From positions 31,775 through 95,774 of the forward strand of contig JAEUMR010000085.1 in assembly GCA_016791385.1 (NCBI GenBank): a stretch of DNA of 64,000 bases, read 5' to 3'. Below, in pieces: positions 1 to 64,000 of this stretch (the first letter of the stretch is position 1; every line of letters begins with the position of its first letter). Origin of the DNA: Hyphomonadaceae bacterium. GTDB lineage: Bacteria; Pseudomonadota; Alphaproteobacteria; Caulobacterales; Aquidulcibacteraceae. The notes beneath the pieces are model-generated. The model saw only the letters and a program-made list of their open reading frames with translations, searched no databases and was not told the origin of the DNA. The position numbers and the translations under genes are program-made.

Positions 1-2
1 CC

Positions 3-73
3 GGGACGCGGGCTTCCGCGTCATAAAGCGCCGAAACAACGGCGCACTTCTTCGGCGCGCAAACCCGCGTCCC
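3..73. repeat. Nested inverted repeat at the left edge
   Basis: The 10-base outer arms (3-12 and 64-73, GGGACGCGGG against CCCGCGTCCC) match perfectly, and inside them the 8-base arms GCGCCGAA (28-35) and TTCGGCGC (51-58) also match. The whole can fold into a long two-tier hairpin. It lies upstream of the first gene and may be a REP-like palindrome or the terminator of a gene left of the window. No U-run follows it on the plus strand, so the REP reading is slightly preferred. This is seen in sequence; function is inferred. Confidence 0.6.
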
Positions 74-183
74 CTGCTCTCCACGCCTGCCGGCGAACGC
101 ACCCGCATGCCCTGATTTCCGTAACGCGATGGCGCGACCGCCGCTTGCAGCCGTGCTAGCCATGCGCCCAGGAGGCGCGCCCC

Positions 184-1026
184 ATGACCGAGACAACCTG
201 CTTTTCCGTCAGCATCGAAAACAACGTCGCCCACATCGTCCTCAATCGCCCCGCAGCGCTCAACGCGATGAACCGCGCGTTCTGGAACGAGCTGCCGGCG
301 ATCGTTCGCGACATCAACGACAACGCCAAGGCGCGCGTGATCGTGCTGTCCTCCACCGGCAAGCACTTCACCGCCGGCATGGACATCTCCGTCTTCACCG
401 ACGGCGAAAGCATCACCGCGCAAGGCGGCGATCAGCACACGCGCGCGGAATCGTTCCGCCAATTCGTGCTGACGCTGCAGGACAGCTTTTCCTGCCTCGA
501 CAATGCGCGCGTCCCCGTCATCGCCGCGATCCAGGGCGGCTGCATCGGCGGGGGCGTCGACATGGTTTCCGCCTGCGATATCCGCTACGCGACCGAAGAC
601 GCGTTTTTCCAGATTGCCGAGATCAATATCGGCATGACCGCCGATGTCGGCACCTTCCCGCGTCTGTGTCATCTGATCCCGCAAGGCTGGGTGCGCGAGC
701 TTGCCTATGCGGGCCGCCGTCTGCCGGCGCAGAAGGCCAAGGAGATCGGCCTCGTCAACGAGGTGTTCGCGACGCAGGAAGCCATGCTCGCGCATGTGCT
801 CGAACTGGCGCGTGAGATCGCCACCAAAGCGCCGGTGGCGGTGGCGGGCTCCAAGCGTATGATCAATTACGCGCGCGACCATTCCATCGCCGATGGCCTC
901 GACTACATCGCCACTTGGCAAACCGGCATGTTCTCGCCCCCGCACATGGCCGAAGCCTTCGCCGCCAAAGCGCAAAAACGCGACCCCAACTTCCCGGATT
1001 TGGCGCCGCTGAAGAAGAAGATGTGA
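184..1026 (+). CDS. Enoyl-CoA hydratase/isomerase family protein, dienoyl-CoA isomerase-like
   Basis: A 280-residue crotonase-fold protein. The oxyanion-hole segment AAIQGGCIGGGVDMVSACD is around residues 114-132. Acidic residues sit where the delta3,5-delta2,4-dienoyl-CoA isomerases (ECH1) carry theirs: Asp126 (GGGVD), Glu146 (QIAEINIG) and Asp154 (MTADVG). That pattern argues for double-bond isomerisation of unsaturated acyl-CoAs during beta-oxidation rather than plain hydration; specificity is inferred, the fold is certain. The ATG at 184 is preceded by AGGAGG at a suitable distance. The gene is complete, stands alone, and its stop is followed at once by the inverted-repeat cassette at 1037. 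Other beta-oxidation genes lie at 2864 and 15596-23125. Confidence 0.88.
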   Translation: MTETTCFSVSIENNVAHIVLNRPAALNAMNRAFWNELPAIVRDINDNAKARVIVLSSTGKHFTAGMDISVFTDGESITAQGGDQHTRAESFRQFVLTLQDSFSCLDNARVPVIAAIQGGCIGGGVDMVSACDIRYATEDAFFQIAEINIGMTADVGTFPRLCHLIPQGWVRELAYAGRRLPAQKAKEIGLVNEVFATQEAMLAHVLELAREIATKAPVAVAGSKRMINYARDHSIADGLDYIATWQTGMFSPPHMAEAFAAKAQKRDPNFPDLAPLKKKM

Positions 1027-1036
1027 GGTTCGGGGA

Positions 1037-1489
1037 TCGGGGCTCGGGGATCGGGATTGGGCGCGGCCATGCAGAGTCACCGGGAACTCGACGTTTGGAA
1101 GGTGTCGATGACGTTGGCGCGGGATGTCTATGCGCTTGCGCGGCTCATGCCGAAACAGGAAGAATTTCGGCTCACCGGCCAAATGTTGCGCGCAGCCGTC
1201 TCAATCGCGGCGAATATCGCCGAAGGACACGCCCGCGCCACGCGCAAGGATTATGCGCACTTTGTTAGCATCGCGAGAGGATCCGCAGCCGAACTTGAGA
1301 CGCTCGTGTTGCTTGCTCGGGACGCGGAGCTATTGTCCAGCGCGTCTGTGGAGGCCGTACTGCAAACGACAGAGCGCGTCGCCAAAATGCTGACACGGCT
1401 ACACGCCCGTCTCAAAGAACCCCCGCAAGATTGAACCCGACCACCGACAACCGACAACCGAACCCCCAATCCCGATCCCCGAGCCCCGA
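1037..1489 (+). mobile_element. IVS-like cassette: four-helix-bundle ORF between perfect 25-bp inverted repeats
   Basis: Bases 1037-1061 and 1465-1489 are exact reverse complements over 25 bases (core CTCGGGGATCGGGATTGGG in the left arm). Between them lies a single ORF of the 23S-rRNA-intervening-sequence (S23/IVP) four-helix-bundle family. The unit fills nearly the whole space between the upstream stop (1026) and the ppa start (1493). Short CCGACAA repeats flank the inner side of the right arm (1444-1460). In rRNA, intervening sequences of this family are closed by long stems cut by RNase III; the same layout here is outside rRNA. The repeats are seen directly; that the unit is or was mobile is inference. 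Confidence 0.7.
1069..1434 (+). CDS. Four-helix-bundle protein (23S rRNA intervening-sequence protein family)
   Basis: A 121-residue helical protein with the family hallmarks: an N-terminal ELDVWKVSMTLA segment, then LTGQMLRAAVSIAANIAEGHARATRKDYAHF, shown here as the parts SIAANIAEGHAR and KDYAHF, then SAAELETLVLLARDAELL. Members are found in rRNA intervening sequences and as free ORFs, and are related to the accessory protein bAvd of diversity-generating retroelements, which binds nucleic acid. No reverse transcriptase or variable repeat is seen nearby. A TTG at 1057 is in frame but falls inside the left inverted-repeat arm, so ATG 1069 is preferred. The biochemical function of free copies is unknown. 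Confidence 0.8.
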   Translation: MQSHRELDVWKVSMTLARDVYALARLMPKQEEFRLTGQMLRAAVSIAANIAEGHARATRKDYAHFVSIARGSAAELETLVLLARDAELLSSASVEAVLQTTERVAKMLTRLHARLKEPPQD

Positions 1490-1492
1490 CAC

Positions 1493-2020
1493 ATGGACAT
1501 CCGTTTCGTCTCCCCCGGCCCCAACCCGCCGCACGAGGTCAACGCCTTCGTTGAAATCCCGCAGGGCGGGCTTCCGGTGAAGTATGAGTTGGACCAGAAG
1601 TCCGGCGCGCTGTTCGTCGACCGCTTCCTGCACACCTCAATGCTCTATCCGAGCAATTACGGCTTCATCCCCAACACGCTCGCCGAGGATGGCGATGCGA
1701 TCGATATCCTGGTGGTGACGCCGATGCCTGTCGTCGCGGGTTGCGTGATCCGCTCACGCCCTGTCGGCGTGCTGATGATGAGCGACGAAAAAGGCGTCGA
1801 CGAAAAAATCCTCGCCGTGCCGGTCGATGCGCTCAACCCGTTCTACAAGGACGTGAAGACGCACGAGGACCTGCCCCCGCTGCTGGTCGAGCAGATCAAG
1901 CACTTCTTCACCCACTACAAAGATCTCGAACCCGGCAAACGCGCCAGCGTCGGCGAATGGGCTTCACTGGAGAAAGCGCACGAGCGCATCACGCTCGCCA
2001 TCAATCGGGTCAAGAAATGA
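1493..2020 (+). CDS. ppa: Inorganic pyrophosphatase
   Basis: A 175-residue family I soluble pyrophosphatase, the normal length for bacteria. It hydrolyses the PPi made by nucleic-acid, protein and acyl-CoA synthesis. Visible hallmarks are EIPQGG near residue 21, KYELD near 30 and the metal-binding signature EDGDAIDILV with Asp66, Asp68 and Asp71. The C-terminal half (KDVKTHEDLP, KDLEPGK) is also typical. There is no clear Shine-Dalgarno site ahead of ATG 1493: the bases just upstream are the right arm of the IVS-like cassette, which may have displaced the original leader. The stop overlaps the next ORF as ATGA. Confidence 0.95.
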   Translation: MDIRFVSPGPNPPHEVNAFVEIPQGGLPVKYELDQKSGALFVDRFLHTSMLYPSNYGFIPNTLAEDGDAIDILVVTPMPVVAGCVIRSRPVGVLMMSDEKGVDEKILAVPVDALNPFYKDVKTHEDLPPLLVEQIKHFFTHYKDLEPGKRASVGEWASLEKAHERITLAINRVKK

Positions 2021-2262
2021 ACGAAGGCGCGCTTGCCGCTCGCTTTACCGAAGCGCTGATCGCCGCCGCTCAAGAACAGAGCGGCGGGCAGAGCGCGCTG
2101 GTCTCGATGGCGATGGAAGTGATCGACACGCGCGAACCGGCGCGTGTCGAAGCCGGCCTGCAACGCAAGACGCGCACGCTGCTGTTTATGCACGCCGACG
2201 CGTTCGCCCAGAACGGCGCGCGCATCGCGACGGCCTCAAGCGTGCATAAGATCAAAGACTAG
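2017..2262 (+). CDS. Small hypothetical protein coupled to ppa
   Basis: An 81-residue ORF whose ATG overlaps the ppa stop in ATGA, a layout typical of translational coupling, so it is probably co-expressed with pyrophosphatase. The second half (RKTRTLLFMHADAFAQNG, then ARIATASSVHKI) resembles the last strands of PaaI-type hotdog thioesterases, but the first half of that fold, including the usual HGG motif, is absent. It may be a remnant or a short relative of a hotdog protein. The 3' end overlaps the convergent lipoprotein gene by 4 bases. Function not recognised. Confidence 0.65.
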   Translation: MNEGALAARFTEALIAAAQEQSGGQSALVSMAMEVIDTREPARVEAGLQRKTRTLLFMHADAFAQNGARIATASSVHKIKD

Positions 2263-2864
2263 GCCCGCGGCGCGATCCAGCGCATCTCGGCCAGCGTCGC
2301 CTCGTGCAGCACGTCCGGATCGATCGCGTCGAACGGATCGCTGGGGCCGTCATATTCCGCCGGCAGGCGATAGACGCGCCAGAAGCTTCCATCCGGCGCG
2401 GTCGAGCAGGCAAAGCCCGGCCCGCCATCGACGGTTTCCGACAGGCACACCGCCGCCTCGTCCTCCGGCACGTCAGCGAACTTGGTTTGTCCGACGATCT
2501 CCTGCGCCGGCCCGCGCGCTTGCGTCGAGCGCGTAACGATAGCGTGGATGTGCGCACGGTCCGCGGTCGGCAGGATGCGGAACACCACCTCATCAGCCGC
2601 CGAAAGCGTGATCGCAGTGAAGGCCTCGCCTTCGACCTGATCCTGCGTTTCGGCGACGATGAAGCTCGGCGCCGCGGCGCGAACGGTCTCGACATTCATC
2701 GCCAGCGCACTGGTGATGGGGCCGGCGCCGTTGGGGCCGATATCGGTGTTGATCTCCGGCGCATTGACGACCGGATAATCCTCGCGGCTCGCTTGCCCGC
2801 TTTGCTGTTGCTGGCCGCACGCGGCCAGCAACACGAACAACAATACCGCGAGGAGGCGGTGCAT
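2259..2864 (-). CDS. Hypothetical lipoprotein
   Basis: A 201-residue protein with a lipoprotein signal ([16 protein letters not shown], lipobox LAAC, Cys16), followed by a Gln-rich linker and a soluble domain with no motif I recognise (AVCLSETVDGGPGFAC, WRVYRLPAEYDGPSDPF). The start at 2864 overlaps the stop of the thiolase gene by one base (TAATG), so the two are translationally coupled. Longer readings upstream would run into the thiolase gene and are rejected. Probably anchored in the inner or outer membrane; role unknown. Confidence 0.75.
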   Translation of the reverse strand: MHRLLAVLLFVLLAACGQQQQSGQASREDYPVVNAPEINTDIGPNGAGPITSALAMNVETVRAAAPSFIVAETQDQVEGEAFTAITLSAADEVVFRILPTADRAHIHAIVTRSTQARGPAQEIVGQTKFADVPEDEAAVCLSETVDGGPGFACSTAPDGSFWRVYRLPAEYDGPSDPFDAIDPDVLHEATLAEMRWIAPRA

Positions 2865-4054
2865 TACGAGAACACCTCGAACAGGCCCGCCGCGCCCATG
2901 CCGCCACCGATGCACATGGTGACGACAGCGTACTTGGCCTTGCGGCGGCGCCCTTCCATCAGCACGTGGCCGGCCAGGCGCGCGCCAGTCATGCCGAACG
3001 GGTGGCCGATGGCGATCGAGCCGCCATTGACGTTGTACTTTTCCGGATCGATGCCGAGCTTGTCGCGGCTGTAGAGACACTGCGAAGCGAACGCTTCGTT
3101 GAGCTCCCAAAGGTCGATGTCGTCGACCTTGAGGCCCTGGCGCTGCAGCAGCCGCGGCACGGCGAACACCGGGCCAATGCCCATTTCGTCCGGCTCGCAG
3201 CCGGCGACGGCGAAGCCCTTGAACAAGCCCAGCGGCTCAAGCCCGCGCTTTTCCGCTTCCTTTTCGTCCATCAGCACCACAGCCGCGGCGCCATCCGAGA
3301 GCTGGCTGGCATTGCCGGCGGTGACGAAATTGCCGGGGCCGCGCACCGGCTCGAGCTTGGCGAGACCTTCGAGCGTGGTGTCGGCGCGATTGCACTCGTC
3401 CTTCGTCACCACGTAATCGACCAGGCTCTCTTCCTTGGTCTCCTTGTTGACGACCTTCATCTTGGTCGCCATCGGCACGATCTCGTCCTTGAAGATGCCG
3501 CTTGCCTGCGCCGCGGCGATGCGTTGCTGCGAGCGCAGCGAATATTCGTCCTGATATTCGCGGCTCACATTGTAACGCTTGGCGACGATGTCGGCGGTTT
3601 CGATCATCGTCATCCAAAGCTCGGGCTTGGTTTTCATAAGCTGCTCTTCGGTGAAGTGATGGCGGTTCATGTGCCCGCTCATCTGCACCAGAGAGATGGA
3701 TTCCACGCCCCCGCCGATGGCGGCCTTGGCGCCCTCATTGGTGATGTAGTGCGAAGCCTGCGCGATCGCCTGCAGGCCCGAGGAGCAGAAACGGTTGACC
3801 GTCGTGCCCGAGGTGGTCACCGGCAGACCGGCCCAGATCAGCGCTTGACGCGCCACGTTGTGGCCGGTCGCCCCTTCCGGGCCGCCGCAGCCGATCACGA
3901 CGTCTTCGATCTCCTCCGGCGCGATCTTCGCGCGCTGCACCGCGTGTTTGATCGCGTGGCCCGCCATCGCCGCGCCGTGGGTGTTGTTGAAGCCGCCGCG
4001 GCCAGACTTGGCCAGACCGGTGCGAGCGTAAGAGACGATGACTGCGCGACCCAT
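2864..4054 (-). CDS. Thiolase family protein (acetyl-CoA acyltransferase)
   Basis: A 396-residue thiolase of full length. The nucleophilic Cys90 lies in [15 protein letters not shown], the catalytic His in [14 protein letters not shown], and the second catalytic Cys in [14 protein letters not shown] near the C-terminus. It would carry out thiolytic cleavage of 3-ketoacyl-CoA or the reverse condensation of acyl-CoAs; chain-length preference cannot be read from the sequence. It is distinct from the fadA gene at 18745. It is first in a two-gene unit with the lipoprotein gene at 2259. A Shine-Dalgarno-like GGAGG stands just before ATG 4054. Confidence 0.92.
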
Positions 4055-4145
4055 TCCAATTCCTCCAAAAGTGCGCGCACCCTAGTGGCGCAAGCGCGCA
4101 CGCGAAAGCGCATCTCGCGGCGTCAATGACATCACGCCCGTGCTG

Positions 4146-5270
4146 TCAGGAGATCGCCTGGTTGTTGACGAGCCCGCCGCCGGGCGGCGCATCAGCAGGC
4201 GCTGCAGGCGCAGCTGCGGGCGGCTGACCGCCGCCCTGGGTGAAGATGCCCTTGCCGCGCTCCTGGATCCATTTGGCGATGTCCTCCGACATCACGCCCG
4301 CGACGATGCCGACCAGCGACACCGTGAACGGGTTGAGCATCGAGGACGTCGTCGCCTGCTGCACGCCAGAGCTGAGCGAGAAGCCGGCGATGGCGGCGTT
4401 GGCCAGCACATAGAATGCCAGCGCCGCGCACATGCCGAAGACAAGCCGCACCACGATCTCCGCCATCGTCACCGGGAGGGGGCGGTTGAGGTATGCTGGG
4501 AAGAGATAGAGCAGCGAGCCAAGCGCACCCATCAGCAGCACAAGACTGGTCGACAACAGCGACGGGTGGCCTTGCGCGAGGAACGCGCTGACGCCCATCG
4601 GGCTCATGCTGCGCAGTGCTTCCGCTTCGCCGCTGACGCGGTCGAACTGATCCGAGTTTGGCACGATCGCTGCTTCCAGCGCAAAGATGCGGCGATTGGC
4701 TTCCGCCACTTGGCCGTTGACCAGGCGCTGGCGCGCCACCAGGGCGCTGCGTTCGCCGTCATGTTCGTCGATCGCCTGCTCTTGCTCGGTGAGCTGCTGC
4801 ACTTGCGCACGCAATTGCGCCAGGCGCTGCTGATCCTGCGGCGAGAGCCCGCTGCGTGCGGCCAGCGAATTCACCCGCTGCGACAGAGCTTGCGCGCTGG
4901 TATCGGCGGCGGCGCTGGAAGCGGGCTGCAAATTGGCATTGCGCTCGATGTCGGCGATCTGGCCGACGATGGAGGCGCGCGCGTCATCGGCCGCCTGCGT
5001 CAGCGAACTGAGTTGGGTGTCGAGCGCTGCGAGCTGGGCGTTGAGGTCGATGAGTTCGCCGCGCGGCGCCGCTGTCTCGGTTTCGATCCGTTCGATCTGC
5101 GCGCTGGCGTTTTGCAGGTTCGCGAACGAGATCAGCCCGCCTGTCTGCGGCGAGATCTGCTGTACGCCGAACTGGAAGTCGCGGGCGCTGAACACGAGCG
5201 CGCCCAGCGCCAGCACGATCACCATCGCCAGCGTCAGCACCGCACCCACCATGAACTTGTAGATGGTCAT
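4146..5270 (-). CDS. Coiled-coil membrane protein of unknown function
   Basis: A 374-residue protein with one N-terminal transmembrane segment (KFMVGAVLTLAMVIVLALG, residues about 5-25), a long helical coiled coil rich in Gln, Ala and Leu (about 60-225), then a membrane region of three or four helices (about 240-350, including LLSTSLVLLMGALGSLLYLF and IVVRLVFGMCAALAFYVLA), and a Pro/Ala-rich tail. No enzymatic motif is seen. The architecture suggests a periplasmic coiled-coil arm held between membrane anchors, possibly an envelope organiser. It is monocistronic as far as can be seen. Function not recognised. Confidence 0.8.
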   Translation of the reverse strand: MTIYKFMVGAVLTLAMVIVLALGALVFSARDFQFGVQQISPQTGGLISFANLQNASAQIERIETETAAPRGELIDLNAQLAALDTQLSSLTQAADDARASIVGQIADIERNANLQPASSAAADTSAQALSQRVNSLAARSGLSPQDQQRLAQLRAQVQQLTEQEQAIDEHDGERSALVARQRLVNGQVAEANRRIFALEAAIVPNSDQFDRVSGEAEALRSMSPMGVSAFLAQGHPSLLSTSLVLLMGALGSLLYLFPAYLNRPLPVTMAEIVVRLVFGMCAALAFYVLANAAIAGFSLSSGVQQATTSSMLNPFTVSLVGIVAGVMSEDIAKWIQERGKGIFTQGGGQPPAAAPAAPADAPPGGGLVNNQAIS

Positions 5271-5513
5271 CGCGCCTATCCCCTTGGCCGCCTTCCCTCA
5301 CGGCGACAGCTTCCTCCATTTGCCCCCAAGCCCTGGGCCAGGGCGAGTGGGTATTTGCGAATTTTAACCATTCGGACCGCTCACGCGGTCGTGAATGAAA
5401 GACGCGTGAATATTTTCGGTTTCGTTCAATTTTCTCTTGTCAGCCCTCAGCGCCTGGGGCAAGGTCCGGCCGCGCTCCTCCCAAACGGCGCGACCACCCA
5501 GGAGTTTTTCTGC

Positions 5514-5837
5514 ATGTCCGCAGTCCGCACCCTCGTCTTCGCCGCCCTGGCCAGCGTCAGCTTCGCCGGCTCGGCTTTTGCCGGCGACACCGTCTTCACC
5601 GCGAAGCTGGAAAGCCCGCTCGCCGCCCCGGCGCGCGTGATCACGCTCAACACGGTTTGGAATTGCGAAGGCGATACCTGCCGCGCCCGTCCTAACCACG
5701 CCTCGACCGTCCGCGCCTGCCGCCAATTCGCGCACGAAGTCGGCGCGCGCGTGGTCGCCTACGGCCCGGAAGGCGCCCAGCTCAGCGCCGACGAAATCGC
5801 GCGCTGCAACGGCGAAACCCAACAAGCGCGCAACTAA
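5514..5837 (+). CDS. Small secreted CC_3452-like protein
   Basis: A 107-residue protein with a clean signal peptide (TLVFAALASVSFAGSAFAG, cleavage after AFA near residue 23). The mature part (DTVFTAKLESPLAAPARVI, WNCEGDTCRA, VRACRQFAHEVG) matches my recollection of a small periplasmic family found in Caulobacter and relatives as CC_3452. Three cysteines are present. ATG 5514 has CAGGAG 10-14 bases upstream, so that start is chosen over the long upstream reading, which is only the antisense of the coiled-coil gene. A strong terminator follows. Role unknown. Confidence 0.75.
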   Translation: MSAVRTLVFAALASVSFAGSAFAGDTVFTAKLESPLAAPARVITLNTVWNCEGDTCRARPNHASTVRACRQFAHEVGARVVAYGPEGAQLSADEIARCNGETQQARN

Positions 5838-5859
5838 GCGCTCGATCCATTCTGATCGG

Positions 5860-5893
5860 AAAAGCCGCTGGCGCGCTCGCGCTGGCGGCTTTT
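5860..5893. terminator. Bidirectional rho-independent terminator
   Basis: The arms AAAAGCCGC (5860-5868) and GCGGCTTTT (5885-5893) are perfect complements, so the hairpin is flanked by A-runs on one side and T-runs on the other. It sits between two convergent genes ending at 5837 (plus) and 5898 (minus) and can end both transcripts. Confidence 0.75.
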
Positions 5894-5897
5894 GCTT

Positions 5898-6380
5898 TCA
5901 GGAGCGGTAGCGCCCGCGCAATGGCGCCGCCCAAGGATGAGCGCCGCAGGGCTCCAGCGTCATCAAGCTGACGGCAGGATCGCCGACAAGGCGCATGTGC
6001 GCAGCGCCGGTGCGGCCATCGACCATCGAGTGCGTCACTGGCGCGATGCCGCCCTCGCCCTGTCGCGCCAGCACCAAGACACCGTGCGAGCCAACCACGC
6101 GTGCGCCGCCGGCCACCTGCGGCAGGTCATAGACGATGCGGACACGAAACGTCTCGCCATCGCTTTCCAGCGCATAGCGCGGATTGGCGAACAGGATCTC
6201 GGACTCGTTCTCGTACACCGCCCGGATCGCATCGGCGTCGAAGCGCACGCCCACGCCTGCCGCGCAGGCGGCGGGGCCCGCGCTCCAGAGGCCCGACAAT
6301 TGGTTAGGCGCGCCACGGCCGGCGCAGCCAGCGAGCGTGAAAAGCAAGGCTAGAACAACGAGCGGCGCCGCGCGGGCCAT
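5898..6380 (-). CDS. Hypothetical lipoprotein
   Basis: A 160-residue protein with a lipoprotein signal, MARAAPLVVLALLFTLAGCA, lipobox LAGC (Cys19). The mature part begins NQLSGLWSAGPAACAAG and has strands such as RYALESDGETFRVRIVYDL; it looks like a small beta-rich domain. No catalytic motif is recognised. The start at 6380 is chosen because it gives a canonical lipoprotein signal; a reading from 6620 would overlap the divergent ExoD-like gene. The function is unknown. Confidence 0.72.
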   Translation of the reverse strand: MARAAPLVVLALLFTLAGCAGRGAPNQLSGLWSAGPAACAAGVGVRFDADAIRAVYENESEILFANPRYALESDGETFRVRIVYDLPQVAGGARVVGSHGVLVLARQGEGGIAPVTHSMVDGRTGAAHMRLVGDPAVSLMTLEPCGAHPWAAPLRGRYRS

Positions 6381-6482
6381 TGCACGGGAGCTACGCTGCA
6401 CCGGTTGACGAGGTCTGAACGTCGCTCCCGCTCTGGTCAAAACCGCGCGGGCGCCCCATGTGACTTCACACACAACCTCCCA

Positions 6483-7133
6483 ATGGAAACGACCGCTCCT
6501 CCTGCCGAAGCCGCCGGCGACACTGCTTCGGCGGTGCTCGACGATCTGGTCGACGCCTATCCGCATGACACGCTTGTAACAGTCGGCGATCTGCTCGACC
6601 GTTTGGACTCGCGCGCGCACGGGGTGCTGCTGCTGGTGCTGGCGCTGCCGATGTGCATCCCGAACGTGCCCGGCATCTCGACCATTTTCGGCCTGCTGAT
6701 GATGGCCCCGGCGGTTCAGCTGGTGCTCGGTTCACGCCGACTTTGGCTGCCGCAGCGGGTGCGGACGATGAATGTCGATTTCGGCGCTCTGCGACGGGCG
6801 CTGCAGGTGGCGACGCCGCCCTTGAAGCGGATCGAATATCTGATCAAGCCGCGCCTTTCAGCGCTGACCCGCTTTCCAGTGACAATCGTGATCGGCTTGC
6901 AGACGCTGCTGATGGCGATCATTCTGATCCTGCCGATCCCGTTCGCGAACTGGCCGCCCGGCATGACCGTGGCGATGACCGCGCTCGCGCTGCTGCAGCG
7001 CGACGGCGCGCTGATGCTGCTGACGATCCCCGCCGCGATCGCTTCGGTTGGCTCAGTTTATCTCGGCGCGCGCGTCGGCTTCGCTTTGCTTGATCAAGCG
7101 CTTCAATGGCTCTCAACGCTGTTCGGCGGCTGA
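6483..7133 (+). CDS. exoD: ExoD-like exopolysaccharide synthesis membrane protein
   Basis: A 216-residue integral membrane protein of the ExoD family. A short cytosolic N-terminus (VTVGDLLDRLDSRAHGVLLL) leads into hydrophobic segments: LVLALPMCIPNVPG, FGLLMMAPAVQLVLG, VIGLQTLLMAIILILPI and ALLQRDGALMLLTIPAA. The motif RLDSRAHG followed by ALPMCIPN-P is the family signature. ExoD of Sinorhizobium affects exopolysaccharide production and alkaline tolerance; its biochemical activity is not established. The gene stands alone, divergent from the lipoprotein gene at 5898. Confidence 0.88.
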   Translation: METTAPPAEAAGDTASAVLDDLVDAYPHDTLVTVGDLLDRLDSRAHGVLLLVLALPMCIPNVPGISTIFGLLMMAPAVQLVLGSRRLWLPQRVRTMNVDFGALRRALQVATPPLKRIEYLIKPRLSALTRFPVTIVIGLQTLLMAIILILPIPFANWPPGMTVAMTALALLQRDGALMLLTIPAAIASVGSVYLGARVGFALLDQALQWLSTLFGG

Positions 7134-7134
7134 G

Positions 7135-7998
7135 CTAGCAGGAGCGGCGCACCAGCCAGCCGAGTTGTTCGCCCGAACGCGACACCGCCGGCTCCACGCT
7201 CCGGCACTGTCCGGCTGAAGGCTGCGCGCCCGGCACGAATTCCGGATCGCCTTCACCCGGCCGGCGGTCGACATCCGACAGCGTTTCATAAACGCTGATC
7301 TGGCCGTCCGTGGTGATACATTCATGGCGCGCGCCGTTGGCTTCGCGCACACGCACGCTGTATTCGCTTTCGTTGAGCGCTGTCGCGTAGGTGACCCGCG
7401 CCGGACGCGAGGTGGCGCGCGCTAGGCACGTCGTGATCGCGGGCATCAGCTCCGGCAACACCGACGCCCAGGTCGGCCGCTCGCCCTCTTCGATGCCGCG
7501 CCGCGCGCACCCTTGGTAAGACACGCCCTCGTAAATGACGTTCGCCGTGTAGGGCAGTTCGATGCCGCTGGCGGTGCAGGCTTGCGCCATGATCGTGACC
7601 GTCACCGCCCCCGCGGCCACGCGCATGCCGCGCTGGTGGAATTCGCGCTCGCCGGGCACGCCGCCGTCCTCGCCGAGACCGGGACGGGTGAACTGCACAT
7701 AGTCGTTGAGCAGCCGCAGCTCCCAAGCGCCTTCACCGGCGGCGGTATCGCCCGAGGCGCCCGCGTCGAGCCCGCCCGATGCCTGGAACTCGCCCTCATA
7801 GAGCGCGCGTTGTTCGGCCGAGGCCGGGCCGCCGAGGGCCGCCAGCTGTTCGGCCGCCAAAGCCGCTTCGCGTTCCTCATCGCTCGGCGCGCCGGCTTCC
7901 TCGGTGGAGGAGCCACCCTGGCGTTGGCACGCGCTGACGCCCAGAGCGCCGACCGTTAGTACGGCGCCCAGGCACATGGCGCGGAGCAAGGTCCGCAT
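7135..7998 (-). CDS. Lipoprotein with a COG3650-like domain
   Basis: A 287-residue protein with a lipoprotein signal (RTLLRAMCLGAVLTVGALG then VSAC, lipobox Cys about 24). The middle (WELRLLNDYVQFTRPG, then VTVTIMAQACTASGIELPYT and NVIYEGVSYQGCARRG) resembles the small COG3650/META-type envelope domain that often carries a C-terminal cysteine pair. The C-terminal part is extra and Cys-rich, and ends in Cys. The start at 7998 is chosen over 8004 because the G-run leader CTGGGGG is then at the proper distance. It is divergent from the dcm gene, 59 bases away. Role unknown. Confidence 0.68.
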   Translation of the reverse strand: MRTLLRAMCLGAVLTVGALGVSACQRQGGSSTEEAGAPSDEEREAALAAEQLAALGGPASAEQRALYEGEFQASGGLDAGASGDTAAGEGAWELRLLNDYVQFTRPGLGEDGGVPGEREFHQRGMRVAAGAVTVTIMAQACTASGIELPYTANVIYEGVSYQGCARRGIEEGERPTWASVLPELMPAITTCLARATSRPARVTYATALNESEYSVRVREANGARHECITTDGQISVYETLSDVDRRPGEGDPEFVPGAQPSAGQCRSVEPAVSRSGEQLGWLVRRSC

Positions 7999-8057
7999 TG
8001 GCATCCCCCAGTCCCGCCGGCCGGTGGGCCAGCGCCTAATTGATATAGTATAGACCC

Positions 8058-9197
8058 ATGACCTGTGATTCCGGCGCCCCACTTTACGAGTTTTTCGCGG
8101 GCGGCGGGCTGGCCCGCCTCGGCCTCCAGCCAGACTTCAACTGCGTCTTCGCCAATGACATCGATGTCGCCAAAGCCAGCGCCTATCGCGCCGCTTTTGG
8201 CGCGCAAGAAATGCGCATTGGGGATATCTGGGCGCTCAATCCGTGCGACCTCCCCGGACAGGCGGCGCTCGCTTGGGCGTCTTTCCCCTGCCAAGACCTG
8301 TCGCTGGCCGGCGCACGGCGCGGGCTTTCAGCGCCGCGCTCGGGTGCGTTCTGGGGCTTTCACGGCCTCATGGAAAAACTCGTCCATGAAAACCGCGCGC
8401 CTGACGTACTGGCGCTTGAGAACGTCACTGGGCTGTTGAGTTCGCATGCGGGCGCCGATTTCACCGCGCTGCTGCACGCATTGGCCGATCTTGGCTATCG
8501 CGCCGGTGCGCTCGAAATCGACGCCGCTGCGTTCACGCCGCAATCGCGCCCGCGCCTGTTCATCATCGCCGCGCGCAATCCGCCTCCGCATCTGATGCAT
8601 GCGGGGCCGATGGAACCGTTCCACACCCCCGCGCTGCGCAACGTGGTGGCGCGCCTGCCGGAGCGTTTGCGCAAGAAATTCGTGTGGTGGCGCCTCGATG
8701 CGCCGCCCAAGCGCAACACGCGTCTTGCCGATCTGCTTGAAGACGACGCGAGCGTCACTTGGCGCAGCGAAGAGGAAACGGCGCGCCTCGTCGAACAGAT
8801 GAGCCCGCTGCAACGGGCGCGGCTCGATGCGCTTCGCGAGAGCGGGCGGCGCGAAGTGGGCGCCGTGTTCCGCCGCATCCGCATCGAGCATGGCGAGCGG
8901 GTGCAGCGGGCCGAAGCCCGTTTCGACGGCCTCGCCGGCTGTCTGCGCACGCCGGCTGGCGGATCGAGCCGGCAGCTGCTGCTGTTCGTTGAAGGCGACA
9001 GCCTCCGCTCGCGCCTGCTTTCGCCGCGCGAGGCGGCGCGGCTGATGGGCGTGCCGGACGAGTATCCGCTGCCTGCGAGCCAAACCGCGGCGTTGCATTT
9101 GATCGGCGACGCGGTCTGCGCGCCGGTGGTGCGCTGGCTGTCGCACAATCTGCTGTCGCCGCTGGCGGGCGCGGCATCGGCGCGCAAGATCGCCTGA
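8058..9197 (+). CDS. dcm: DNA (cytosine-5) methyltransferase
   Basis: A 379-residue C5-cytosine methyltransferase with motifs in standard order: I (YEFFAGGGLARLGL, SAM binding), IV (ASFPCQDLSLAG with catalytic Cys78), VI (ALENVTG, Glu121), VIII (QSRPRLFII) and X (GDAVCAPVVRWL) at the C-terminus. The segment between VIII and IX should hold the target-recognition region; the target sequence cannot be read from the protein. A TATAGT-like -10 element lies only about 10 bases upstream of the ATG, so the message may be nearly leaderless. The stop overlaps the vsr start (TGATG). No restriction endonuclease is adjacent, so this looks like an orphan methylase. Confidence 0.93.
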   Translation: MTCDSGAPLYEFFAGGGLARLGLQPDFNCVFANDIDVAKASAYRAAFGAQEMRIGDIWALNPCDLPGQAALAWASFPCQDLSLAGARRGLSAPRSGAFWGFHGLMEKLVHENRAPDVLALENVTGLLSSHAGADFTALLHALADLGYRAGALEIDAAAFTPQSRPRLFIIAARNPPPHLMHAGPMEPFHTPALRNVVARLPERLRKKFVWWRLDAPPKRNTRLADLLEDDASVTWRSEEETARLVEQMSPLQRARLDALRESGRREVGAVFRRIRIEHGERVQRAEARFDGLAGCLRTPAGGSSRQLLLFVEGDSLRSRLLSPREAARLMGVPDEYPLPASQTAALHLIGDAVCAPVVRWLSHNLLSPLAGAASARKIA

Positions 9198-9616
9198 TGC
9201 GAACCGACGTTTTCGACGCGGCCAAGCGCTCGGCGGTGATGCGCGCGGTCAAATCGAGCGACACCGCGCCCGAGCGCGCGGTGCGCGCAGCGGTGCGCGC
9301 ACTCGGCTATGGGCGGCGCTACCGCCTCAATGGCGCCGGCCTGCCGGGCAAGCCGGATTTAGTGTTCCGCGCGCTCGGCAAAGCCGTGTTCGTGCATGGC
9401 TGCTTCTGGCACGGCCACGATTGCGCGCGCGGGGCGCGCATGCCGAAGCAGAACGCCGAATACTGGCGCGCCAAGATCGCCCGCAATGTCGCCCGCGACG
9501 GCGCCGCGCTGAAGGCGCTGCGCGCCGATGGCTGGCGCACGCTGGTGGTGTGGGAGTGCGAGACCCGCAACGCCGCCGCACTGTCGCGCAAGCTGGATTC
9601 GTTCCTGAAGCCCTAA
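9197..9616 (+). CDS. vsr: Very short patch repair endonuclease
   Basis: A 139-residue Vsr nuclease. Hallmarks: MRAVKSSDTAPERAVR (N-terminal helix), GLPGKPDLVF with catalytic Asp54, FVHGCFWHGHDC (zinc and catalytic His/Cys region) and a C-terminal WRTLVVWECE strand. Vsr nicks next to T:G mismatches left by deamination of 5-methylcytosine at the partner methylase site. The start overlaps the dcm stop by one base, so the pair is translationally coupled. The 3' end overlaps the convergent kinase gene by 4 bases. Confidence 0.95.
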   Translation: MRTDVFDAAKRSAVMRAVKSSDTAPERAVRAAVRALGYGRRYRLNGAGLPGKPDLVFRALGKAVFVHGCFWHGHDCARGARMPKQNAEYWRAKIARNVARDGAALKALRADGWRTLVVWECETRNAAALSRKLDSFLKP

Positions 9617-11037
9617 GCCGCGTTGCGCGGCGCAGCGGCAAGCACCGGCGCGTCGAGCAGCAGTGAAAACACCGAGCCTTCGCCGAGTTCGCTCTTGGCA
9701 TGCAATTGGCCGCCCATCAGCCGCGCCAGGCGCAGGCAGATGGAAAGCCCAAGGCCGGGCCCTTCGCCTCGCGCCGTCACCCGTTCGCGCCCGAACAGGA
9801 TGGCGAGCTTGGAGCGCGACATGCCCGCACCGGTATCGGCGACGCTGAAGGTGAGCCGCGCATGGTGTTCGCGCTCGCTGCGCTGCGCATGCAGCGAGAC
9901 GCGCACGCCGCCATGGGTTGTGTAGCGCACCGCGTTGGCCAGCAGGTTGAACATCACTTGCCGCACGCGGCGCGCATCAATGCTGACGCTGCCGGGCGCG
10001 TCGGGCGCGATATCGAGGAAGAGCTCCAGGTGCTTGTCCTGCGCGGCGACGCGGAACGCCGCGACGACGCTGCGCAGCAAGTCGCGCGGATCGCACGGAC
10101 CGGGCTCGATTGGCAGCTTGCCGTTCTCGAGACGATCGAGGTCTGAGAGATCGTCCAGCACCAGCTTCAGCACTTCGCCCGCCTGCGCCAGCGTGGCGAT
10201 GTGCGCACGCGCCTGCGGCGAGGTGGCGGCGCGGCGCAGATGCTCGGCGGCCCCCGCAAGCGCGGCCATCGGCGTGCGCAGCTCATCGTTCATGCGCTTG
10301 ATCATGTCCGACTTCGCCGCAGCCGCCGCCGCCGCCGCCTGCCGCTCGCGCAATACGGCCGCTTCGGCCTGCGCTTGCGCCACATCGGAGGCGAGCAGGC
10401 TGCGCCAGAGATTGACGCCGAACGCCAGCAGCAACAGCCCGCCGATCAAGGGCACGAGATCGAGAACGTTGGCGGCGCCGTTGAGAAAATACTCGGCAAT
10501 GGGCAGGCCAAGCAGGAAGACTACCGTGCAGCCTGCGCCTGCGATCGCAAGCGGGCTTGAATAGCGCAGCGTCGCAGCCGCGTTGGCCAGGCCGCCGCAG
10601 AGATAGATCACCGCCAGCGTCTCACCGGGGACATAGGGCGAAAACCACAGCAACACGGCGAGGATGTTGCCATAGGCGCTCTGGAAGACGGTCCAGGCGA
10701 CAAGAACGTGCAGCGAGCGGGGCGGCTGTCCGGCCGCGCAGCGCTCCGCCAGGCGGCGGAAAATCTCGCGATCGGCAACGATGACGACGGCGAAGCCCAA
10801 CAGCCAATAGAGCGCGCTGGTTGCCCCCGTGATCGAGGTCGCGACCAGAGCTGACACCACGCAAGCGGCGCCGCGCACGAGGAAATTGGCCGCGCGCGCC
10901 TGACCGACCGCGATCAGGCCACGCACGCGCCGTCCCTCTTCAGGCCCCGCCAGTGACGAACTCAGCTCCACAACTCCCAGTTTGGCCAAACCTCCCTGAA
11001 GCTTGGTTAAGAGCGCGTCATCTGCCGCGCGTCGCAT
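9613..11037 (-). CDS. Membrane sensor histidine kinase-like protein lacking the phospho-acceptor His
   Basis: A 474-residue protein (492 if started at 11091). About five or six hydrophobic segments fill the first half, followed by a helical linker with an Ala run, a HisKA-like dimerisation domain and a complete HATPase domain (N-box QVMFNLLANAVRYTT, G1 SVADTGAGMS, G2 GEGPGLGLSICLRLARL). In the H-box the sequence is MNDELRTPMAAL: the usual S-H-E-L-R-T-P has become N-D-E-L-R-T-P, and Asp251 (codon 10285-10287) stands where His should be. The ATPase motifs look intact, so the protein may be a pseudokinase or signal by another route. The gene is divergent from the SRPBCC gene. Confidence 0.82.
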   Translation of the reverse strand: MRRAADDALLTKLQGGLAKLGVVELSSSLAGPEEGRRVRGLIAVGQARAANFLVRGAACVVSALVATSITGATSALYWLLGFAVVIVADREIFRRLAERCAAGQPPRSLHVLVAWTVFQSAYGNILAVLLWFSPYVPGETLAVIYLCGGLANAAATLRYSSPLAIAGAGCTVVFLLGLPIAEYFLNGAANVLDLVPLIGGLLLLAFGVNLWRSLLASDVAQAQAEAAVLRERQAAAAAAAAKSDMIKRMNDELRTPMAALAGAAEHLRRAATSPQARAHIATLAQAGEVLKLVLDDLSDLDRLENGKLPIEPGPCDPRDLLRSVVAAFRVAAQDKHLELFLDIAPDAPGSVSIDARRVRQVMFNLLANAVRYTTHGGVRVSLHAQRSEREHHARLTFSVADTGAGMSRSKLAILFGRERVTARGEGPGLGLSICLRLARLMGGQLHAKSELGEGSVFSLLLDAPVLAAAPRNAA

Positions 11038-11093
11038 CCGCCTTGACGGGGAATGCCGGCCACGCCTCAACCTGCCCCTGCGGGAGGACATTA

Positions 11094-11633
11094 ATGAGAG
11101 CTTTATTCCTCGCAGCGGCGCTGGCGCTCATGGCCTGGGCCACACCGGCGCGGGCTGACGTACAATCGGCGTCGGCGAGCGCCTTCACGATCACCGCGGA
11201 GGCCGATGTCGCGGCCACGCCGGAGCAGACCTACCGCGCGCTCACGCACGTGAACCGCTGGTGGAACGGCGCGCACACGTATTCGGGCGACGCCAGGCGT
11301 CTTTCGCTCGATCCGCGCGCAGGCGGTTGCTGGTGCGAGCGCTGGGCCGGCGGCTCGGTCGAGCACATGCGAGTCGTCCTCAATATGGAGCACGAGGGCG
11401 TGCGCACGCTGCGGCTGGCGGGCGGGCTTGGCCCCCTGCAGCAGATGGGCGTGAACGCGGTGTTGACCTTCACCGTTGCCCCGGCGCCCTCCGGGGCGAA
11501 AATCACCATGACCTATCGCGTGACAGGAGAGCCGGGCCTTGCGCTCGATCAGATCGCAGGCCCAGTAAATGGCGTTCTCATGGAACAGTTCGGCCGGCTC
11601 AGCCGCTATAGTGCGTCGGGATCGCCCGATTAG
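11094..11633 (+). CDS. Secreted SRPBCC-like protein
   Basis: A 179-residue protein with a signal peptide (ALFLAAALALMAWATPARA, cleavage near residue 22). The mature part has the START/SRPBCC layout: FTITAEADVAATPEQTYRAL as first strand and helix, WWNGAHTYSGDARRLSLDP, then repeated strands (MRVVLNMEHEGVRTLRL, AVLTFTVAPAPSGAKITM, TYRVTG) and a C-terminal helix. This fold binds hydrophobic ligands; the ligand is unknown. ATG 11094 is preceded by CGGGAGG. The short spacing to the divergent kinase gene implies overlapping promoters. Confidence 0.78.
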   Translation: MRALFLAAALALMAWATPARADVQSASASAFTITAEADVAATPEQTYRALTHVNRWWNGAHTYSGDARRLSLDPRAGGCWCERWAGGSVEHMRVVLNMEHEGVRTLRLAGGLGPLQQMGVNAVLTFTVAPAPSGAKITMTYRVTGEPGLALDQIAGPVNGVLMEQFGRLSRYSASGSPD

Positions 11634-11720
11634 GTGTATTCGTTCAGCGCGCGCTCAGCTGGCGGGCGCCAAGTTTCACACTGATCGGGTGCGCCCGACC
11701 ATTCCGATTTGGAGGGATTG

Positions 11721-12377
11721 ATGATCCGCAAATTTATGGCCGCGATGGCCGCCGTCATGTTCATGGTCGGCTGTACAACAGTCGACCCCGTGACCGGCGA
11801 GCGCGAGACCAATCGCACCGCCACCGGCGCCATTGTCGGCGCCATCGCCGGCGCCGCCGCCGGCACGCTCGCCGGCGGCGATGACCGCCGCAACGCCATG
11901 ATCGGCGCCGGCATCGGCGCGCTCGCTGGCGCGGCGATCGGCAATTACATGGACCGCACCTATCTGAACTTGCGTGAGCGTCTGGCCGGCACCGGCGTCG
12001 GCGTCACGCGCGTGAGCCAGAGCCAGATCCTGCTCAACTTCCCATCAGACCTGACGTTCGATTTCGACCGCGACAACGTCAAAGGCCAGTTCGTGCCAAC
12101 GCTGCGCGATGTCGGCAACGTGCTGCGCGAGTACGACCAGACCACGGTTGACGTCTACGGCCACGCCGACTCGGTCGGCAGCGACGCTTACAACCAAGAC
12201 CTGTCTGAGCGCCGCGCCATGAACGTCGCTTCGGTGCTGATGCAAGGCGGCGTGATCCGTCAACGCGTGGCGGTGCAGGGCTTCGGCGAAAGCCGCCCGA
12301 TCGCCAGCAACGCCACCGACGACGGCCGCGCCCGCAACCGCCGCGTTGAAGTCTATATCAGCGCCTTCCAAGGCTGA
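11721..12377 (+). CDS. OmpA-family lipoprotein
   Basis: A 218-residue protein: lipoprotein signal (MAAVMFMVGC, Cys18), then a glycine-zipper region (GAIVGAIAGAAAGTLAGG and AMIGAGIGALAGAAIGNYMD, about residues 36-75), then an OmpA peptidoglycan-binding domain (FDFDRDNVKGQF, VDVYGHADSVGSDAYNQDLS, RRAMNVASVL, VQGFGESRPIASN, GRARNRRVEV). Very like the YiaD/Pal-like outer-membrane lipoproteins that tether the outer membrane to the wall. GGAGGG lies ahead of ATG 11721. A perfect hairpin terminator follows, and the gene is a single unit. Confidence 0.92.
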   Translation: MIRKFMAAMAAVMFMVGCTTVDPVTGERETNRTATGAIVGAIAGAAAGTLAGGDDRRNAMIGAGIGALAGAAIGNYMDRTYLNLRERLAGTGVGVTRVSQSQILLNFPSDLTFDFDRDNVKGQFVPTLRDVGNVLREYDQTTVDVYGHADSVGSDAYNQDLSERRAMNVASVLMQGGVIRQRVAVQGFGESRPIASNATDDGRARNRRVEVYISAFQG

Positions 12378-12398
12378 TCAGCCAGCCTGAACGCAAAG

Positions 12399-12438
12399 AC
12401 GCCGCCGCACTTGATCAGTGCGGCGGCGTTTTCTTTTT
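12399..12438. terminator. Rho-independent terminator of the OmpA-family gene
   Basis: The 12-base arms ACGCCGCCGCAC (12399-12410) and GTGCGGCGGCGT (12418-12429) are perfect complements with a 7-base loop, followed by TTCTTTTT on the plus strand. Convergent genes end on both sides, so it can act in both directions, more strongly for the plus strand. Confidence 0.9.
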
Positions 12439-12454
12439 AAAGGCCCGCCCCGCT

Positions 12455-13843
12455 CTAGCGCGTCGGCTTGCGCTGCTTGCGATACTTCGGCGGCGCGCCG
12501 CTGTTGGACCACACGGAATTGCCCTTGCGGTCACGGCGGTCGCCCTCGTCGCGGGCGCGCGAGGGAGCATGCCCCTGCTTCGCATGCGCCTTGCCGTGCG
12601 CTTCCGAAGCGTGGTGCTTGGCCGCTTGCGGCTTGCGCTGCTGCTGTTGCCGCGGACCGCGCCCAGCCGGGCCTTTCGGCCGCGGCGCGCGCTCGTCCGC
12701 CTTCGGCGCGGCGAGCGAGAAATCGGTCTCCATCACCGGCACGGTCTGCTTGGTCAGCTTCTCGATGTCGCGCAAATAGGCGCGCTCGTCCGGCGCGCAG
12801 AACGAGATGGCGACGCCGCTGCGTGCGGCGCGCGCGGTGCGGCCGATCCGGTGCACGTATTGCTCGGGCACGTTGGGCAGATCGTAATTGATCACGTGGC
12901 TGACATCGTCGACATCGATGCCGCGCGCGGCGATTTCGGTGGCGACGAGCACGCGCGCATGGCCCTTCTTGAAGGCCTCCAGCGCACGCGTGCGTTGGCC
13001 CTGGCTCTTGTTGCCGTGGATGGCTTCCGCTTCGAAGCCGGCGCTCTCCAGCTTCTTCACCACCCGGTCGGCGCCGTGCTTGGTGCGGGCGAACACCAGC
13101 GCGCGGCTGATGGTCTTGTCCTTCAAAAGCGCGTGCAGCAGGTCCTGCTTCTTGTTTTGGTCGACATGGATCACCGCCTGCTCCACCCGCTCGGCGGTGG
13201 TCGAAGGCGGCGTCACCGCGACACGCTCGGGGTTGTTCAGGAATTGCGCGGCGAGTTCGGCGATCGGCGGCGGCATCGTGGCCGAGAAGAACAGCGATTG
13301 GCGCGCCTTCGGCAACAGCGTCGCGATCTTCCGCAGATCGTGGATGAAGCCCATGTCGAGCATATGGTCGGCCTCGTCGAGGACGAGGATTTCGACCTTG
13401 TCGAGCCGCACCGAGCGTTGCGAAACGTGGTCGAGCAAGCGGCCGGGCGTGGCCACCAGAACGTCGACGCCGCGAAACAGCGCCTGCTTCTGCTTGAACA
13501 GCGAAGCGCCGCCGAAGACGACGGCCGTCGAAAGGCCAAGGAAGCGGCCATAAGCGCGGAAGCTGTCGCCGATTTGCGCGGCGAGTTCTCGCGTCGGCGC
13601 CAGCACCAGGGTGCGGCACGCCTTCTCGCCCGCATGTTTGCGGTTCGCGGCCAGCCGGTCGAGGATCGGCAGCGCGAACGCGGCGGTCTTGCCGGTGCCG
13701 GTTTGCGCCAGCCCGATGAGATCGCGCCCGTTAAGCACGATCGGAATCGCCTGCGTCTGGATTGGCGTAGGCGCAGTGTAGCCCTCGGCGTCGAGCGCCT
13801 TGAGGATCGGCGCAGACACGCCGAGGTCTTGAAAGGAGGTCAC
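12455..13843 (-). CDS. rhlE: DEAD-box ATP-dependent RNA helicase, RhlE-like
   Basis: A 462-residue DEAD-box helicase. Motifs in order: Q motif (PTPIQTQAIP), I (AQTGTGKT, Lys52), Ia (PTRELAAQI), GG, II (LDEADHMLDMGF), III (FSATMP), IV-V (VLVATEIAARGIDVDDVSHV) and VI (YVHRIGRTARAARSG). The C-terminal 90 residues are basic and low-complexity (GPRQQQQRKPQAAKHHAS), as expected for an RNA-binding tail, and end in VWSNSGAPPKYRKQRKPTR. It probably unwinds structured RNA in ribosome assembly or mRNA decay, often as a cold-shock function; the gene symbol rests on general likeness to the RhlE group. Confidence 0.88.
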   Translation of the reverse strand: MTSFQDLGVSAPILKALDAEGYTAPTPIQTQAIPIVLNGRDLIGLAQTGTGKTAAFALPILDRLAANRKHAGEKACRTLVLAPTRELAAQIGDSFRAYGRFLGLSTAVVFGGASLFKQKQALFRGVDVLVATPGRLLDHVSQRSVRLDKVEILVLDEADHMLDMGFIHDLRKIATLLPKARQSLFFSATMPPPIAELAAQFLNNPERVAVTPPSTTAERVEQAVIHVDQNKKQDLLHALLKDKTISRALVFARTKHGADRVVKKLESAGFEAEAIHGNKSQGQRTRALEAFKKGHARVLVATEIAARGIDVDDVSHVINYDLPNVPEQYVHRIGRTARAARSGVAISFCAPDERAYLRDIEKLTKQTVPVMETDFSLAAPKADERAPRPKGPAGRGPRQQQQRKPQAAKHHASEAHGKAHAKQGHAPSRARDEGDRRDRKGNSVWSNSGAPPKYRKQRKPTR

Positions 13844-14074
13844 GATTTATCTTTCAGCCGCACGCGTACCGCGCCGGCTCTGTAGGGATCAGGAACGATG
13901 CGACGGCGAAGAAAGGCGGCGAGCGTACGCTCAAAGCCGAACGTCGATGGTGGCGTTCCGTGGGACCGCGTTCCCAGCATCATGAGCCGGAAACGGTCGC
14001 TGACCGCCCATATCGCGGCTAAAGCTTACAAAGTCAATAACACCCAGGGCATAGCTGCCCGGCGTTGGCGTGCG

Positions 14075-15139
14075 TCAGGCCTCGGAGACGAAGCCCTTCC
14101 AGGTGCGCATGTAGTTGACGAACGCAGTTCCGAGCCCCTCGCCGCGCAGATAGGCCTCGCTCACCGGCGTTGCGATGACGGTGAAGTTCGCGTCGGCGGC
14201 GACGCGCTGGGGGAAGTCGTGGTGCAGAATGGCGCCGCGGCCGATCACCGGGAAGTCGAAGCCCGCCGCCAGCACATCGCGCGCATCTTGCGCCGACATG
14301 ATCTTGCCCGCCGCGCCGACTGGAATCTTGCCGCGCTTCAGATCGCTGAAGAAAGAGGCGAGCGTGCGCCCTTTGAGCGCCTCCTCGTCGGGCTCCTTGC
14401 GCACGTCCCAGAGCGACATGTCGAGGAAATCGATCTTCGCGTCGTTCAGCAGTCGCTGGGCAACCTCGCGGATCTCCAACACTTTGAGCCCCCAGCGCTC
14501 CGGCGAGAGACGCACGCCAACCGTGAAGCCCGGCTTGGTCGCGGCGCGGACGCCGTCAATCATCTCGATCAGGAAGCGCGAGCGGTTTTCGATCGAACCG
14601 CCATATTGGTCCTCGCGCCGGTTGAGTTCAGGGCTGAGGAACGAGCAGATCAGATAGCCGTGCGCGCCGTGCAACTCGACGCCGTCAAAGCCGGCGCGCT
14701 CGGCGCGCTGGGCGGCGGCGACGAAGCAATCACGCGATTGCGCGATCTCATCGAGCGTCATCGCCTCGGCGCCGATCTTCTCGTCCGCCGAGGGCGCCTT
14801 GGGGTTCTTCATCGAGCGCAGGCCGCCATGATGCAGCTGCGCGATGGCCAGCGAGCCGTGCTGCTTGATCGCGCCCGCCAGACGCTGCAGGCCGGGGAAA
14901 TGCTTCTCGTCATGAAAGCCAAGCTGACCGGGAAAGCCGACGCCGCTTTCCTGCACAGACGCCGCGCACGTCATGGTCAGCGCAAAGCCGCCCTTGGCCC
15001 GCAACGTCAGCCAGTTGAACTCATCCTCCGACAACACCCCGTCAGGATGGCTCTGCAGGTTGGTCAGCGGCGCCAGCACGAAACGGTTCTTCAGCACAGC
15101 GCCGGAGGGAAGCGTGATCGGATCAGAGAGCTGGGTCAT
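14075..15139 (-). CDS. NADH:flavin oxidoreductase, old yellow enzyme family
   Basis: A 354-residue (beta/alpha)8 flavoenzyme. The N-terminus (PSGAVLKNRFVLAPLTNL) binds FMN; IAQLHHGGLRS, GFDGVELHGAHGYLICSFLS and the NRREDQYGGSIENRSRF segment (catalytic His pair and family signature) are clear; VIGRGAILHHDFP ends the barrel. It reduces activated C=C bonds of enoyl compounds with NAD(P)H. It is the last gene of the minus-strand run that begins with the beta-oxidation genes, with 71 bases between it and the membrane protein gene. A role in dienoyl-CoA or xenobiotic enone reduction is possible, but the substrate is unknown. Confidence 0.9.
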   Translation of the reverse strand: MTQLSDPITLPSGAVLKNRFVLAPLTNLQSHPDGVLSEDEFNWLTLRAKGGFALTMTCAASVQESGVGFPGQLGFHDEKHFPGLQRLAGAIKQHGSLAIAQLHHGGLRSMKNPKAPSADEKIGAEAMTLDEIAQSRDCFVAAAQRAERAGFDGVELHGAHGYLICSFLSPELNRREDQYGGSIENRSRFLIEMIDGVRAATKPGFTVGVRLSPERWGLKVLEIREVAQRLLNDAKIDFLDMSLWDVRKEPDEEALKGRTLASFFSDLKRGKIPVGAAGKIMSAQDARDVLAAGFDFPVIGRGAILHHDFPQRVAADANFTVIATPVSEAYLRGEGLGTAFVNYMRTWKGFVSEA

Positions 15140-15210
15140 GGCAAGCCTACGTATGAGCGGGGCGCCCGGTTTGCACTTTGCGCCAGATTAAAGTTGAGCG
15201 TGAGTTCTGC

Positions 15211-15585
15211 TTAAGCCTTCGGCGCGGGCTGCGGCCGCGCGCTCCACCAGGCCACCAGGAAGAGCTGCATCCACACCCCGTCGATCAGCGCGCCCAAGAA
15301 CGGCCCGGTGAAGCCGAGCCGGCCCGTTGCATAGAGCGCCAGGCACGGAACGAAGAAAGCCGCCTTCTCCAACACGCCGATCAGCATCAGCAGCCGGTAA
15401 CGGCCGGGATCGGAGGCGATGAGCAGAAACATGAGCTGCCACACCAGCGCCGAGGCGAAGAAGCCGTAATAGAATTCCGGGTGCGTGATCGCTGGCTGCA
15501 CCATCGCCTCGGCGAAGAAGCTGGGGATGAGCACGGCGATGCCGTAGATTGCGGCAGCCAGGAAAATCCAACGCGCAAGCTTCAT
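15211..15585 (-). CDS. Small four-TM membrane protein
   Basis: A 124-residue protein with four hydrophobic segments: WIFLAAAIYGIAVLIPSFF, YYGFFASALVWQLMFLLIA, LLMLIGVLEKAAFFVPCLA and FLGALIDGVWMQLFLVAWW. The motif TGPFLGALIDGVWM recalls small DoxX/DUF-type membrane proteins, but no family is assigned with certainty. ATG 15585 follows an AAGGGTGAAG leader. It lies 10 bases after the methyltransferase gene in the same direction and is probably co-transcribed. Confidence 0.75.
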   Translation of the reverse strand: MKLARWIFLAAAIYGIAVLIPSFFAEAMVQPAITHPEFYYGFFASALVWQLMFLLIASDPGRYRLLMLIGVLEKAAFFVPCLALYATGRLGFTGPFLGALIDGVWMQLFLVAWWSARPQPAPKA

Positions 15586-15595
15586 CGCTTCACCC

Positions 15596-16429
15596 TTATG
15601 CCGTCGCGCTGACAATCCAGCATGCGCCGGCAAGCGCGACGCCATCGGGCGTCTCATACGCGGCTAGGTAATCGGCAAGCATGGCCCGCGCCGCCGTCGG
15701 ATCAAGATTTTGTTCAGCGACGGCGCGCGCGCACGGGCCGATCCGCATCAGAAACTCGGCGGCCTCGCGCGCATCGCCGCCGCCGCCGATGCGCATGGCG
15801 CCATCCCAAGGCGAGATGCTCGCATCGCGCCAGCCGGACGCCGCGAGAATGGCGTTGATCCTTTCCGGGTTCGCCAACGCGAACGGCCCCGGCGCCTCTG
15901 GATCGGGCGGCGCCGGCGGCGCAGCGAGCATCGGCGCGAGCGCTTTGAGCGGTGCGGACGACCATGCGTTTTCGCTGAAACCGCGCCAGCAAACGAACAC
16001 AAGACGTCCGCCCGGTCGCACCGCGCCGCGCAGGTTCGCGAACGCCGCGGTTGGTTCATCGAAGAACATCACGCCAAAGCGCGAGAACGCGGCGTCGAAC
16101 GGCGCGCCCGTAATGGCGCCCTTGCCTGCGTCGGCTTCCAACAAGTCGATGCGCCGTCCGCGCGTACGCTCGCGGCCAAGCGCCAACATCGGCGCCGAGA
16201 TGTCGACGCCGACGACATGGCCATCGGGCTCAACACGATCCGCTGCCAACAGCGTCGTCGCCGCCGCGCCGCAGCCAATGTCGAGCACGCGCTCGCCGCG
16301 CTGAAGCGCAAGGCGCTCCAACGCTGCAAGCGTGACGGGCTCAAGCATCCGATCCATGCGATCGGCTTGCCGCACCCATTCTTCGCCAACCTTGCCGTTC
16401 CAATACTCGCTCTGACTCAGAGCGGGCAT
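15596..16429 (-). CDS. Class I SAM-dependent methyltransferase
   Basis: A 277-residue Rossmann methyltransferase of the UbiE/Methyltransf_25 type. Motif I is RVLDIGCGAAATTLLAA (about residues 47-63), the acidic end of strand 2 is VVGVDISAPML, motif II is LLEADAGKGAI, then FDAAFSRFGVMFFDEPTAAF and RPGGRLVFVCW. The N-terminus SQSEYWNGKVGEEWV, holding the YWNG motif, is typical. The substrate is unknown. Start 16429 lies 4 bases after the fadB stop, so it is read with the beta-oxidation operon. Confidence 0.88.
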   Translation of the reverse strand: MPALSQSEYWNGKVGEEWVRQADRMDRMLEPVTLAALERLALQRGERVLDIGCGAAATTLLAADRVEPDGHVVGVDISAPMLALGRERTRGRRIDLLEADAGKGAITGAPFDAAFSRFGVMFFDEPTAAFANLRGAVRPGGRLVFVCWRGFSENAWSSAPLKALAPMLAAPPAPPDPEAPGPFALANPERINAILAASGWRDASISPWDGAMRIGGGGDAREAAEFLMRIGPCARAVAEQNLDPTAARAMLADYLAAYETPDGVALAGACWIVSATA

Positions 16430-16433
16430 GGCC

Positions 16434-18638
16434 TCACGCCGCCTTCTTGGCGCCGAAGCGCTCGTAGAAGGACTGGTTGGTCTTGGCCATGTCGCGCAAC
16501 AGCTTGTTCGGGCGGAAGCGCTCGCCGTACGTGTCGGCAAGGCGATCGGCTTCTTCCACGAACTTCGCCGTGCCCCAGAACAGGTCGATGTAGCTGATGC
16601 AGCCGCCGGTGTACGGGGCGAAGCCCCAGGCCAGGATCGAGCCGACGTCGGCATCGCGCGGATCGGTGATCACGCCCTCTTCGAAGCAACGCGCCACTTC
16701 GATGCACTGACGGAAAAGATAGCGCTTGGTCAGCTCCGCCTTCAGGTCCGGCGGGCATTCCTTCACCTTCACTTCGACCTTTTCGGCGAGCCCCGGCCAG
16801 ATGCGCGTCGGCTTGCCGTCGTCGCCATACTCGTAATAGCCCTTGCCGCCCTTGCGGCCGACACGGCCCTTTTCTTCGACGATCCACGACAGCAAGTTCG
16901 CGCGCGGGTCCTTCTTGTAGTCTTGCTGATTGAGTTCGGCGTTGGTCTTGCCGATCTTCAGCGCGGTATCGAGGCCGACGCTGTCGGACACTTCGAGAGC
17001 GCCCATCGGCATGCCGCACTGGCGCCCGACATTCTCGATGATCGCCGGCGCGATTCCTTCCATCAGCATCTCGACGCCTTCAGCCGGATAGGTGCCGAAG
17101 CAGCGCGAGGTATAGAAGCCGCGGAAGTCATTGACGATGATCGGCGTCTTACGGATCTTCAGCACATAATCGATCGCCTTGGCGACGGTTTCGTCCGTCG
17201 TTTCCTTGCCGCGGATCAGCTCGACTAGGCCCATGCGCTCGACCGGCGAGAAGAAGTGGATGCCGATGAAGTTCTTCGGTCGCACCGAAGCTTCGGCCAG
17301 ACCGGTGATCGGCAGCGTCGACGTGTTCGAGCCAAACACGGCGGTGTCGCCAAGGAAGGCTTCGGCCTTCTTGGTGACTTCCGCCTTGAGCGCCGGGCTT
17401 TCGAACACAGCCTCGACGACCAGGTCTGAGCCCTTGATCAGCGAATAATCGGTCGAAGGGGTGATGCGCGCGAGGATCTCGTCGCCCTTTTCCTTGGTGA
17501 GCTTGCCGCGCGAGACGTCCTTGTCGACGATGCGCTTGGAATAGGCCTTGCCCTTCTCGGCGCTCTCTTGGCTGACATCGAGCAGCACCGTCTCGATGCC
17601 GGCCTTCGCCTGCACGTAGGCGATGCCCGCGCCCATCAGGCCCGCGCCGAGCACAGCGACCTTCTTCACCTGATATTCCGGGAAGCCTTGCGGGCGATTG
17701 CCGCCCTTGCCGAGCGCCTGCATGTTCACGAACAGCGTGCGGATCATGCCCTTCGCTTGCGGCGTGTTCGCCGTCTTGATGAAGTAGCGGCTTTCGATGC
17801 GCAGCGCCGCATCGATCGGCACCTGAATGCCTTCATAGATGCACGACAGAATATTGCGCTGGGCCGGATAGTTCAGGTTGGTCTGCTTGGAGACCATGGC
17901 GTTGCCGCCGACATAGGTGATCGCGCCGCCCGCCGTGAACGGGCCGTCCTTCACGCGGAAGCCCTTCACGTCCCACGGCGCCACCGCCTTCGGGTTCGCC
18001 TTCACCCAGGCCTTCGCCGCTTCGACGGTTTTGCCGGCCGGCACGACTTCATTGATGAAGCCGAGGCCCTTGGCTTCCTGCGGCGACTTGTCGGCGCCTT
18101 GCAGGATCATCATCGCCGCGTTCTGCACGCCAATCAGGCGCGGCAGACGTTGCGTGCCGCCCGCGCCCGGCAACAGCCCGACCTTAGATTCCGGCAGGCC
18201 GAACTTGATCTTCGGATTGTCCGCCGCGACGCGATAATGGCAGGCGAGCGCGATTTCGAGGCCGCCGCCGAGCGCCAAACCTTCGAGCGCCACAGCCACC
18301 GGCTTGCCGCAGGTTTCCAGCGCGCGGAATGACTTGTTGAGCGTGAAGCTCTGCTCGAATTGCTTCTTCAGCTTTTCTTCTTCGCTCTTGGGCTCGTCCT
18401 TGGCTTGCGCGCTGCCGCGCTGGTTCATCTCGCCAAGGTCGGCGCCGGCGCAGAAGCCGCTGGCTTTGCCCGAGCAAATCACCGCGCCCTTGATCTTGTC
18501 GTCGCTCTTCAGCGTGTCGACCAGCGTAACCAGGTCACGCATCACCGAGCCGGTGATGGTGTTCATGGAGCGGCCCGGCACGTCGAATGTAATGAGCGCG
18601 ATGCCGTCGCTGTCGACGTCGATCTTGAAGTTTTCCAT
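16434..18638 (-). CDS. fadB: Fatty-acid oxidation complex alpha subunit (enoyl-CoA hydratase / 3-hydroxyacyl-CoA dehydrogenase)
   Basis: A 734-residue two-enzyme protein. Residues 1-190 are a crotonase hydratase (LEGLALGGGLEIALACHYRV and FGLPESKVGLLPGAGGTQRL carry the catalytic glutamates). From about 330 a NAD-binding Rossmann fold begins (VAVLGAGLMGAGIAYVQAKAG), followed by SNTSTLPI, NFIGIHFFSPV and the 3-hydroxyacyl-CoA dehydrogenase C-terminal domains (NDFRGFYTSRCFG). It catalyses hydration of 2-enoyl-CoA and oxidation of 3-hydroxyacyl-CoA. It works with the thiolase encoded just upstream (18745). Whether it behaves as FadB or FadJ in vivo cannot be told from sequence. Confidence 0.94.
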   Translation of the reverse strand: MENFKIDVDSDGIALITFDVPGRSMNTITGSVMRDLVTLVDTLKSDDKIKGAVICSGKASGFCAGADLGEMNQRGSAQAKDEPKSEEEKLKKQFEQSFTLNKSFRALETCGKPVAVALEGLALGGGLEIALACHYRVAADNPKIKFGLPESKVGLLPGAGGTQRLPRLIGVQNAAMMILQGADKSPQEAKGLGFINEVVPAGKTVEAAKAWVKANPKAVAPWDVKGFRVKDGPFTAGGAITYVGGNAMVSKQTNLNYPAQRNILSCIYEGIQVPIDAALRIESRYFIKTANTPQAKGMIRTLFVNMQALGKGGNRPQGFPEYQVKKVAVLGAGLMGAGIAYVQAKAGIETVLLDVSQESAEKGKAYSKRIVDKDVSRGKLTKEKGDEILARITPSTDYSLIKGSDLVVEAVFESPALKAEVTKKAEAFLGDTAVFGSNTSTLPITGLAEASVRPKNFIGIHFFSPVERMGLVELIRGKETTDETVAKAIDYVLKIRKTPIIVNDFRGFYTSRCFGTYPAEGVEMLMEGIAPAIIENVGRQCGMPMGALEVSDSVGLDTALKIGKTNAELNQQDYKKDPRANLLSWIVEEKGRVGRKGGKGYYEYGDDGKPTRIWPGLAEKVEVKVKECPPDLKAELTKRYLFRQCIEVARCFEEGVITDPRDADVGSILAWGFAPYTGGCISYIDLFWGTAKFVEEADRLADTYGERFRPNKLLRDMAKTNQSFYERFGAKKAA

Positions 18639-18705
18639 CGGACCTACCCCTATATGCGTACTAGTCTTTGTGTGCTGTCAGCGCGCGCTGTCGCTTTCGA
18701 TAGGT

Positions 18706-18738
18706 GACGCCCCGGCAGCGCGCGCTTGCCGGGGCGTC
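18706..18738. promoter_or_regulatory. Strong hairpin between fadA and fadB
   Basis: Perfect 12-base arms GACGCCCCGGCA (18706-18717) and TGCCGGGGCGTC (18727-18738) with a 9-base loop. It lies in the 106-base gap between the two genes, and no T-run follows on the minus strand, so it is more likely an RNA-processing or stability element, or a leaky attenuator, than a full terminator. Confidence 0.5.
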
Positions 18739-18744
18739 GCCGCA

Positions 18745-19959
18745 TCAGTTCACGCGTTCGATCACCGTGGCGGTGCCCATACCGGCGCCGACGCAGAGCG
18801 TGATCAGAGCGCGCTCTTTGTTCGAGCGCTCAAGTTCATCGACCATCGTGCCGAGGATCATCCCGCCGGTAGCGCCAAGCGGGTGACCCATGGCGATAGC
18901 GCCGCCATTGACGTTGACCTTGTCCATGTCGAGGTCGAAAGCCTGCACCCAGCGCAGAACAACGGCCGCGAAAGCTTCGTTGAGCTCCCACAGATCGATG
19001 TCCTTCTTGGTCATGCCGAGGCGGTCCAAGAGCTTCTTGGTCACGAATTCCGGGCCGGTGAGCATGATCGCCGGCTCAGAGCCGATCGAGGCGCCGCCGA
19101 GAATCCGCGCGCGGGGCTTGAGACCCAGCGCATCGCCCATTTCCTTGGTGCCGATCAGCACCGCCGAGGCGCCGTCAACAATGCCCGAGGAATTGCCGGC
19201 ATGGTGGACGTGCTTGACCTTCTCCACTTCCGGATAACGCTGCTGGATGACGCCGTCGAAGCCCGGCATCACTTCGCCTTGCATCACGAAGCTCGCTTCG
19301 AGCGCGGCCAGCGATTGCATCGTCGTGTCAGGGCGCATGTGCTCGTCATGATCGAGCAGCGTGATGCCGATCTGATCCTTCACCGGCACGATCGACTTCT
19401 TGAAGCGCCCTTCCTTCCAGGCCTTCGCCGCGCGCTGCTGGCTTTGCACCGCATAAGCGTCGACATCGTCGCGCGAGAAACCGTACTTGGTGGCGATGAG
19501 GTCCGCGCCGACGCCTTGCGGGGTGAAGTACGTCTTCATCGCGATCGAGGGATCGGTCGCCCAGGAACCGCCGTTCGAGCCCATCGGCACGCGGCTCATC
19601 GCTTCGACGCCGCCGCCGATCGCCAGCTGCGCTTCGCCTGACTTCACCTTCGCCGCGGCGATATTCACTGCTTCCAGGCCCGAGGCGCAGAAGCGGTCGA
19701 CCTGCACGCCAGCGACCGTTTCGGCGTAATTGGCGTTCAGCACCGCGATGCGGGCGATGTCCGAGCCTTGCTCGCCCACTGGCGAGACGCAGCCGAGATG
19801 AACGTCGTCGATCTTCGAGGTGTCGAGATTGTTGCGATCGCGGACCGCTTCCAGAACCTGCGTCGCCAGCGACAGCGCCGTCACTTCGTGCAGCGAGCCG
19901 TTGCTCTTGCCTTTGCCGCGCGGCGTGCGAACCGCGTCATAGATATAGGCCTCAGCCAT
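18745..19959 (-). CDS. fadA: Acetyl-CoA C-acyltransferase (3-ketoacyl-CoA thiolase)
   Basis: A 404-residue thiolase. Nucleophile Cys91 is in [13 protein letters not shown], the catalytic His in [16 protein letters not shown] and the second Cys in [12 protein letters not shown]. It cleaves 3-ketoacyl-CoA to acetyl-CoA and a shortened acyl-CoA, the last step of beta-oxidation. Start 19959 is chosen because the protein then begins [17 protein letters not shown] as in homologues; an upstream reading to 20100 adds a non-homologous Arg-rich segment. It is followed by fadB, its usual partner. Confidence 0.94.
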
Positions 19960-20070
19960 TCTCTTCACTCCACTTGCGCCTAACGCATTCGCGCCGGCGC
20001 TTCGCACCCTGCATGGGACCGGAGTCGTCCCTGGCCCAAGACCCGAAGATCTTCGCCTACTCCGCTGACC

Positions 20071-20093
20071 GCTTGCGCCGGGCCGGCGCAAGC
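20071..20093. promoter_or_regulatory. Hairpin upstream of fadA
   Basis: Arms GCTTGCGCC (20071-20079) and GGCGCAAGC (20085-20093) are perfect 9-base complements. The hairpin lies in the 144-base gap between the small coiled-coil gene and fadA and lacks a T-run on the minus strand. It may trim or attenuate the polycistronic message. The fadA promoter could also lie in this gap. Confidence 0.45.
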
Positions 20094-20103
20094 GCGGCAA
20101 AAC

Positions 20104-20340
20104 TCAAATCGAACCGCCGGAATCGGCGATCTTCTGTTCCAGTTCCGCGATCTCGACATCGAGCGCGCTGATCTCGTGCCGCAACGCTTCGATGTCCCGC
20201 TCCATGTCGGCGAGCGCGATCGGATCCTCGGCCGCGTCGATCTCGCCCTTGCTCAATGCCTTGAAGCGCTCGTCGAGCCTCGCCCGCGCGTCAGTCGCCT
20301 TGTTGAGTGCAGCGTAGAGGTCGGCGCGGTCGTCAGCCAT
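20104..20340 (-). CDS. Small coiled-coil protein, hypothetical
   Basis: A 78-residue acidic protein: ADDRADLYAALNKATDARAR, then a heptad-like helix (DMERDIEALRHEISALDVEI) that should form a coiled coil. It overlaps the osmC stop; ATG 20340 is taken because GGAGG lies 7 bases upstream, though an adjacent in-frame ATG at 20343 is also possible. The gene lies inside the beta-oxidation run. Small coiled-coil proteins of this size are often regulatory or scaffold subunits, but no function is assigned. Confidence 0.68.
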   Translation of the reverse strand: MADDRADLYAALNKATDARARLDERFKALSKGEIDAAEDPIALADMERDIEALRHEISALDVEIAELEQKIADSGGSI

Positions 20341-20801
20341 CATGCAGCCTCCACCACGACGTCCGCCTTCACCGAATTGGCGATGAAGCAGGCCTCGTGC
20401 GATTTGTGATGCAGCGCCGCTATATCCTCGGCGCTCGGACGCGTGTCGCCGGACCAGGTCACCTTCGGCTTCAGCGTGATCTTGGTCATCTGCATGCGCC
20501 CGTCCGCGCCCTTCTCCAGCACGCCTTCGGCTGCGTCGACGTAAGTATCGATCACGAAGCCGGCGCGGCGGGCGAAGTCGAGGAAGAAGAGCGCGTGGCA
20601 CGAGGAGAGCGAGGCCACGAACATCTCTTCAGGATCGACCGCATCCTCGCGCGACAGGGGCGGCCGCACCACGTGCGGCGAGGACGACGCCGGCACCGTC
20701 ACGCCGCCGTCGAACGCGATCTCGTGACCGCGCGAATACTTGCCGTCGCTGAACGGCTGCTCACCGCGCTTCCATGTGAGGGTGGCGGTGTACGTGCTCA
20801 T
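20340..20801 (-). CDS. OsmC family protein
   Basis: A 153-residue OsmC/Ohr-fold protein. The conserved cysteine is in VASLSSCHALFFLDFARRAG and the second in SHEACFIANSVKADV, the pair that forms the peroxidatic centre in this family; the N-terminus (YTATLTWKRGEQPFSDGKYS) is the usual beta-sheet. It would reduce organic hydroperoxides, including fatty-acid peroxides. Its start overlaps the acyl-CoA dehydrogenase stop by one base (TGATG), so it is translated with that gene, which suggests protection from peroxide formed by flavin-dependent oxidation. Confidence 0.9.
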   Translation of the reverse strand: MSTYTATLTWKRGEQPFSDGKYSRGHEIAFDGGVTVPASSSPHVVRPPLSREDAVDPEEMFVASLSSCHALFFLDFARRAGFVIDTYVDAAEGVLEKGADGRMQMTKITLKPKVTWSGDTRPSAEDIAALHHKSHEACFIANSVKADVVVEAA

Positions 20802-22594
20802 CAGAACGCTTCCGCCGCCAGCGCCATCACCGGGCCGGCGCCGCTCTTCAGCTTGTGCAGGTGCGCGGACGCATCCGGCAGCGAGCGCGCCAGGAAGTAG
20901 CGACCCGTGACGAGCTTGTTGTCGTAATAGGGATCGGCCGCGCCGCCGTTCTTCTTGGCCGCCAGCGCCGCCTTCGCCTGCAGCGCCCACATATAGGCCA
21001 GCGCCGTGATGCCGAAGAGGTTGAGATAATCGTGGCTGGCGGCGCCGGCATTGTCGAAATTCGTCATGCCGTTCTGCATCAGCCACATCGTGCCGTCCTG
21101 CAGCCAGGCCTTGGCGTTCTTCAGCCCTTCGGTGAACGGGACCAAGTCTTCCTCTTCCTCGTTGGCGGCGATGAAGTCGTCGATCTCGTTGAAGAAGGCG
21201 AAAATCGCGCGCCCGCCATTGGCGCCGAGCTTACGGCCGACCAGGTCGAGCGCCTGAATGCCGTTGGCGCCTTCATAGATCTGCGTGATCCGTGCATCGC
21301 GCACGAATTGGCTCATGCCCCATTCTTCGATGTAGCCGTGGCCGCCATAGACCTGCTGGCAATTGGTAGCGTTGGCGTAGCCCTTGTCGGTCAGATAGCT
21401 TTTGATCACCGGCGTCATCAGGCCCATGTAGTCGTTGGCCTTCTCGCGCAGCTTCTCATCCGGGGAAGCGTGCAGCAGATCGCCATAGAGCGCGGTCCAG
21501 AACGCAAACGCGCGCGCGCCTTCGTTGAACGCCTTCGCATCCATCAGCATGCGGCGGATGTCGGGGTGGACGATGATCGGATCAGCCGGACCATTCGCAT
21601 TTTTCGCGCCGGTGATCGAACGCCCCTGCAGGCGATCCTTCGCGTAGGCAACGCCGTTCTGGTAGGCGACTTCCGATTGCGACAAGCCTTGCAGGCCAAC
21701 GCCGAGGCGGGCCACGTTCATCATCGTGAACATGGCCATCAGGCCTTTGTTTTCCTGGCCGATCAGATAGCCCACAGCATCATCGTAATTGAGCACGCAC
21801 GTCGCATTGCCGTGGATGCCCATCTTCTCTTCGATCTTGCCGCAAACGACGCCGTTGCGCTTGCCCAGCGCGCCGTCAGCGCCAACCAGGAATTTCGGCA
21901 CGATGAAGAGCGAGATGCCTTTGGTGCCCTGCGGCGCGCCTTCGATGCGCGCCAGCACCAGATGGATGATGTTCTTGGCCAGATCGTGCTCGCCGGCGGA
22001 GATGAAAATCTTCTGCCCACTGATGCGATAAGAACCATCCGCCTGCGGAATCGCCTTGGTGCGCAGCATGCCGAGATCGGTGCCGCAATGCGGCTCGGTC
22101 AGGTTCATCGTGCCGGTCCACTCGCCGCTGACCAGCTTCGGCAGATAGGCCTGCTTCTGCGCGTCTGTGCCGTGCTGGTGGATCGCCTCGTAAGCGCCGT
22201 GCGAGAGCCCCGGATACATGCCGAACGCCATGTTCGAGGAGGCCACCATCTCGTTCCAGGCCAGCGCCACGATATGCGGCATGCCCTGGCCGCCATAAGC
22301 GGGATCGCTCGACAGCGAAGACCAGCCCGCCTCGGTAAATTGCCGATAGGCTTCCTTGAACCCGGGCGGGGTCGTCACTGAGCCGTCTTCGCTGCGCTTG
22401 CAGCCGTGCTCGTCGCCAACCTTGTTCAGCGGGGCCAGCACGCCCTCGCAGAACTTCGCGCCTTCTTCCAGCACCTGATTGATCAGGTCGACGGGCGCGT
22501 CGGAGAAGCCCGGCAAGTTCGAGTAGCGCTCGATCTCGAGCACGTTCTGGAGAAGGAAACGGTACTCGCGCAGCGGCGCTTTGTAGGTCGGCAT
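20801..22594 (-). CDS. fadE: Acyl-CoA dehydrogenase
   Basis: A 597-residue acyl-CoA dehydrogenase with the extended C-terminal domain of the long-chain type. Visible: MNLTEPHCGTDLGMLRTKA (FAD and substrate site), ISGQKIFISAGEHD, the catalytic region QVYGGHGYIEEWGMSQFVRD and ITQIYEGANGIQALDLVGRK. It oxidises acyl-CoA to trans-2-enoyl-CoA and passes electrons to electron-transfer flavoprotein. It is the first enzyme gene after the MerR regulator, 80 bases downstream and in the same direction. Confidence 0.93.
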   Translation of the reverse strand: MPTYKAPLREYRFLLQNVLEIERYSNLPGFSDAPVDLINQVLEEGAKFCEGVLAPLNKVGDEHGCKRSEDGSVTTPPGFKEAYRQFTEAGWSSLSSDPAYGGQGMPHIVALAWNEMVASSNMAFGMYPGLSHGAYEAIHQHGTDAQKQAYLPKLVSGEWTGTMNLTEPHCGTDLGMLRTKAIPQADGSYRISGQKIFISAGEHDLAKNIIHLVLARIEGAPQGTKGISLFIVPKFLVGADGALGKRNGVVCGKIEEKMGIHGNATCVLNYDDAVGYLIGQENKGLMAMFTMMNVARLGVGLQGLSQSEVAYQNGVAYAKDRLQGRSITGAKNANGPADPIIVHPDIRRMLMDAKAFNEGARAFAFWTALYGDLLHASPDEKLREKANDYMGLMTPVIKSYLTDKGYANATNCQQVYGGHGYIEEWGMSQFVRDARITQIYEGANGIQALDLVGRKLGANGGRAIFAFFNEIDDFIAANEEEEDLVPFTEGLKNAKAWLQDGTMWLMQNGMTNFDNAGAASHDYLNLFGITALAYMWALQAKAALAAKKNGGAADPYYDNKLVTGRYFLARSLPDASAHLHKLKSGAGPVMALAAEAF

Positions 22595-22629
22595 CAGCGG
22601 CTCCCGCCCGGCAAATAGAAGTGCGGAGA

Positions 22630-22650
22630 GCAGAGGCCGCTCGCCTCTGC
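22630..22650. promoter_or_regulatory. Hairpin between the MerR gene and fadE
   Basis: Arms GCAGAGGC (22630-22637) and GCCTCTGC (22643-22650) are perfect 8-base complements with a 5-base loop. It sits in the 81-base leader ahead of fadE. With no T-run downstream on the minus strand it is more likely an mRNA structure element than a terminator. Confidence 0.4.
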
Positions 22651-22675
22651 CCCCTTTACGAACTTCCTACTCGCT

Positions 22676-23125
22676 TCAGTGAACCTCTTCGAGCCGCTTC
22701 TTGGCTTCCTGCTCGTAAGCGCGCGCCGCGCCTACCGCCGCCGGCGCCGCCGGCTTGGACAGGAATTGTTCCACCTTGCCGATGCTCTCACGCAGCGCCT
22801 CGATCGCTGCGTCAACGTCCTCGCGCTGTTGTTCGAGCGCGACGATACGGGCCTTGTACTTCTTCAGCGCCGTCTGCGCCTGGGCGCGCTGGTCGACCTT
22901 ATAGAGGTCGAGGATTTCCTTGATCTCGATGAGCGAGAGCCCGACCCGCTTGCCGCGCAGGATGAGCTGGAGCCGGGCACGGTCACGGTGGGAATAGACC
23001 CGGTTCATGCCGTCGCGACGCGGCGTCAACAGACCCTTGTCCTCGTAAAATCGGAGCGCCCGCGGGGTGACGTCGAATTCGCGAGCCAGCTGCGAGATTG
23101 TGTAGGTGCGTTCCGGATTAGGCAT
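22676..23125 (-). CDS. MerR family transcriptional regulator of the beta-oxidation operon
   Basis: A 149-residue MerR protein. The winged helix-turn-helix is at residues 7-75 (YTISQLAREFDVTPRALRFY, EDKGLLTP, NRVYSHRDRARLQLILRGKR) and a coiled-coil dimerisation helix follows. There are no cysteines for metal sensing, and an Ala/Pro-rich tail takes the place of a large ligand domain, as in the LiuR-type MerR regulators of acyl-CoA catabolism. Lying at the head of fadE-osmC-fadA-fadB, it is the likely local regulator. The effector is unknown; acyl-CoA is an inference from that group. Confidence 0.85.
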   Translation of the reverse strand: MPNPERTYTISQLAREFDVTPRALRFYEDKGLLTPRRDGMNRVYSHRDRARLQLILRGKRVGLSLIEIKEILDLYKVDQRAQAQTALKKYKARIVALEQQREDVDAAIEALRESIGKVEQFLSKPAAPAAVGAARAYEQEAKKRLEEVH

Positions 23126-23560
23126 GGCGGGGCTCCCAACTCTTATTTGTTCCTTGAAACGCTAACTTCCGTTTACGGTAGGGTCAACTGAAAATGACGC
23201 CTCCGTCATGCTTCCTGCAGTAACGCGACAAGCGCGTACTTCCCCTTCAGCACGACAGGTTGTTTCGCTTTCGATGCTCGGCTTGCCTGTGGCGGTAGCC
23301 AGCCTGGAAGCCCGCCCGCAGTATTCATTGCGGCTCGGCCGGCGGATGCGGGAGCGAACACAAGCAGGCCAAAATGTTTCGTCTTCGCACTGATGCGCGA
23401 GTGCTCTCAAGACTAACTCACGTTTACCGTTTTACTCGCCATTAACACGCCAACTCGTTTGATTGACACTGTTTAACACGGGCGATTCTCGAACTTCCTC
23501 GAGCCGCCCTGGGGTTGGGCGTGAGTTGCGGACGCGCAGCGACACGCGGCGAGGGCGAGA
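23126..23560. promoter_or_regulatory. Divergent promoter region between the MerR gene and podJ
   Basis: 435 bases without a supported gene. On the merR side are CCGTTTACGG (23169-23178) and the dyad TGACG-CCTC-CGTCA (23195-23208), candidate operators. On the podJ side are two direct copies of TTAACACG (23442-23449 and 23473-23480), a TTGACA -35-like hexamer (23463-23468) and a GANTC site GATTC (23484-23488) about 73 bases before the podJ start. TTAAC is a CtrA half-site and GANTC is the CcrM methylation target read by GcrA in Caulobacter. The sites are seen; their use is inferred. Confidence 0.5.
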
Positions 23561-26500
23561 ATGAGCGGCGCGCAAAGCTGGAGCGTAAAGGGCATCGACC
23601 CAAAAGTGCGAGAAGCGGCGCGCGAAGCGGCGGCTCGACAGGGCATGAGCCTTGGCGAGTATCTCAGCCTCGCTTTGCAGGGTGGTCAGGGCGGCGGCGC
23701 GCAAGCGCATCAGCAGCAGCCCCAGCCGCAACATGCCCCTGCTCCGCCGGCGCGGACGCCACGCCGCACGCTCGCCAACGCACCGAACGACATCGAGTCC
23801 GACGACGATTGGCAAGTCGGCAGCGGTGTCGGTTTCGCCACGCGCACCACCGATCCTACGCGCATCGCGCAACGCATCGACTCCATTGAACGGCGCACGC
23901 AACTTGCCGTCACCGGACTCGATCGCGCGGTCTCGACCATCGATCGCTCCGTGCTCGGCCTTGCCGCGCGCATCGAAGACGCCGAAGCGGCCGCCACTGA
24001 AGCAGCCGAACGCATCACCGAAGCGCTCGAACACTTCCGCGTCGCCGGCGAGACGCTAAGCGGCAAGCTCGAACGCGCCGAATACGAAGCGGGCGAAAGC
24101 CGGCGCGCCTATGAAGAGGCGAAGTCGGAAATCAGCGGCGTGCGCGAGCGGCTCGAAGCGCAAGCGGCCACCGCCGAAGAAGTTGCGCGGCGCGCCGATG
24201 CGGCTGCGTCGTACCTGACGCGGGAAATGGAAGGGCGCGACGACGCGCTCAACCAGACGCTGGCCGAAGCCCGCGCCGTTGCCGAAGAAGCCGCACGCCA
24301 AGCGAGCCTTGCCTCCGCCGACGCCGTGAATGAATTGCGCCGCTTGCAGCAAGAGATGAGCGAGCGGCTGGCCGACACCGAAGGCTCAACCCGCCGCGCC
24401 GTTGAAAGCGCCGTGCAGGAAACGCGCGAAGCGCTGCTGGAAGAAGTCGTCCGCCTCGAAGGCGAAATCGCCAAGCGCGTTGGCGCGGCCGATGAAGTGC
24501 GCGCCGAGCAAGCCGCGCTGATCGCGCGCATCGAGCGCGCCGAAGCCAGCGCGCGCGAAAGCACGGCGGGCCTGCGCCAAGCTGCGGGCGCGGCGATCGC
24601 CGACCTCCGCAACTCACAGCTGACGCTCTCGGCGCGTGTGAAGCAGGTCGAAGACGCCGCAGGCGCGGCCGGCACGATCGATGTCGGCGATCTGCGCCAG
24701 GCGCAGCAGGACATCGCCGAGCGCCTGTCCGCGCTTGAGAAGAAGACCGATCACAGCCCACTCAACGACGCGCTCGCCGCGTTCGAACGCCGCCTCGCCA
24801 GCGTCGAAGCCAGCCCGAAGCTGGAAGAGGTCGACGGCGCGGTGAAGACGCTCGATCAGTCGCTGCAGCGCCTGGCCGACCGCATCGCTGAGACAGAATC
24901 CACCGCCAACACCGCCATCCGCACGCTCGAAGAAACCGTGTCCTCGCTCGGCGCCCGCGTCGAGCAGAATGACACCACGCAAGAAACCGAAGCCGTGCGC
25001 GCCTTGCTCGAACAGCGCCTCGACACCATGGCGCAATCGGTTTCGGAAATGGTCGACGCCGCCCGCAGCGAACTTGCGGGCCAGTTGCAGGCGGTGATGG
25101 AAGGCGTCGCCGGCGAAGGCCTCGAAGAGGCGATCGCCGACGTCAACCGCCGCCTTGCCTCCGCTGAACGCCGCCAAGCGCAGACGATCGAGGCCATCTC
25201 GCTCGAAATCAAGCGCATGTCGGAAACGGTCGACAAGCGCCTGCGCGCGGTCGAAGCGCGCAACGACGACGCCGCCGCCTCTGCCGTGCGCGAAGAACTG
25301 ACGCGCATGGCCAACACGCTCGAGCACCGCTTCGACGAGATCGAGCGCCGCGAAGCCGCCGCGTTCGACCGCATGGGCCTCGAAGTCGGCCGCCTCTCCG
25401 ATCGCCTCGAAGAGCGCGTCGGCGCGGTCGAGACGCGCAGCGCGCAAGCGATCGAGCATGTCGGCGAGCAAGTCGCGCGCATGGCCGAGCGTTTTGGCCA
25501 ACGCCACGAAACGCTGGCGCGCGAACTCGGCGAGCGCATGCTCGACAGCGAAGAACGCGCCGGCAGCAAGGTGGCCGAGGCGATCAGCTCGATCATGCAG
25601 CGCCTGCAGGAGGTCGAAGAGCGCTCGCAGGAAGCCATCACGCCGGTGCAGAAGGCGGTGTCCAGCGTCGCCACCAAGCTGGAGCAGTTCGAAAGCGAGC
25701 GTGGCGGTTCAACAGCGGCCGAACCGCTCTACGAGCCGGCGCCGACGCCTTCGCGCCGCTTCGACGATTTCCCCTCGTTCGGTGACGACCTCGGCGACGC
25801 CATCGATCTGACCGGCGATCCTGAACCGTACGTGTCGCCGCGCGACGCGGCCCAGCCGCTGCGCGCCGGACCGCTGCCGCCCACACCACAACTGACGCCG
25901 AACACGCCGCCGGTGCTGCAAACCGCCAGCGACGATGACATCTATTTCGAAGAACACGCCGAACATCAGATCGAAAGCGATCTGCTCGATGATGAAACCG
26001 AAGCCGACGGCATCGCCTTCGTCGAGCCGGAAGCGGCGCCGCAGCCGGAATTCACCGCCGCGGCCGACGAGCCGTTGTCGCAAGCGTTCGATGCGCCGGC
26101 GCCCGCAGCGCCGCTGCAAGGCCATCACGACGACGATCTGCTGATCGAAGACGCGTTCGATGATTTCGCGAGCGAGGCGCCGCCCCCGCCGCCGGAAGAC
26201 GACGACTTCTGGTCGCCCGAAGAGATGAGCAGCGCTGCGGACGATGCTGAAGCGGGTCAGCAACCGCCGGCGGTCGAGCCATCCGACCTGTTCGGCGCGG
26301 AGGCGCCCGCGCTCAATCTCACCGACGAGCAGACGCCGGCGGCGAAGAACGATTATCTCAGCGCCGCACGCAAAGCGGCGCAGGCGCAATCGCTGCCAAA
26401 GACGCGCGCTGAACCGGGCGCGACGCCGCAACTCAGCCTGCGCGGGTCGAGCCGCATCATCCTCTGGGGCGCAGCCAGCGCCATCGCGGTCGCGCTTGTC

Positions 26501-27388
26501 GGCGGCGCCTGGTACATGAACCAGCGCAGCGGCGAAGCGGCGGTCGAGCCGCAAGCGGCGCCGGCCGAGCCCGCGCCGCAGCACGTGCTGCCGGAAACCG
26601 CCGATCCGAATGCCGTCACCGGAGAAGCGCCGGTCGATCCGTTCGCCGTCCAGCCGGGCGCCGCGCCGATCGAGGGCAACGCGCCGGCCGAGACCCCGGT
26701 TGCTGGCGCAACCGCCCCCACGGCCGCCGCCGCCACACAGCAAGCAGTGGTTGCGGCCCCGCTGGCGCCGCGCAATGTCTCGCTCGAACAAGCCGCTCAG
26801 GGCGGCGACCTGACCGCGCAATACGAACTTGGCCTGCAGCGCATCGCCGCCGGACGCACGCAGGACGGCGTCGCCCTGCTGCGCCGCTCGGCCGACCGCG
26901 GCTTCGCCATGGCGCAGTACCGCTTGGCCAAGGTGTATGAGCGCGGCGAAGGCGTGCCGGCCGACCTCGCCGTCGCCCGGCAATGGACCGAACGCGCCGC
27001 CGCCGCCGGCAACCGCCGCGCCATGCACGATCTCGGCGTCTATTTCGCCCGCGGCGAAGGCGCTCCGCTCGATGAGGCCGCCGCGTTCCGCTGGTTCCGC
27101 CAGGCCGCCGAACTTGGCGTCGCCGACAGCCAGTACAATCTCGGCGTCCTCTACCAGCAGGGCCGCGGCGTGAACGCCAGCCCGGGCGAAGCGCTATTCT
27201 GGTTCATGGTCGCGGCGCGCCAAGGCGATGAAGACGCCGGCGCACGTGCAGCGGCGCTGGAGGCGCAATTGTCGCCGACCCAGGTGCAGCAGGCCCGCTC
27301 ACGCGCCCAGGCCTTCCGCCCGCGCGCGGCAAGCGCTGTCGCCAACGGCGAATTCGGCCAGCGCCCCTGGGCCAGAACGGGAACGTAA
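23561..27388 (+). CDS. podJ: PodJ-like polar localisation protein with Sel1 repeats
   Basis: A 1275-residue protein with the PodJ layout. The N-terminus (SWSVKGIDPKVREAAREAA, then RQGMSLGEYL) is the signature start of PodJ. Residues about 110-720 are a long Glu/Ala/Arg-rich coiled coil with heptad repeats; about 730-950 is an acidic, Pro-rich disordered region; one transmembrane segment (RIILWGAASAIAVALVGGAW) lies near 965-985; a Pro/Ala linker and about four Sel1 repeats follow (about 1070-1240: AQYELGLQRIAAG, AQYRLAKVYERGEG, AMHDLGVYFARGEG, SQYNLGVLYQQGRG). PodJ recruits polar proteins in Caulobacter. The C-terminal peptidoglycan-binding domain of Caulobacter PodJ is not seen here. The gene is monocistronic. 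Confidence 0.82.
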   Translation: MSGAQSWSVKGIDPKVREAAREAAARQGMSLGEYLSLALQGGQGGGAQAHQQQPQPQHAPAPPARTPRRTLANAPNDIESDDDWQVGSGVGFATRTTDPTRIAQRIDSIERRTQLAVTGLDRAVSTIDRSVLGLAARIEDAEAAATEAAERITEALEHFRVAGETLSGKLERAEYEAGESRRAYEEAKSEISGVRERLEAQAATAEEVARRADAAASYLTREMEGRDDALNQTLAEARAVAEEAARQASLASADAVNELRRLQQEMSERLADTEGSTRRAVESAVQETREALLEEVVRLEGEIAKRVGAADEVRAEQAALIARIERAEASARESTAGLRQAAGAAIADLRNSQLTLSARVKQVEDAAGAAGTIDVGDLRQAQQDIAERLSALEKKTDHSPLNDALAAFERRLASVEASPKLEEVDGAVKTLDQSLQRLADRIAETESTANTAIRTLEETVSSLGARVEQNDTTQETEAVRALLEQRLDTMAQSVSEMVDAARSELAGQLQAVMEGVAGEGLEEAIADVNRRLASAERRQAQTIEAISLEIKRMSETVDKRLRAVEARNDDAAASAVREELTRMANTLEHRFDEIERREAAAFDRMGLEVGRLSDRLEERVGAVETRSAQAIEHVGEQVARMAERFGQRHETLARELGERMLDSEERAGSKVAEAISSIMQRLQEVEERSQEAITPVQKAVSSVATKLEQFESERGGSTAAEPLYEPAPTPSRRFDDFPSFGDDLGDAIDLTGDPEPYVSPRDAAQPLRAGPLPPTPQLTPNTPPVLQTASDDDIYFEEHAEHQIESDLLDDETEADGIAFVEPEAAPQPEFTAAADEPLSQAFDAPAPAAPLQGHHDDDLLIEDAFDDFASEAPPPPPEDDDFWSPEEMSSAADDAEAGQQPPAVEPSDLFGAEAPALNLTDEQTPAAKNDYLSAARKAAQAQSLPKTRAEPGATPQLSLRGSSRIILWGAASAIAVALVGGAWYMNQRSGEAAVEPQAAPAEPAPQHVLPETADPNAVTGEAPVDPFAVQPGAAPIEGNAPAETPVAGATAPTAAAATQQAVVAAPLAPRNVSLEQAAQGGDLTAQYELGLQRIAAGRTQDGVALLRRSADRGFAMAQYRLAKVYERGEGVPADLAVARQWTERAAAAGNRRAMHDLGVYFARGEGAPLDEAAAFRWFRQAAELGVADSQYNLGVLYQQGRGVNASPGEALFWFMVAARQGDEDAGARAAALEAQLSPTQVQQARSRAQAFRPRAASAVANGEFGQRPWARTGT

Positions 27389-27525
27389 CCCGGCCTGGCG
27401 CGGTCAATCCGCGCACGCTCGTTTGAGCTCTGGAAAGTATACGCAACAGCGTTGCTTCGGCGCGCGCGCATACGCATAAGGTCGCTGGGCAAGGGGCGGC
27501 GCGCCTCAAGTTCAGAGCTGCAATT

Positions 27526-28437
27526 TTGATCTATTTGCCGATCGCCGAAATGCCGGTGAACGTGCTGCTTGTCCTGTTGGTCAGCGGCGCGGTCGGCTTT
27601 GTCTCGGGCCTTGTCGGCGTGGGCGGCGGCTTCATCATGACGCCGTCACTGATCTTTCTTGGCGTGCCCTCGCCCGTGGCGGTCGCCACCGGCGCCAGCC
27701 AGATTGCGGCCACCTCCTTCTCCGGCATCATGGCGCAGACGCGGCGCAAGGGCGTCGACTGGCGCATGGGCTTGTTGCTGTCCACTGGGGGCGTGCTCGG
27801 CAGCATGGTCGGCGTGTGGCTGTTCGAGCGGCTGTTGCGGCTGGGCCAGCTCGATCTGCTGATCTCGTTCTTGTACTTGTTCCTGCTCGCCGGCGTCGGC
27901 GGCATGATGCTGCGCGAGAGCCTTGCCGTGATGCGTGGGCGCCAGCTCAAGGGCGTCAGCGTCCTCAAGCTGCCGATGCGCACGATCGCGCACAGGCTGC
28001 CGCTGCGGCTGCGCTTTCCGCGCTCTGGCCTTTACATCAGCGTGCTGCCCCCGCTCGCGCTTGGCTTCGGCATCGGCGCGCTGGCTGGCATCATGGGCAT
28101 CGGCGGCGGCTTCGTGCTGATCCCGGCGATGATCTACCTGCTGCGCATGCCGACCAATGTCGTCATCGGCACCTCGCTGTTCCAAGTGCTGGTGGTCTCT
28201 TCGCTGATCGTGATCCTGCAATCGGCGGCGACGCAAACGGTCGACCTCGTGCTCGCTGCGTTGCTGATGCTGGGCGGCGTGGTCGGCGCTCAGTTCGGGG
28301 CGCGTGTCGGCGCCGGGCTCAAGAACGAACACATCCGCGCCCTGCTCGGCCTGCTTCTCGTGGCCGCCAGCCTCAAATTCCTGGCCGACCTGGTGATCCC
28401 GCCGGCCGAGCAATTCGTGCTCGTGAGCGGCCAATGA
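27526..28437 (+). CDS. TauE/SafE family sulfite/sulfonate exporter
   Basis: A 303-residue membrane protein with about eight transmembrane helices and the two internally repeated family motifs, GLVGVGGGFIMTPSLIFLG and GIMGIGGGFVLIPAMIYLL. Members export sulfite, sulfonates or related organic anions. TTG 27526 is taken as start because homologues begin with a similar IYLPIAE segment; ATG 27550 would remove it. The stop overlaps the next start as ATGA, and the following TIGR02186 gene is the usual neighbour of this exporter in alphaproteobacteria. Confidence 0.9.
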   Translation: MIYLPIAEMPVNVLLVLLVSGAVGFVSGLVGVGGGFIMTPSLIFLGVPSPVAVATGASQIAATSFSGIMAQTRRKGVDWRMGLLLSTGGVLGSMVGVWLFERLLRLGQLDLLISFLYLFLLAGVGGMMLRESLAVMRGRQLKGVSVLKLPMRTIAHRLPLRLRFPRSGLYISVLPPLALGFGIGALAGIMGIGGGFVLIPAMIYLLRMPTNVVIGTSLFQVLVVSSLIVILQSAATQTVDLVLAALLMLGGVVGAQFGARVGAGLKNEHIRALLGLLLVAASLKFLADLVIPPAEQFVLVSGQ

Positions 28438-29222
28438 TACGGCGTCTTCTCCTGGCGCTTGCGCTGGCGGTTCTGGCGGGCCCTGCGGTCGCGCAACAGC
28501 GCACCGACGGCGCAGCCGACCTGCCCGCTGCCGTCGCCGAAGAGCAGATCACGGTCAGCTCCGATTATCGCGGCTCCTTCATCACCGTGTTCGGCGTCAA
28601 TCCGGACCGGCGCGGGCGCGGCGACGTCGTCGTCGTGCTGCGCGGTCCGAACGAGCCGGCCACGGTGCTGCGCAAGCGGCGCGTGTTCGGCCTGTACGTG
28701 AACGGCGATCCTGTCCGCTTTTCGCGCGCGCCATCCTTCTTCGCGGTGATGAGCACGCGGCCGCTACGCTCGATCGCCTCGCCGCAATCGATCTGGCGCT
28801 ATCGCCTCGATCCGGCTGCGTCCGCAGAATTGGCGAGCGCCGTGCCGGGGGGCGCAGATCCCTCCGCCTACCGCGCCGCGCTGGTGCGCTTGCGCCGCGC
28901 ACAGGGTCTCTACCAGGAGCATACCGGCCGCCCGACAGCTGAGGAGCGCAGCGGCCTCACCACCTATCGCGGCGGCCTCTTCCGCGCCGTCGTGCGCCTG
29001 CCCGCCAACGCGCCGATCGCCGAGTACAGCGCCGACGCCTATGTCTTCCGCGAAGGACGGCTGATCTCCTCGCAGGAAATTCCGATCACCATCTCGCGGG
29101 TCGGTTTCGAGCGGCGCATCCACGATCTCGCCACACAATGGCCGTTCCTCTACGGCCTCTTCGTTGTGCTCGTCGCGCTGGGCGCGGGCTGGATCGCCGC
29201 TTTCATCTTCCGCCGCTCGTGA
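28434..29222 (+). CDS. TIGR02186 family membrane-anchored protein
   Basis: A 262-residue protein: signal peptide (RRLLLALALAVLAGPAVAQ), a periplasmic beta-rich domain (ITVSSDYRGSFITVFGVN, GDVVVVLRGPNEPATVLRKR, FGLYVNGDPVRFSRAPSF) and a C-terminal transmembrane helix (FLYGLFVVLVALGAGWIAAF). This matches the conserved alphaproteobacterial family TIGR02186, nearly always beside a TauE/SafE exporter. Its ATG overlaps the exporter stop (ATGA). It is probably an accessory periplasmic subunit of that exporter; biochemistry unknown. Confidence 0.88.
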   Translation: MIRRLLLALALAVLAGPAVAQQRTDGAADLPAAVAEEQITVSSDYRGSFITVFGVNPDRRGRGDVVVVLRGPNEPATVLRKRRVFGLYVNGDPVRFSRAPSFFAVMSTRPLRSIASPQSIWRYRLDPAASAELASAVPGGADPSAYRAALVRLRRAQGLYQEHTGRPTAEERSGLTTYRGGLFRAVVRLPANAPIAEYSADAYVFREGRLISSQEIPITISRVGFERRIHDLATQWPFLYGLFVVLVALGAGWIAAFIFRRS

Positions 29223-29692
29223 CCGAGCCGCCCTTTCTTCCCCGCGCCGCGTTGCGGCTTGGCTTTCTGGGGCTTGCGCCGCTGGCGATCTCGGCGCTCG
29301 TCTCGCTGTCACAGCACCACGACACCGCGCGGCTCGGCGCGCTGAGCTTTTCGGTCTACGCCGCCGCGCTGCTGTCGTTTCAGGGCGGAGTGCGCTGCGG
29401 CTTTGAGCTGATGCGCGCGCCGCAGACGCCGAACCCGCTGCGTCTTCTGTTCAGCGCGCTGCCGGCGCTCGCAGGCTGGACGCTGGCGCTGTTGGTGGTG
29501 ATCGTGCCGGCCGCGCTTGGCGCAGCCTCCGCCTTCGCCGGCCTGTTCGCCGCGCAGCACATGTGGGATCACCGCAGCGCCGAAGATGCGGGCGCGCCGG
29601 AATGGTATCCGCTGCTGCAGCGTGTGCTCACCGGCGGGGCGATGATCGTGTGCCTGCTGATCCCGCTGGCGACGGTGTTGCGCAGGCTCTAG
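29219..29692 (+). CDS. DUF3429 family membrane protein
   Basis: A 157-residue protein with four hydrophobic segments (LGFLGLAPLAISALVSL, LSFSVYAAALLSFQGGV, LFSALPALAGWTLALLVVIV, MIVCLLIPLATVL) and the motif YAAALLSFQGGVRCG typical of DUF3429. GTG 29219 overlaps the preceding stop (TCGTGACC: GTG and TGA share bases), giving translational coupling to the TIGR02186 gene. The function of the family is unknown. Its 3' end overlaps the convergent pdeM gene by 4 bases. Confidence 0.85.
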   Translation: MTEPPFLPRAALRLGFLGLAPLAISALVSLSQHHDTARLGALSFSVYAAALLSFQGGVRCGFELMRAPQTPNPLRLLFSALPALAGWTLALLVVIVPAALGAASAFAGLFAAQHMWDHRSAEDAGAPEWYPLLQRVLTGGAMIVCLLIPLATVLRRL

Positions 29693-30459
29693 TCGGCTAA
29701 CAGCCGCTCGTGGCTCACCGGCAGCACGCGCTGTGTGCCCAGCACAAGCGCCAGCGCGCCTTCGGGAAACAACGGCGCGAATACATCGTCGCAGATATTG
29801 AGCCCGCCGGTGAACGCGCCGAACGCGGGCATCACCAAGCGCGCGCCATCGGTGGCGAAGCAGCGCCGGCGCACGCTGCTGCCGCGCCCGGCCACGCGCG
29901 CGCACGGATGCAGATGCCCGGCGATCTCGCCCGGCGCTGCGCCTTCGCGCGGCAAGTGCCGCAACACCAGCGCGCCGGCATGCAGCGTCTCGCGCGCCGC
30001 CCCCCCGAGCGTTTCCGACGCGCGGCCATCGTGATTGCCTTCAACCCAAACCCAATCGCAGCGGCCAATCATGTCCGTCAGCAACGCGCGGTCGCGCCCG
30101 TCCATGCGCGCGGGCCCGCCGCGATCGTGAAAGCTGTCGCCGAGCGAGACGACGATGTCAGGCTCAAGCCGGCGCATCAGCGCATCGAGCTTCACCAGCG
30201 CCGCGTGCGTATCGTAAGGCGGCAACATCTGCCCGCGCAGCGCAAACGCGGAGCCCTTCTCCAGATGCAGATCGGAAACGATCAGCATCTTGGCTTCGCC
30301 GATCCACAGCGCTGCTTCCGGCAACGCCGTCGCCAGCACATCGCCAAGCCGCAGCTCCACGCCCTGCCCGACGATCGCCATCGGCGGCAACGCCCGCGCA
30401 GCCTTGCGCGGCGCACGCGCGCGCGGCGGCTTGCCGGAAGGACGTGAAAGAAGCGGCAT
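29689..30459 (-). CDS. pdeM: Ligase-associated DNA damage response endonuclease PdeM
   Basis: A 256-residue metallophosphoesterase. Metal-binding motifs in order: IVSDLHLEKGSAF, VSLGDSFHDRGG, VEGNHDG and AGHLHPCARV. Proteins of this kind are encoded with an ATP-dependent DNA ligase, an exonuclease and a DEXH helicase as a DNA-repair set. Here the helicase is 2.3 kb away on the same strand and no ligase is in view. Start 30459 gives MPLLSRPSGKPPRARAP, a basic leader before the domain; ATG 30381 is an alternative. Upstream lie palindromic repeats. Confidence 0.88.
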   Translation of the reverse strand: MPLLSRPSGKPPRARAPRKAARALPPMAIVGQGVELRLGDVLATALPEAALWIGEAKMLIVSDLHLEKGSAFALRGQMLPPYDTHAALVKLDALMRRLEPDIVVSLGDSFHDRGGPARMDGRDRALLTDMIGRCDWVWVEGNHDGRASETLGGAARETLHAGALVLRHLPREGAAPGEIAGHLHPCARVAGRGSSVRRRCFATDGARLVMPAFGAFTGGLNICDDVFAPLFPEGALALVLGTQRVLPVSHERLLAD

Positions 30460-30559
30460 AGCGGGCGACGCTAGCGGGAATCGCCACGCGCCGCCAGCGC
30501 GGGGCGCGGCGGCCCGCAGCGCGCTTCTCTCGACTCCTCGCATCAAAATTTGGCGCGCA

Positions 30560-30764
30560 CCCTCTCCCTCCCGAGGAGGGGTTCGGCGCGGTCCCGCGCA
30601 GCGGGAGCGATTGCACTGCAATCGCAGCGCCGGACGGCAGGGTGAGGGAGGAGGCGCAAGTGTTTAAATGTCCTGGCGCCCAGTCGCTCACCCTGCGCAC
30701 ATCCTGAACCGCCTGCGCTCCACCCTCACCCACCCCTCTCCCTCCCGAAGGAGGAAGAGGGCTT
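30560..30764. repeat. Palindromic repeat cluster between pdeM and the sulfatase gene
   Basis: The 324-base gap 30460-30783 holds no gene. It contains a compound palindrome with CCCTCTCCCTCCCGAGGAGG (30561-30580) on the left, CCCGC-GCA-GCGGG at about 30593-30605, GCGATTGC-ACT-GCAATCGC (30607-30625) and GGCAGGGTGAGGGAGGAGG on the right. A second element, CCCTCTCCCTCCCGAAGGAG, starts near 30735. They share CTCTCCCTCCCGA with each other and resemble the elements inside the helicase gene at 34640-34769. A REP-like dispersed family is inferred. Confidence 0.65.
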
Positions 30765-30783
30765 CAGGCGTTCGAGACAATCT

Positions 30784-32712
30784 TCACGGCGTGACGATCG
30801 CGAAATTCGGGTCGGGCGTGTCGAACACTTCACCGAGGCCTTCGAGTGAGCGTCTGTTGCCGGCGATGCGCACTTGGCCGGACAGCACGGCGCGCGCCAT
30901 CGAGCCGCTCGCCATCGCTTGCAGGAACACGGCGCGCGGCGAGGTGATTGTCGGCGCGTCCGGCAGCGTGATGTCGCGCTCGTGCACCAGCACGCCGTCT
31001 TCGATCGTCACCGCAAAACGCTCATTGCGCTCGGGGAAGACGAGATTGAAGGCGAAGTGGCGCGCACCCAGCCGCTCCGGATTGAGCCGCACCGCCAAGA
31101 GATCGAGGATGTAACTGGTTGGCGTCGCCCCGACGAGATCGGCGCTCTGCACCTGGCTCGGCCGGCTGGGCGGTCCGTTTTCCAGCTCCTGCGCGGCGAC
31201 CAGATACATGTTGCGCCAGATCGCGCTCTCGGCCTGATACGCCATCTGCCGGTGCGTGCGCGCCAGCAGCTGCCGCGCGGCGCGATTGTCCGGATTGGCG
31301 AACACGAGATTGTTCAGCACGCGCGCGGCCCAGCGATAATCGCCTTCGTCGAACGCGCGCTGGCCTTCCGCCAGCACGCGGTCTTCGCCGCCCATCGCCC
31401 GCACGAAGCGCGTCGCCTCTTCTTCCGGCGGCAGCGGATTGAGGTTAGCCGGATTGCCGTCATACCAGCCCATATAGCGCTGATAGATCGCCCGCGAATT
31501 GTGCATCATGGTGCCGTAATAACCGCGGTTGAACCACCGGCTTGCCAACGGCTCAGGCAAGCGCACGCGCTCGGCGATCTCGCGATCGGTGTAACCGGCA
31601 TTCATCAACCGCACGGTCTGGTCGTGCAGATACTTGTAGGCATCGCGGTGGCTAGCAATGAAATCGACAACGCGGTCATGGCCAAAGCGCGGCCAGGCAT
31701 GGCTCGTCACCATGATCTGCGTGCGGTCGCCGTAAAGGCGCAGCGATTGCGTCAGATAATCGGCCCACGCCTTGGCATCGCGCACCAGCGCCCCGCGCGG
31801 GGTCAGGATGTTGTGCATCGACGCGTTGGCGTTTTCCGCAAGGCACAGCACGCCGAGATCGGGAAAGAAGAAATTCATCTCTGACGGCGCTTCTGTTTCC
31901 GGCGTCAGCTGAAACTCGATGCGCACGCCATCAATCGTGGCCGTTTCGCCAGTGTGCGAGATGGTGCGCGTCGGCGGGATCAGCGTGAACGTGCCGGCCG
32001 AGACCGCCGGGCCGATGCCCGAGGTCATCTGCCCTTCAGGGCCCGGGATGAGCCCGGCGCCGAATTGATAGAGCGCGCGCCGCCCCATCGCGTTGCCGGC
32101 GATCACGTTCTCGGTGACCGCGTGGTCCATGAAGCCTTCGGGCGCAATGATCTCGACACGGCCTGACGCAACATCTTCCGGCGTCACCACCCCGCGCACG
32201 CCGCCGAAATGGTCGATGTGGCTGTGTGTGTAGATCACCGCGCGCACCGGCTTATCGCCCAGCGTGCGCCGCGCCAGCGCAAGACCGGCGGCGGCAACCT
32301 CGGTGCTCGACAGCGGGTCGATCAGGATGAGCCCGGTGTCGCCAACGACGATGGTCATGTTCGACACATCGAAGCCGCGGATCTGATAGACGCGGTCGCT
32401 GACCTGAAACAGCCCCGCGCGCGTCAGCAGCTGCGCGTGCCGCCACAAGCTCGGATTGACGCTCTCGGGCGCCTCGCCCTGCAGGAAGTTGTAAGCGGTG
32501 AAATCCCACACCACGTGGCCGTCGGCGGCGCGGATTTGCGGCTGATCCCAGGCGGCGACAAAGCCGCGGTTGGCGAAGTCTTCGTCTTCGCGATCGCTCC
32601 ACGGTAACGTCCGCGCCATCTCGGCGTTGGCCGCTCGCGTCGCGTTGCTCACTTCCGCCTGCGCCGCGCCCGTCAAAGCCAGCGCGCACGCCATCACCGC
32701 CGCAAACCGCAT
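30784..32712 (-). CDS. Alkyl/aryl sulfatase, SdsA-type metallo-beta-lactamase fold
   Basis: A 642-residue secreted enzyme. The signal peptide is AAVMACALALTGAAQA; the metallo-beta-lactamase domain carries YTHSHIDHFGGV (His163, His165, Asp167, His168). The segment ENANASMHNILTPRGALVRD is a known signature of alkylsulfatases such as SdsA1. A helical dimerisation domain (about 390-510) and an SCP2-like C-terminal domain (ITSPRAVFLQAMASGSM) follow. It should hydrolyse primary alkyl sulfates such as SDS in the periplasm. ATG 32712 is preceded by GGGGGAGA. The gene separates the pdeM and helicase genes. Confidence 0.9.
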   Translation of the reverse strand: MRFAAVMACALALTGAAQAEVSNATRAANAEMARTLPWSDREDEDFANRGFVAAWDQPQIRAADGHVVWDFTAYNFLQGEAPESVNPSLWRHAQLLTRAGLFQVSDRVYQIRGFDVSNMTIVVGDTGLILIDPLSSTEVAAAGLALARRTLGDKPVRAVIYTHSHIDHFGGVRGVVTPEDVASGRVEIIAPEGFMDHAVTENVIAGNAMGRRALYQFGAGLIPGPEGQMTSGIGPAVSAGTFTLIPPTRTISHTGETATIDGVRIEFQLTPETEAPSEMNFFFPDLGVLCLAENANASMHNILTPRGALVRDAKAWADYLTQSLRLYGDRTQIMVTSHAWPRFGHDRVVDFIASHRDAYKYLHDQTVRLMNAGYTDREIAERVRLPEPLASRWFNRGYYGTMMHNSRAIYQRYMGWYDGNPANLNPLPPEEEATRFVRAMGGEDRVLAEGQRAFDEGDYRWAARVLNNLVFANPDNRAARQLLARTHRQMAYQAESAIWRNMYLVAAQELENGPPSRPSQVQSADLVGATPTSYILDLLAVRLNPERLGARHFAFNLVFPERNERFAVTIEDGVLVHERDITLPDAPTITSPRAVFLQAMASGSMARAVLSGQVRIAGNRRSLEGLGEVFDTPDPNFAIVTP

Positions 32713-32783
32713 CGTCTCCCCCGATCCTATTGCACTGAAAATGCGCCGAACATCGCCTGCGCGCAACGCTTCCGCTGCGAGAG

Positions 32784-35402
32784 TCAGCTCATCGCCTCGG
32801 CAATCAGCGCCGCTGCGTCCTCCAAAATGGCGTCTTCCGCCTGCCCCTGGATCGGCACGCGGCCAAGCTCCAGCATCACCGGCGCGCCGAAGGGTGAGAC
32901 GTGCGGCAAGTCCTTATGGACGATCCGGTCTTTCACGCGCTTCAGCAGCGCACCCAGGCGCTTGAGGTCGAGATAGCCCTCGCCCGCATCAGCGAACGCA
33001 GCTTGCACCAGCAAGTGATCAGGCTCGTATTGCTTCAGCACGTCGTAGATGAGGTCGGCCGAGAACGTGACTTGCCGGCCCGTCTTCTTCGCCTCCCCTG
33101 GCGCACGCCGCTCGATCATGCCGGCGATCACCGCGCAATTGCGGAACGTCCGCTTCATCAGCGCGCTTTCCGCCAACCACGCTTCCAGATCGTCGCCCAT
33201 CATGTCTTCATCGAACAGGCGCGCGAAATCGACATCGCCCATCGGTTCGAGACCCCACACCGCCATCGCGTATTCGCTGGCGAGGAAGCCCAGCGGATGC
33301 TTGCCGATGCGCTCCAGCCGGCGCGTTATCAGCATGCCCAGCGTCTGGTGCGCGAGCCGGCCCTCGAACGGATAGCAGACCAGGTAATTCTTCGGTCCGC
33401 GCGGAAACGTTTCGATCAACATCTGCTCAGGCGCTGGCACCACAGAGCGCTTTTTCTGGAACTTGATCCATTCGCGCACTTGCGGCGGCAGTGTTTTCTG
33501 CCGCTTCGGATCGTGCAGCATCTGCCGCACGCGCTCGGCCAGAAAGGTCGAGAGCGGAAACTTGCCGCCGGCATAGGAGGGAATGCTCGGCTCCTGCGCG
33601 CCGGGCGCAGGCACGGTGAGAACATCGTCTTCGCGCAGCCCGACGAAGCGCAGAATCTGGCCCGCAAAAATGAAGGTGTCGCCGGGCGTCAGCCCCTCGA
33701 TGAACCATTCCTCGATCTGGCCAAGCCTGCGCCCCGGCACGAGCGGACGCGGCGCGTCCGCTTTGGCCGCCGTCGCGCGCGCCGCAGCGCGATGCGCGAG
33801 GCGGACATTGAGCATGTCCGCTTCGATGATGGCGCCGACATTCATGCGGTGCTGCTGCGCCACCGAGGCATTGCGCGCACGCCAGCGGCCCGTGTGCGGG
33901 TCCTGCACGATGCGGCGGTAGCGATCGTAGGAGCGCAGCGCGTAACCGCCGGTGGCGACTAGGTCGACAGCACGGTCGAATTGCGCGCGCGGCAGATCGG
34001 CGTAAGGCGCGGCTGAGATCACCTCTGCGTAGAGCTCATCTGCGTCGAACGGCTCGCCGCAGGCGCAGCCCATGATGTGTTGGGCCAGGCAATCGAGCGC
34101 GCCGACGCGGGGCGCTGCGCCATCGAGCGCGCCTTCGGCGACGGCGTCCTGTGCGGCGCGGCATTCCAGCACTTCGAAGCGATTGCTCGGCGCCAGCAGC
34201 GCGCGCGAGGGTTCGTCCAGCCGGTGATTGGCGCGGCCGATCCGCTGCACCAGCCGCGCGCAGCCCTTCGGCGCGCCGACCTGAATGACGAGATCGACAT
34301 CACCCCAGTCGATGCCGAGGTCGAGCGTCGAGGTGCACACCACCGCGCGCAGATCGCCGCGCGCCATCGCCGCTTCCACCTTGCGCCGCTGCTGCACATC
34401 GAGCGAGCCGTGATGCAGCGCAATCGGCAACGCATCGTCATTGACGCGCCACAATTCCTGAAACACCAATTCGCTCTGCGCCCGCGTGTTGACGAACACC
34501 AGCGCCAGCTTCACGCGCTTGATTGCTTCGTACACGTCCGGGATCACGTGCCGCGCCGTGTGTCCCGCCCACGGAATACGCGCATCGCTATCGAGCACGT
34601 CGACGATCGGCTGCGCCCCGGGCGGGGCGCGAACAATCACCCCCTCCCCGCGAGGGGAGGGGGAAGGGGGCGGGGCGATGCGCGACGTCTGCCTTGTTCG
34701 CATCACTGCGAGCTTGGCTTCGCTGAGGGTCTCCCCGCCCCCCGGCCCCCTCCCCTCGCTGGGAGGGGGAGTAGAACCCACCAGCCAGCGCGCCAGATCC
34801 GCTTCGTCCGCCACCGTCGCGCTGAGCCCCACGCGCCGGTGCTGCGGCGCCCAGCGCGCGAGCCGCGCGAGTGCGAGCGCCAGCAGATCACCGCGCTTGG
34901 TCGGCGCCAGCGCGTGGATTTCATCGATCACCACCGCCTTCAGGTCGGCGAAGAACACGCGCGCATGCTCGGATGCGATCAGCAGGCACACTTGCTCCGG
35001 CGTCGTCAGCAGAATGTCGGGCGGATACGCGCGCTGACGTTGACGCCGATGCGGCGGAGTATCGCCGGTGCGCGCTTCCAGCCGCAGGTCGAGCTTCATC
35101 TCGCGCACTGGCGCTTCCAGATTACGCGCCACGTCCGTGGTCAGCGCTTTCAGCGGCGAGATGTAGAGCGTGTGCAGCCGATGCGGCCGGCGCGGGCCCT
35201 GATCGGCAAGCGGAGCAAGCTCGATCAGGCTGGGCAGAAAACCCGCCAGCGTCTTGCCCGCGCCGGTCGGCGCAATCAGCAGCGTCGAGCGGCCGGCAAG
35301 GCCGCGCTGAACCAGTTCCAGCTGATGCGCGCGCGGGGTCCAGCCGCGGCTGGCGAACCAGTCGGCGAACAACGGGGGCAGCATCGGATCGCCGGCGTCC
35401 AT
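32784..35402 (-). CDS. Ligase-associated DNA damage response DEXH-box helicase (Lhr family)
   Basis: An 872-residue superfamily 2 helicase. Walker A is APTGAGKTLAGFLP (near residue 42), motif II is VVIDEIHALAPTKRG, motif III is GLSATVAD, and motifs V-VI are STLDLGIDWGDVDLV and VQRIGRANHRLDEPS. A winged-helix domain and the Lhr-core C-terminal domain follow. The family unwinds DNA and RNA:DNA hybrids in repair. Between LARWLVGS and VRAPPGAQPIVDVLDS there are about 45 extra residues rich in Pro, Gly, Ser and Glu, encoded by two REP-like palindromes (34640-34769) that keep the frame open. The product length is a little above the usual 800-850. Confidence 0.92.
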   Translation of the reverse strand: MDAGDPMLPPLFADWFASRGWTPRAHQLELVQRGLAGRSTLLIAPTGAGKTLAGFLPSLIELAPLADQGPRRPHRLHTLYISPLKALTTDVARNLEAPVREMKLDLRLEARTGDTPPHRRQRQRAYPPDILLTTPEQVCLLIASEHARVFFADLKAVVIDEIHALAPTKRGDLLALALARLARWAPQHRRVGLSATVADEADLARWLVGSTPPPSEGRGPGGGETLSEAKLAVMRTRQTSRIAPPPSPSPRGEGVIVRAPPGAQPIVDVLDSDARIPWAGHTARHVIPDVYEAIKRVKLALVFVNTRAQSELVFQELWRVNDDALPIALHHGSLDVQQRRKVEAAMARGDLRAVVCTSTLDLGIDWGDVDLVIQVGAPKGCARLVQRIGRANHRLDEPSRALLAPSNRFEVLECRAAQDAVAEGALDGAAPRVGALDCLAQHIMGCACGEPFDADELYAEVISAAPYADLPRAQFDRAVDLVATGGYALRSYDRYRRIVQDPHTGRWRARNASVAQQHRMNVGAIIEADMLNVRLAHRAAARATAAKADAPRPLVPGRRLGQIEEWFIEGLTPGDTFIFAGQILRFVGLREDDVLTVPAPGAQEPSIPSYAGGKFPLSTFLAERVRQMLHDPKRQKTLPPQVREWIKFQKKRSVVPAPEQMLIETFPRGPKNYLVCYPFEGRLAHQTLGMLITRRLERIGKHPLGFLASEYAMAVWGLEPMGDVDFARLFDEDMMGDDLEAWLAESALMKRTFRNCAVIAGMIERRAPGEAKKTGRQVTFSADLIYDVLKQYEPDHLLVQAAFADAGEGYLDLKRLGALLKRVKDRIVHKDLPHVSPFGAPVMLELGRVPIQGQAEDAILEDAAALIAEAMS
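34640..34769. repeat. Inverted pair of REP-like palindromes inside the helicase ORF
   Basis: The left element has arms CCCCCTCCCC (34640-34649) and GGGGAGGGGG (34654-34663) with loop GCGA. The right element has arms CCCCCTCCC (34746-34754) and GGGAGGGGG (34761-34769). Each hairpin is followed on its outer or inner side by a G-rich run (GGGGGCGGGG), and the right element is close to the reverse complement of the left one over about 35 bases. Together they look like a BIME-type inverted REP pair with an 82-base spacer, and they are translated in frame as part of the helicase. Confidence 0.75.
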
Positions 35403-35484
35403 CGCCCTTCATGTAGCGTGTCTTGTGGCGGGCGCCGACGCCATGGCATGCTCAGGCCATGGTCTGCCGCCGCGCCCTCCCCGC

Positions 35485-36204
35485 ATGATGAGCGAAGGCG
35501 GCTACCAGCATCTGCGCGCCGACCGCGTGCTCGCCACGCTGGAGAAGCTGCACGCGCGCATCCTCGCCCGCTTCCCGGACGGCGGTCTGAGCCAAGTCTG
35601 CGCCGCGCTGATCGAAACCGCCCGCCACAGCGCCGCGGACGCCGCCGCGCTGGCCAAGCCCCATTATGCCTGGCGCGCGGGGCTGCTGGCCCTGGTCGCA
35701 GCCGGCGTCGCTGCGCAGATCGCCGCCTTCCGCTTCCTGCGCCTCGACATCGGCGCGGTCACTGCGCCGGAATTGCTGCAGGGGCTGGAAGCGGCGGTGA
35801 ACCTGCTCATCCTGTTCGGCGGTGCGATCTGGTTCCTGCTCAACCTGGAGGAACGCATCAAGCGCCGGCGCGCGCTCGACGCCCTGCACCGGCTGCGCTC
35901 GCTCGCGCACGTGATCGACATGCACCAGCTCACCAAGGACCCGACCATGCTGCTTGCTGGCGCGTCAACACCCGCCTCGCCACAGCGGACGATGACCGAG
36001 TTTGAGCTGACCCGGTATCTCGACTATTGCTCGGAGATGCTGGCGCTGATCGGCAAGTTGGCGGCGCTCTACGCCGAGGGCATGCGCGATGCGGTGGTGA
36101 TCGAGGCGGTGAACGATCTGGAAAACCTCACCACCGGGCTCGGCCGGAAAATTTGGCAAAAGATAACCATCATCGGCGCGCTGGCGGAAAAGCGCGGTAA
36201 CTGA
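35485..36204 (+). CDS. Two-TM membrane protein, hypothetical
   Basis: A 239-residue protein from ATG 35485 (an adjacent ATG is at 35488). A helical N-terminal region (YQHLRADRVLATLEKLHARI) is followed by two transmembrane helices (AGLLALVAAGVAAQIAAFRF and NLLILFGGAIWFLLNL), a basic turn (EERIKRRRALDALHRLRSL) and a soluble helical domain containing IDMHQLTKDPTML, YLDYCSEMLALIGKL and AVNDLENLTTGLGRKIWQKI. The HQLTKDP motif recalls a widespread family of uncharacterised alphaproteobacterial membrane proteins. It is divergent from the helicase gene. Function not recognised. Confidence 0.75.
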   Translation: MMSEGGYQHLRADRVLATLEKLHARILARFPDGGLSQVCAALIETARHSAADAAALAKPHYAWRAGLLALVAAGVAAQIAAFRFLRLDIGAVTAPELLQGLEAAVNLLILFGGAIWFLLNLEERIKRRRALDALHRLRSLAHVIDMHQLTKDPTMLLAGASTPASPQRTMTEFELTRYLDYCSEMLALIGKLAALYAEGMRDAVVIEAVNDLENLTTGLGRKIWQKITIIGALAEKRGN

Positions 36205-36206
36205 AA

Positions 36207-36246
36207 TTTACGACTCGTAAAGCGCCTGCGTTAGGAAATTTCCTAA
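36207..36246. promoter_or_regulatory. Two palindromes in the promoter of the receiver gene
   Basis: A perfect 16-base palindrome TTAGGAAATTTCCTAA occupies 36231-36246, and just upstream an inverted repeat TTTACG-ACT-CGTAAA occupies 36207-36221, enclosing a GANTC site (GACTC, 36212-36216). Both lie between the two-TM gene stop and the receiver gene start, 45-85 bases before ATG 36292. They are strong candidates for operator sites of a dimeric regulator; the regulator is unknown. Confidence 0.55.
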
Positions 36247-36291
36247 ATAATCGCTGCTACGCCTTGTGTGTTTGGGGGAGCCCCGCACGGC

Positions 36292-37182
36292 ATGCTCGGC
36301 GCAGTCTTTGATCCGTCGGAATTGACCGCGTTGGTCGCGGATCAGAACCATTTCGCGCGTCACATCACGCTTGAGCAATTGCGCCTGATGGGCTTTGGCC
36401 GCGTCACCGGCGCCTCCAGCAGCGAGGAGGCTTGGACCCTGTTGCTGCAGCACAACCCCGATGTCGTGCTGCTGGAATGGACCGAGGACGGCGACGGCCT
36501 AGACCTCGTGCGCCGCATCCGCACCAGCGAATTAACCCCCAACCGGGCGGTGTCCTTGTTCATGCTCAGCGCGCGCGGCGCCCAGCGCGATGTCGAAGCG
36601 GCGCGCCAAGCTGGCGTCGACGGCTATCTGCGCAAACCGATTTCGGGGCTCGCGCTGCAGCGGCGCGTGAAGAAGATCGTGACCCGTCCGCAGCCTTTCG
36701 TCGATACGCCCACCTATGCCGGCCCCTGCCGGCGCCGGCGCCAGGATCCCGCCTATCAAGGGCCGTGGCGCAGGCTGGACGACGCCGCGCCGGGCCCCAA
36801 CGGCCCGGAAGAAGAAGTCGACGTGAAGGTGCAGATGGCGCGCGCACGCGTCGCGGCGCTGCAGGGCGCGGTGGGCCACATGCTCACCGGCAACCCGCAA
36901 GCGGTGCGCGATGTGTACAAGGCGCTGAGCGAGCTGATCGCCGTGGCCGAAGAGATCGGCGATCAGTGCCTTGCCCTCGGCGGGCGCGAGATGGCGCGCT
37001 ACATCAAGGCGCAAGGCGCGCTCGGCCAATTCAACAACGACGTGTTGCAGACGCACGTCTCGGCCCTGCATCAGCTGGCGCATCTTCCCAACGCGCTCGG
37101 CGCCGAGCGTCAGCAAGTGGCGCAAAGCCTGCGCCGCATGGTCGACAAGAAGCTGCGCCAAGCTGGATCGCCGCAACGCTGA
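36292..37182 (+). CDS. Atypical receiver-domain protein with a helical C-terminus
   Basis: A 296-residue protein (304 if GTG 36268 is used). Residues 10-130 are a CheY-like receiver: the strand LVADQNHFARHITLEQLRLMG is split here as LVADQNHF and LEQLRLMGFG, then NPDVVLLEWTEDGDGLD, SLFMLSARG (conserved Ser) and GYLRKPIS (conserved Lys). The phospho-acceptor Asp is replaced by Glu62 (codon 36475-36477), and only one of the two metal-binding acids is left (Asp17). A Pro/Arg-rich linker leads to a helical domain (VAALQGAVGHMLTGNPQAVR, VAEEIGDQCLALGGREMARY) that looks like a phosphotransfer or dimerisation module. Probably an unphosphorylated, constitutively on receiver. Confidence 0.8.
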   Translation: MLGAVFDPSELTALVADQNHFARHITLEQLRLMGFGRVTGASSSEEAWTLLLQHNPDVVLLEWTEDGDGLDLVRRIRTSELTPNRAVSLFMLSARGAQRDVEAARQAGVDGYLRKPISGLALQRRVKKIVTRPQPFVDTPTYAGPCRRRRQDPAYQGPWRRLDDAAPGPNGPEEEVDVKVQMARARVAALQGAVGHMLTGNPQAVRDVYKALSELIAVAEEIGDQCLALGGREMARYIKAQGALGQFNNDVLQTHVSALHQLAHLPNALGAERQQVAQSLRRMVDKKLRQAGSPQR

Positions 37183-37191
37183 AGCGCGCGC

Positions 37192-37572
37192 CTAGCGTTT
37201 TCCCTTCTTCTTTGCCGCTGGCGCGCCATTCAGAGCAGCCGCGCCGCGCACGAGCGCCACGAACGCTTTCTCGTTCAAGCCATCGCCTTCGCGCAAATCG
37301 ATGGCGCGGCGCGCATTGCCGTCGAGTGCGGCGTTGAACAGGCCCGCCGGATCAGCCAGCGCGGCGCCCTTGGCGAAAGTCAGCTTCACCTTGTCCTTGT
37401 AAGTCTCGCCGGTGCAGATGAGCCCGTCCTTCTCCCACACCGGCACGCCAGCCGGATTGCCCGGCTTGCGCCATTTCACGACTTCGGTGATCTGCGGGTC
37501 GGCCGCTTCCATCAGCCGCCGCACTGTCTCCAACATCTGGCCGCGCCAGTCGGAAGCCGTTTTAACGGGCAT
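37192..37572 (-). CDS. DUF1801 domain protein
   Basis: A 126-residue protein of the DUF1801/YdhG-like fold: helices RGQMLETVRRLMEAADPQIT, strands VVKWRKPGNPAGVPVWEKDG and LICTGETYKDKVKLTFAKGA, then GNARRAIDLREGDGLNEKAF. A Lys-rich tail (AAKKKGKR) ends it. Some members (frataxin-like YdhG) bind iron; no activity can be read here. It is the last gene of the AraC/VOC operon and overlaps the small membrane gene by 11 bases. Confidence 0.85.
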   Translation of the reverse strand: MPVKTASDWRGQMLETVRRLMEAADPQITEVVKWRKPGNPAGVPVWEKDGLICTGETYKDKVKLTFAKGAALADPAGLFNAALDGNARRAIDLREGDGLNEKAFVALVRGAAALNGAPAAKKKGKR

Positions 37573-37762
37573 CGCGTTGCCGCTGCAGGTAAGGCGAAAC
37601 GAACATCGTCAGCCCGGTCAGCAGCAACAGCAGCAACGGCGGGAGCGGCGCATAGGTCACCCATGCCAGCGGCGCGCCGAAGGCCATCACGATGAAATTG
37701 GCGGCGACCGTCGCCGTGAACAGGATCGACACCCAGCGATGGGTCTTGCGGATCGCACTCAT
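37562..37762 (-). CDS. Small two-TM membrane protein
   Basis: A 66-residue protein: KTHRWVSILFTATVAANFIV as first helix with a few flanking residues, then APLPPLLLLLLTGLTMFVSP as second, and a basic end (YLQRQRDAR). It overlaps the VOC gene stop (ATGA) and the DUF1801 start, so it is embedded in a four-gene operon and is likely real in spite of its size. No family recognised with certainty. Confidence 0.7.
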   Translation of the reverse strand: MSAIRKTHRWVSILFTATVAANFIVMAFGAPLAWVTYAPLPPLLLLLLTGLTMFVSPYLQRQRDAR

Positions 37763-38172
37763 GGCTGCCTCCGGCTCTCGATCATCTTCCAGCCGTTGCC
37801 GGACGGATCGCGGAAGCTGGCGTCGACGGCGCCGTAGCGATCGATCGGCTCTTGCGTGAACTCAACTCCGCGCGCGCGCATGCGCTCGTAGGCGGCGCGG
37901 CAATCCTCGACCATTAGCACCAGCGGCGGCATCGCCCCCTTCGCCACCGCTTGATGCATGGTCTGCGCGGTCGCCGCGTCGATGATGGGCGGTTGCGGCT
38001 TGAACAAGCCCAATTGAAATGACGGCTGTTCGGGATGCTGCACGGTGAGCCAACGATAATCGCCGTTGCGCGCATCGGTATGGATGCGGAAGCCCAGCTT
38101 CTCGACATAGAATTGCAGCGCTTCGTCCTGGTCGTGAACGTAAATCCCGGCGACGCCGACACCTTGGCTCAT
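37759..38172 (-). CDS. VOC family (glyoxalase/bleomycin-resistance fold) protein
   Basis: A 137-residue protein with the two beta-alpha-beta-beta-beta modules of the VOC superfamily: GVAGIYVHDQDEALQFYVEK, LGFRIHTDARNGDYRWLTVQ, PPLVLMVEDCRAAYERMRAR and SFRDPSGNGWKMIESR. It could be a metal-dependent dioxygenase-, lyase- or resistance-type member; the substrate is unknown. It follows the AraC regulator gene by 2 bases and overlaps the next ORF, a common AraC-VOC arrangement. Confidence 0.88.
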   Translation of the reverse strand: MSQGVGVAGIYVHDQDEALQFYVEKLGFRIHTDARNGDYRWLTVQHPEQPSFQLGLFKPQPPIIDAATAQTMHQAVAKGAMPPLVLMVEDCRAAYERMRARGVEFTQEPIDRYGAVDASFRDPSGNGWKMIESRRQP

Positions 38173-38174
38173 GG

Positions 38175-38666
38175 CTATTCCTCCGTGCGAACGGTCTTAT
38201 CGGCCTCCTCTCTGCGCCGCTTCTCCGAAACTGCTGTTCTGAGATCAGGCCGGTTGGCGGCGCTCAGGAAACACGGCGGTGTTCCCTCCTCGCGCGGCGC
38301 GGCCCTGACGCGGGCGCGAAAGTCGCCCGGGCTTTCGCCGGTGATGTCGAGGAAAGTGCGCCCGAAAGTGCCGAGACTGGACCAGCCCGCTTCAAAGGCG
38401 ATGTCGGTAATCGGCAACTCGGTATCGCGCAGCAGCGCGCTCGCGCGCTCGATCCGGCGGGTCAGCAGATAGCGGTGCGGCGGCGCCCCGAACGCTTGCT
38501 TGAACGAGCGCGCAAAGTGCGCCTCGGAAACGCCGCTGACCGATGCGAGCCGCTTGACCGGCCATTGTTCATGCGAGGCAGCGTCCATCCGGTCCTTGGC
38601 GCGCAGCAAGCGCCGCAGCAGCGCCGGGTCTTGGCCTTGGCCTGCGTCGGCGCTGCGCGTGCTCAC
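38175..38666 (-). CDS. AraC family transcriptional regulator (DNA-binding domain only)
   Basis: A 163-residue protein made almost wholly of the AraC double helix-turn-helix: VKRLASVSGVSEAHFARSFK, QAFGAPPHRYLLTRRIERAS, ITDIAFEAGWSSLGTFGRTF and LDITGESPGDFRARVR. There is no separate ligand domain; the C-terminal 40 residues are basic and disordered. It heads the operon with the VOC, small membrane and DUF1801 genes and probably controls it. Confidence 0.88.
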   Translation of the reverse strand: MSTRSADAGQGQDPALLRRLLRAKDRMDAASHEQWPVKRLASVSGVSEAHFARSFKQAFGAPPHRYLLTRRIERASALLRDTELPITDIAFEAGWSSLGTFGRTFLDITGESPGDFRARVRAAPREEGTPPCFLSAANRPDLRTAVSEKRRREEADKTVRTEE

Positions 38667-38677
38667 GGCGAACGCGC

Positions 38678-40060
38678 CTAATGCTCGTGCCGTTTCGGCG
38701 GCTGCACGAACAGCAGCAGCACAAAGCCCGCTATCAGCAAGATGACGATCGAAGCAAAGCCGGCGCGCTGGCTTTCATACGCATCGGTGAAATACTCCAC
38801 CAGCATCGGCCCGAGCCACGCTGTCGCCGAACCCGACAGCGCATAAAGGCCGAACACTTCGCCCTCCATCCCCTCCGGCGCGAGACGCGCCATCAGCGCC
38901 CGGCTTGAGGCATACGCAGCGGTGATGGAAATGGCGATGACGACGGCAAAGCCCAAATACGCGAGCTGCGGCACGGTGTTGAAGATCGGCCCCTCCCAAG
39001 CCCGCGCGGCGGGATCGACAGGAATGAAGAACAACATCGACGTCGCCGTCATCGACACCATGGCGATCAGGCAGACAAAGGTGACGCCGATCTCGATCAC
39101 CACCGCGCGCTTGGGTCCGATCGTGTGATCGAGCCAGCCGCCGACAAAGCCGCCGAGCACAGCGAATATGGTGAGGATGATGCCGTAGGCGAGCATCTCG
39201 ATCAGGCCCCAGCCCATCGTCCCGGCCGCATAGATGCCGCTGAAAATCAGGATCGCCGTCTTGCCGTCGGCGTAGAGCATGCGCGCGATCAGAAACAGCG
39301 CGACGTTCTTGTAGTCGCGTAGCTTGCGCAGCGTGCGCATGACATTGCCAACGCCATGACGCATCGCATCGCCGAAGCGTTCGCCGGTGGTGACCAGATC
39401 GGGCGTGTAGAGAAACAGCGGGACCGCGAACACGATCAGCCACGCCGCGCACAGCAGCGTGACGATGCGGCTCGGCTCGAACTTCGCCGGATCGAGCCCG
39501 AACAAAGGCGCTTCCGGCAGGAACGGCAGATCGATCTGCCCCGGCAGCGCCATCGTCACCAGCACGAACACCAAGAGCAGCACGGAAGCGGCATTGCCGA
39601 GCGAGAGGCCCAGCCCCGACACCAGCGAGAGCTGCTTCGGCGGCGCAGCGCGCGTCAGCATCGCGTTGTGCAGCACCTCGGTGTAAACGAACATCACGCC
39701 GCTGCTGGTGACGGCAAGGCCGAGCGCCCACAGCGGCAGGCCCTGCGCGCCAGGCATCGCCCACCATTGCACGATCATCGTCAGCGCTAGGGCTGCGGTG
39801 AACAGCGCCAGCAACGGCTTGCGCCGCCCCATCCGGTCGGTCGCCGCGCCCAGGAACGGCGCCGTCAGCGCGATGATGATGCCGGCGGTCTTGTGCCAGC
39901 CCGAGATCAGCGTTTGCCCGTGGATCGGATCGCCGATGACGACATTGGAAACGTACGGCGCGAAAACATAGATGGTGCCGAGCAGCACCCACGGATTACG
40001 CGCCCACTCGAACAGCGCCCAGCTCCAGGCGCCGCGGCCGATGCTGGAGAGCGGGGCCAG
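38678..40060 (-). CDS. MFS transporter, UMF1-like, with a probable CTG start
   Basis: A 12-TM transporter of about 460 residues. Motif A-like loop TDRMGRRKPLLALF, the segment WHKTAGIIIALTAPFLGAAT and the first-helix motif ALFEWARNPWVLLGTIYVFA are typical of UMF1-type MFS proteins. The conserved WSWALFEWARNPW lies upstream of the first standard start (GTG 39988), so translation must begin earlier. The only frame-open stretch reaches back to the stop TAG of the alpha/beta hydrolase gene, and the codon right after that stop is CTG (40058-40060). No ATG, GTG or TTG is in frame between. The substrate is unknown; AmpG-like or autophagy-like (Atg22) roles are known for relatives. Confidence 0.8.
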   Translation of the reverse strand: MAPLSSIGRGAWSWALFEWARNPWVLLGTIYVFAPYVSNVVIGDPIHGQTLISGWHKTAGIIIALTAPFLGAATDRMGRRKPLLALFTAALALTMIVQWWAMPGAQGLPLWALGLAVTSSGVMFVYTEVLHNAMLTRAAPPKQLSLVSGLGLSLGNAASVLLLVFVLVTMALPGQIDLPFLPEAPLFGLDPAKFEPSRIVTLLCAAWLIVFAVPLFLYTPDLVTTGERFGDAMRHGVGNVMRTLRKLRDYKNVALFLIARMLYADGKTAILIFSGIYAAGTMGWGLIEMLAYGIILTIFAVLGGFVGGWLDHTIGPKRAVVIEIGVTFVCLIAMVSMTATSMLFFIPVDPAARAWEGPIFNTVPQLAYLGFAVVIAISITAAYASSRALMARLAPEGMEGEVFGLYALSGSATAWLGPMLVEYFTDAYESQRAGFASIVILLIAGFVLLLFVQPPKRHEH

Positions 40061-41095
40061 CTAGCGGCTTCCTTTGAGCGCAGCGCCCGTCTCGCGGGCA
40101 ATGCGGCGCACGGCTTCGTCCGCCGCGCGCGCCGCGCCCGAGAACGCAACAAAGCCGTGTGGCAAACTGTCGAAGCGGGCGTAGCTCGTCTTCACGCCCG
40201 CCTCCTCCAGCCGCTTGGCGTAGGCTTCGCCCTGATCGAGCAGCATGTCGAAGCCAGCGGTGTAGACCAAAGCCGGCGCAAGCCCACGCAGATCTTCCAC
40301 CCGCCCCGGCGACACGCGCGGATTGCCCGGCTCAACGCCTTCGGGGAGGTAATTGCGCACGAAGAACTCGATCGTCTCGGCCGTCAGCGGCCAGGCGTCG
40401 GCGAAATCGTGCATCGACGGGGTTTCGCTGGTGAAGTCGATGCCGGGATAGATCAGCAGCTGCAGCACTGGCGGGCGCGTCTTCTTGAATTCCTGGGCGA
40501 TGATGGCGGCGAAATTGCCGCCCATGGAATCGCCGCCTACCGCCGCCTTGCCCACCGCCGCGCCATAGCGCGAGGCATTGTCGAGCGCCCACGTATAAGC
40601 GGCGATGCAGTCTTCGAGGCCGACTGGAAACTTGAATTCCGGCGCTAGCCGGTAATCGACCGAAAGCACCGGCGCACCAGCCTCGCGCGCGATCAGGCCG
40701 CACAGGCGATGGCACACTTCAAGCGAACCGATGACGCCGCCGCCGAAATGGTAATAGACCATCATCGCCGCGGAATTGTCGCGCACCGTCGGCAGGTAGA
40801 GCCGCGCCGGCACCGAATGCGAGCGGCCGGTAATGTACACCTTCTCCACCCGCACGCCGGGCACTTTGGGCCCGCCGAACAATTCAGCGCCGGCCTCCGT
40901 CTGCGCGCGCAGATTGGCGACGGTCTGCTGCTCCCACGGGATCGCACGCTGGCGCGCCTGCGCTTCCAGGAACTGGAAGCGCGGATCGAGCGTCATGCCG
41001 CGCACCGTGCGCGGCTCGCCGCCGGACGCCTTGATCAGCGCTGCATCGGAACGCGACAAAGCAAGATGAACCAGCAATTTACGCAGCCAGGACAA
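40061..41095 (-). CDS. Alpha/beta hydrolase, hormone-sensitive-lipase family
   Basis: A 344-residue esterase. The oxyanion motif is YYHFGGGVIGS (an HGGG variant), the nucleophile elbow is GGDSMGGNFAA, the acid is in AGFDMLLDQGEAYA and the His in SLPHGFVAFSG. LSVDYRLAPEFKFP is the family signature. It should hydrolyse short acyl esters. TTG 41095 with AGGAGA upstream is the best start; a longer reading runs into the TetR gene. The stop is directly followed by the first codon of the MFS gene, so the two are coupled. Confidence 0.9.
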   Translation of the reverse strand: MSWLRKLLVHLALSRSDAALIKASGGEPRTVRGMTLDPRFQFLEAQARQRAIPWEQQTVANLRAQTEAGAELFGGPKVPGVRVEKVYITGRSHSVPARLYLPTVRDNSAAMMVYYHFGGGVIGSLEVCHRLCGLIAREAGAPVLSVDYRLAPEFKFPVGLEDCIAAYTWALDNASRYGAAVGKAAVGGDSMGGNFAAIIAQEFKKTRPPVLQLLIYPGIDFTSETPSMHDFADAWPLTAETIEFFVRNYLPEGVEPGNPRVSPGRVEDLRGLAPALVYTAGFDMLLDQGEAYAKRLEEAGVKTSYARFDSLPHGFVAFSGAARAADEAVRRIARETGAALKGSR

Positions 41096-41115
41096 GGCGC
41101 GGTGTCTCCTGAATT

Positions 41116-41736
41116 TCAGCCCTGGCGCGGAACGCCGGCCAGCCCGTTGAGAATGAGCCCAGTGGCGAACGCCGCCGCCTCGTCGATAGCTGGCGGCGCA
41201 CGGCGCAGCATCGCGCCCCCCACCTCTTGCGCAATGCCGATGCAGGCGCAAGCGAGATAGTCCGCATCCACGTGCGGAGCGTCCCCGCGCGCGATCGCTT
41301 CTTCCAGGCTCTGCCGCACTTCCTGGTAGACCGCCATCATTTCCGGCGTGTCCATGCGGATCACGTGCGGGCGCCGTTCGTCGATGGGCAGGCCTTCGCT
41401 CTCATTGTCTTCGACGATGAAGCGGAAATACGCCACGAACGCGCTGTGCAGATAATCCTTGAACGAGCGCGCATGCTCGCGCGCCATGCGCAGGATCGGC
41501 CGGAACCGGCGCGCGCCATCGTCGGCCAGCGCTTCGAACACCTCTTCCTTGGAGCGGAAGTAATTGTAGAACGTGCCCGACGCCAGTTCGGTGCCGCGGA
41601 TGATGTCGCGCACCGTAGCCGCTTCGTAGCCAAGCTGAGCGAAGATGCGCCGCGCCGCCATCAGAATAGCCTGACGGTTGGCGAGCTTGGTCCGCTCACG
41701 CTTGCCGATCGGCTCGACTGAGGCCGTTTCACTCAT
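41116..41736 (-). CDS. TetR family transcriptional regulator
   Basis: A 206-residue TetR protein. The DNA-binding domain is clear (ANRQAILMAARRIFAQLGYE, VRDIIRGTELASGTFYNYF, RSKEEVFEAL), the ligand domain is helical and of common size. It is divergent from the two thioesterase genes and lies just upstream of the hydrolase and MFS genes on its own strand, so it may control both sides. A 13-base dyad lies in the intergenic space at 41784-41796. ATG 41742 is an alternative start. Confidence 0.88.
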   Translation of the reverse strand: MSETASVEPIGKRERTKLANRQAILMAARRIFAQLGYEAATVRDIIRGTELASGTFYNYFRSKEEVFEALADDGARRFRPILRMAREHARSFKDYLHSAFVAYFRFIVEDNESEGLPIDERRPHVIRMDTPEMMAVYQEVRQSLEEAIARGDAPHVDADYLACACIGIAQEVGGAMLRRAPPAIDEAAAFATGLILNGLAGVPRQG

Positions 41737-41783
41737 GCTCATTCCTGCTGGTTCTGCCCCGCGCCGCCATGACCGCACAAGAG

Positions 41784-41796
41784 TGACGTTCCGTCA
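41784..41796. promoter_or_regulatory. Candidate TetR operator
   Basis: The dyad TGACG-TTC-CGTCA lies in the 106-base divergent gap between the TetR gene and the first thioesterase gene. Its size and place fit a TetR-type operator. Arms of the same sequence occur with a 4-base spacer upstream of the MerR gene at 23195-23208, so the arms alone are not specific to this regulator. Confidence 0.4.
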
Positions 41797-41842
41797 ACTT
41801 CATTGTTGGCAGTGGCGCCCCGGCGCGTGCTAGCACGCTCGC

Positions 41843-42340
41843 ATGAGTGAAGCGAACCCGCCCGCCTCGTACGCGGCCGCCACCGATGACGTGCTGCAGC
41901 GCATCCTCTCCATGTTCCAGTTCACACCGCAAGCGCGCGCGCTGGGCATCGAGGTGACGCGGGTCGAAAAGGGCCGCGTTTGGGGCAAGGCGCCCTACCG
42001 GGAAGAGCTGATCGGCGACCCCGAGCACAGGGTGATCGCTGGCGGCGTGCTGACCACGTTCCTCGACCAGCTCTCAGGCACCGCGGCGATCGCGGCGATG
42101 GAGACGCCCACCACCGTGGCCACCATCGACATCCGCATCGACTATATGCGCCCGGCTGAGCCCGGCCGCGACGTGCTGGCCGAAGCGCATTGCTACAAGC
42201 TCGGCAAGAGCGTCGCCTTCGTGCGCGCAGTCGCTTACGAGGACTCGCCGGACAATCCGATCGCGCACGCGAGCAGCGCCTTCATGGTCAATTCCAGCGG
42301 CGGCCGGAAGTTCGGCGCCAATCTGCGGAAGAAATCATGA
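41843..42340 (+). CDS. PaaI family hotdog thioesterase
   Basis: A 165-residue hotdog-fold protein: ALGIEVTRVEKGRVWGKAPY, the helix GGVLTTFLDQLSGTAAIAAM (with the family GG-x(n)-D region, Asp at DQ), TIDIRIDYMRPAEPG and a last strand SVAFVRAVAYEDSPD. It would hydrolyse an acyl-CoA thioester; substrate unknown. The stop overlaps the next start (ATGA), giving a tandem pair of thioesterases that may form heteromers. Confidence 0.88.
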   Translation: MSEANPPASYAAATDDVLQRILSMFQFTPQARALGIEVTRVEKGRVWGKAPYREELIGDPEHRVIAGGVLTTFLDQLSGTAAIAAMETPTTVATIDIRIDYMRPAEPGRDVLAEAHCYKLGKSVAFVRAVAYEDSPDNPIAHASSAFMVNSSGGRKFGANLRKKS

Positions 42341-42762
42341 CGACGACGCATGAACGCGTCGCCGCCGCGTTGGCGCGTATTCCCTATGCGCGCTTCATCG
42401 GTTTGCGCGTCGACCTGAAGGGCGATGAACTCACCTTGGTGATGCCGTTCGGCGATCACCTGGTCGGCAATCCGATGCTGCCGGCGCTGCATGGCGGCGT
42501 CGTCGGCGCGCTGCTGGAGATGACGGCGCTGACGCAGCTGGCGATCGCATCGAAAACGGAGACGTTTCCAAAGACGATCGATATCGGCATCGATTATCTG
42601 CGCTCGGGCCGCCCGGTCGACACCTTCGCCCGCGCACGCGTGGTCAAGATCGGGCGGCGCATCGCCAATGTGCAGGCCGAAGCCTGGCAAGGCGAACGCG
42701 GCCAACCGATCGCCACGCTGCACGGCCACTTCCTGACGCCGGAAGAAGAGCGCGGCGCGTAG
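42337..42762 (+). CDS. PaaI family hotdog thioesterase, second copy
   Basis: A 141-residue hotdog protein with LHGGVVGALLEMTALTQLAI (HGG motif), PKTIDIGIDYLRSGRPVD and VVKIGRRIANVQAEAWQG. The HGG motif is kept more clearly than in the first copy. The ATG overlaps the upstream stop, so the two are co-translated. The acyl-CoA substrate is unknown. Confidence 0.88.
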   Translation: MTTTHERVAAALARIPYARFIGLRVDLKGDELTLVMPFGDHLVGNPMLPALHGGVVGALLEMTALTQLAIASKTETFPKTIDIGIDYLRSGRPVDTFARARVVKIGRRIANVQAEAWQGERGQPIATLHGHFLTPEEERGA

Positions 42763-42842
42763 CTATCCATCAGCGCAGCGCACTTCTCATCAAGCCCCCA
42801 CGTTTCCCGGCCGTAGCGCCGCGCAGAGCCGGCTTCGGGAAA

Positions 42843-42902
42843 GGAGCGCGCGGCCTCCGGCCGCGCATGCCTGCGTTGGCGCGGCCGGAGGCCGCGCGCT
42901 CC
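42843..42902. repeat. Perfect 24-bp inverted repeat
   Basis: Bases 42843-42866 and 42879-42902 are exact reverse complements over 24 bases (core GCGCGGCCTCCGGCCGCGC), with a 12-base loop. Downstream of the thioesterase pair, it lacks a T-run, so a dispersed palindrome of the REP type is more likely than a terminator. Confidence 0.85.
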
Positions 42903-43170
42903 AATAGGCGCCGCCGCACTTTGTCCCCAGCGCGCGCACGAAAACGCGCGCCGCATCAAGTCTCTGCGCGCCCGTCACAGCGATTCAATCCGACACCGCG
43001 CAAGTCATGCGAAGATCGCTCCGTCTTCTGCAGGGAGGTTGTCGGTACCAACGCCAAACAGCGCAGAAGATGCGGATTGAACGTGAAGGGGTGTGAAAGC
43101 GGCGACGCTGGAGCGCTCCAGTTTCGAGGAGGATGAAACTCGAAAGCACCGGCGGGAGAAGTGCAGCACA

Positions 43171-43275
43171 GAGTCATCCCGGGGCTCGCGCAGCGAGAAC
43201 CCGGGACCCAGGAGCAAACGCGCGACCTGTGACCCCCTGGGTCCCGGACAGCGCTGCGCGCTTCCGGGATGACTC
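43171..43275. repeat. Compound palindrome of the GTCATCCCGG family
   Basis: Outer arms GAGTCATCCCGG (43171-43182) and CCGGGATGACTC (43264-43275) and inner arms CCCGGGACCCAGG (about 43200) and CCCTGGGTCCCGG (43235-43247) are complementary. Sequences of this make-up are very common dispersed repeats in alphaproteobacterial genomes. A 25-base part (43244-43268) recurs in exact inverted form at 43578-43602. Confidence 0.8.
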
Positions 43276-43577
43276 GGAGCTGCACCGTTGGCCCCCGCCG
43301 CACGTCGACCGGGAACGTCGAGCACGGCGCCAAGTCCATGGTCCGGACCCCCAGCGTTTGCGGAGATCGCACGCGAAGCGGCAACGCGGCGATCAGCTAC
43401 AAGAACCGTCCGCGAAAACGCATGGCCCTCCGGCATGACGCCAACGCCTCGGGCTCGCGCCGGTTGAGAGAACAATCCGCGCGAGGGCGCGCTTCGGCAC
43501 AACCCCACGCACTACACTTCTGAGCGCTCCGCCGGAGCGCGCCCCCGCGCTCCCGATGGAGCCAAGTGAAACGCAAA

Positions 43578-43602
43578 CCCGGAAGCGCGCAGCGCTGTCC
43601 GG
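43578..43602. repeat. Inverted partial copy of the 43171 repeat
   Basis: These 25 bases are the exact reverse complement of 43244-43268 (core GAAGCGCGCAGCGCTGTCC). The rest of the compound repeat is not present here, so it is a fragment. Confidence 0.75.
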
Positions 43603-43650
43603 CCTCGTGTGCAGCAAGGCAAAATGGCGCGCCGCAGCGCGCCATCCACA

Positions 43651-43682
43651 CAAAAACGCCGCGGCCCGTTCGCCGCGGCGTT
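43651..43682 (-). terminator. Rho-independent terminator of gcrA
   Basis: On the minus strand the 11-base arms (43655-43665 and 43672-43682, core ACGCCGCGGC) are perfect complements with a 6-base loop and are followed by TTTTTG. It lies 20 bases past the gcrA stop. Confidence 0.85.
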
Positions 43683-43702
43683 CAAGTCACAGGGGTAAAT
43701 GC

Positions 43703-44209
43703 CTACATCGACGCCAAGCGCAGCATCCGGCGCAGTTCGTCCGGCGCGTTGACGCGGCGCTTCTTGGCTTGGCTCGGCTGATACGCCAGCCGCGCGTGAT
43801 CTTGGCAGTACGGATGACTGCCGAACGAAGCGCGGCCGCAGAAGGCGAAATTCGGGTCGTTCGGATCGCCGATCGGGTATTTGCACATGCTCTCATTGAG
43901 CGTCAGCACCGAAGCGGCCTTACCGTCTTCGAGCCTCAGCGGCTCGAGATCGGGAATGACCACGGCCGGAACCGCCGATGGCGGCCGCAGGCGCGGCGCG
44001 CTCGGGCCGACAATACGCGGCCGCGCGGCGCGGACCGGGCGCTTGGCCGGACGCGAGGGCGTAGCCCTGCCCGCGAGCCCAAGCCGGTGCACCTTGCCAA
44101 TGACGGCGTTGCGGGTGACCCCGCCCAATTGTTTAGCGATTTGGCTAGCGGATAGACCTTCGGTCCAAAGCTTACGCAAGAGCGCGACGCGCTCGTCAGT
44201 CCAACCCAT
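43703..44209 (-). CDS. gcrA: GcrA cell cycle regulator
   Basis: A 168-residue protein of the GcrA family. The N-terminus (MGWTDERVALLRKLWTEGLS, then ASQIAKQLGGVTRNAVIGKV and HRLGLAGR) is the signature helix-turn-helix. The C-terminal domain has CKYPIGDPNDPNFAFCGR and SHPYCQDHARLAYQP, which binds sigma70. GcrA activates S-phase genes at promoters carrying CcrM-methylated GANTC in Caulobacterales. A GANTC site (GAATC, 44349-44353) lies about 140 bases upstream. ATG 44209 is chosen because homologues begin MSWTDERV. A strong terminator follows. Confidence 0.96.
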   Translation of the reverse strand: MGWTDERVALLRKLWTEGLSASQIAKQLGGVTRNAVIGKVHRLGLAGRATPSRPAKRPVRAARPRIVGPSAPRLRPPSAVPAVVIPDLEPLRLEDGKAASVLTLNESMCKYPIGDPNDPNFAFCGRASFGSHPYCQDHARLAYQPSQAKKRRVNAPDELRRMLRLASM

Positions 44210-44487
44210 GTTCAAGCCCCTTTGCCCATGGCCCTGCGAGACCGCAGGGATAAAAGACACTCGCGTGGATGGTGAGAAAGGTCAACTAATTGCGATGTAA
44301 CAACTGTGGAAACACAAGATACAGTGGTCTTATCCCCATTGCCTTGCCGAATCACTAACAGCTTCTCCAAGTCATCCTCAGGCGCTGCTCTCGCCGAAAG
44401 TGCTTTGCCGGCGGGGCCTTAGCCTGTTGTTCATGGTTAACGAGCGCCAAGACTCGTAAAGAATTTGTTAGAAGGACCGTTCTCGTT

Positions 44488-45291
44488 ATGGACACACGCG
44501 TCGCGCCCCTCCCCACCCGCCACTACGGCGCCATCAATTGGCTGGGCCTGGAGACGCTGATCCGGCGCGAGATCCAGCGCTTCCTCAAAGTCGGGGCGCA
44601 GACCGTGTTCGCGCCGCTGATCCAGACGCTGCTGTTCATGATGGTGTTCTCGCTGGTGCGCGGGGGCCATTGGCCGGGCACCGAACGCGCCTACGCCGAC
44701 GGGCTGGCGGCGGGCCTTGTCATGATGTCGATCCTGTCGAACGCGTTTCAGAACTCGTCCTCGTCGATCGTCATCGCCAAGGTGCAAGGCAACGCCGTCG
44801 ACTTCCTGATGCCGCCGCTCTCGGCGCTCGAACTCACCATCGCCTTCATCGTCGGCGCCGCCGCGCGCGGCTTGCTCGTCGGCCTCGCCAGCCTGATCGC
44901 CGTCGCCTGGCTCGCCAACATCATGCCGGTGCATCCGCTGGCGGCGCTCTATTATGCGCTCGTCGCTTCGGTGATCTTCGGCGCCATTGGCCTGATGGGC
45001 GGCATCTGGGCCGACAAGTTCGATCACCTCGCTGCGGTGACGAACTTCATCATCGTGCCGCTGACATTCCTCTCCGGCACATTCTACTCGACCTCGATCC
45101 TGCCCGAACCGATCCGCACCGTCTCGCACTACAATCCGGTGTTCTCGCTGATCGACGGCTTCCGCTTCGGCTTCATTGGCCACAACGATGCGCCGCTATT
45201 GCAAGGCGCACTGTTCACCGGCGCGCTGGCGCTGGTGCTGAGCTATGCGTGCTGGATGATGCTGAAAAGCGGGTACAGGCTGCGGAGCTAG
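44488..45291 (+). CDS. ABC-2 type transporter permease
   Basis: A 267-residue permease with six hydrophobic segments: TVFAPLIQTLLFMMVFSLV, AAGLVMMSILSNAFQNSSSS, LTIAFIVGAAARGLLVGLAS, ALYYALVASVIFGAIGLMGG, VPLTFLSGTFYSTSILPEPI (the family EA-like/ABC-2 signature with YNPVFSLIDGFRFG) and ALFTGALALVLSYACWMML. It should be the membrane part of an exporter of a polysaccharide, lipid or drug, but no ATPase gene is adjacent, so the partner is encoded elsewhere. GANTC site GACTC at 44451-44455 lies in its promoter. Confidence 0.88.
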   Translation: MDTRVAPLPTRHYGAINWLGLETLIRREIQRFLKVGAQTVFAPLIQTLLFMMVFSLVRGGHWPGTERAYADGLAAGLVMMSILSNAFQNSSSSIVIAKVQGNAVDFLMPPLSALELTIAFIVGAAARGLLVGLASLIAVAWLANIMPVHPLAALYYALVASVIFGAIGLMGGIWADKFDHLAAVTNFIIVPLTFLSGTFYSTSILPEPIRTVSHYNPVFSLIDGFRFGFIGHNDAPLLQGALFTGALALVLSYACWMMLKSGYRLRS

Positions 45292-45296
45292 TCCGG

Positions 45297-46307
45297 CTAG
45301 ACGCTCAACGCCTTCGCCAGCTTAGGCAAAAACACGTCCATCCGGTAATCGACGTCCATGTGATCGTCGTCGAATTCCTCGTATTCGTGGGCGATGCCGG
45401 CGGCTGTGAGCTTCTTGGCAAAGCGGCGCATGCCGAGATGGATGCGGAAATTATCGTGGTCGCCGCAATCCATGTAGATCAGCTTCAACTTGCGCAGATT
45501 TTCGCCCAGCGTGTCGAACATCACCACCGGATCGTGCGCCATCCATTGCGCCCAGCGCTCGGGGATGAATTCGCCAGTATAAGGATCGAGCGGCAGGCGC
45601 ATGCTCATAAATTTCGAGGGGTCCGGATCGAAGAACGCGCTCTGCGCCAAATCCATCAGCGCCAGCGATTCCTTGAAGCTCATCTTCCGCTTCGCGGTCG
45701 TCGCCTTCCAGAATTTCTCGATCGAGTAATCGTGCTTGCGCAGCTGGTCGATGTCCTCAAGCAAAGCGGGAATGTAGAGCGCGTCGAAACCCATGTCGCC
45801 GCTATTGATCGAAATCGCGTCCCAGAAATCGGCGCGGTTCATGCCGTGCCAAGCGGCGCCGTAGCCGCCCGAGGACTTGCCGAACAGGCCGCGCCTGCCC
45901 TTGCCGCCGCAAGCAAAGCGCTGCTCCACGAACGGGACGATCTCGTCGCAAATGTAGTCGGCGTAACGGCCCGTGCCGATGCTGTTCAGATATTGGTTGC
46001 CGAACAGCTTGGTGAAGCAATCGGGAAACACCACCACCACGCGCGGCATGCCTTCATGCGTCAGCCGGTCCAGGCGCTCGGGCACGTTTTCCGTGAAGCC
46101 CTGCCAATTGGCGTGCGCGAGGCCGGACGAGGTGTAGCCCTTCAAATCCACCAGCACCGGCAAGCGCTCGCCGGCGCTCCAGCCGGGCGGGGTCCAGACA
46201 TAGAGCTCGCGCTCGGCCGGATCGCCGAGCGGGTTGCCCTGCAGCACGACGGATTGATGAACCAGGCGATGCAGTTCGCCGCGGGGGATGGCGTGGTTTC
46301 GTCTCAT
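45297..46307 (-). CDS. Esterase, alpha/beta-hydrolase fold (enterochelin-esterase-like)
   Basis: A 336-residue protein of the esterase D/enterobactin-esterase-like group. The nucleophile elbow is GLFGKSSGGYGAAWHG, the strand VVVVFPDCFTKLFGNQYLNS precedes it, and the likely His is in EEFDDDHMDVDYRMDV. No signal peptide is evident. The natural ester is unknown. Start 46307 gives MRRNHAIPRGELHRL; longer readings would overlap the argD leader. It is convergent with the permease gene 5 bases away and divergent from argD. Confidence 0.82.
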   Translation of the reverse strand: MRRNHAIPRGELHRLVHQSVVLQGNPLGDPAERELYVWTPPGWSAGERLPVLVDLKGYTSSGLAHANWQGFTENVPERLDRLTHEGMPRVVVVFPDCFTKLFGNQYLNSIGTGRYADYICDEIVPFVEQRFACGGKGRRGLFGKSSGGYGAAWHGMNRADFWDAISINSGDMGFDALYIPALLEDIDQLRKHDYSIEKFWKATTAKRKMSFKESLALMDLAQSAFFDPDPSKFMSMRLPLDPYTGEFIPERWAQWMAHDPVVMFDTLGENLRKLKLIYMDCGDHDNFRIHLGMRRFAKKLTAAGIAHEYEEFDDDHMDVDYRMDVFLPKLAKALSV

Positions 46308-46389
46308 GAAAAGGTGATTATACCGGATGCTTGACCTGACAAGCGGCGCGGACCAGAACCCTCGCCTTTCCCAGCCTTCGAGAGCCAAA

Positions 46390-47583
46390 ATGAGCGCCGC
46401 AGAAAGCCATATCCTCCCGGTCTATTCCCCGCCCGAGCAGGTGTTCGTGCGCGGCGAGGGCTGCTGGATCTGGGACGACAAGGGCGACAAGTATCTCGAT
46501 TGCATCGCCGGCATCGCCGTGAACGCATTCGGCCACGCTCCGCCCTTCCTGGTGAAGGCGCTGACCGAGCAAGCCGGCAAGCTCTGGCACACCTCGAACA
46601 TGTTCAAGGTGAAGGGCCAGGAAGAGCTGGCCGACAAGTACACACGCGACAGCTTCGCTGACGTCGTGTTCTTCACCAACTCGGGCACCGAAGCGATCGA
46701 AGGCGCGCTAAAGACGGCGCGCAAATATCACAGCGCCAACGGCCATCCCGAGCGCATCGACATCATCGGCTTCCAAGGCTCGTTCCACGGCCGCTCGTAC
46801 GGCGCGATCAACGCCAGCGGCAATTCGAGCTATCTCGACGGCTTCGGCCCGCGCCTGCCCGGCTTCATCCAGGCCCCGTACGGCGACCTTGAAGAGGTGA
46901 AGAAGCTGATCGGTCCGACCACCGCCGCGATCATCATCGAGCCGGTGCAAGGCGAAGGCGGCGTCCGCGCCGTACCGGATGAATTCCTGCGCGGCCTGCG
47001 CAAGCTCGCCGACGACAATGGCTTCCTGCTCATCTTCGACGAAGTGCAATCGGGCGCGGGCCGCACCGGCAAGATGTGGGCCCACCAATGGTCGGGCGTG
47101 ACGCCCGACATCATGGCTGTCGCCAAGGGCGTCGGCGGCGGCTTCCCGATGGGCGCCTTCATGGCCACCAAGGAAGCGGCCAAAGGCATGGTGCGCGGCG
47201 TGCACGGCACCACCTTCGGCGGCAACCCGCTGGCGATGGCTGTCGGCAACGCAGCGTACGACGAACTGTCGAAACCCGAATTCCTCGAACACGTGAACAC
47301 GGTGGCGAACCATCTCGGCCAAGCGCTTGAGAGCCTGAAGGACCGCCACCCCGATCTGGTCGTCGCCGTCACGGGCAAGGGCCTGCTGCGCGGCCTCAAG
47401 CTGAAGATCGATCCCAAGCAGATCCAAGCCAAGCTGCGCGACCGCAAGGTGCTGGTCGGCGTCGCCGGTGACAACGTGCTGCGCCTTGCCCCGCCGCTGG
47501 TGATCAGCGAAGCGGAAGCGCGCCAAGCGGTCGACGCGATCGACGCGGCGCTCGCCGCGCACATGGCCGAGGCCGGCGCGTGA
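46390..47583 (+). CDS. argD: Acetylornithine aminotransferase
   Basis: A 397-residue class III PLP aminotransferase. Signatures: GIAVNAFGHAPPF, FFTNSGTEAIEGALKTAR, FHGRSYGA, IIIEPVQGEGGV, LLIFDEVQSGAGRTGKMWAH and the PLP lysine in DIMAVAKGVGGGFPMGAF. It converts N-acetylglutamate semialdehyde to N2-acetylornithine in arginine synthesis. ATG 46390 gives the normal homologue start; the extra upstream residues in the longer reading are rejected. argF follows after an inverted repeat of 78 bases. Confidence 0.95.
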   Translation: MSAAESHILPVYSPPEQVFVRGEGCWIWDDKGDKYLDCIAGIAVNAFGHAPPFLVKALTEQAGKLWHTSNMFKVKGQEELADKYTRDSFADVVFFTNSGTEAIEGALKTARKYHSANGHPERIDIIGFQGSFHGRSYGAINASGNSSYLDGFGPRLPGFIQAPYGDLEEVKKLIGPTTAAIIIEPVQGEGGVRAVPDEFLRGLRKLADDNGFLLIFDEVQSGAGRTGKMWAHQWSGVTPDIMAVAKGVGGGFPMGAFMATKEAAKGMVRGVHGTTFGGNPLAMAVGNAAYDELSKPEFLEHVNTVANHLGQALESLKDRHPDLVVAVTGKGLLRGLKLKIDPKQIQAKLRDRKVLVGVAGDNVLRLAPPLVISEAEARQAVDAIDAALAAHMAEAGA

Positions 47584-47614
47584 GCAGCGCGCTGAAAGGA
47601 TCGTGCGTGGCGTC

Positions 47615-47692
47615 GCCCTTCGACAAGCTCAGGGTGACGCCAATCCAAGCGCTCCGCCATCCCAGTAGCGTCAGCCTGAGCTTGTCGAAGGC
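47615..47692. repeat. Inverted repeat between argD and argF
   Basis: The left arm (47615-47639, core TTCGACAAGCTCAGGGTGAC) and the right arm (47669-47692, core CAGCCTGAGCTTGTCGAAGG) are near-perfect complements over 24 bases with a 29-base loop. The sequence TTCGACAAGCTCAGG is a very frequent dispersed palindrome in alphaproteobacteria. It lies in the 130-base gap inside the arg cluster and could weaken read-through to argF or mark mRNA processing. Confidence 0.75.
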
Positions 47693-47713
47693 AACACGGG
47701 CCACAGGCGGCAG

Positions 47714-48649
47714 ATGACAACAGCACCGCGTCACTTCCTCGACATCTCAGCGCTCAGCCGCGAAGAGCTGCGCGACATCCTCGACGAAGCGCATGCGCGC
47801 AAAGCCGCGCGTGCGGGCTGGCCCAAAGCCAAACGCGACGAAGACGCCCCGCTCGACGGCTACGCGCTGGCGATGATCTTCCAGAAGAACTCGACGCGCA
47901 CGCGCGTCTCGTTCGAGATCGGCATGCGCCAGCTCGGCGGCGAAGCCATCATCCTCGACGCCGCCAGCACGCAGCTCGGCCGCGGCGAAACCATCGAAGA
48001 CACCGCGCGCGTGCTCTCGCGCATGGTCGATGCTGTGATGATCCGCGCCAACGCGCATCAGGACGTGGTCGATTTCGCGATGGCGGCGAGTGTGCCGGTG
48101 ATCAACGGCCTCACCGACCTCTCGCACCCGTGTCAGATCATCGCCGACCTGATGACGATCGAGGAATGGGCCGGCGACATCACCGGCAAGACCATCGCCT
48201 GGCTGGGCGACGGCAACAATGTCTGCGCCTCGTTCGTCCATGCAGCGGAGAAATTCGACTTCAGCCTGCGCATCGCAACGCCGCAAGCGTACGCCCCGCG
48301 CGCTCAGGAGATCGCCGCCGCCAAAGCCGCCGGGGCCAAGATCGAAACCAGCTTCGACGCGAAGGCGGCAATCAAGGGCGCCGACGTCGTCGTCACCGAT
48401 ACCTGGGTGTCGATGGGCGACACCGACAAGGACGCGCGCCTGGCCGCCTTCCCGCCCTACGCGGTCGATGAGGCGATGATGGCGCACGCGGCGAAGGACG
48501 CGGTGTTCCTGCACTGCCTGCCCGCGCATCGCGGCGAGGAAGTCACCGACACGGTGATGGACGGACCGCAATCGGCGGTGTGGGACGAAGCCGAAAACCG
48601 CATCCACGCGCAGAAGGCCATCCTGATGTGGTGCCTGGGCAAGCTGTAA
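47714..48649 (+). CDS. argF: Ornithine carbamoyltransferase
   Basis: A 311-residue carbamoyltransferase. The carbamoyl-phosphate loop is [11 protein letters not shown] (Ser60-Thr-Arg-Thr-Arg64), then [25 protein letters not shown] and the ornithine site [10 protein letters not shown] with [15 protein letters not shown] near the C-terminus. It makes citrulline from ornithine and carbamoyl phosphate. The argD-argF-hslO order is a conserved arrangement in related alphaproteobacteria. Confidence 0.96.
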
Positions 48650-48702
48650 TCGGCGCCGCGTACGCCATGGCGCAGCACCGGCCAAATCCCATCTAGAGGC
48701 CC

Positions 48703-49608
48703 ATGTCGAACACTCCGCCGCCCGCCGACGATCTCGTCGCACCGTTCAGTCTCGATGGCGCGCCTGTGCGCGGCCGCATCGTGCGCATCGGCGCGGCCGG
48801 GCTCGATCCGATCCTGCGCCGGCACGATTATCCCCGTCCCGCCGCGATGCTGCTCGGCGAAGCGCTGACGCTGGCGGCGCTGATTGGCTCGCTGCTGAAG
48901 GTGGACGGACGCCTCGTCGTGCAAGCGCAAGGCAATGGCCTAGTGCCGCTGCTGGTGGCCGAACACAGCGCCGGCGGCTTGCGCGGCTATGCGCGTTTGG
49001 CCGAGGGCGCAGCCGAGAAACTCGTCGGCGCCAATCGCGTGCCGCCGAAGGACTTGCTGGCCGACGGCAATCTTGTGCTGACGCTCGACCAGGGCGAGAA
49101 CAAGCATCCGTACCAGGGCGTGGTCGAACTCAATGGCGATACGCTCGCGGCCTGCGCAGAGAACTATTTCCGCATCAGCGAGCAGACCGACACCGGCATC
49201 CGCCTCGCCGTTGGCGAGGTCACCGAAGGCGATGGGCCGATGCGCTGGCGCGCAGGCGGAGTGCTGATGCAACGCATCGCCGCCGACCGTGCGCGCGGCG
49301 ACACCGCCGAAGATTGGGTGCGCGCCTCGATGCTGTTCTCAACGGTGCGCGACGAAGAATTGGTCGATCCCGATCTGGCCACCGATCGCCTGCTCTATCG
49401 CCTGTTCCACGAGGAAGGCGCGCGCATGGATGCGCCTGCGGCGCTGGAAGACCGCTGCACCTGCAACGCAGAACGGCTCACGCACGTGATGCGGCAATTT
49501 CCGCCGCAGGAGCTGCGTGATCTCGTCGAGGCCGATGGCCTCTTGCACGCGCGCTGCCAATTCTGCTCGCGCGTCTACAAAATCGAACCGGAAACCGTCG
49601 GCGCTTAG
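48703..49608 (+). CDS. hslO: Hsp33 redox-regulated chaperone
   Basis: A 301-residue Hsp33. The N-terminal domain (PRPAAMLLGEALTLAALIGS, VVQAQGNGLVPLLVAEH) is typical, and the C-terminal zinc centre has Cys252 and Cys254 (DRCTCNAER) with Cys285 and Cys288 (HARCQFCSRVY). Oxidation of these releases zinc and activates holdase function. It is 53 bases after argF and its stop overlaps the convergent phoB gene by 4 bases. Confidence 0.96.
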   Translation: MSNTPPPADDLVAPFSLDGAPVRGRIVRIGAAGLDPILRRHDYPRPAAMLLGEALTLAALIGSLLKVDGRLVVQAQGNGLVPLLVAEHSAGGLRGYARLAEGAAEKLVGANRVPPKDLLADGNLVLTLDQGENKHPYQGVVELNGDTLAACAENYFRISEQTDTGIRLAVGEVTEGDGPMRWRAGGVLMQRIAADRARGDTAEDWVRASMLFSTVRDEELVDPDLATDRLLYRLFHEEGARMDAPAALEDRCTCNAERLTHVMRQFPPQELRDLVEADGLLHARCQFCSRVYKIEPETVGA

Positions 49609-50300
49609 GCGTCGACGTCCAGCGCGTAGCCGGCGCTGCGCACGGTGCGGATCGGATCGTTCTCATCACCGACCATCAGCGCCTTGCGCAGGCGGCCGAT
49701 ATGCACATCCACAGTGCGCGCCTCGACGTAGACATCCGAGCCCCACACCGCGTCGAGCAATTGCTCGCGGCTGAACACCCGGCCCGGGTGCTGCATCAGG
49801 TGATCGAGAATGCGGAATTCGGTCGGCCCCAGATGCACCTCGCGCTCGCCCCGCTTCACCCGGTGCGAGACCCGGTCCATCACGATGTCGCCGCAGACGA
49901 GCTTGTCCTCGGCAAGGCCCGGGCGGATGCGGCGCATGACGGCGCGCAACCGCGCCAGCAATTCGCTCATCGAGAACGGCTTGGTGACGTAATCGTCAGC
50001 GCCAAGATCGAGGCCACGGATGCGGTCGCTCTCCTCGGTGCGCGCGGTCAGCATCACGATCGGCGTGTTGCGCGTGTCCTGACGCGCGCGCAGGCGCCGG
50101 CACACTTCGATGCCGGGCGCCTTTGGCAGCATCCAATCGAGCACGACCAGATCGGGCTTGGCTTCGTCAGCAACCACCAGCGCTTCCTCGCCGTCATTAG
50201 CGACGGAGACGCGATAGCCTTCCTTCTCAAGATTGTACTTCAGCAGATCGGCGAGTGCGGCCTCGTCTTCGACCACCAACACATGCGGCGCTTTGGCCAT
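49605..50300 (-). CDS. phoB: Phosphate regulon response regulator PhoB
   Basis: A 231-residue OmpR/PhoB-type regulator. Receiver: VLVVEDEAALADLL (acidic pair), Asp55 in LVVLDWMLP, MLTART and DDYVTKPFS. The winged-helix effector carries GPTEFRILDHLMQHPGRVFS and VEARTVDVHIGRLRKAL with RTVRSAGYAL at the end. It activates the Pho regulon when phosphate is low. ATG 50300 is preferred because AGGAG lies 8 bases ahead; a GTG 9 bases earlier is in frame. Last gene of the minus-strand phoR-pstB-phoU-phoB run. Confidence 0.95.
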   Translation of the reverse strand: MAKAPHVLVVEDEAALADLLKYNLEKEGYRVSVANDGEEALVVADEAKPDLVVLDWMLPKAPGIEVCRRLRARQDTRNTPIVMLTARTEESDRIRGLDLGADDYVTKPFSMSELLARLRAVMRRIRPGLAEDKLVCGDIVMDRVSHRVKRGEREVHLGPTEFRILDHLMQHPGRVFSREQLLDAVWGSDVYVEARTVDVHIGRLRKALMVGDENDPIRTVRSAGYALDVDA

Positions 50301-50311
50301 TCGCGTCACTC

Positions 50312-51004
50312 CTAGTCGGCAGTGTCCACATCGGCCCGCGGCCGCTGCGTCGCGATTTCCTCACCCGTGACCATGAAGTGAATGTATTCGGCAATGTTGG
50401 TGCCGTGATCGCCGATCCGTTCCAGATTCTTGGCGATGAAGAGCAAGTGCGCGCAGGAGCTGATCGTGCGCGGATCTTCGATCATGTAGGTCAGCAACTC
50501 GCGAAACAGCGAGTTATAGTGCGCGTCGATATTGTCGTCCGAGTACCAGACCGTGATCGCGCCTTGGACGTCCCGGTTGGTGTAGGCGTCCAGCACCTGC
50601 TTCAGGTGCTGTTGGGCGATCTTGCCCATCCGCTCGACGCTGCGCGTGAGCTGGATCGGCTCGGATTGGTTGAGGATCAACGCGCGCTTGGCGATGTTCT
50701 TAGCGAGGTCGCCGACGCGTTCGATTTCGCCGGCCAGGCGCCAGGCAGTCAGCACCACGCGCAGATCGCTCGCCATCGGCTGGCGCAGCGCGAACAGCTT
50801 GATCGCCTTGCGTTCGATTTCACGCTGCAGTTGATCGATCTTCACGTCGCGCTCGATCACCGATTGCGCCAGCTCGGTGTCGCGGCGTGCGACCGCAGCG
50901 ATGCTGTCGGCGACCGCCGCCTCGGCGAGTCCGCCCATGCGCGCAGTATCCTGCGTGATCGCGTCGAGCTCTTCAGTGAACGCCTTGACGGTATGCTCGG
51001 CCAT
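50312..51004 (-). CDS. phoU: Phosphate signalling complex protein PhoU
   Basis: A 230-residue all-helical protein with the two PhoU repeats (ELDAITQDTARMGGLAEAAV, IERKAIKLFALRQPMASDLR, and ERIGDHGTNIAEYIHFMVTG) and the metal-site motif EIERVGDLAKNIAKR. It links the Pst transporter to PhoR and keeps the regulon off when phosphate is plentiful. Spacing to phoB is 11 bases, so they are one operon. ATG 51004 is the conserved start. Confidence 0.95.
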   Translation of the reverse strand: MAEHTVKAFTEELDAITQDTARMGGLAEAAVADSIAAVARRDTELAQSVIERDVKIDQLQREIERKAIKLFALRQPMASDLRVVLTAWRLAGEIERVGDLAKNIAKRALILNQSEPIQLTRSVERMGKIAQQHLKQVLDAYTNRDVQGAITVWYSDDNIDAHYNSLFRELLTYMIEDPRTISSCAHLLFIAKNLERIGDHGTNIAEYIHFMVTGEEIATQRPRADVDTAD

Positions 51005-51063
51005 TTTGCTCTTCACCTGCCGCGCACGAAGCGCGTTGCGTGTCTGTCGTGCGGGCGGGCAGC

Positions 51064-51885
51064 TTAGCCGAACCGGCCCGTAATATAGTCTTGCGTGCGG
51101 GTATCGCGCGGATTGGTGAAGATCTCTTCCGTGGCGCCGGTCTCGACCAGCTTGCCCATGTGGAAGAACGCCGTCTTCTGCGAAACCCGCGCCGCCTGCG
51201 CCATCGAGTGGGTGACGATGATGATGCAGTAATTCTGCTTCAGTTCGTCCATCAGCTCTTCGATCTTCGCCGTCGCGATCGGGTCGAGCGCCGAGCACGG
51301 CTCGTCCATCAGGATGATGTCGGGGTTCACCGCCACAGTGCGGGCGATGACGAGACGCTGCTGCTGGCCGCCGGAGAGGCCGGTGCCGGGCTGGTTCAGG
51401 CGATCCTTCACCTCGTCCCAGAGGCCGGCGCGGCGCAGCGAGCTTTCGACGATTTCGTCCATCTGCGCTTTCGACTTGGCGATGCCGTGAATGCGCGGGC
51501 CGTAGGCGACGTTTTCATAGATCGTCTTCGGGAACGGGTTCGGCTTCTGGAACACCATGCCGACCCGCGAACGCAGCACGACGGGGTCGACATCGCTGGC
51601 GTAGGCGTTCTTGCCCTCAATCTCGAGCACACCCGAAACGCGGCACTTGTCGATGGTGTCGTTCATGCGATTGAAGCAGCGCAGGAACGTGGTCTTGCCG
51701 CAGCCCGACGGGCCGATGAAGGCGGTCACGGCGCGATCGGGGATGTCCATCGAGACATCGAACAGCGCCTGCTTCTCGCCGTAGAAGACATTGACATCGC
51801 GCGCGGAAATCTTGGTCGCCGCGCCCGTCAGCGCGCCGGCGTTGGCCCGCACTTCGGGCGCCGTCATGGCAGGGGCTTGGTTCAT
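51064..51885 (-). CDS. pstB: Phosphate ABC transporter ATP-binding protein
   Basis: A 273-residue ABC ATPase. Walker A is [20 protein letters not shown] (the PstB-specific RCFNRMND follows), Q-loop [15 protein letters not shown], signature [20 protein letters not shown], Walker [13 protein letters not shown] and switch His in [13 protein letters not shown]. It drives phosphate uptake with PstSCA. Neither pstC nor pstA is next to it, so the membrane parts must be elsewhere. Upstream is a candidate Pho box. Start 51885 is taken; ATG 51915 and 51924 are in frame. Confidence 0.95.
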
Positions 51886-51987
51886 CGCTCGCTCTGCGCC
51901 GGCAAAATCCATCATCAACCCCATAGCACCAAACCGGGCCGACTCGGGATCGGCTCGTGGACTGCAGCGGCTGTGTAGGGGCCTTTC

Positions 51988-52005
51988 ATGACACTGATGT
52001 GAAAT
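51988..52005 (-). promoter_or_regulatory. Candidate Pho box upstream of pstB
   Basis: On the minus strand the sequence ATTTCACATCAGTGTCAT lies about 100 bases before the pstB start. Its second half GTGTCAT differs from the Pho half-site CTGTCAT at one base; the first half is weaker (4 of 7). It is a plausible PhoB site that could make pstB-phoU-phoB separately inducible; strength unproven. Confidence 0.4.
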
Positions 52006-52021
52006 GGCTGCTTGCGGGACC

Positions 52022-53356
52022 TCAACCCTCCTCCGCCAATTCCACATAGACGGCGAAGGCGGACCCCTTACCTGTTTGACTTTCCACAAAAAAACCACCG
52101 CGGTGGCGGTTGATGATGTGCTTGACGATGGCGAGTCCGAGGCCGGTGCCGCCCTTCTCGGCGCCGAGCTCCCGCTCGACCCGGAAAAAGCGCTCGCCCA
52201 GGCGGGGCAGGAAGCGGCGGGAAATCCCCGCGCCGGAATCCTCCACGCGCACATAACCGTACGAGCGGTTGGCGGCGGCCTCGGGTGTCAGGATCGCGAT
52301 GCGGCCTGCCTCGTCCCAGCGCCGGCCGGCCGCGGCCATCACTTCATCGCGGTCGCCGGAGGCCGCGACCTCGACCAGCACTTCGCTGCCGGGGGGAGCG
52401 TATTTGATGGCGTTGTCGACGAGGTTCTGCACCACCTGCGCCAGCTGAAAGCGCTCGCCGACGACAGCCAGCGGCGCCTCGGGCGCCAACAGGCGCACGC
52501 GCACATTGCGCTCTCCAGCCACGGCCCCAATCGTATCGACAACTTCGCGCGCAACGCCGACGAGATCGGCGCGATCTGACGGCGGCACGTGTTCGTCGAG
52601 TTCGATGCGCGACAGCGACAGCAGATCGTCAATCAAGCGGCGCATGCGGTCGGCTTGCACCTGCATCATGCCGAGGAAGCGATCGCGATCGGCGGGATTA
52701 TCACGCGCGGGGCCGGCCAGCGTCTCGATCAGAAGCGTCAGCGACGCCAGCGGCGTGCGCAGCTCGTGGCTGGCGTTGGCGAGGAAGTCCGCGCGCATGC
52801 GCTCGGTGCTGATTCTTGCGGTTTGATCGTGAAAAACCAGCATTGCCGCGCGATCGGCGCCCCACGCGACAGGCGCGATGTAGCAGCGCGTCGAGCGCTC
52901 GACTTGCGTCGTTGTCTCATACTCGACCGCACGCGCAGCGCCTTCCCTCAACGCCGCCTGCACCGCGTCGAGCACGTCCGGATGACGCAGGATCGAGGTC
53001 AGAAACTGGCCGTGCGCTTCAAAGCGCATCTGGCGGCGCGCCGCCGCGTTGGAGGACACGATGCGGCCCTCGCTGTCGATCAGCAGCGCTGGGTCAGGCA
53101 ACGCTTCCAGCAACGGCGCAAGATCGGCGAGGCCAACATACTCGCCTTGCTGCGAGCGCGGCGAGATCGTGTAGCGCTGAGACTCGCGCGCCGCCCACAC
53201 GCACGCGCACGCCGCGACCACCATCAGGATCGCCGCCGTCGCGCTGACAAAAAACGCGCAGGCCAGCGCAAGCGCGGCCATTGCGCCGGCGCCCCAGGCG
53301 GGCGGCGGAATTTTGCCAAGGCGCGAACGCCCGGCCGCGATGTGCTCAAAAGCCAT
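52022..53356 (-). CDS. phoR: Phosphate regulon sensor histidine kinase PhoR
   Basis: A 444-residue kinase. Two N-terminal hydrophobic helices (about 22-55), a PAS-type domain ([20 protein letters not shown]), HisKA with His197 in [14 protein letters not shown], and a HATPase with N-box [15 protein letters not shown]1 VEDSGAGIS and G2 [19 protein letters not shown]. This is the standard PhoR layout. It is upstream of pstB with 136 bases between, probably first in the phosphate run. Confidence 0.93.
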
Positions 53357-53610
53357 GCTGGATCACATCCGGCTTAGGCGGATGCGGCCCGCCCCGGCAA
53401 GCGCCCCGGGGCTGTCGAAATCGCTCCTATTCGAACGTCTTCCTTGTGGATGCCTCAGGCCGGCGCATCCAAAGCCGCGCTGACCGGCATCCAATCGGCA
53501 AGACGAAGAAAGCGATCTACGCGGGATTCGTCACGAGATTATCGATTTTCAATATAGTTTTATTGACTTTCGAGAGAGGCAGGCGTAGTTCCGCGCTGCG
53601 AGGGAGTGTG

Positions 53611-55035
53611 ATGAACCAGGGGGCGACACTTATCTTGGGGTTGGGACTGCTCACCATCTCTGGTTGTGCAGGCCGCCATCTGCCGCCCGAGCCGGATTCC
53701 TATGTCGCGGCCAACGCGATCGGCGCCGAGCGCGCCGCCGAACTGGCCGCCTCCCCGGCGGCAACCTGGCTCGATGATCTGAATTCGCCGGAGATGTCGG
53801 CGCTGGCGCGCGAGGCGCTGGCAGGCAGCCCTGATCTGCAAGTGGTCGAGGCGCAGTATCGCGCCTCGCGCTGGCGCGCGCGCGGCGCATTCGGCGGCAA
53901 TCTCCTGCCCAGCCTCAGCGCCGGCGGCAACGCCACCCGCACCGAAGAGCCCACCGGCACGTCCAACCGCATTCGCACCGACACCGTGGCCTCCAGTGTC
54001 ATCGCCTCGTGGGAGATCGACCTTTGGGGCCGCCTCGCCGCGCGGGCGATGGCGGCCGATCTCAACGCCGACGCCGCCGCCGACGATTTGGACAGCGCGC
54101 GCCTTTCGATCGCCGGCCAATCGGCGCGCGCCTGGGTCGACCTTAGCGAGGCGCAGCAATTGCTGGCGCTGGCCCAGGAAGATTTGCAGACCCGCGAACG
54201 CGCACTCGATCTGACACAGCGCCGCTACGACGCCGGCATCGCCACTTCGCTGGCATTGCGCACGGCGCGCAGCCAAGTCGCATCGGCCCGCGCCGAAGAA
54301 GCCCGCGCCCAGGACGCCCTGCTGATCGCTTCGCGCCGCCTGCAGGAGATCATGGGCCGCTATCCGGACGGCACGCTGCGTGCGGACGGGCAATTGCCTC
54401 AACTCTCCGCGCTCGCCGCCGCGGGCGCGCCGGCTGACTTGCTCGACCGCCGCCCTGACGTGCTGGCTTCCGAGAACCGCCTGCGCGCCGCCGGCTTCCG
54501 CATCCACGAAGCGCGCGCGGCGATGCTGCCGCGCCTGACGCTCACTGGCCGCGCTGGCAGCACCGCGCCTGCCGGCGATTTCGGCGATGTCGACGACAGC
54601 GTGAACATGATCACCAACGTGATCGCCGGCTTCACCATGCCGATCTTCAACGGCGGCGCCCTGCTCGCGGAATCGCGCGCGACCGTGGCCGACCGCCGCG
54701 CCGCCGCGGCCGATTATGTGCGCACCTCGATCGGCGCCTGGCGCGAAGTCGAGGGCACGATCAGCGCCGACCAGAGCCTGGAAGTGCGCGAGCGCGAGTT
54801 CGCCACCGCCGCCGAAGAAGCGCACGCGGCCCAGGATCTCGCCGAGCGCGAATATGCGCGCGGCGTGGCCACGTTGTTCGAACTGATCGACGCCTACACC
54901 CGCCGCATCGACGCCGAGCGCGGCCTTATCACCGCGCGCGCTGCGCGCGTCTCCAATCGCATCACCTACCACGTCGCCCTTGGCGGCGGCGCCCGCACCG
55001 GCGGCGTCGACGAGGATCGGGAGCAAGCTCCATGA
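53611..55035 (+). CDS. RND efflux outer-membrane lipoprotein, NodT family
   Basis: A 474-residue TolC-like factor with a lipoprotein signal (LILGLGLLTISGC, Cys19). The two repeated outer-membrane efflux domains are visible (SALAREALAGSPDLQVVEAQ, SWEIDLWGRLAARAMAAD, RRYDAGIATSLALRTARSQV, DLLDRRPDVLASENRLRAA, FTMPIFNGGALLAESRATV). GGGAGTG lies before ATG 53611. First gene of a tripartite efflux operon; the stop overlaps the adaptor start. A GANTC site GATTC is at 53525-53529 in the AT-rich promoter. Confidence 0.93.
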   Translation: MNQGATLILGLGLLTISGCAGRHLPPEPDSYVAANAIGAERAAELAASPAATWLDDLNSPEMSALAREALAGSPDLQVVEAQYRASRWRARGAFGGNLLPSLSAGGNATRTEEPTGTSNRIRTDTVASSVIASWEIDLWGRLAARAMAADLNADAAADDLDSARLSIAGQSARAWVDLSEAQQLLALAQEDLQTRERALDLTQRRYDAGIATSLALRTARSQVASARAEEARAQDALLIASRRLQEIMGRYPDGTLRADGQLPQLSALAAAGAPADLLDRRPDVLASENRLRAAGFRIHEARAAMLPRLTLTGRAGSTAPAGDFGDVDDSVNMITNVIAGFTMPIFNGGALLAESRATVADRRAAAADYVRTSIGAWREVEGTISADQSLEVREREFATAAEEAHAAQDLAEREYARGVATLFELIDAYTRRIDAERGLITARAARVSNRITYHVALGGGARTGGVDEDREQAP

Positions 55036-56324
55036 ACAAGATGGATTTCAACATGACGACTCAAAATGAGCCGGATGAGACAAAGCCAAAAGGTTTGTGG
55101 GGCGCTGTGCGCCGCATTGCCGTGTTTGCGGCGCCAGTGGTCGTGCTTGTCGCGGTCGCGGGCCTGTTCGCGCTGATGCTGGCCACCGGCCCGAAGCCGG
55201 AGGAAAAAAACGACACGCCGCACCCGCCCGCGGTTCAGTTCGCCGTTGCGCAGGCGCGGCCGACAACGATCGCCATCGCCGTTCAGGGCGAGACGCGTCC
55301 GCGCTTCTCCTCGGCGCTTTCCGCGCAAGTCGCGGGCCGCATCGTCTGGGTGAGCCCGAAATTCGCCGAGGGCGGCGCCTTCAGCGAAGGCGAAACGCTG
55401 GCGCGTATCGAGGATGCCGACTATCGCCTCGCCGTGGTGCGCGCGCGCAGCCAGGTGGCGCAAGCCGAAGAGGCGCTGGCGCGCGAGGAAGCGGAATCCG
55501 AGCTGGCGCGTCAAGATTGGCAAGCGCTCGGGCGCGGCGATCCGCCCCCGCTCGCCGTGCGCGAACCGCAATTGGCGCAAGCGCGCGCTCAACTCGCGGC
55601 CGCGCAGGCGGCGTTGCGTTCGGCCGAACTCGACCTCTCGCGCACCAGCATCAAGGCGCCGTTCACCGGCCGCATGCTCGAGCGGCGCGCCAATGTCGGC
55701 GACTATGTCGGCCCCGGCGCGCCAGTCGCGACCATGTTCTCGACCGAAGCCATGGAAATCCGCGTGCCGCTGACCGACGCCGACCTCGCTTCGATGTCGC
55801 TGCCGGTGGGCTTCACCGGCACGGCGCAGCGTCCGGGCCCGGTTGCGCATGTGAGCACCGTGAGCGGCGGGCGCTTGCGCACCTGGGAGGGGCGCCTAGT
55901 GCGAACGGAAGCCTCCGTCGATGCACGCACGCGCTTGGTTTATGGCCTGGTCGAAGTGCGCGATCCATTCGCCGCGGCCAATGTCGCCCCGCTTGCCCCT
56001 GGCATGTTCGTGTCCGTGCGCCTGGAAGGTTCGGGCCGCGAGACGCTTGTCGCGGCGCCGCGCAGCGCGCTGAAGCGCAACGAGTTCGTCTATGTCGTGC
56101 GGCCGGACAACACGATCGACGTACGCCAGGTGCGCCCTGCTCAGACCACCGCCGACGAAGTGCTGTTCCGTGAAGGCGTCGCAAACGGCGAGCGGGTCGT
56201 CGTCTCGGTGTTGACCTCGCCGCGCCAAGGCATGGCAGTGACGCCGATCGACCGCGCCGGCGAAAGCACTGCGCCCGCTGCGCAGCAGACGCCGCAAGAA
56301 GGACCGCTGGAAATCCGCCGCTAG
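55032..56324 (+). CDS. RND efflux periplasmic adaptor (membrane fusion protein)
   Basis: A 430-residue HlyD/AcrA-type adaptor. One N-terminal transmembrane helix (IAVFAAPVVVLVAVAGLFAL), a lipoyl half-motif (SALSAQVAGRIVWVSPKFAE, GGAFSEGETLARIEDADYRL), an alpha-hairpin (AQLAAAQAALRSAELDLS), the lipoyl return (SIKAPFTGRMLERRANVGDY) and beta-barrel/MP domains. It joins the inner-membrane pump to the NodT channel. ATG overlaps the upstream stop (ATGA). Confidence 0.93.
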   Translation: MNKMDFNMTTQNEPDETKPKGLWGAVRRIAVFAAPVVVLVAVAGLFALMLATGPKPEEKNDTPHPPAVQFAVAQARPTTIAIAVQGETRPRFSSALSAQVAGRIVWVSPKFAEGGAFSEGETLARIEDADYRLAVVRARSQVAQAEEALAREEAESELARQDWQALGRGDPPPLAVREPQLAQARAQLAAAQAALRSAELDLSRTSIKAPFTGRMLERRANVGDYVGPGAPVATMFSTEAMEIRVPLTDADLASMSLPVGFTGTAQRPGPVAHVSTVSGGRLRTWEGRLVRTEASVDARTRLVYGLVEVRDPFAAANVAPLAPGMFVSVRLEGSGRETLVAAPRSALKRNEFVYVVRPDNTIDVRQVRPAQTTADEVLFREGVANGERVVVSVLTSPRQGMAVTPIDRAGESTAPAAQQTPQEGPLEIRR

Positions 56325-56344
56325 GCGCAACCGAACGTGAAACC

Positions 56345-56364
56345 GCCTCCCGCGCACGCGGGAG
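56345..56364. repeat. Hairpin in front of the RND permease gene
   Basis: CCTCCCGCG-CA-CGCGGGAGG (56345-56364) is a perfect short hairpin between adaptor stop and permease start. Its right arm holds GGGAGG, which forms part of the purine-rich Shine-Dalgarno region, so folding could limit translation of the pump. Confidence 0.5.
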
Positions 56365-56381
56365 GAGAAAGGAACGACACG

Positions 56382-59300
56382 ATGTTGAAAGGCCTCGTCG
56401 CCTGGTGGGGACGCAACCCCGTCGCCGGCAACCTTTTGATGCTGTTCTGCGCCGTAGCGGGCGTCTTCTCCTTCAATCAGATGGAGAAGGAATTCTGGCC
56501 GGCGGGCCGCGATGACGGCGTGTTCATCAACGCCATCTGGCCGGGCGCGAGCCCGGAAGACATGGAACAGCAGATCATCGTCCGCATCGAGGAAGCGACC
56601 AGCGACCTCGACGGCGTCGATTGGGTGCGCTCGCGCTCCGGCGAAGGCTTCGGCTGGGTGCGCCTCGCCGCCGACGCCGGCATCGATGTCGACGCGATGA
56701 CCGAAGAAGTGCGCTCGCGCGTCAATTCCATTAGCGGCCTGCCCCAAGGGATGGAACCGATTCAAGTCGCGCGCCAGGTCGGCCGCAACTGGTCGATCAT
56801 CATTGGCGTGCACGGCAATATCGACGAGCGCACGCTGCGCGACACCGCCGAGCGCTTGCGCGATCGGCTCTCGCTGCTGCCAGGCGGCGCCAACACCGTG
56901 GTGGTGGGCGTGCGTACGCCCGAAGTGTCGATCGAGGTCTCGGAAGCCTCGCTTCAAGCCTACGGTCTTACCTTCGATGAAGTGGCGCGCGCAGTGCGCT
57001 CCACTTCGATCAACCAAGGCGCCGGCGCAGTGCGCACCGCCGACGGCAATTTCCAGCTGCAGGCGCGAAACCTCGCCGACAGCCAGCTCGATTTCGAGAA
57101 CATCATCATCCGCCAAACACCGGATGGCGGGGCGGTGCGCATCCGCGACGTCGCCCACGTGATCGACGGCTTCCAGGACACCAATCTCTACTCGCAGATC
57201 AACGGCGAGCCGTCGGCGCTGGTGACGCTGCAAACCGCCGACCGCTTCAACATCTGGGAAACCAACAAGGCGGTTCAGGACGCGCTGCGCGATTTCCGCG
57301 CCGAGGCGCCCGCCGGTGTTCAGATCACCACGATCTACAACGAGACCGAAGACTATAACGCGCTGCTCGACATCCTCTTTCAGAACGCGGCGCAGGGCTT
57401 CTTCCTGATCTTCCTGCTGCTGCTGCTGTCGCTGCACCCGAAGGTGGCGTTCTGGGCCACATTGGGGGTGATGACCGCGTTCGCTGGCTCGTTCTTCATC
57501 CTGCCTTATGTCGACGTGTCGCTGAACTTCATGAGCGTGTTCGGCTTCCTATTGGTGCTCGGCATCATGGTGGATGACGCGATCATCGTCGGTGAGGCAG
57601 TGTATGAGCGCGCCGAGAAAGGTCACCACGGCGCCGATTCCGCCATCACCGCGACGCAGATGGTGCTGAAGCCGCTGGTCGCCTCGGTGTTCGTGACGAT
57701 GATCGCGTTCAGCCCGATGATGCTGATCGAGGGCGATGTGCGCCAATTCACGCGCGCGATCTCACTCGTCGTGATGTCGACTCTGGTGTTCTCGCTAATC
57801 GAGAGCCTGATCATTCTGCCGGCGCACTTGGCGCACGTGAAGAGGGTCGAACCGGGCGGCAAAGGCATCATGAGCCGCCTCATGGCGTTGCAGCAGAAAT
57901 GCGCGCACTCGGTGGTCTGGGTGGCCGAAAATCTGCATGGGCCATTGGTGCGCACAGCTGTGCGCTTCCGTTACCTGACCTGGGCGATCTTCCTCGGCAT
58001 CATGGTGCTGGGCGTCGGCTTGATGGCCTCGGGCCGGGTCAAGCAGACGTTCATGCCGGAAGTCGAGGGCGACTTCATGCAGGCCAGCATCACGCTGCCG
58101 CAAACAACGCCGTTCTCGCGCATGGAGCAGGTCGCGGCGCAACTCGATGCGGCCCGGCGCGCGCTCGAACAGGAAACCGCCAGCAGCGCGGTTGAAGATC
58201 CCAACACTGGCCAGCGTTCGCGCGGCGTGGTGCGCTCGTGGAGCCAGTCGATCGAGGAGAACTCGATCCGTGCTTATGTCAGCCTGACGCCGCCGGAATC
58301 GCGTCCGAGCCTGCGTTCACGCCAGATCACGGAGCGACTCGAAGAATTGCTAGGCGAAGTGCCGGACGCGGACGAGATCAGCTTCTCGCTGTCGGGCTCT
58401 GGCTCGCCGTCGATCGATCTCGCCCTGATGGGCGAGAACAAGGAAGACCTAGACGCCGCGGTAGAGGACTTGAAGGCGCGCCTGCTGCAATTCTCGGACG
58501 TCACCAGCGTTCGCGACAGCCAAGACGCGGCAAACGAAGAATTGCGCTTCCAATTGCTGCCCGGCGCCGAGCAACTCGGCGTTACGTTGGGCGACATTAC
58601 CCGCCAAGTCCGCCAAGCCTATTTCGGCGACGAAGTGCAACGCCTGCCGCGTGAAGGCGACGACGTGCGCGTGTATGTCCGCTATCCGCGCGACGATCGC
58701 CGCACGCTGGAGAGCCTTGGCTCATTCCGTGTGCGCACCGCCGACGGGCGCGAAGTACCACTCGCATCTGTGGCGACCTGGGAGTTCGCTCCGGGCGTCA
58801 CCGGCCTCGACCGCCGCCAGCGCATGAGTTCGATCATGGTCACCGCTGACCTCGTCAACGGCGAGGCGCGCCAGGAGATCATGCGCACGCTCGACCGCGA
58901 CTATTGGCCGAACTTCGAATCGCGCTTCAGCACGGTGTCGCGCCGCGCCATCGGTGAGGCCGAAGGCCAAGCCGAGTTCATGGAGAACTTGACCCGGCTG
59001 ATGTTGCTGGCGTTCGCCGCCATCTACTTCCTGCTCGCGGTGACGTTCCGTTCCTACTGGCAGCCGGTGATGATCTTGTGCGTCATCCCCTTCTCCATCG
59101 TCGGAGCGCTGCTCGGGCACATGATGTTCGGCATCAGCTTTGCGCTGTTCTCATGGCTCGGCATGATCGCGGCGATCGGCGTGGTGGTGAACGACAACGT
59201 CGTGCTGGTCGATCGCTGCAACCAGATCCGCGGCTATTTCGGGCTACGCCGCAAGGGAACCGGACAGCCGCTGCCAGAAGAACTCGGGCTCGAATTGCAC

Positions 59301-59813
59301 GAATTCGCACTGCCCGACGGCCAGATGGTGGAGTATGTCGGCGTCGCTCCGGACCTTGAACCGCACGAAGAGATGATCGCCGAAGGCGCTGCGTCCGGCT
59401 TCCAGAAGGGACCGATCGAACTGCGCCATTCCGCGCAGATGCGCTTTGACGCCTCGGAGTACCGCGAGCGGGCGCAGGAGCTGGAGGCGCTGGGCTTCCA
59501 AGTGATGCGAGTGAAGGCCGAGCGTGGCATCACCGAGGCCTCGGTCTCGCGTTTCCGCCAGATCTTCCTCACCTCGGTGACGGAATTCATCGGCACCTCG
59601 CCGATGCTGCTGGAGAATGCCGCGATCGTTCAGTTCCTGAAGCCGATGGTGATCAGCTTGGCCTTCGGGGTGCTGATCTGCATGCCGGCCACCTTGATCC
59701 TGACACCCGCTTTCTACATGATCGGCATAGACTTGAAGCGCGTGATCGGAGGCATGTTCGGCTTCTATGCGCGCCTCTATGGGGGCCGCCGCAGACTGGC
59801 CGCGGCGGAATAA
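56382..59813 (+). CDS. RND efflux permease with an enlarged cytoplasmic loop
   Basis: A 1143-residue HAE1/AcrB-type pump, longer than the usual 1020-1060. TM1 segment AGNLLMLFCAVAGVFSFNQM, porter domains, GIMVDDAIIVGEAVYERAEK (TM4 proton-relay Asp pair VDDA), and a second membrane half (LGMIAAIGVVVNDNVVLVDR). Between Cys946 (DRCNQIRGYFG) and Arg1057 (SVSRFRQIFLTSVTEFIGTS) there are about 111 residues where typical pumps have 25-30; the extra part is soluble and mixed in charge (DGQMVEYVGVAPDLEPHEE). The substrate is unknown. GGAGGAGAAAGG precedes ATG 56382. Confidence 0.92.
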   Translation: MLKGLVAWWGRNPVAGNLLMLFCAVAGVFSFNQMEKEFWPAGRDDGVFINAIWPGASPEDMEQQIIVRIEEATSDLDGVDWVRSRSGEGFGWVRLAADAGIDVDAMTEEVRSRVNSISGLPQGMEPIQVARQVGRNWSIIIGVHGNIDERTLRDTAERLRDRLSLLPGGANTVVVGVRTPEVSIEVSEASLQAYGLTFDEVARAVRSTSINQGAGAVRTADGNFQLQARNLADSQLDFENIIIRQTPDGGAVRIRDVAHVIDGFQDTNLYSQINGEPSALVTLQTADRFNIWETNKAVQDALRDFRAEAPAGVQITTIYNETEDYNALLDILFQNAAQGFFLIFLLLLLSLHPKVAFWATLGVMTAFAGSFFILPYVDVSLNFMSVFGFLLVLGIMVDDAIIVGEAVYERAEKGHHGADSAITATQMVLKPLVASVFVTMIAFSPMMLIEGDVRQFTRAISLVVMSTLVFSLIESLIILPAHLAHVKRVEPGGKGIMSRLMALQQKCAHSVVWVAENLHGPLVRTAVRFRYLTWAIFLGIMVLGVGLMASGRVKQTFMPEVEGDFMQASITLPQTTPFSRMEQVAAQLDAARRALEQETASSAVEDPNTGQRSRGVVRSWSQSIEENSIRAYVSLTPPESRPSLRSRQITERLEELLGEVPDADEISFSLSGSGSPSIDLALMGENKEDLDAAVEDLKARLLQFSDVTSVRDSQDAANEELRFQLLPGAEQLGVTLGDITRQVRQAYFGDEVQRLPREGDDVRVYVRYPRDDRRTLESLGSFRVRTADGREVPLASVATWEFAPGVTGLDRRQRMSSIMVTADLVNGEARQEIMRTLDRDYWPNFESRFSTVSRRAIGEAEGQAEFMENLTRLMLLAFAAIYFLLAVTFRSYWQPVMILCVIPFSIVGALLGHMMFGISFALFSWLGMIAAIGVVVNDNVVLVDRCNQIRGYFGLRRKGTGQPLPEELGLELHEFALPDGQMVEYVGVAPDLEPHEEMIAEGAASGFQKGPIELRHSAQMRFDASEYRERAQELEALGFQVMRVKAERGITEASVSRFRQIFLTSVTEFIGTSPMLLENAAIVQFLKPMVISLAFGVLICMPATLILTPAFYMIGIDLKRVIGGMFGFYARLYGGRRRLAAAE

Positions 59814-59831
59814 GAACTTCGGAGGCAAGAC

Positions 59832-61895
59832 ATGATCAATTTGACCCGCCGCGCCATGGGCGCGTCGACGCTGGCGCTGTTGGCCGGCTGCGCCACGGGC
59901 GCCGAGGAAGTGGTAACGGCCGCACCGGCGCGTGCGCCGGCCGCAATCGGCGCCTGGGGCGTCGACCTCTCAGCGCGCGATCTCAATGTGAAAGCGGGCG
60001 ACGATTTCTTCCGTCACGCCAACGGAACCTGGCTCGCCAACACGCAAATCCCGGCCGACCGCACGCGCTGGGGCACCTTCGACATGCTGCGCGAGAAGTC
60101 GGACAACGACCAGCGCGTGATCATTGAAGAGGTTGCGCTCGCCGGCGGCGCGCCAGGCTCGAACCAGCAGAAGATCGCCGACTTCTACAACGCGTTCCTC
60201 AATCAGGAAGCGATTGACGCCGCGGGCCTTGCGCCCGTGCAGGCCGAACTCGCGCGTATCAACGCGCTGCGCACTCACGAAGAAGCGGTGCGCCTGATTG
60301 GCGACCCGGCGATCTCTGTCAGCTCGCCGATCGCGATGTACGTCGGCCTCGATGACCGCAATCCGAACCGCTACATCACCAACATGTCGCACTCGGGCCT
60401 CGGCCTGCCGGAGCGCGAATATTATCGCCGCACCGACGGTGAGTTCCCGAACATCCGCACCGCCTATGTTGCGCACATCGAGCGCGTGCTGACCCTGGCG
60501 GGCCAATCCAACGCCGGCGCCAAGGCGCGTTCGATCCTGGCGCTGGAAACGCAGATCGCCGAACGGCATTGGCCGATCGCCGACCGCCGCGACCGCGAGC
60601 GCACCTACAATCTGAAGACGCGCGCCGAAATTCGCGCGCTGGCGCCGACCTTCCCGTGGGATGCGGCGTTCGACGCCTCAGGCCTCGGCGGCGTGCAGGA
60701 AGTCGTTATCGCCGAGTTGTCGGCAATCGGCCCGCTGGCGCAGCTGTTCATGCGCACCCCGGTTTCGACCTGGCGCTCGTATCTGGCCTACCACCTGATC
60801 CGCAACAATGCGGCGGTGCTGCCGAAGAATATCGATGACGAAGTGTTCGACTTCTTCGGCCGCACGCTGAACGGTCAGCCGCAACAACGCGAGCGCTGGA
60901 AGCGCGCGGTGCAAGCCACCAACGGCGCGCTCGGCGAAGCGGTTGGCCAAATCTACGTGCAGCGCCACTTCCCACCGGAAGCCAAGGCGCAAATGACGGA
61001 GCTGGTCGAGAACCTGCGCCGGGCCTATGGCGAGCGCATCGACGCCGTGTCGTGGATGTCTGCGGAAACGAAGGTCGCTGCGCGCGAGAAGCTGGCGACG
61101 TTCCGGCCGAAGATCGGCTATCCGGATCGTTGGCGCGATTACTCGGCCTTCGAAGTGCGCGCCGGCGATGCGTACGGCAACGCCAAGCGCTTCCAGGTGT
61201 TCGACTGGAACCACGACCTTGAGCGTCTGTCCCGCCCGACCGACAAGGACGAGTGGTTCATGACGCCGCAAACGGTGAACGCTTATTACAATCCGACCTT
61301 CAACGAGATCGTGTTCCCGGCTGCGATCCTGCAACCGCCCTTCTTCGATCCGAACGCCGATCCGGCGGTCAATTACGGCGCCATTGGCGGCGTGATCGGC
61401 CACGAAATGGGCCACGGCTTCGATGACCAGGGCGCGAAGTCTGACGCGCAGGGCGTGCTGCGCGATTGGTGGAACCCCTCCGACGTCGCCGCCTTCACCC
61501 AGGTCACCGATCGTCTCGTGGCGCAGTACGATGCGTTCACCCCGCTCGAAGGCATCCACGTCAACGGGCGCCTCACGCTTGGCGAAAACATCGGCGACAA
61601 TGGCGGCCTGCAGGTCTCGTATCACGCCTACAATCTGTCGCGGAACGGCGCTGCCGCGCCGGTGCTCGATGGCCTCAGCGGCGATCAGCGCTTCTTCCTC
61701 GGCTGGGCGCAAGCGTGGCGCGCGCTGATCCGTGATGCGGCGCTGCGCAACCAAGTGCTGACCGATCCGCACTCGCCTTCGCTCTACCGCTGCAACGGCA
61801 CGGTGCGGAACATGGATAGCTGGTACGCCGCGTTCAACGTGCAGGAGAGCGACGCGCTCTATCTCGCGCCGGCTGACCGCGTCACCATCTGGTAA
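59832..61895 (+). CDS. M13 family zinc metallopeptidase (neprilysin-like), lipoprotein
   Basis: A 687-residue PepO/neprilysin-type endopeptidase. Lipoprotein signal with GASTLALLAGCA (Cys20). The zinc motif HEMGH is His524-Glu525-His528 in GVIGHEMGHGFDDQGAKSD; the third zinc ligand Glu585 is in LGENIGDNGG; MDSWYAAFNVQESDALYL-like C-terminus. Full length of the family. It cuts small peptides in the periplasm. It begins 18 bases after the pump stop with GGAGG upstream, so it is in the efflux operon. Confidence 0.93.
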   Translation: MINLTRRAMGASTLALLAGCATGAEEVVTAAPARAPAAIGAWGVDLSARDLNVKAGDDFFRHANGTWLANTQIPADRTRWGTFDMLREKSDNDQRVIIEEVALAGGAPGSNQQKIADFYNAFLNQEAIDAAGLAPVQAELARINALRTHEEAVRLIGDPAISVSSPIAMYVGLDDRNPNRYITNMSHSGLGLPEREYYRRTDGEFPNIRTAYVAHIERVLTLAGQSNAGAKARSILALETQIAERHWPIADRRDRERTYNLKTRAEIRALAPTFPWDAAFDASGLGGVQEVVIAELSAIGPLAQLFMRTPVSTWRSYLAYHLIRNNAAVLPKNIDDEVFDFFGRTLNGQPQQRERWKRAVQATNGALGEAVGQIYVQRHFPPEAKAQMTELVENLRRAYGERIDAVSWMSAETKVAAREKLATFRPKIGYPDRWRDYSAFEVRAGDAYGNAKRFQVFDWNHDLERLSRPTDKDEWFMTPQTVNAYYNPTFNEIVFPAAILQPPFFDPNADPAVNYGAIGGVIGHEMGHGFDDQGAKSDAQGVLRDWWNPSDVAAFTQVTDRLVAQYDAFTPLEGIHVNGRLTLGENIGDNGGLQVSYHAYNLSRNGAAAPVLDGLSGDQRFFLGWAQAWRALIRDAALRNQVLTDPHSPSLYRCNGTVRNMDSWYAAFNVQESDALYLAPADRVTIW

Positions 61896-61919
61896 GCGCA
61901 AGCTACCGCGCAAAATGCG

Positions 61920-61954
61920 AAGGGGAGCGGCTCACACCGCTCCCCTTTTCGTTT
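61920..61954 (+). terminator. Rho-independent terminator of the efflux-metallopeptidase operon
   Basis: The arms AAGGGGAGCGG (61920-61930) and CCGCTCCCCTT (61937-61947) are perfect 11-base complements with a 6-base loop, followed by TTCGTTT. It lies 24 bases after the stop and also faces the convergent lipoprotein gene. Confidence 0.85.
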
Positions 61955-61968
61955 GTACTGGCGGTGAG

Positions 61969-62487
61969 TTACGGCGCGGTCGCGAGCGATTGCGAGGCAG
62001 CTTGCGCCAAGCGGCGCGCGATCTGCTCGCCGCTCATCGCCGCATCGCCCGAGCTACCGCTCACCATCACGACGGCGCCGCCTTGGCGGAAAACGATCTG
62101 CGTCTGATAGCCGGGCAAATCGGTGGCGATGCGCGCATCCTCGCCGAGCCCTTCGACCGGCGCCAACGCTGTTTCAGTCTGCGCGTCCCACTTCTCGATG
62201 GTCTCGGCCATGTTCGCTTCAGGCGTGACCGCGCCCAGGCTCGCGGCGTTCGAGATCACGACTTCGCCGCTGCGCGTTCCGTCCGCGGACTGGAACTGGC
62301 ACGAGGCCGCCATGGTCTCGAGCCGGCCATAGCCAACGTGTTCGACATTGGCGCCGAAGATCGCCTCCGGCTGCGCGATCAGCGCGCAGGCTTCCTCCGA
62401 AGCGCCTGGACCGCCCGGGCGCTGTGCGCCCTGCCCGCACGCGGCCAGCGCCGCGGCGCACGCAAAAGCCAGAAGAAGACGCTTCAT
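61969..62487 (-). CDS. Hypothetical lipoprotein
   Basis: A 172-residue protein with a lipoprotein signal (LLLAFACAAALAAC, Cys17). The mature part has paired cysteines in EEACALIAQPEAIFG and MAASCQFQSADG, and strands (SGEVVISNAASLGAV, IVFRQGGAVVMVSGSSG) like small DUF3558-type periplasmic domains, though I cannot assign the family with certainty. It is a single gene convergent with the metallopeptidase operon. Confidence 0.72.
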   Translation of the reverse strand: MKRLLLAFACAAALAACGQGAQRPGGPGASEEACALIAQPEAIFGANVEHVGYGRLETMAASCQFQSADGTRSGEVVISNAASLGAVTPEANMAETIEKWDAQTETALAPVEGLGEDARIATDLPGYQTQIVFRQGGAVVMVSGSSGDAAMSGEQIARRLAQAASQSLATAP

Positions 62488-62581
62488 CGCCGCTCTCTCG
62501 TCGTCGCGAATTGCGGGCCGGGCGGCCCGTTCCCGTCCAGCCCATGACAGTTTTGCGACAACGCCGCAAGAGGCGGACGCG

Positions 62582-62986
62582 TCAGGGGTATTTGCGCGCC
62601 ATGTGCGCCCAGGCGCGCTCGATCAGCGCGCGCAGCGCCTGCGCATCAACCTCCGCGAGTTTGTTGATGTAGAGGCAGCCTTTGCCGCGTTTGTGTTTGC
62701 CCAGTTTGCCCAGCACCGCCTCCGGTTCGGTGGCGCCGAAGCTGAGATAGAGAACCAGGCTCGTCTTGCGCGGTGAAAAGCCCGTGCGCATCCACCGTCC
62801 GGTCGAACCATCGTACTCGCCGTAGCCGACGATCGATGTCCCCCACATCGCCGGCTTTTCGCCAGTGACTTCGCGGAAGAGCTTGTCCACCGCCTTCGCG
62901 TCCTTGCGCCGCGTTTCGCCTTCAACGGCGGCGAGAAAGGCGGAGACGGAAGCGTTGGTGCGAACCGTCTTCGGTGCGTTGGACAT
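62582..62986 (-). CDS. DUF1801 domain protein
   Basis: A 134-residue DUF1801 protein: VSAFLAAVEGETRRKDAKAV (helical start), EKPAMWGTSIVGYGEY, STGRWMRTGFSPRKTSLVLY, the segment GKHKRGKGCLYINKLAEVD and ALRALIERAWAHM. All family landmarks are seen. It differs clearly from the DUF1801 protein at 37192. Function unknown. ATG 62986 is preceded by a GGGGAGG leader; a longer reading to 63007 adds MFARGGP. Confidence 0.85.
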   Translation of the reverse strand: MSNAPKTVRTNASVSAFLAAVEGETRRKDAKAVDKLFREVTGEKPAMWGTSIVGYGEYDGSTGRWMRTGFSPRKTSLVLYLSFGATEPEAVLGKLGKHKRGKGCLYINKLAEVDAQALRALIERAWAHMARKYP

Positions 62987-63036
62987 CGGACCTCCCCGTG
63001 CAAACATCGGACAGAAACAACTCTTCCGAGGATGCC

Positions 63037-63483
63037 ATGAGCGAATCCGCAGCCGTCATAATCGCAGCTCTGATCGCCGCAGCATCAGCTTTGTGGATCG
63101 GATGGCTCCAATTTGCCAGTTTGAACCACCAGAACAAGTGGCAGATGCGCGAAGCGCGTCTGAAGATCTACAACGCCTGTCGCGACATGCTCGTGGTCGC
63201 ATCACAGTATGAACTCACTGACGAAATACGCAGCGAATTCCTGAGGGCTGAAATTGGTGTCGGGTTCCTATTCGACAGCGATGTCGTCTCCTTCATCAAG
63301 GAGGCGCGCGACCAGATGCACACAATCGACGTCTTCAAGCCGGATAGAAACAGCGACGCGTCGCCGGAACAAAAGAAGGAACATCTGGCTAAATACCATG
63401 CCGCTTGGAGACGAGTTGGCGAGATGGTCAAGCAAATCGATGTCGTGTTTGCCCCGTACCTCGACTTCCGAAACCTTAGATAA
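63037..63483 (+). CDS. Hypothetical single-TM protein
   Basis: A 148-residue protein with one N-terminal transmembrane helix (AAVIIAALIAAASALWIGWL) and a cytosolic helical domain (NKWQMREARLKIYNACRDML, EIRSEFLRAEIGVGFLFDSD, VVSFIKEARDQMHTIDVFKP). Proteins of this shape occur widely as small accessory genes. The base composition is visibly lower in GC than the neighbours, which suggests recent gain. GAGGATGCC stands just before ATG 63037. It is divergent from the DUF1801 gene. Function not recognised. Confidence 0.72.
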   Translation: MSESAAVIIAALIAAASALWIGWLQFASLNHQNKWQMREARLKIYNACRDMLVVASQYELTDEIRSEFLRAEIGVGFLFDSDVVSFIKEARDQMHTIDVFKPDRNSDASPEQKKEHLAKYHAAWRRVGEMVKQIDVVFAPYLDFRNLR

Positions 63484-63484
63484 C

Positions 63485-64000
63485 TCACAGCCCCTTCACG
63501 ATCTCATCCGTCATCTTCTTGGCGTCGCCGAACAGCATCATGGTGTTGTCGCGGAAGAAGAGTTCGTTTTCGACGCCGGCATAGCCCGAGCCCATGCCGC
63601 GCTTCACGAACAGCACCGTCTTGGCCTTTTCGACATCGAGGATCGGCATGCCGAAGATCGGGCTTTTCGGGTCGGTCTTGGCGGCAGGATTAGTGACGTC
63701 GTTAGCGCCGATGACGTAGGCGACATCGGCCTGGCTGAACTCGTTGTTGATGTCTTCGAGTTCGAACACCTCATCGTACGGCACGTTTGCTTCGGCCAGC
63801 AGCACGTTCATGTGCCCCGGCATGCGGCCCGCGACCGGGTGGATGGCGTACTTCACCTCGACGCCTTCCTTCTTCAGCATGTCGGCCATTTCGCGCACGC
63901 TGTGCTGCGCTTGCGCAACCGCCATGCCGTAGCCCGGCACGATGATCACCTTCGAGGCATTCTTCATGATGAAGGCCGCGTCGTCGGCGCTGCCCTGCTT
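63485..64000 (-). CDS. pntB: NAD(P) transhydrogenase beta subunit, C-terminal part
   Basis: The last 171 residues of PntB; the gene continues past the right edge. Domain III, which binds NADP(H), is visible: [80 protein letters not shown] and [20 protein letters not shown]. The enzyme couples proton entry to hydride transfer from NADH to NADP. The preceding residues [14 protein letters not shown] show the open frame to the edge. Confidence 0.95.

Follow-up and report, generated by a model that had tools for sequence, protein, structure and literature searches.

Tandem repeats with a seven-nucleotide period have reportedly been published for cyanobacteria as STRR sequences (Mazel 1990; Vioque 1997), with no gene assigned to them. 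Heptamer repeats have also been described in intergenic regions of Nostoc (PMC2408588), as GGGNATC repeats read as quadruplex-forming in Xanthomonas and Nostoc (PMC4692102) and as TAACTGA repeats in the Beggiatoaceae (PMC4679880). Inverted heptamer pairs are given as 70 and 75 in two Xanthomonas genomes and as few in Nostoc (PMC4692102), and one inverted set is given for the Beggiatoaceae genome (PMC4679880). The terms 'helix bundle' and 'S23' are absent from the main texts of PMC4692102 and PMC4679880. Heptamers have already been noted at one intervening-sequence ORF: the intervening sequence (IVS) of Coxiella is described as carrying tandem GACAGAT heptamers ahead of its S23p ORF, with a stem that is cut by RNase III, a protein that is probably unexpressed and an ORF that is reported as decaying (PMC4990558). 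As cited in the same paper, the Xanthomonas PF05635 protein is a homopentamer of four-helix bundles (PMC4990558). REPIN/RAYT systems are described as combining several copies of a small intergenic hairpin, built of inverted repeats, with a low-copy gene that has these repeats on both sides (PMC3116915). Among the matches listed in the open-access literature, no general link between heptamer repeats and a PF05635 gene was found, although an earlier mention is possible.

The window, which is the whole stretch of 64,000 nt analysed here, contains an ORF of 121 amino acids at 1069..1434 on the plus strand. It matches the profiles of a four-helix-bundle protein, PF05635 (E = 7e-35, 119.9 bits, cut-off 33.8) and TIGR02436 (E = 4e-33, 113.8 bits, cut-off 24), and is located outside 23S rRNA, with a crotonase gene (184-1026) on one side and ppa (1493-2020) on the other. 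A repeat search returned an exact 25-bp inverted repeat around the ORF, with its left half at 1037..1061 (plus strand) and its right half at 1465..1489 (minus strand); the halves, of 25 nt each, are 100% complementary and are separated by 403 nt. Within 950-1549 no exact inverted repeat is longer, and 60 shuffles of this segment gave at most 12 nt; this confirms what an earlier sequence-only reading of this DNA had reported. The same reading had the unit closed by exact repeats. The complementarity of the arms stands, but the unique exact stem does not: each arm is a tandem array of a heptamer close to TCGGGGN, the two lying in inverted orientation to each other, and both arrays are imperfect and longer than the exact repeat. 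The left (5') arm at 1027..1061 (plus strand) is a G-rich array of approximately five units, identified from the sequence, the repeats and a lag-7 segment score of 14.5, and reads in sevens GG TTCGGGG ATCGGGG CTCGGGG ATCGGGA TTGG G. The right (3') arm at approximately 1435..1489 (minus strand; lag-7 segment score 21) is an inverted array of the heptamer family of the left arm with approximately 7.5 units, and reads inwards TCGGGGC TCGGGGA TCGGGAT TGGGGGT TCGGTTG TCGGTTG TCGGTGG TCGG. The exact 25-bp repeat is the best-matching stretch of these two arrays. Folded as RNA, the unit has a predicted energy of -197 kcal/mol (z = -2.49), with 2/100 shuffles equally or more stable, which supports the proposal of the sequence-only reading that a transcript could form a long stem-loop.

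No Rfam family matched anywhere in the 64,000-nt window, and a known defence system was rejected on zero matches of the unit to the PADLOC profiles at E 0.1. With the published heptamer repeats of Xanthomonas, Nostoc, the Beggiatoaceae and the STRR type, the locus shares a period of seven and a mostly intergenic location; the window and the other PF05635 loci show the STRR-like feature of tandem 7-nt repeats in intergenic DNA. The chance is about even, in our view, that the window unit belongs to a two-part selfish hairpin element with a REPIN/RAYT-like logic, of which it is the form with the gene and in which the protein recognizes the heptamer arms.

The free-standing PF05635 ORFs are under purifying selection. 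In nine pairs of ORFs at the same sites, divergence at codon positions 1, 2 and 3 was 0.15-0.26, 0.07-0.18 and 0.48-0.68, respectively; broken copies of PF05635 occur too. The solved relatives 2gsc and 2rld have five chains each. Judged by sequence, Avd of the diversity-generating retroelements is a distant relative of the window protein (phrog_3206, E = 7e-7; NF033474, E = 7e-4, below the cut-off). The PF05635 protein has no recognized catalytic function, which counts against the reading as an element. Phage cargo and plasmid cargo were considered and rejected, with tblastn matches at E 1e-5 in 0/50,697 phage records and 23/72,556 plasmids. A pattern search of IMG/VR returned 11 loci.

Kinship with rRNA intervening sequences, claimed in the sequence-only reading, is borne out by one genome (G278), where each of the two 23S genes has an insertion encoding PF05635 between inverted heptamer arms like those of the window unit; two further PF05635 genes of this genome lie outside rRNA. 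The 23S IVS with its S23p ORF and the window unit share the PF05635 family, a stem-loop plan in which the loop holds the ORF, and complementary arms that are able to pair. It is nevertheless quite improbable that the unit is an intervening-sequence cassette at the RNA level only, in which RNase III would cut the hairpin and spreading would play no part; the sequence-only reading had suggested an RNA-processed cassette as one of two possibilities, the other being a mobile one. The protein family and the stem-loop plan are those of rRNA intervening sequences, and RNase III is reported to cleave the stem of the Coxiella IVS (PMC4990558), but nearly all units lie outside rRNA (among the loci compared, only L182 and L183 match 23S), ORF-less companions exist and the protein is conserved. 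The companions also distinguish the free-standing units from the 23S IVS. The window unit differs from the Coxiella IVS in its location between protein genes and in its ORF, which is under purifying selection, whereas an ORF in decay has been reported for Coxiella (PMC4990558). Two candidates for recent duplication were rejected: in G278 the identical pair of copies comes from its two 23S genes, and two plasmid copies in Calothrix sit in near-identical gene orders, so neither case shows movement of a unit. Near-identical units at two unrelated sites were not found within any one genome, and this also counts against the reading as an element.

The breadth of the arrangement was assessed at 139 PF05635 loci from many phyla, comprising 30 from the GTDB family to which the window belongs (best loci only; matches in 22/60 genomes), 29 from its phylum (best loci only; matches in 52/299 genomes) and the best 80 of 556 confirmed loci from a named set. 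A separate set of 20 PF05635 loci was kept outside the 139. A 7-nt array was present upstream at 83/139 loci, downstream at 88/139, on both sides at 65/139 and on either side at 106/139; three loci are duplicates, and the corresponding counts for the 136 distinct loci are 82, 86, 64 and 104. Lags of 5, 6, 8, 9, 10 and 11 gave 0-2 of 139 per side, and 11/526 control windows in the same 139 loci were positive at lag 7. The array was found in 34/45 protein clusters at 60% identity and in 15/20 taxon groups defined by record title (80 named loci); the array-positive groups include one contig of an archaeal MAG, possibly a contaminant. Loci below the array threshold were two from Kaiserbacteria, three from unplaced phyla and one each from Zipacnadia, Nitrospirae and the gammaproteobacteria. 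As background, 1.6 Mb sampled at intervals from five genomes contained four arrays, all in the PF05635-bearing G278. A 400-kb sample of the PF05635-bearing G033 contained none, which counts against a spreading element. A very long array of approximately 31 heptamers lies in the downstream flank of the PF05635 gene of Candidatus Viridilinea mediisalina (L127), and at another locus (L188; G183:C331) two PF05635 matches, at 2247-2549 and 3838-4146, are approximately 1.3 kb apart.

The two arms of a unit match each other. In 84 two-arm units the similarity of opposite arms compared in inverted orientation was 0.814, against 0.549 when arms were swapped between units and 0.437 for opposite arms in direct orientation, and 60/84 units lay above the 95th percentile of the swapped arms. 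The median arm length was 4.6 heptamers. After rotation, the common logo of 120 units contained 4.50 bits, compared with 3.25 (sd 0.05) for a column-permuted null, with an inward consensus of roughly TAGgnAn; the heptamer is specific to each unit. Heptamer distance rises with protein distance in a Mantel test on 112/120 array units, with kinship ignored (r = 0.365, or 0.355 with GC removed; maximum of 500 permutations 0.134), calculated for the 5,842 unit pairs without homologous flanks after 374 pairs with homologous flanks had been set aside. The heptamer thus changes from unit to unit, agrees between the arms of one unit and follows the sequence of the protein. Several heptamers and several proteins occur within one genome, G033 (L016, L038 and L200). 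The order of heptamer variants was mirrored between the arms in 0/39 testable units at p <= 0.05, in a test that is weak with so few heptamers; an exact palindrome kept by pairing was rejected as a general rule on this result, and the exact 25-bp match in the window is therefore not the rule.

These comparisons bear on the reading of the arrays as simple repeats, grown by replication slippage or G-quadruplexes, beside a gene that is there by chance. The heptamer repeats of Xanthomonas and Nostoc have been read as quadruplex-forming (PMC4692102), but the motif occurs in 31/120 units, a count on which the G-quadruplex was also rejected as a common function. Arrays at PF05635 genes are moreover far above background, and the arms are inverted with a unit-specific match, which makes an origin of this kind very improbable.

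In the assembly from which the window comes (G000; 2.65 Mb, 83% complete), the window ORF is the sole PF05635 match. One similar ORF-less copy was found besides the window unit, at C18:1669-1815, where similar inverted arrays enclose 55 nt without a PF05635 ORF. The copy count raised by the sequence-only reading is therefore single for the ORF, with similar arms recurring in one hairpin. The gene downstream of this hairpin is presumably aminopeptidase-like, and approximately 1.5 kb from the hairpin lies what we take to be a fragment of a RAYT/IS200-type transposase (L006, G000:C18, 3346-3645, minus strand). G000 also holds three arrays of the TRTCRGG type (C24:22921, C70:125 and C72:47461); no ORF unit of this type was found there.

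ORF-less hairpins are more numerous in G033. A search for CARTMGG x3 with one mismatch gave 32 matches in this genome, and the reversed control gave 0 in all 60 genomes. The 32 matches form nine places, namely eight ORF-less hairpins with short loops and one ORF unit of the same type, which is the likeness to REPIN/RAYT (PMC3116915). The loops look unrelated to one another by eye, so the ORF-less hairpins are probably not simple deletion copies; bearing on a MITE with shared internal sequence are these differing loops of G033 and one ORF remnant in G048. Three heptamer types were then compared across the genus, with kinship ignored throughout. Genomes with an ORF unit of the CARTMGG type had 32, 21, 4, 31, 28 and 16 matches, against a median of 1 in the 24 others of the genus (p = 0.0023); for GARTRGY the counts were 5, 4 and 19 against a median of 0 in 27 others (p = 0.021), and for TRTCRGG 5, 4, 2, 9 and 7 against a median of 0 in 25 others (p = 0.0022). 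One of the five TRTCRGG ORF units, in G040, is a broken copy. For GARTRGY and TRTCRGG the genomes expected to be rich had been written down before the search, whereas CARTMGG was typed after the counts had been seen; the unit's own matches were subtracted for TRTCRGG and in 2/3 genomes for GARTRGY, but not for CARTMGG. At least five matches of the three types were present in 19/22 PF05635-positive and 6/38 PF05635-negative family genomes (kinship ignored), and the genus medians were 17 in 17 positive and 4 in 13 negative genomes (p = 0.006, kinship ignored). Exceptions are the negative genomes G031, G039, G047, G049, G052 and G058 with at least five matches, and the PF05635-bearing G034, G019 and G000 (the genome of the window) with fewer than five. 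G042 (45 matches) and G048 (31) are also rich in CARTMGG, and G043 (20) and G049 (30) in GARTRGY; no ORF unit of the respective type was seen in them. With these exceptions, the enrichment of ORF-less arms where the ORF form of the same type is present points to miniature companions. The sequence-only reading had held that arms occurring widely without the ORF would speak against it; this is half the case, as ORF-less hairpins exist yet are enriched beside the ORF form of their type.

The hairpins might instead be REPINs moved by RAYT transposases, with the PF05635 gene as a passenger. The presumed RAYT-like ORF lies near the ORF-less hairpin of the window's own genome, as such a reading would have it. 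Inverted intergenic doublets with variable loops also resemble REPINs (PMC3116915). This is improbable given that period-7 arrays accompany PF05635 genes across phyla and that the heptamer tracks the PF05635 protein. The system proposed here would differ from REPIN/RAYT (PMC3116915) in that its arms are tandem heptamer arrays, its gene is PF05635 and not a tyrosine transposase, and its movement is putative.

Orthologous sites were compared across the genus. After 7/30 crotonase/ppa loci had been dropped (five with a single anchor, one overlap artefact and one from another genus), 23 genomes with both anchors remained, of which four have the ORF with arms, two have ORF-less hairpins with other heptamers (G036 and G042) and 17 are without heptamer arms by eye; in G057, one of the four, the profile covers positions 1-91 only. 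The sequence-only reading had named presence of the ORF beside ppa in all close relatives as a finding against it; the ORF is there in only 4/23 readable genomes. Its proposal of a small cassette with its own protein is supported, as is presence and absence among relatives. The displacement of the ppa ribosome-binding site, also proposed there, is plausible only: by eye no Shine-Dalgarno sequence precedes the ATG, but the spacers of the relatives are too variable to serve as proof. At least five of the 17 armless spacers contain other palindromes (L050, L052, L057, L059 and L062, in G039, G048, G052, G043 and G031, respectively), and such long palindromes in sister species make the spacer a hot spot for unrelated small repeats. 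In L048, L053 and L063 (G033, G058 and G054, respectively) the spacer, with 473-1362 nt, is a longer one that seems to hold other small coding sequences (that of L048 was read for 700/1362 nt).

At the aminopeptidase-like site, 29 genus genomes comprise one with an ORF unit (G042), one with an ORF remnant (G048), and three with ORF-less hairpins (G000, G050 and G037); in the other 24, among them G043 with another insert, no heptamer arms are visible by eye. In G045 the conserved TAAT is 19 nt from the ATG. A third spacer has two arms in four species (G033, G050, G046 and G048), with at least two heptamer types. After a gene that we take to be cold-shock-like, the relatives compared have a terminator and no arms by eye; the terminator of G033 has a different stem and is enclosed by arms. 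Orthologous sites are therefore full, ORF-less or armless in different species. No target-site duplication was evident by eye at the crotonase-ppa and aminopeptidase-like sites, where the spacers are short and variable.

The main rival, which we consider unlikely, is a regulator with its regulon: the protein would bind RNA hairpins, in its own mRNA and in those of other genes, and control stability or translation, and the hairpins would be kept because they are useful and not because they spread. The arms do lie on both sides of the ORF, the protein shows conservation, the hairpins adjoin stop and start codons at the sites read, the unit can fold strongly as RNA and the same-type co-occurrence fits a regulon too. 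Sister species, however, hold different heptamers or nothing at the same site, any given hairpin is kept by a minority of relatives, and one ORF copy lies inside 23S rRNA.

In the selfish two-part element that we prefer, the inverted arrays of approximately four to five heptamers would be the recognized ends. The PF05635 four-helix-bundle protein, as a five-chain ring, would bind the heptamer type of its own unit and, with a putative polymerase or recombinase partner, would spread or maintain hairpins of the same type, many of them gene-less. Heptamer binding, movement in trans and the partner enzyme are all part of what would be expected of such an element. Units and hairpins would come to rest between genes and occasionally within rRNA, locations that tolerate hairpins, and would later decay.

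The same arrangement and the gene-less repeats in distant bacteria suggest one widespread self-spreading element behind several unexplained repeats. More tentatively, and at somewhat less than even probability, this may be an unrecognized class of element across many phyla, in which the '23S rRNA intervening sequence protein' would read a seven-letter arm code and spread gene-less hairpins, with rRNA intervening sequences, cyanobacterial STRRs and the G-rich heptamers of Xanthomonas and Nostoc as its products. The unifying reading is limited by the inverted pairing itself, which has been reported as common in Xanthomonas but as infrequent in Nostoc, with a single case in the Beggiatoaceae genome. 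A direct prediction is that each PF05635 protein binds the heptamer beside its own gene. Three old puzzles, the function of the S23/IVP protein, the origin of rRNA intervening sequences and the tandem seven-base repeats of bacterial genomes, may be one. If so, PF05635 proteins and their arms would form a natural family in which protein and repeat are paired and specificity shifts, and REPIN-like logic would here rest on a protein unrelated to that of REPINs.
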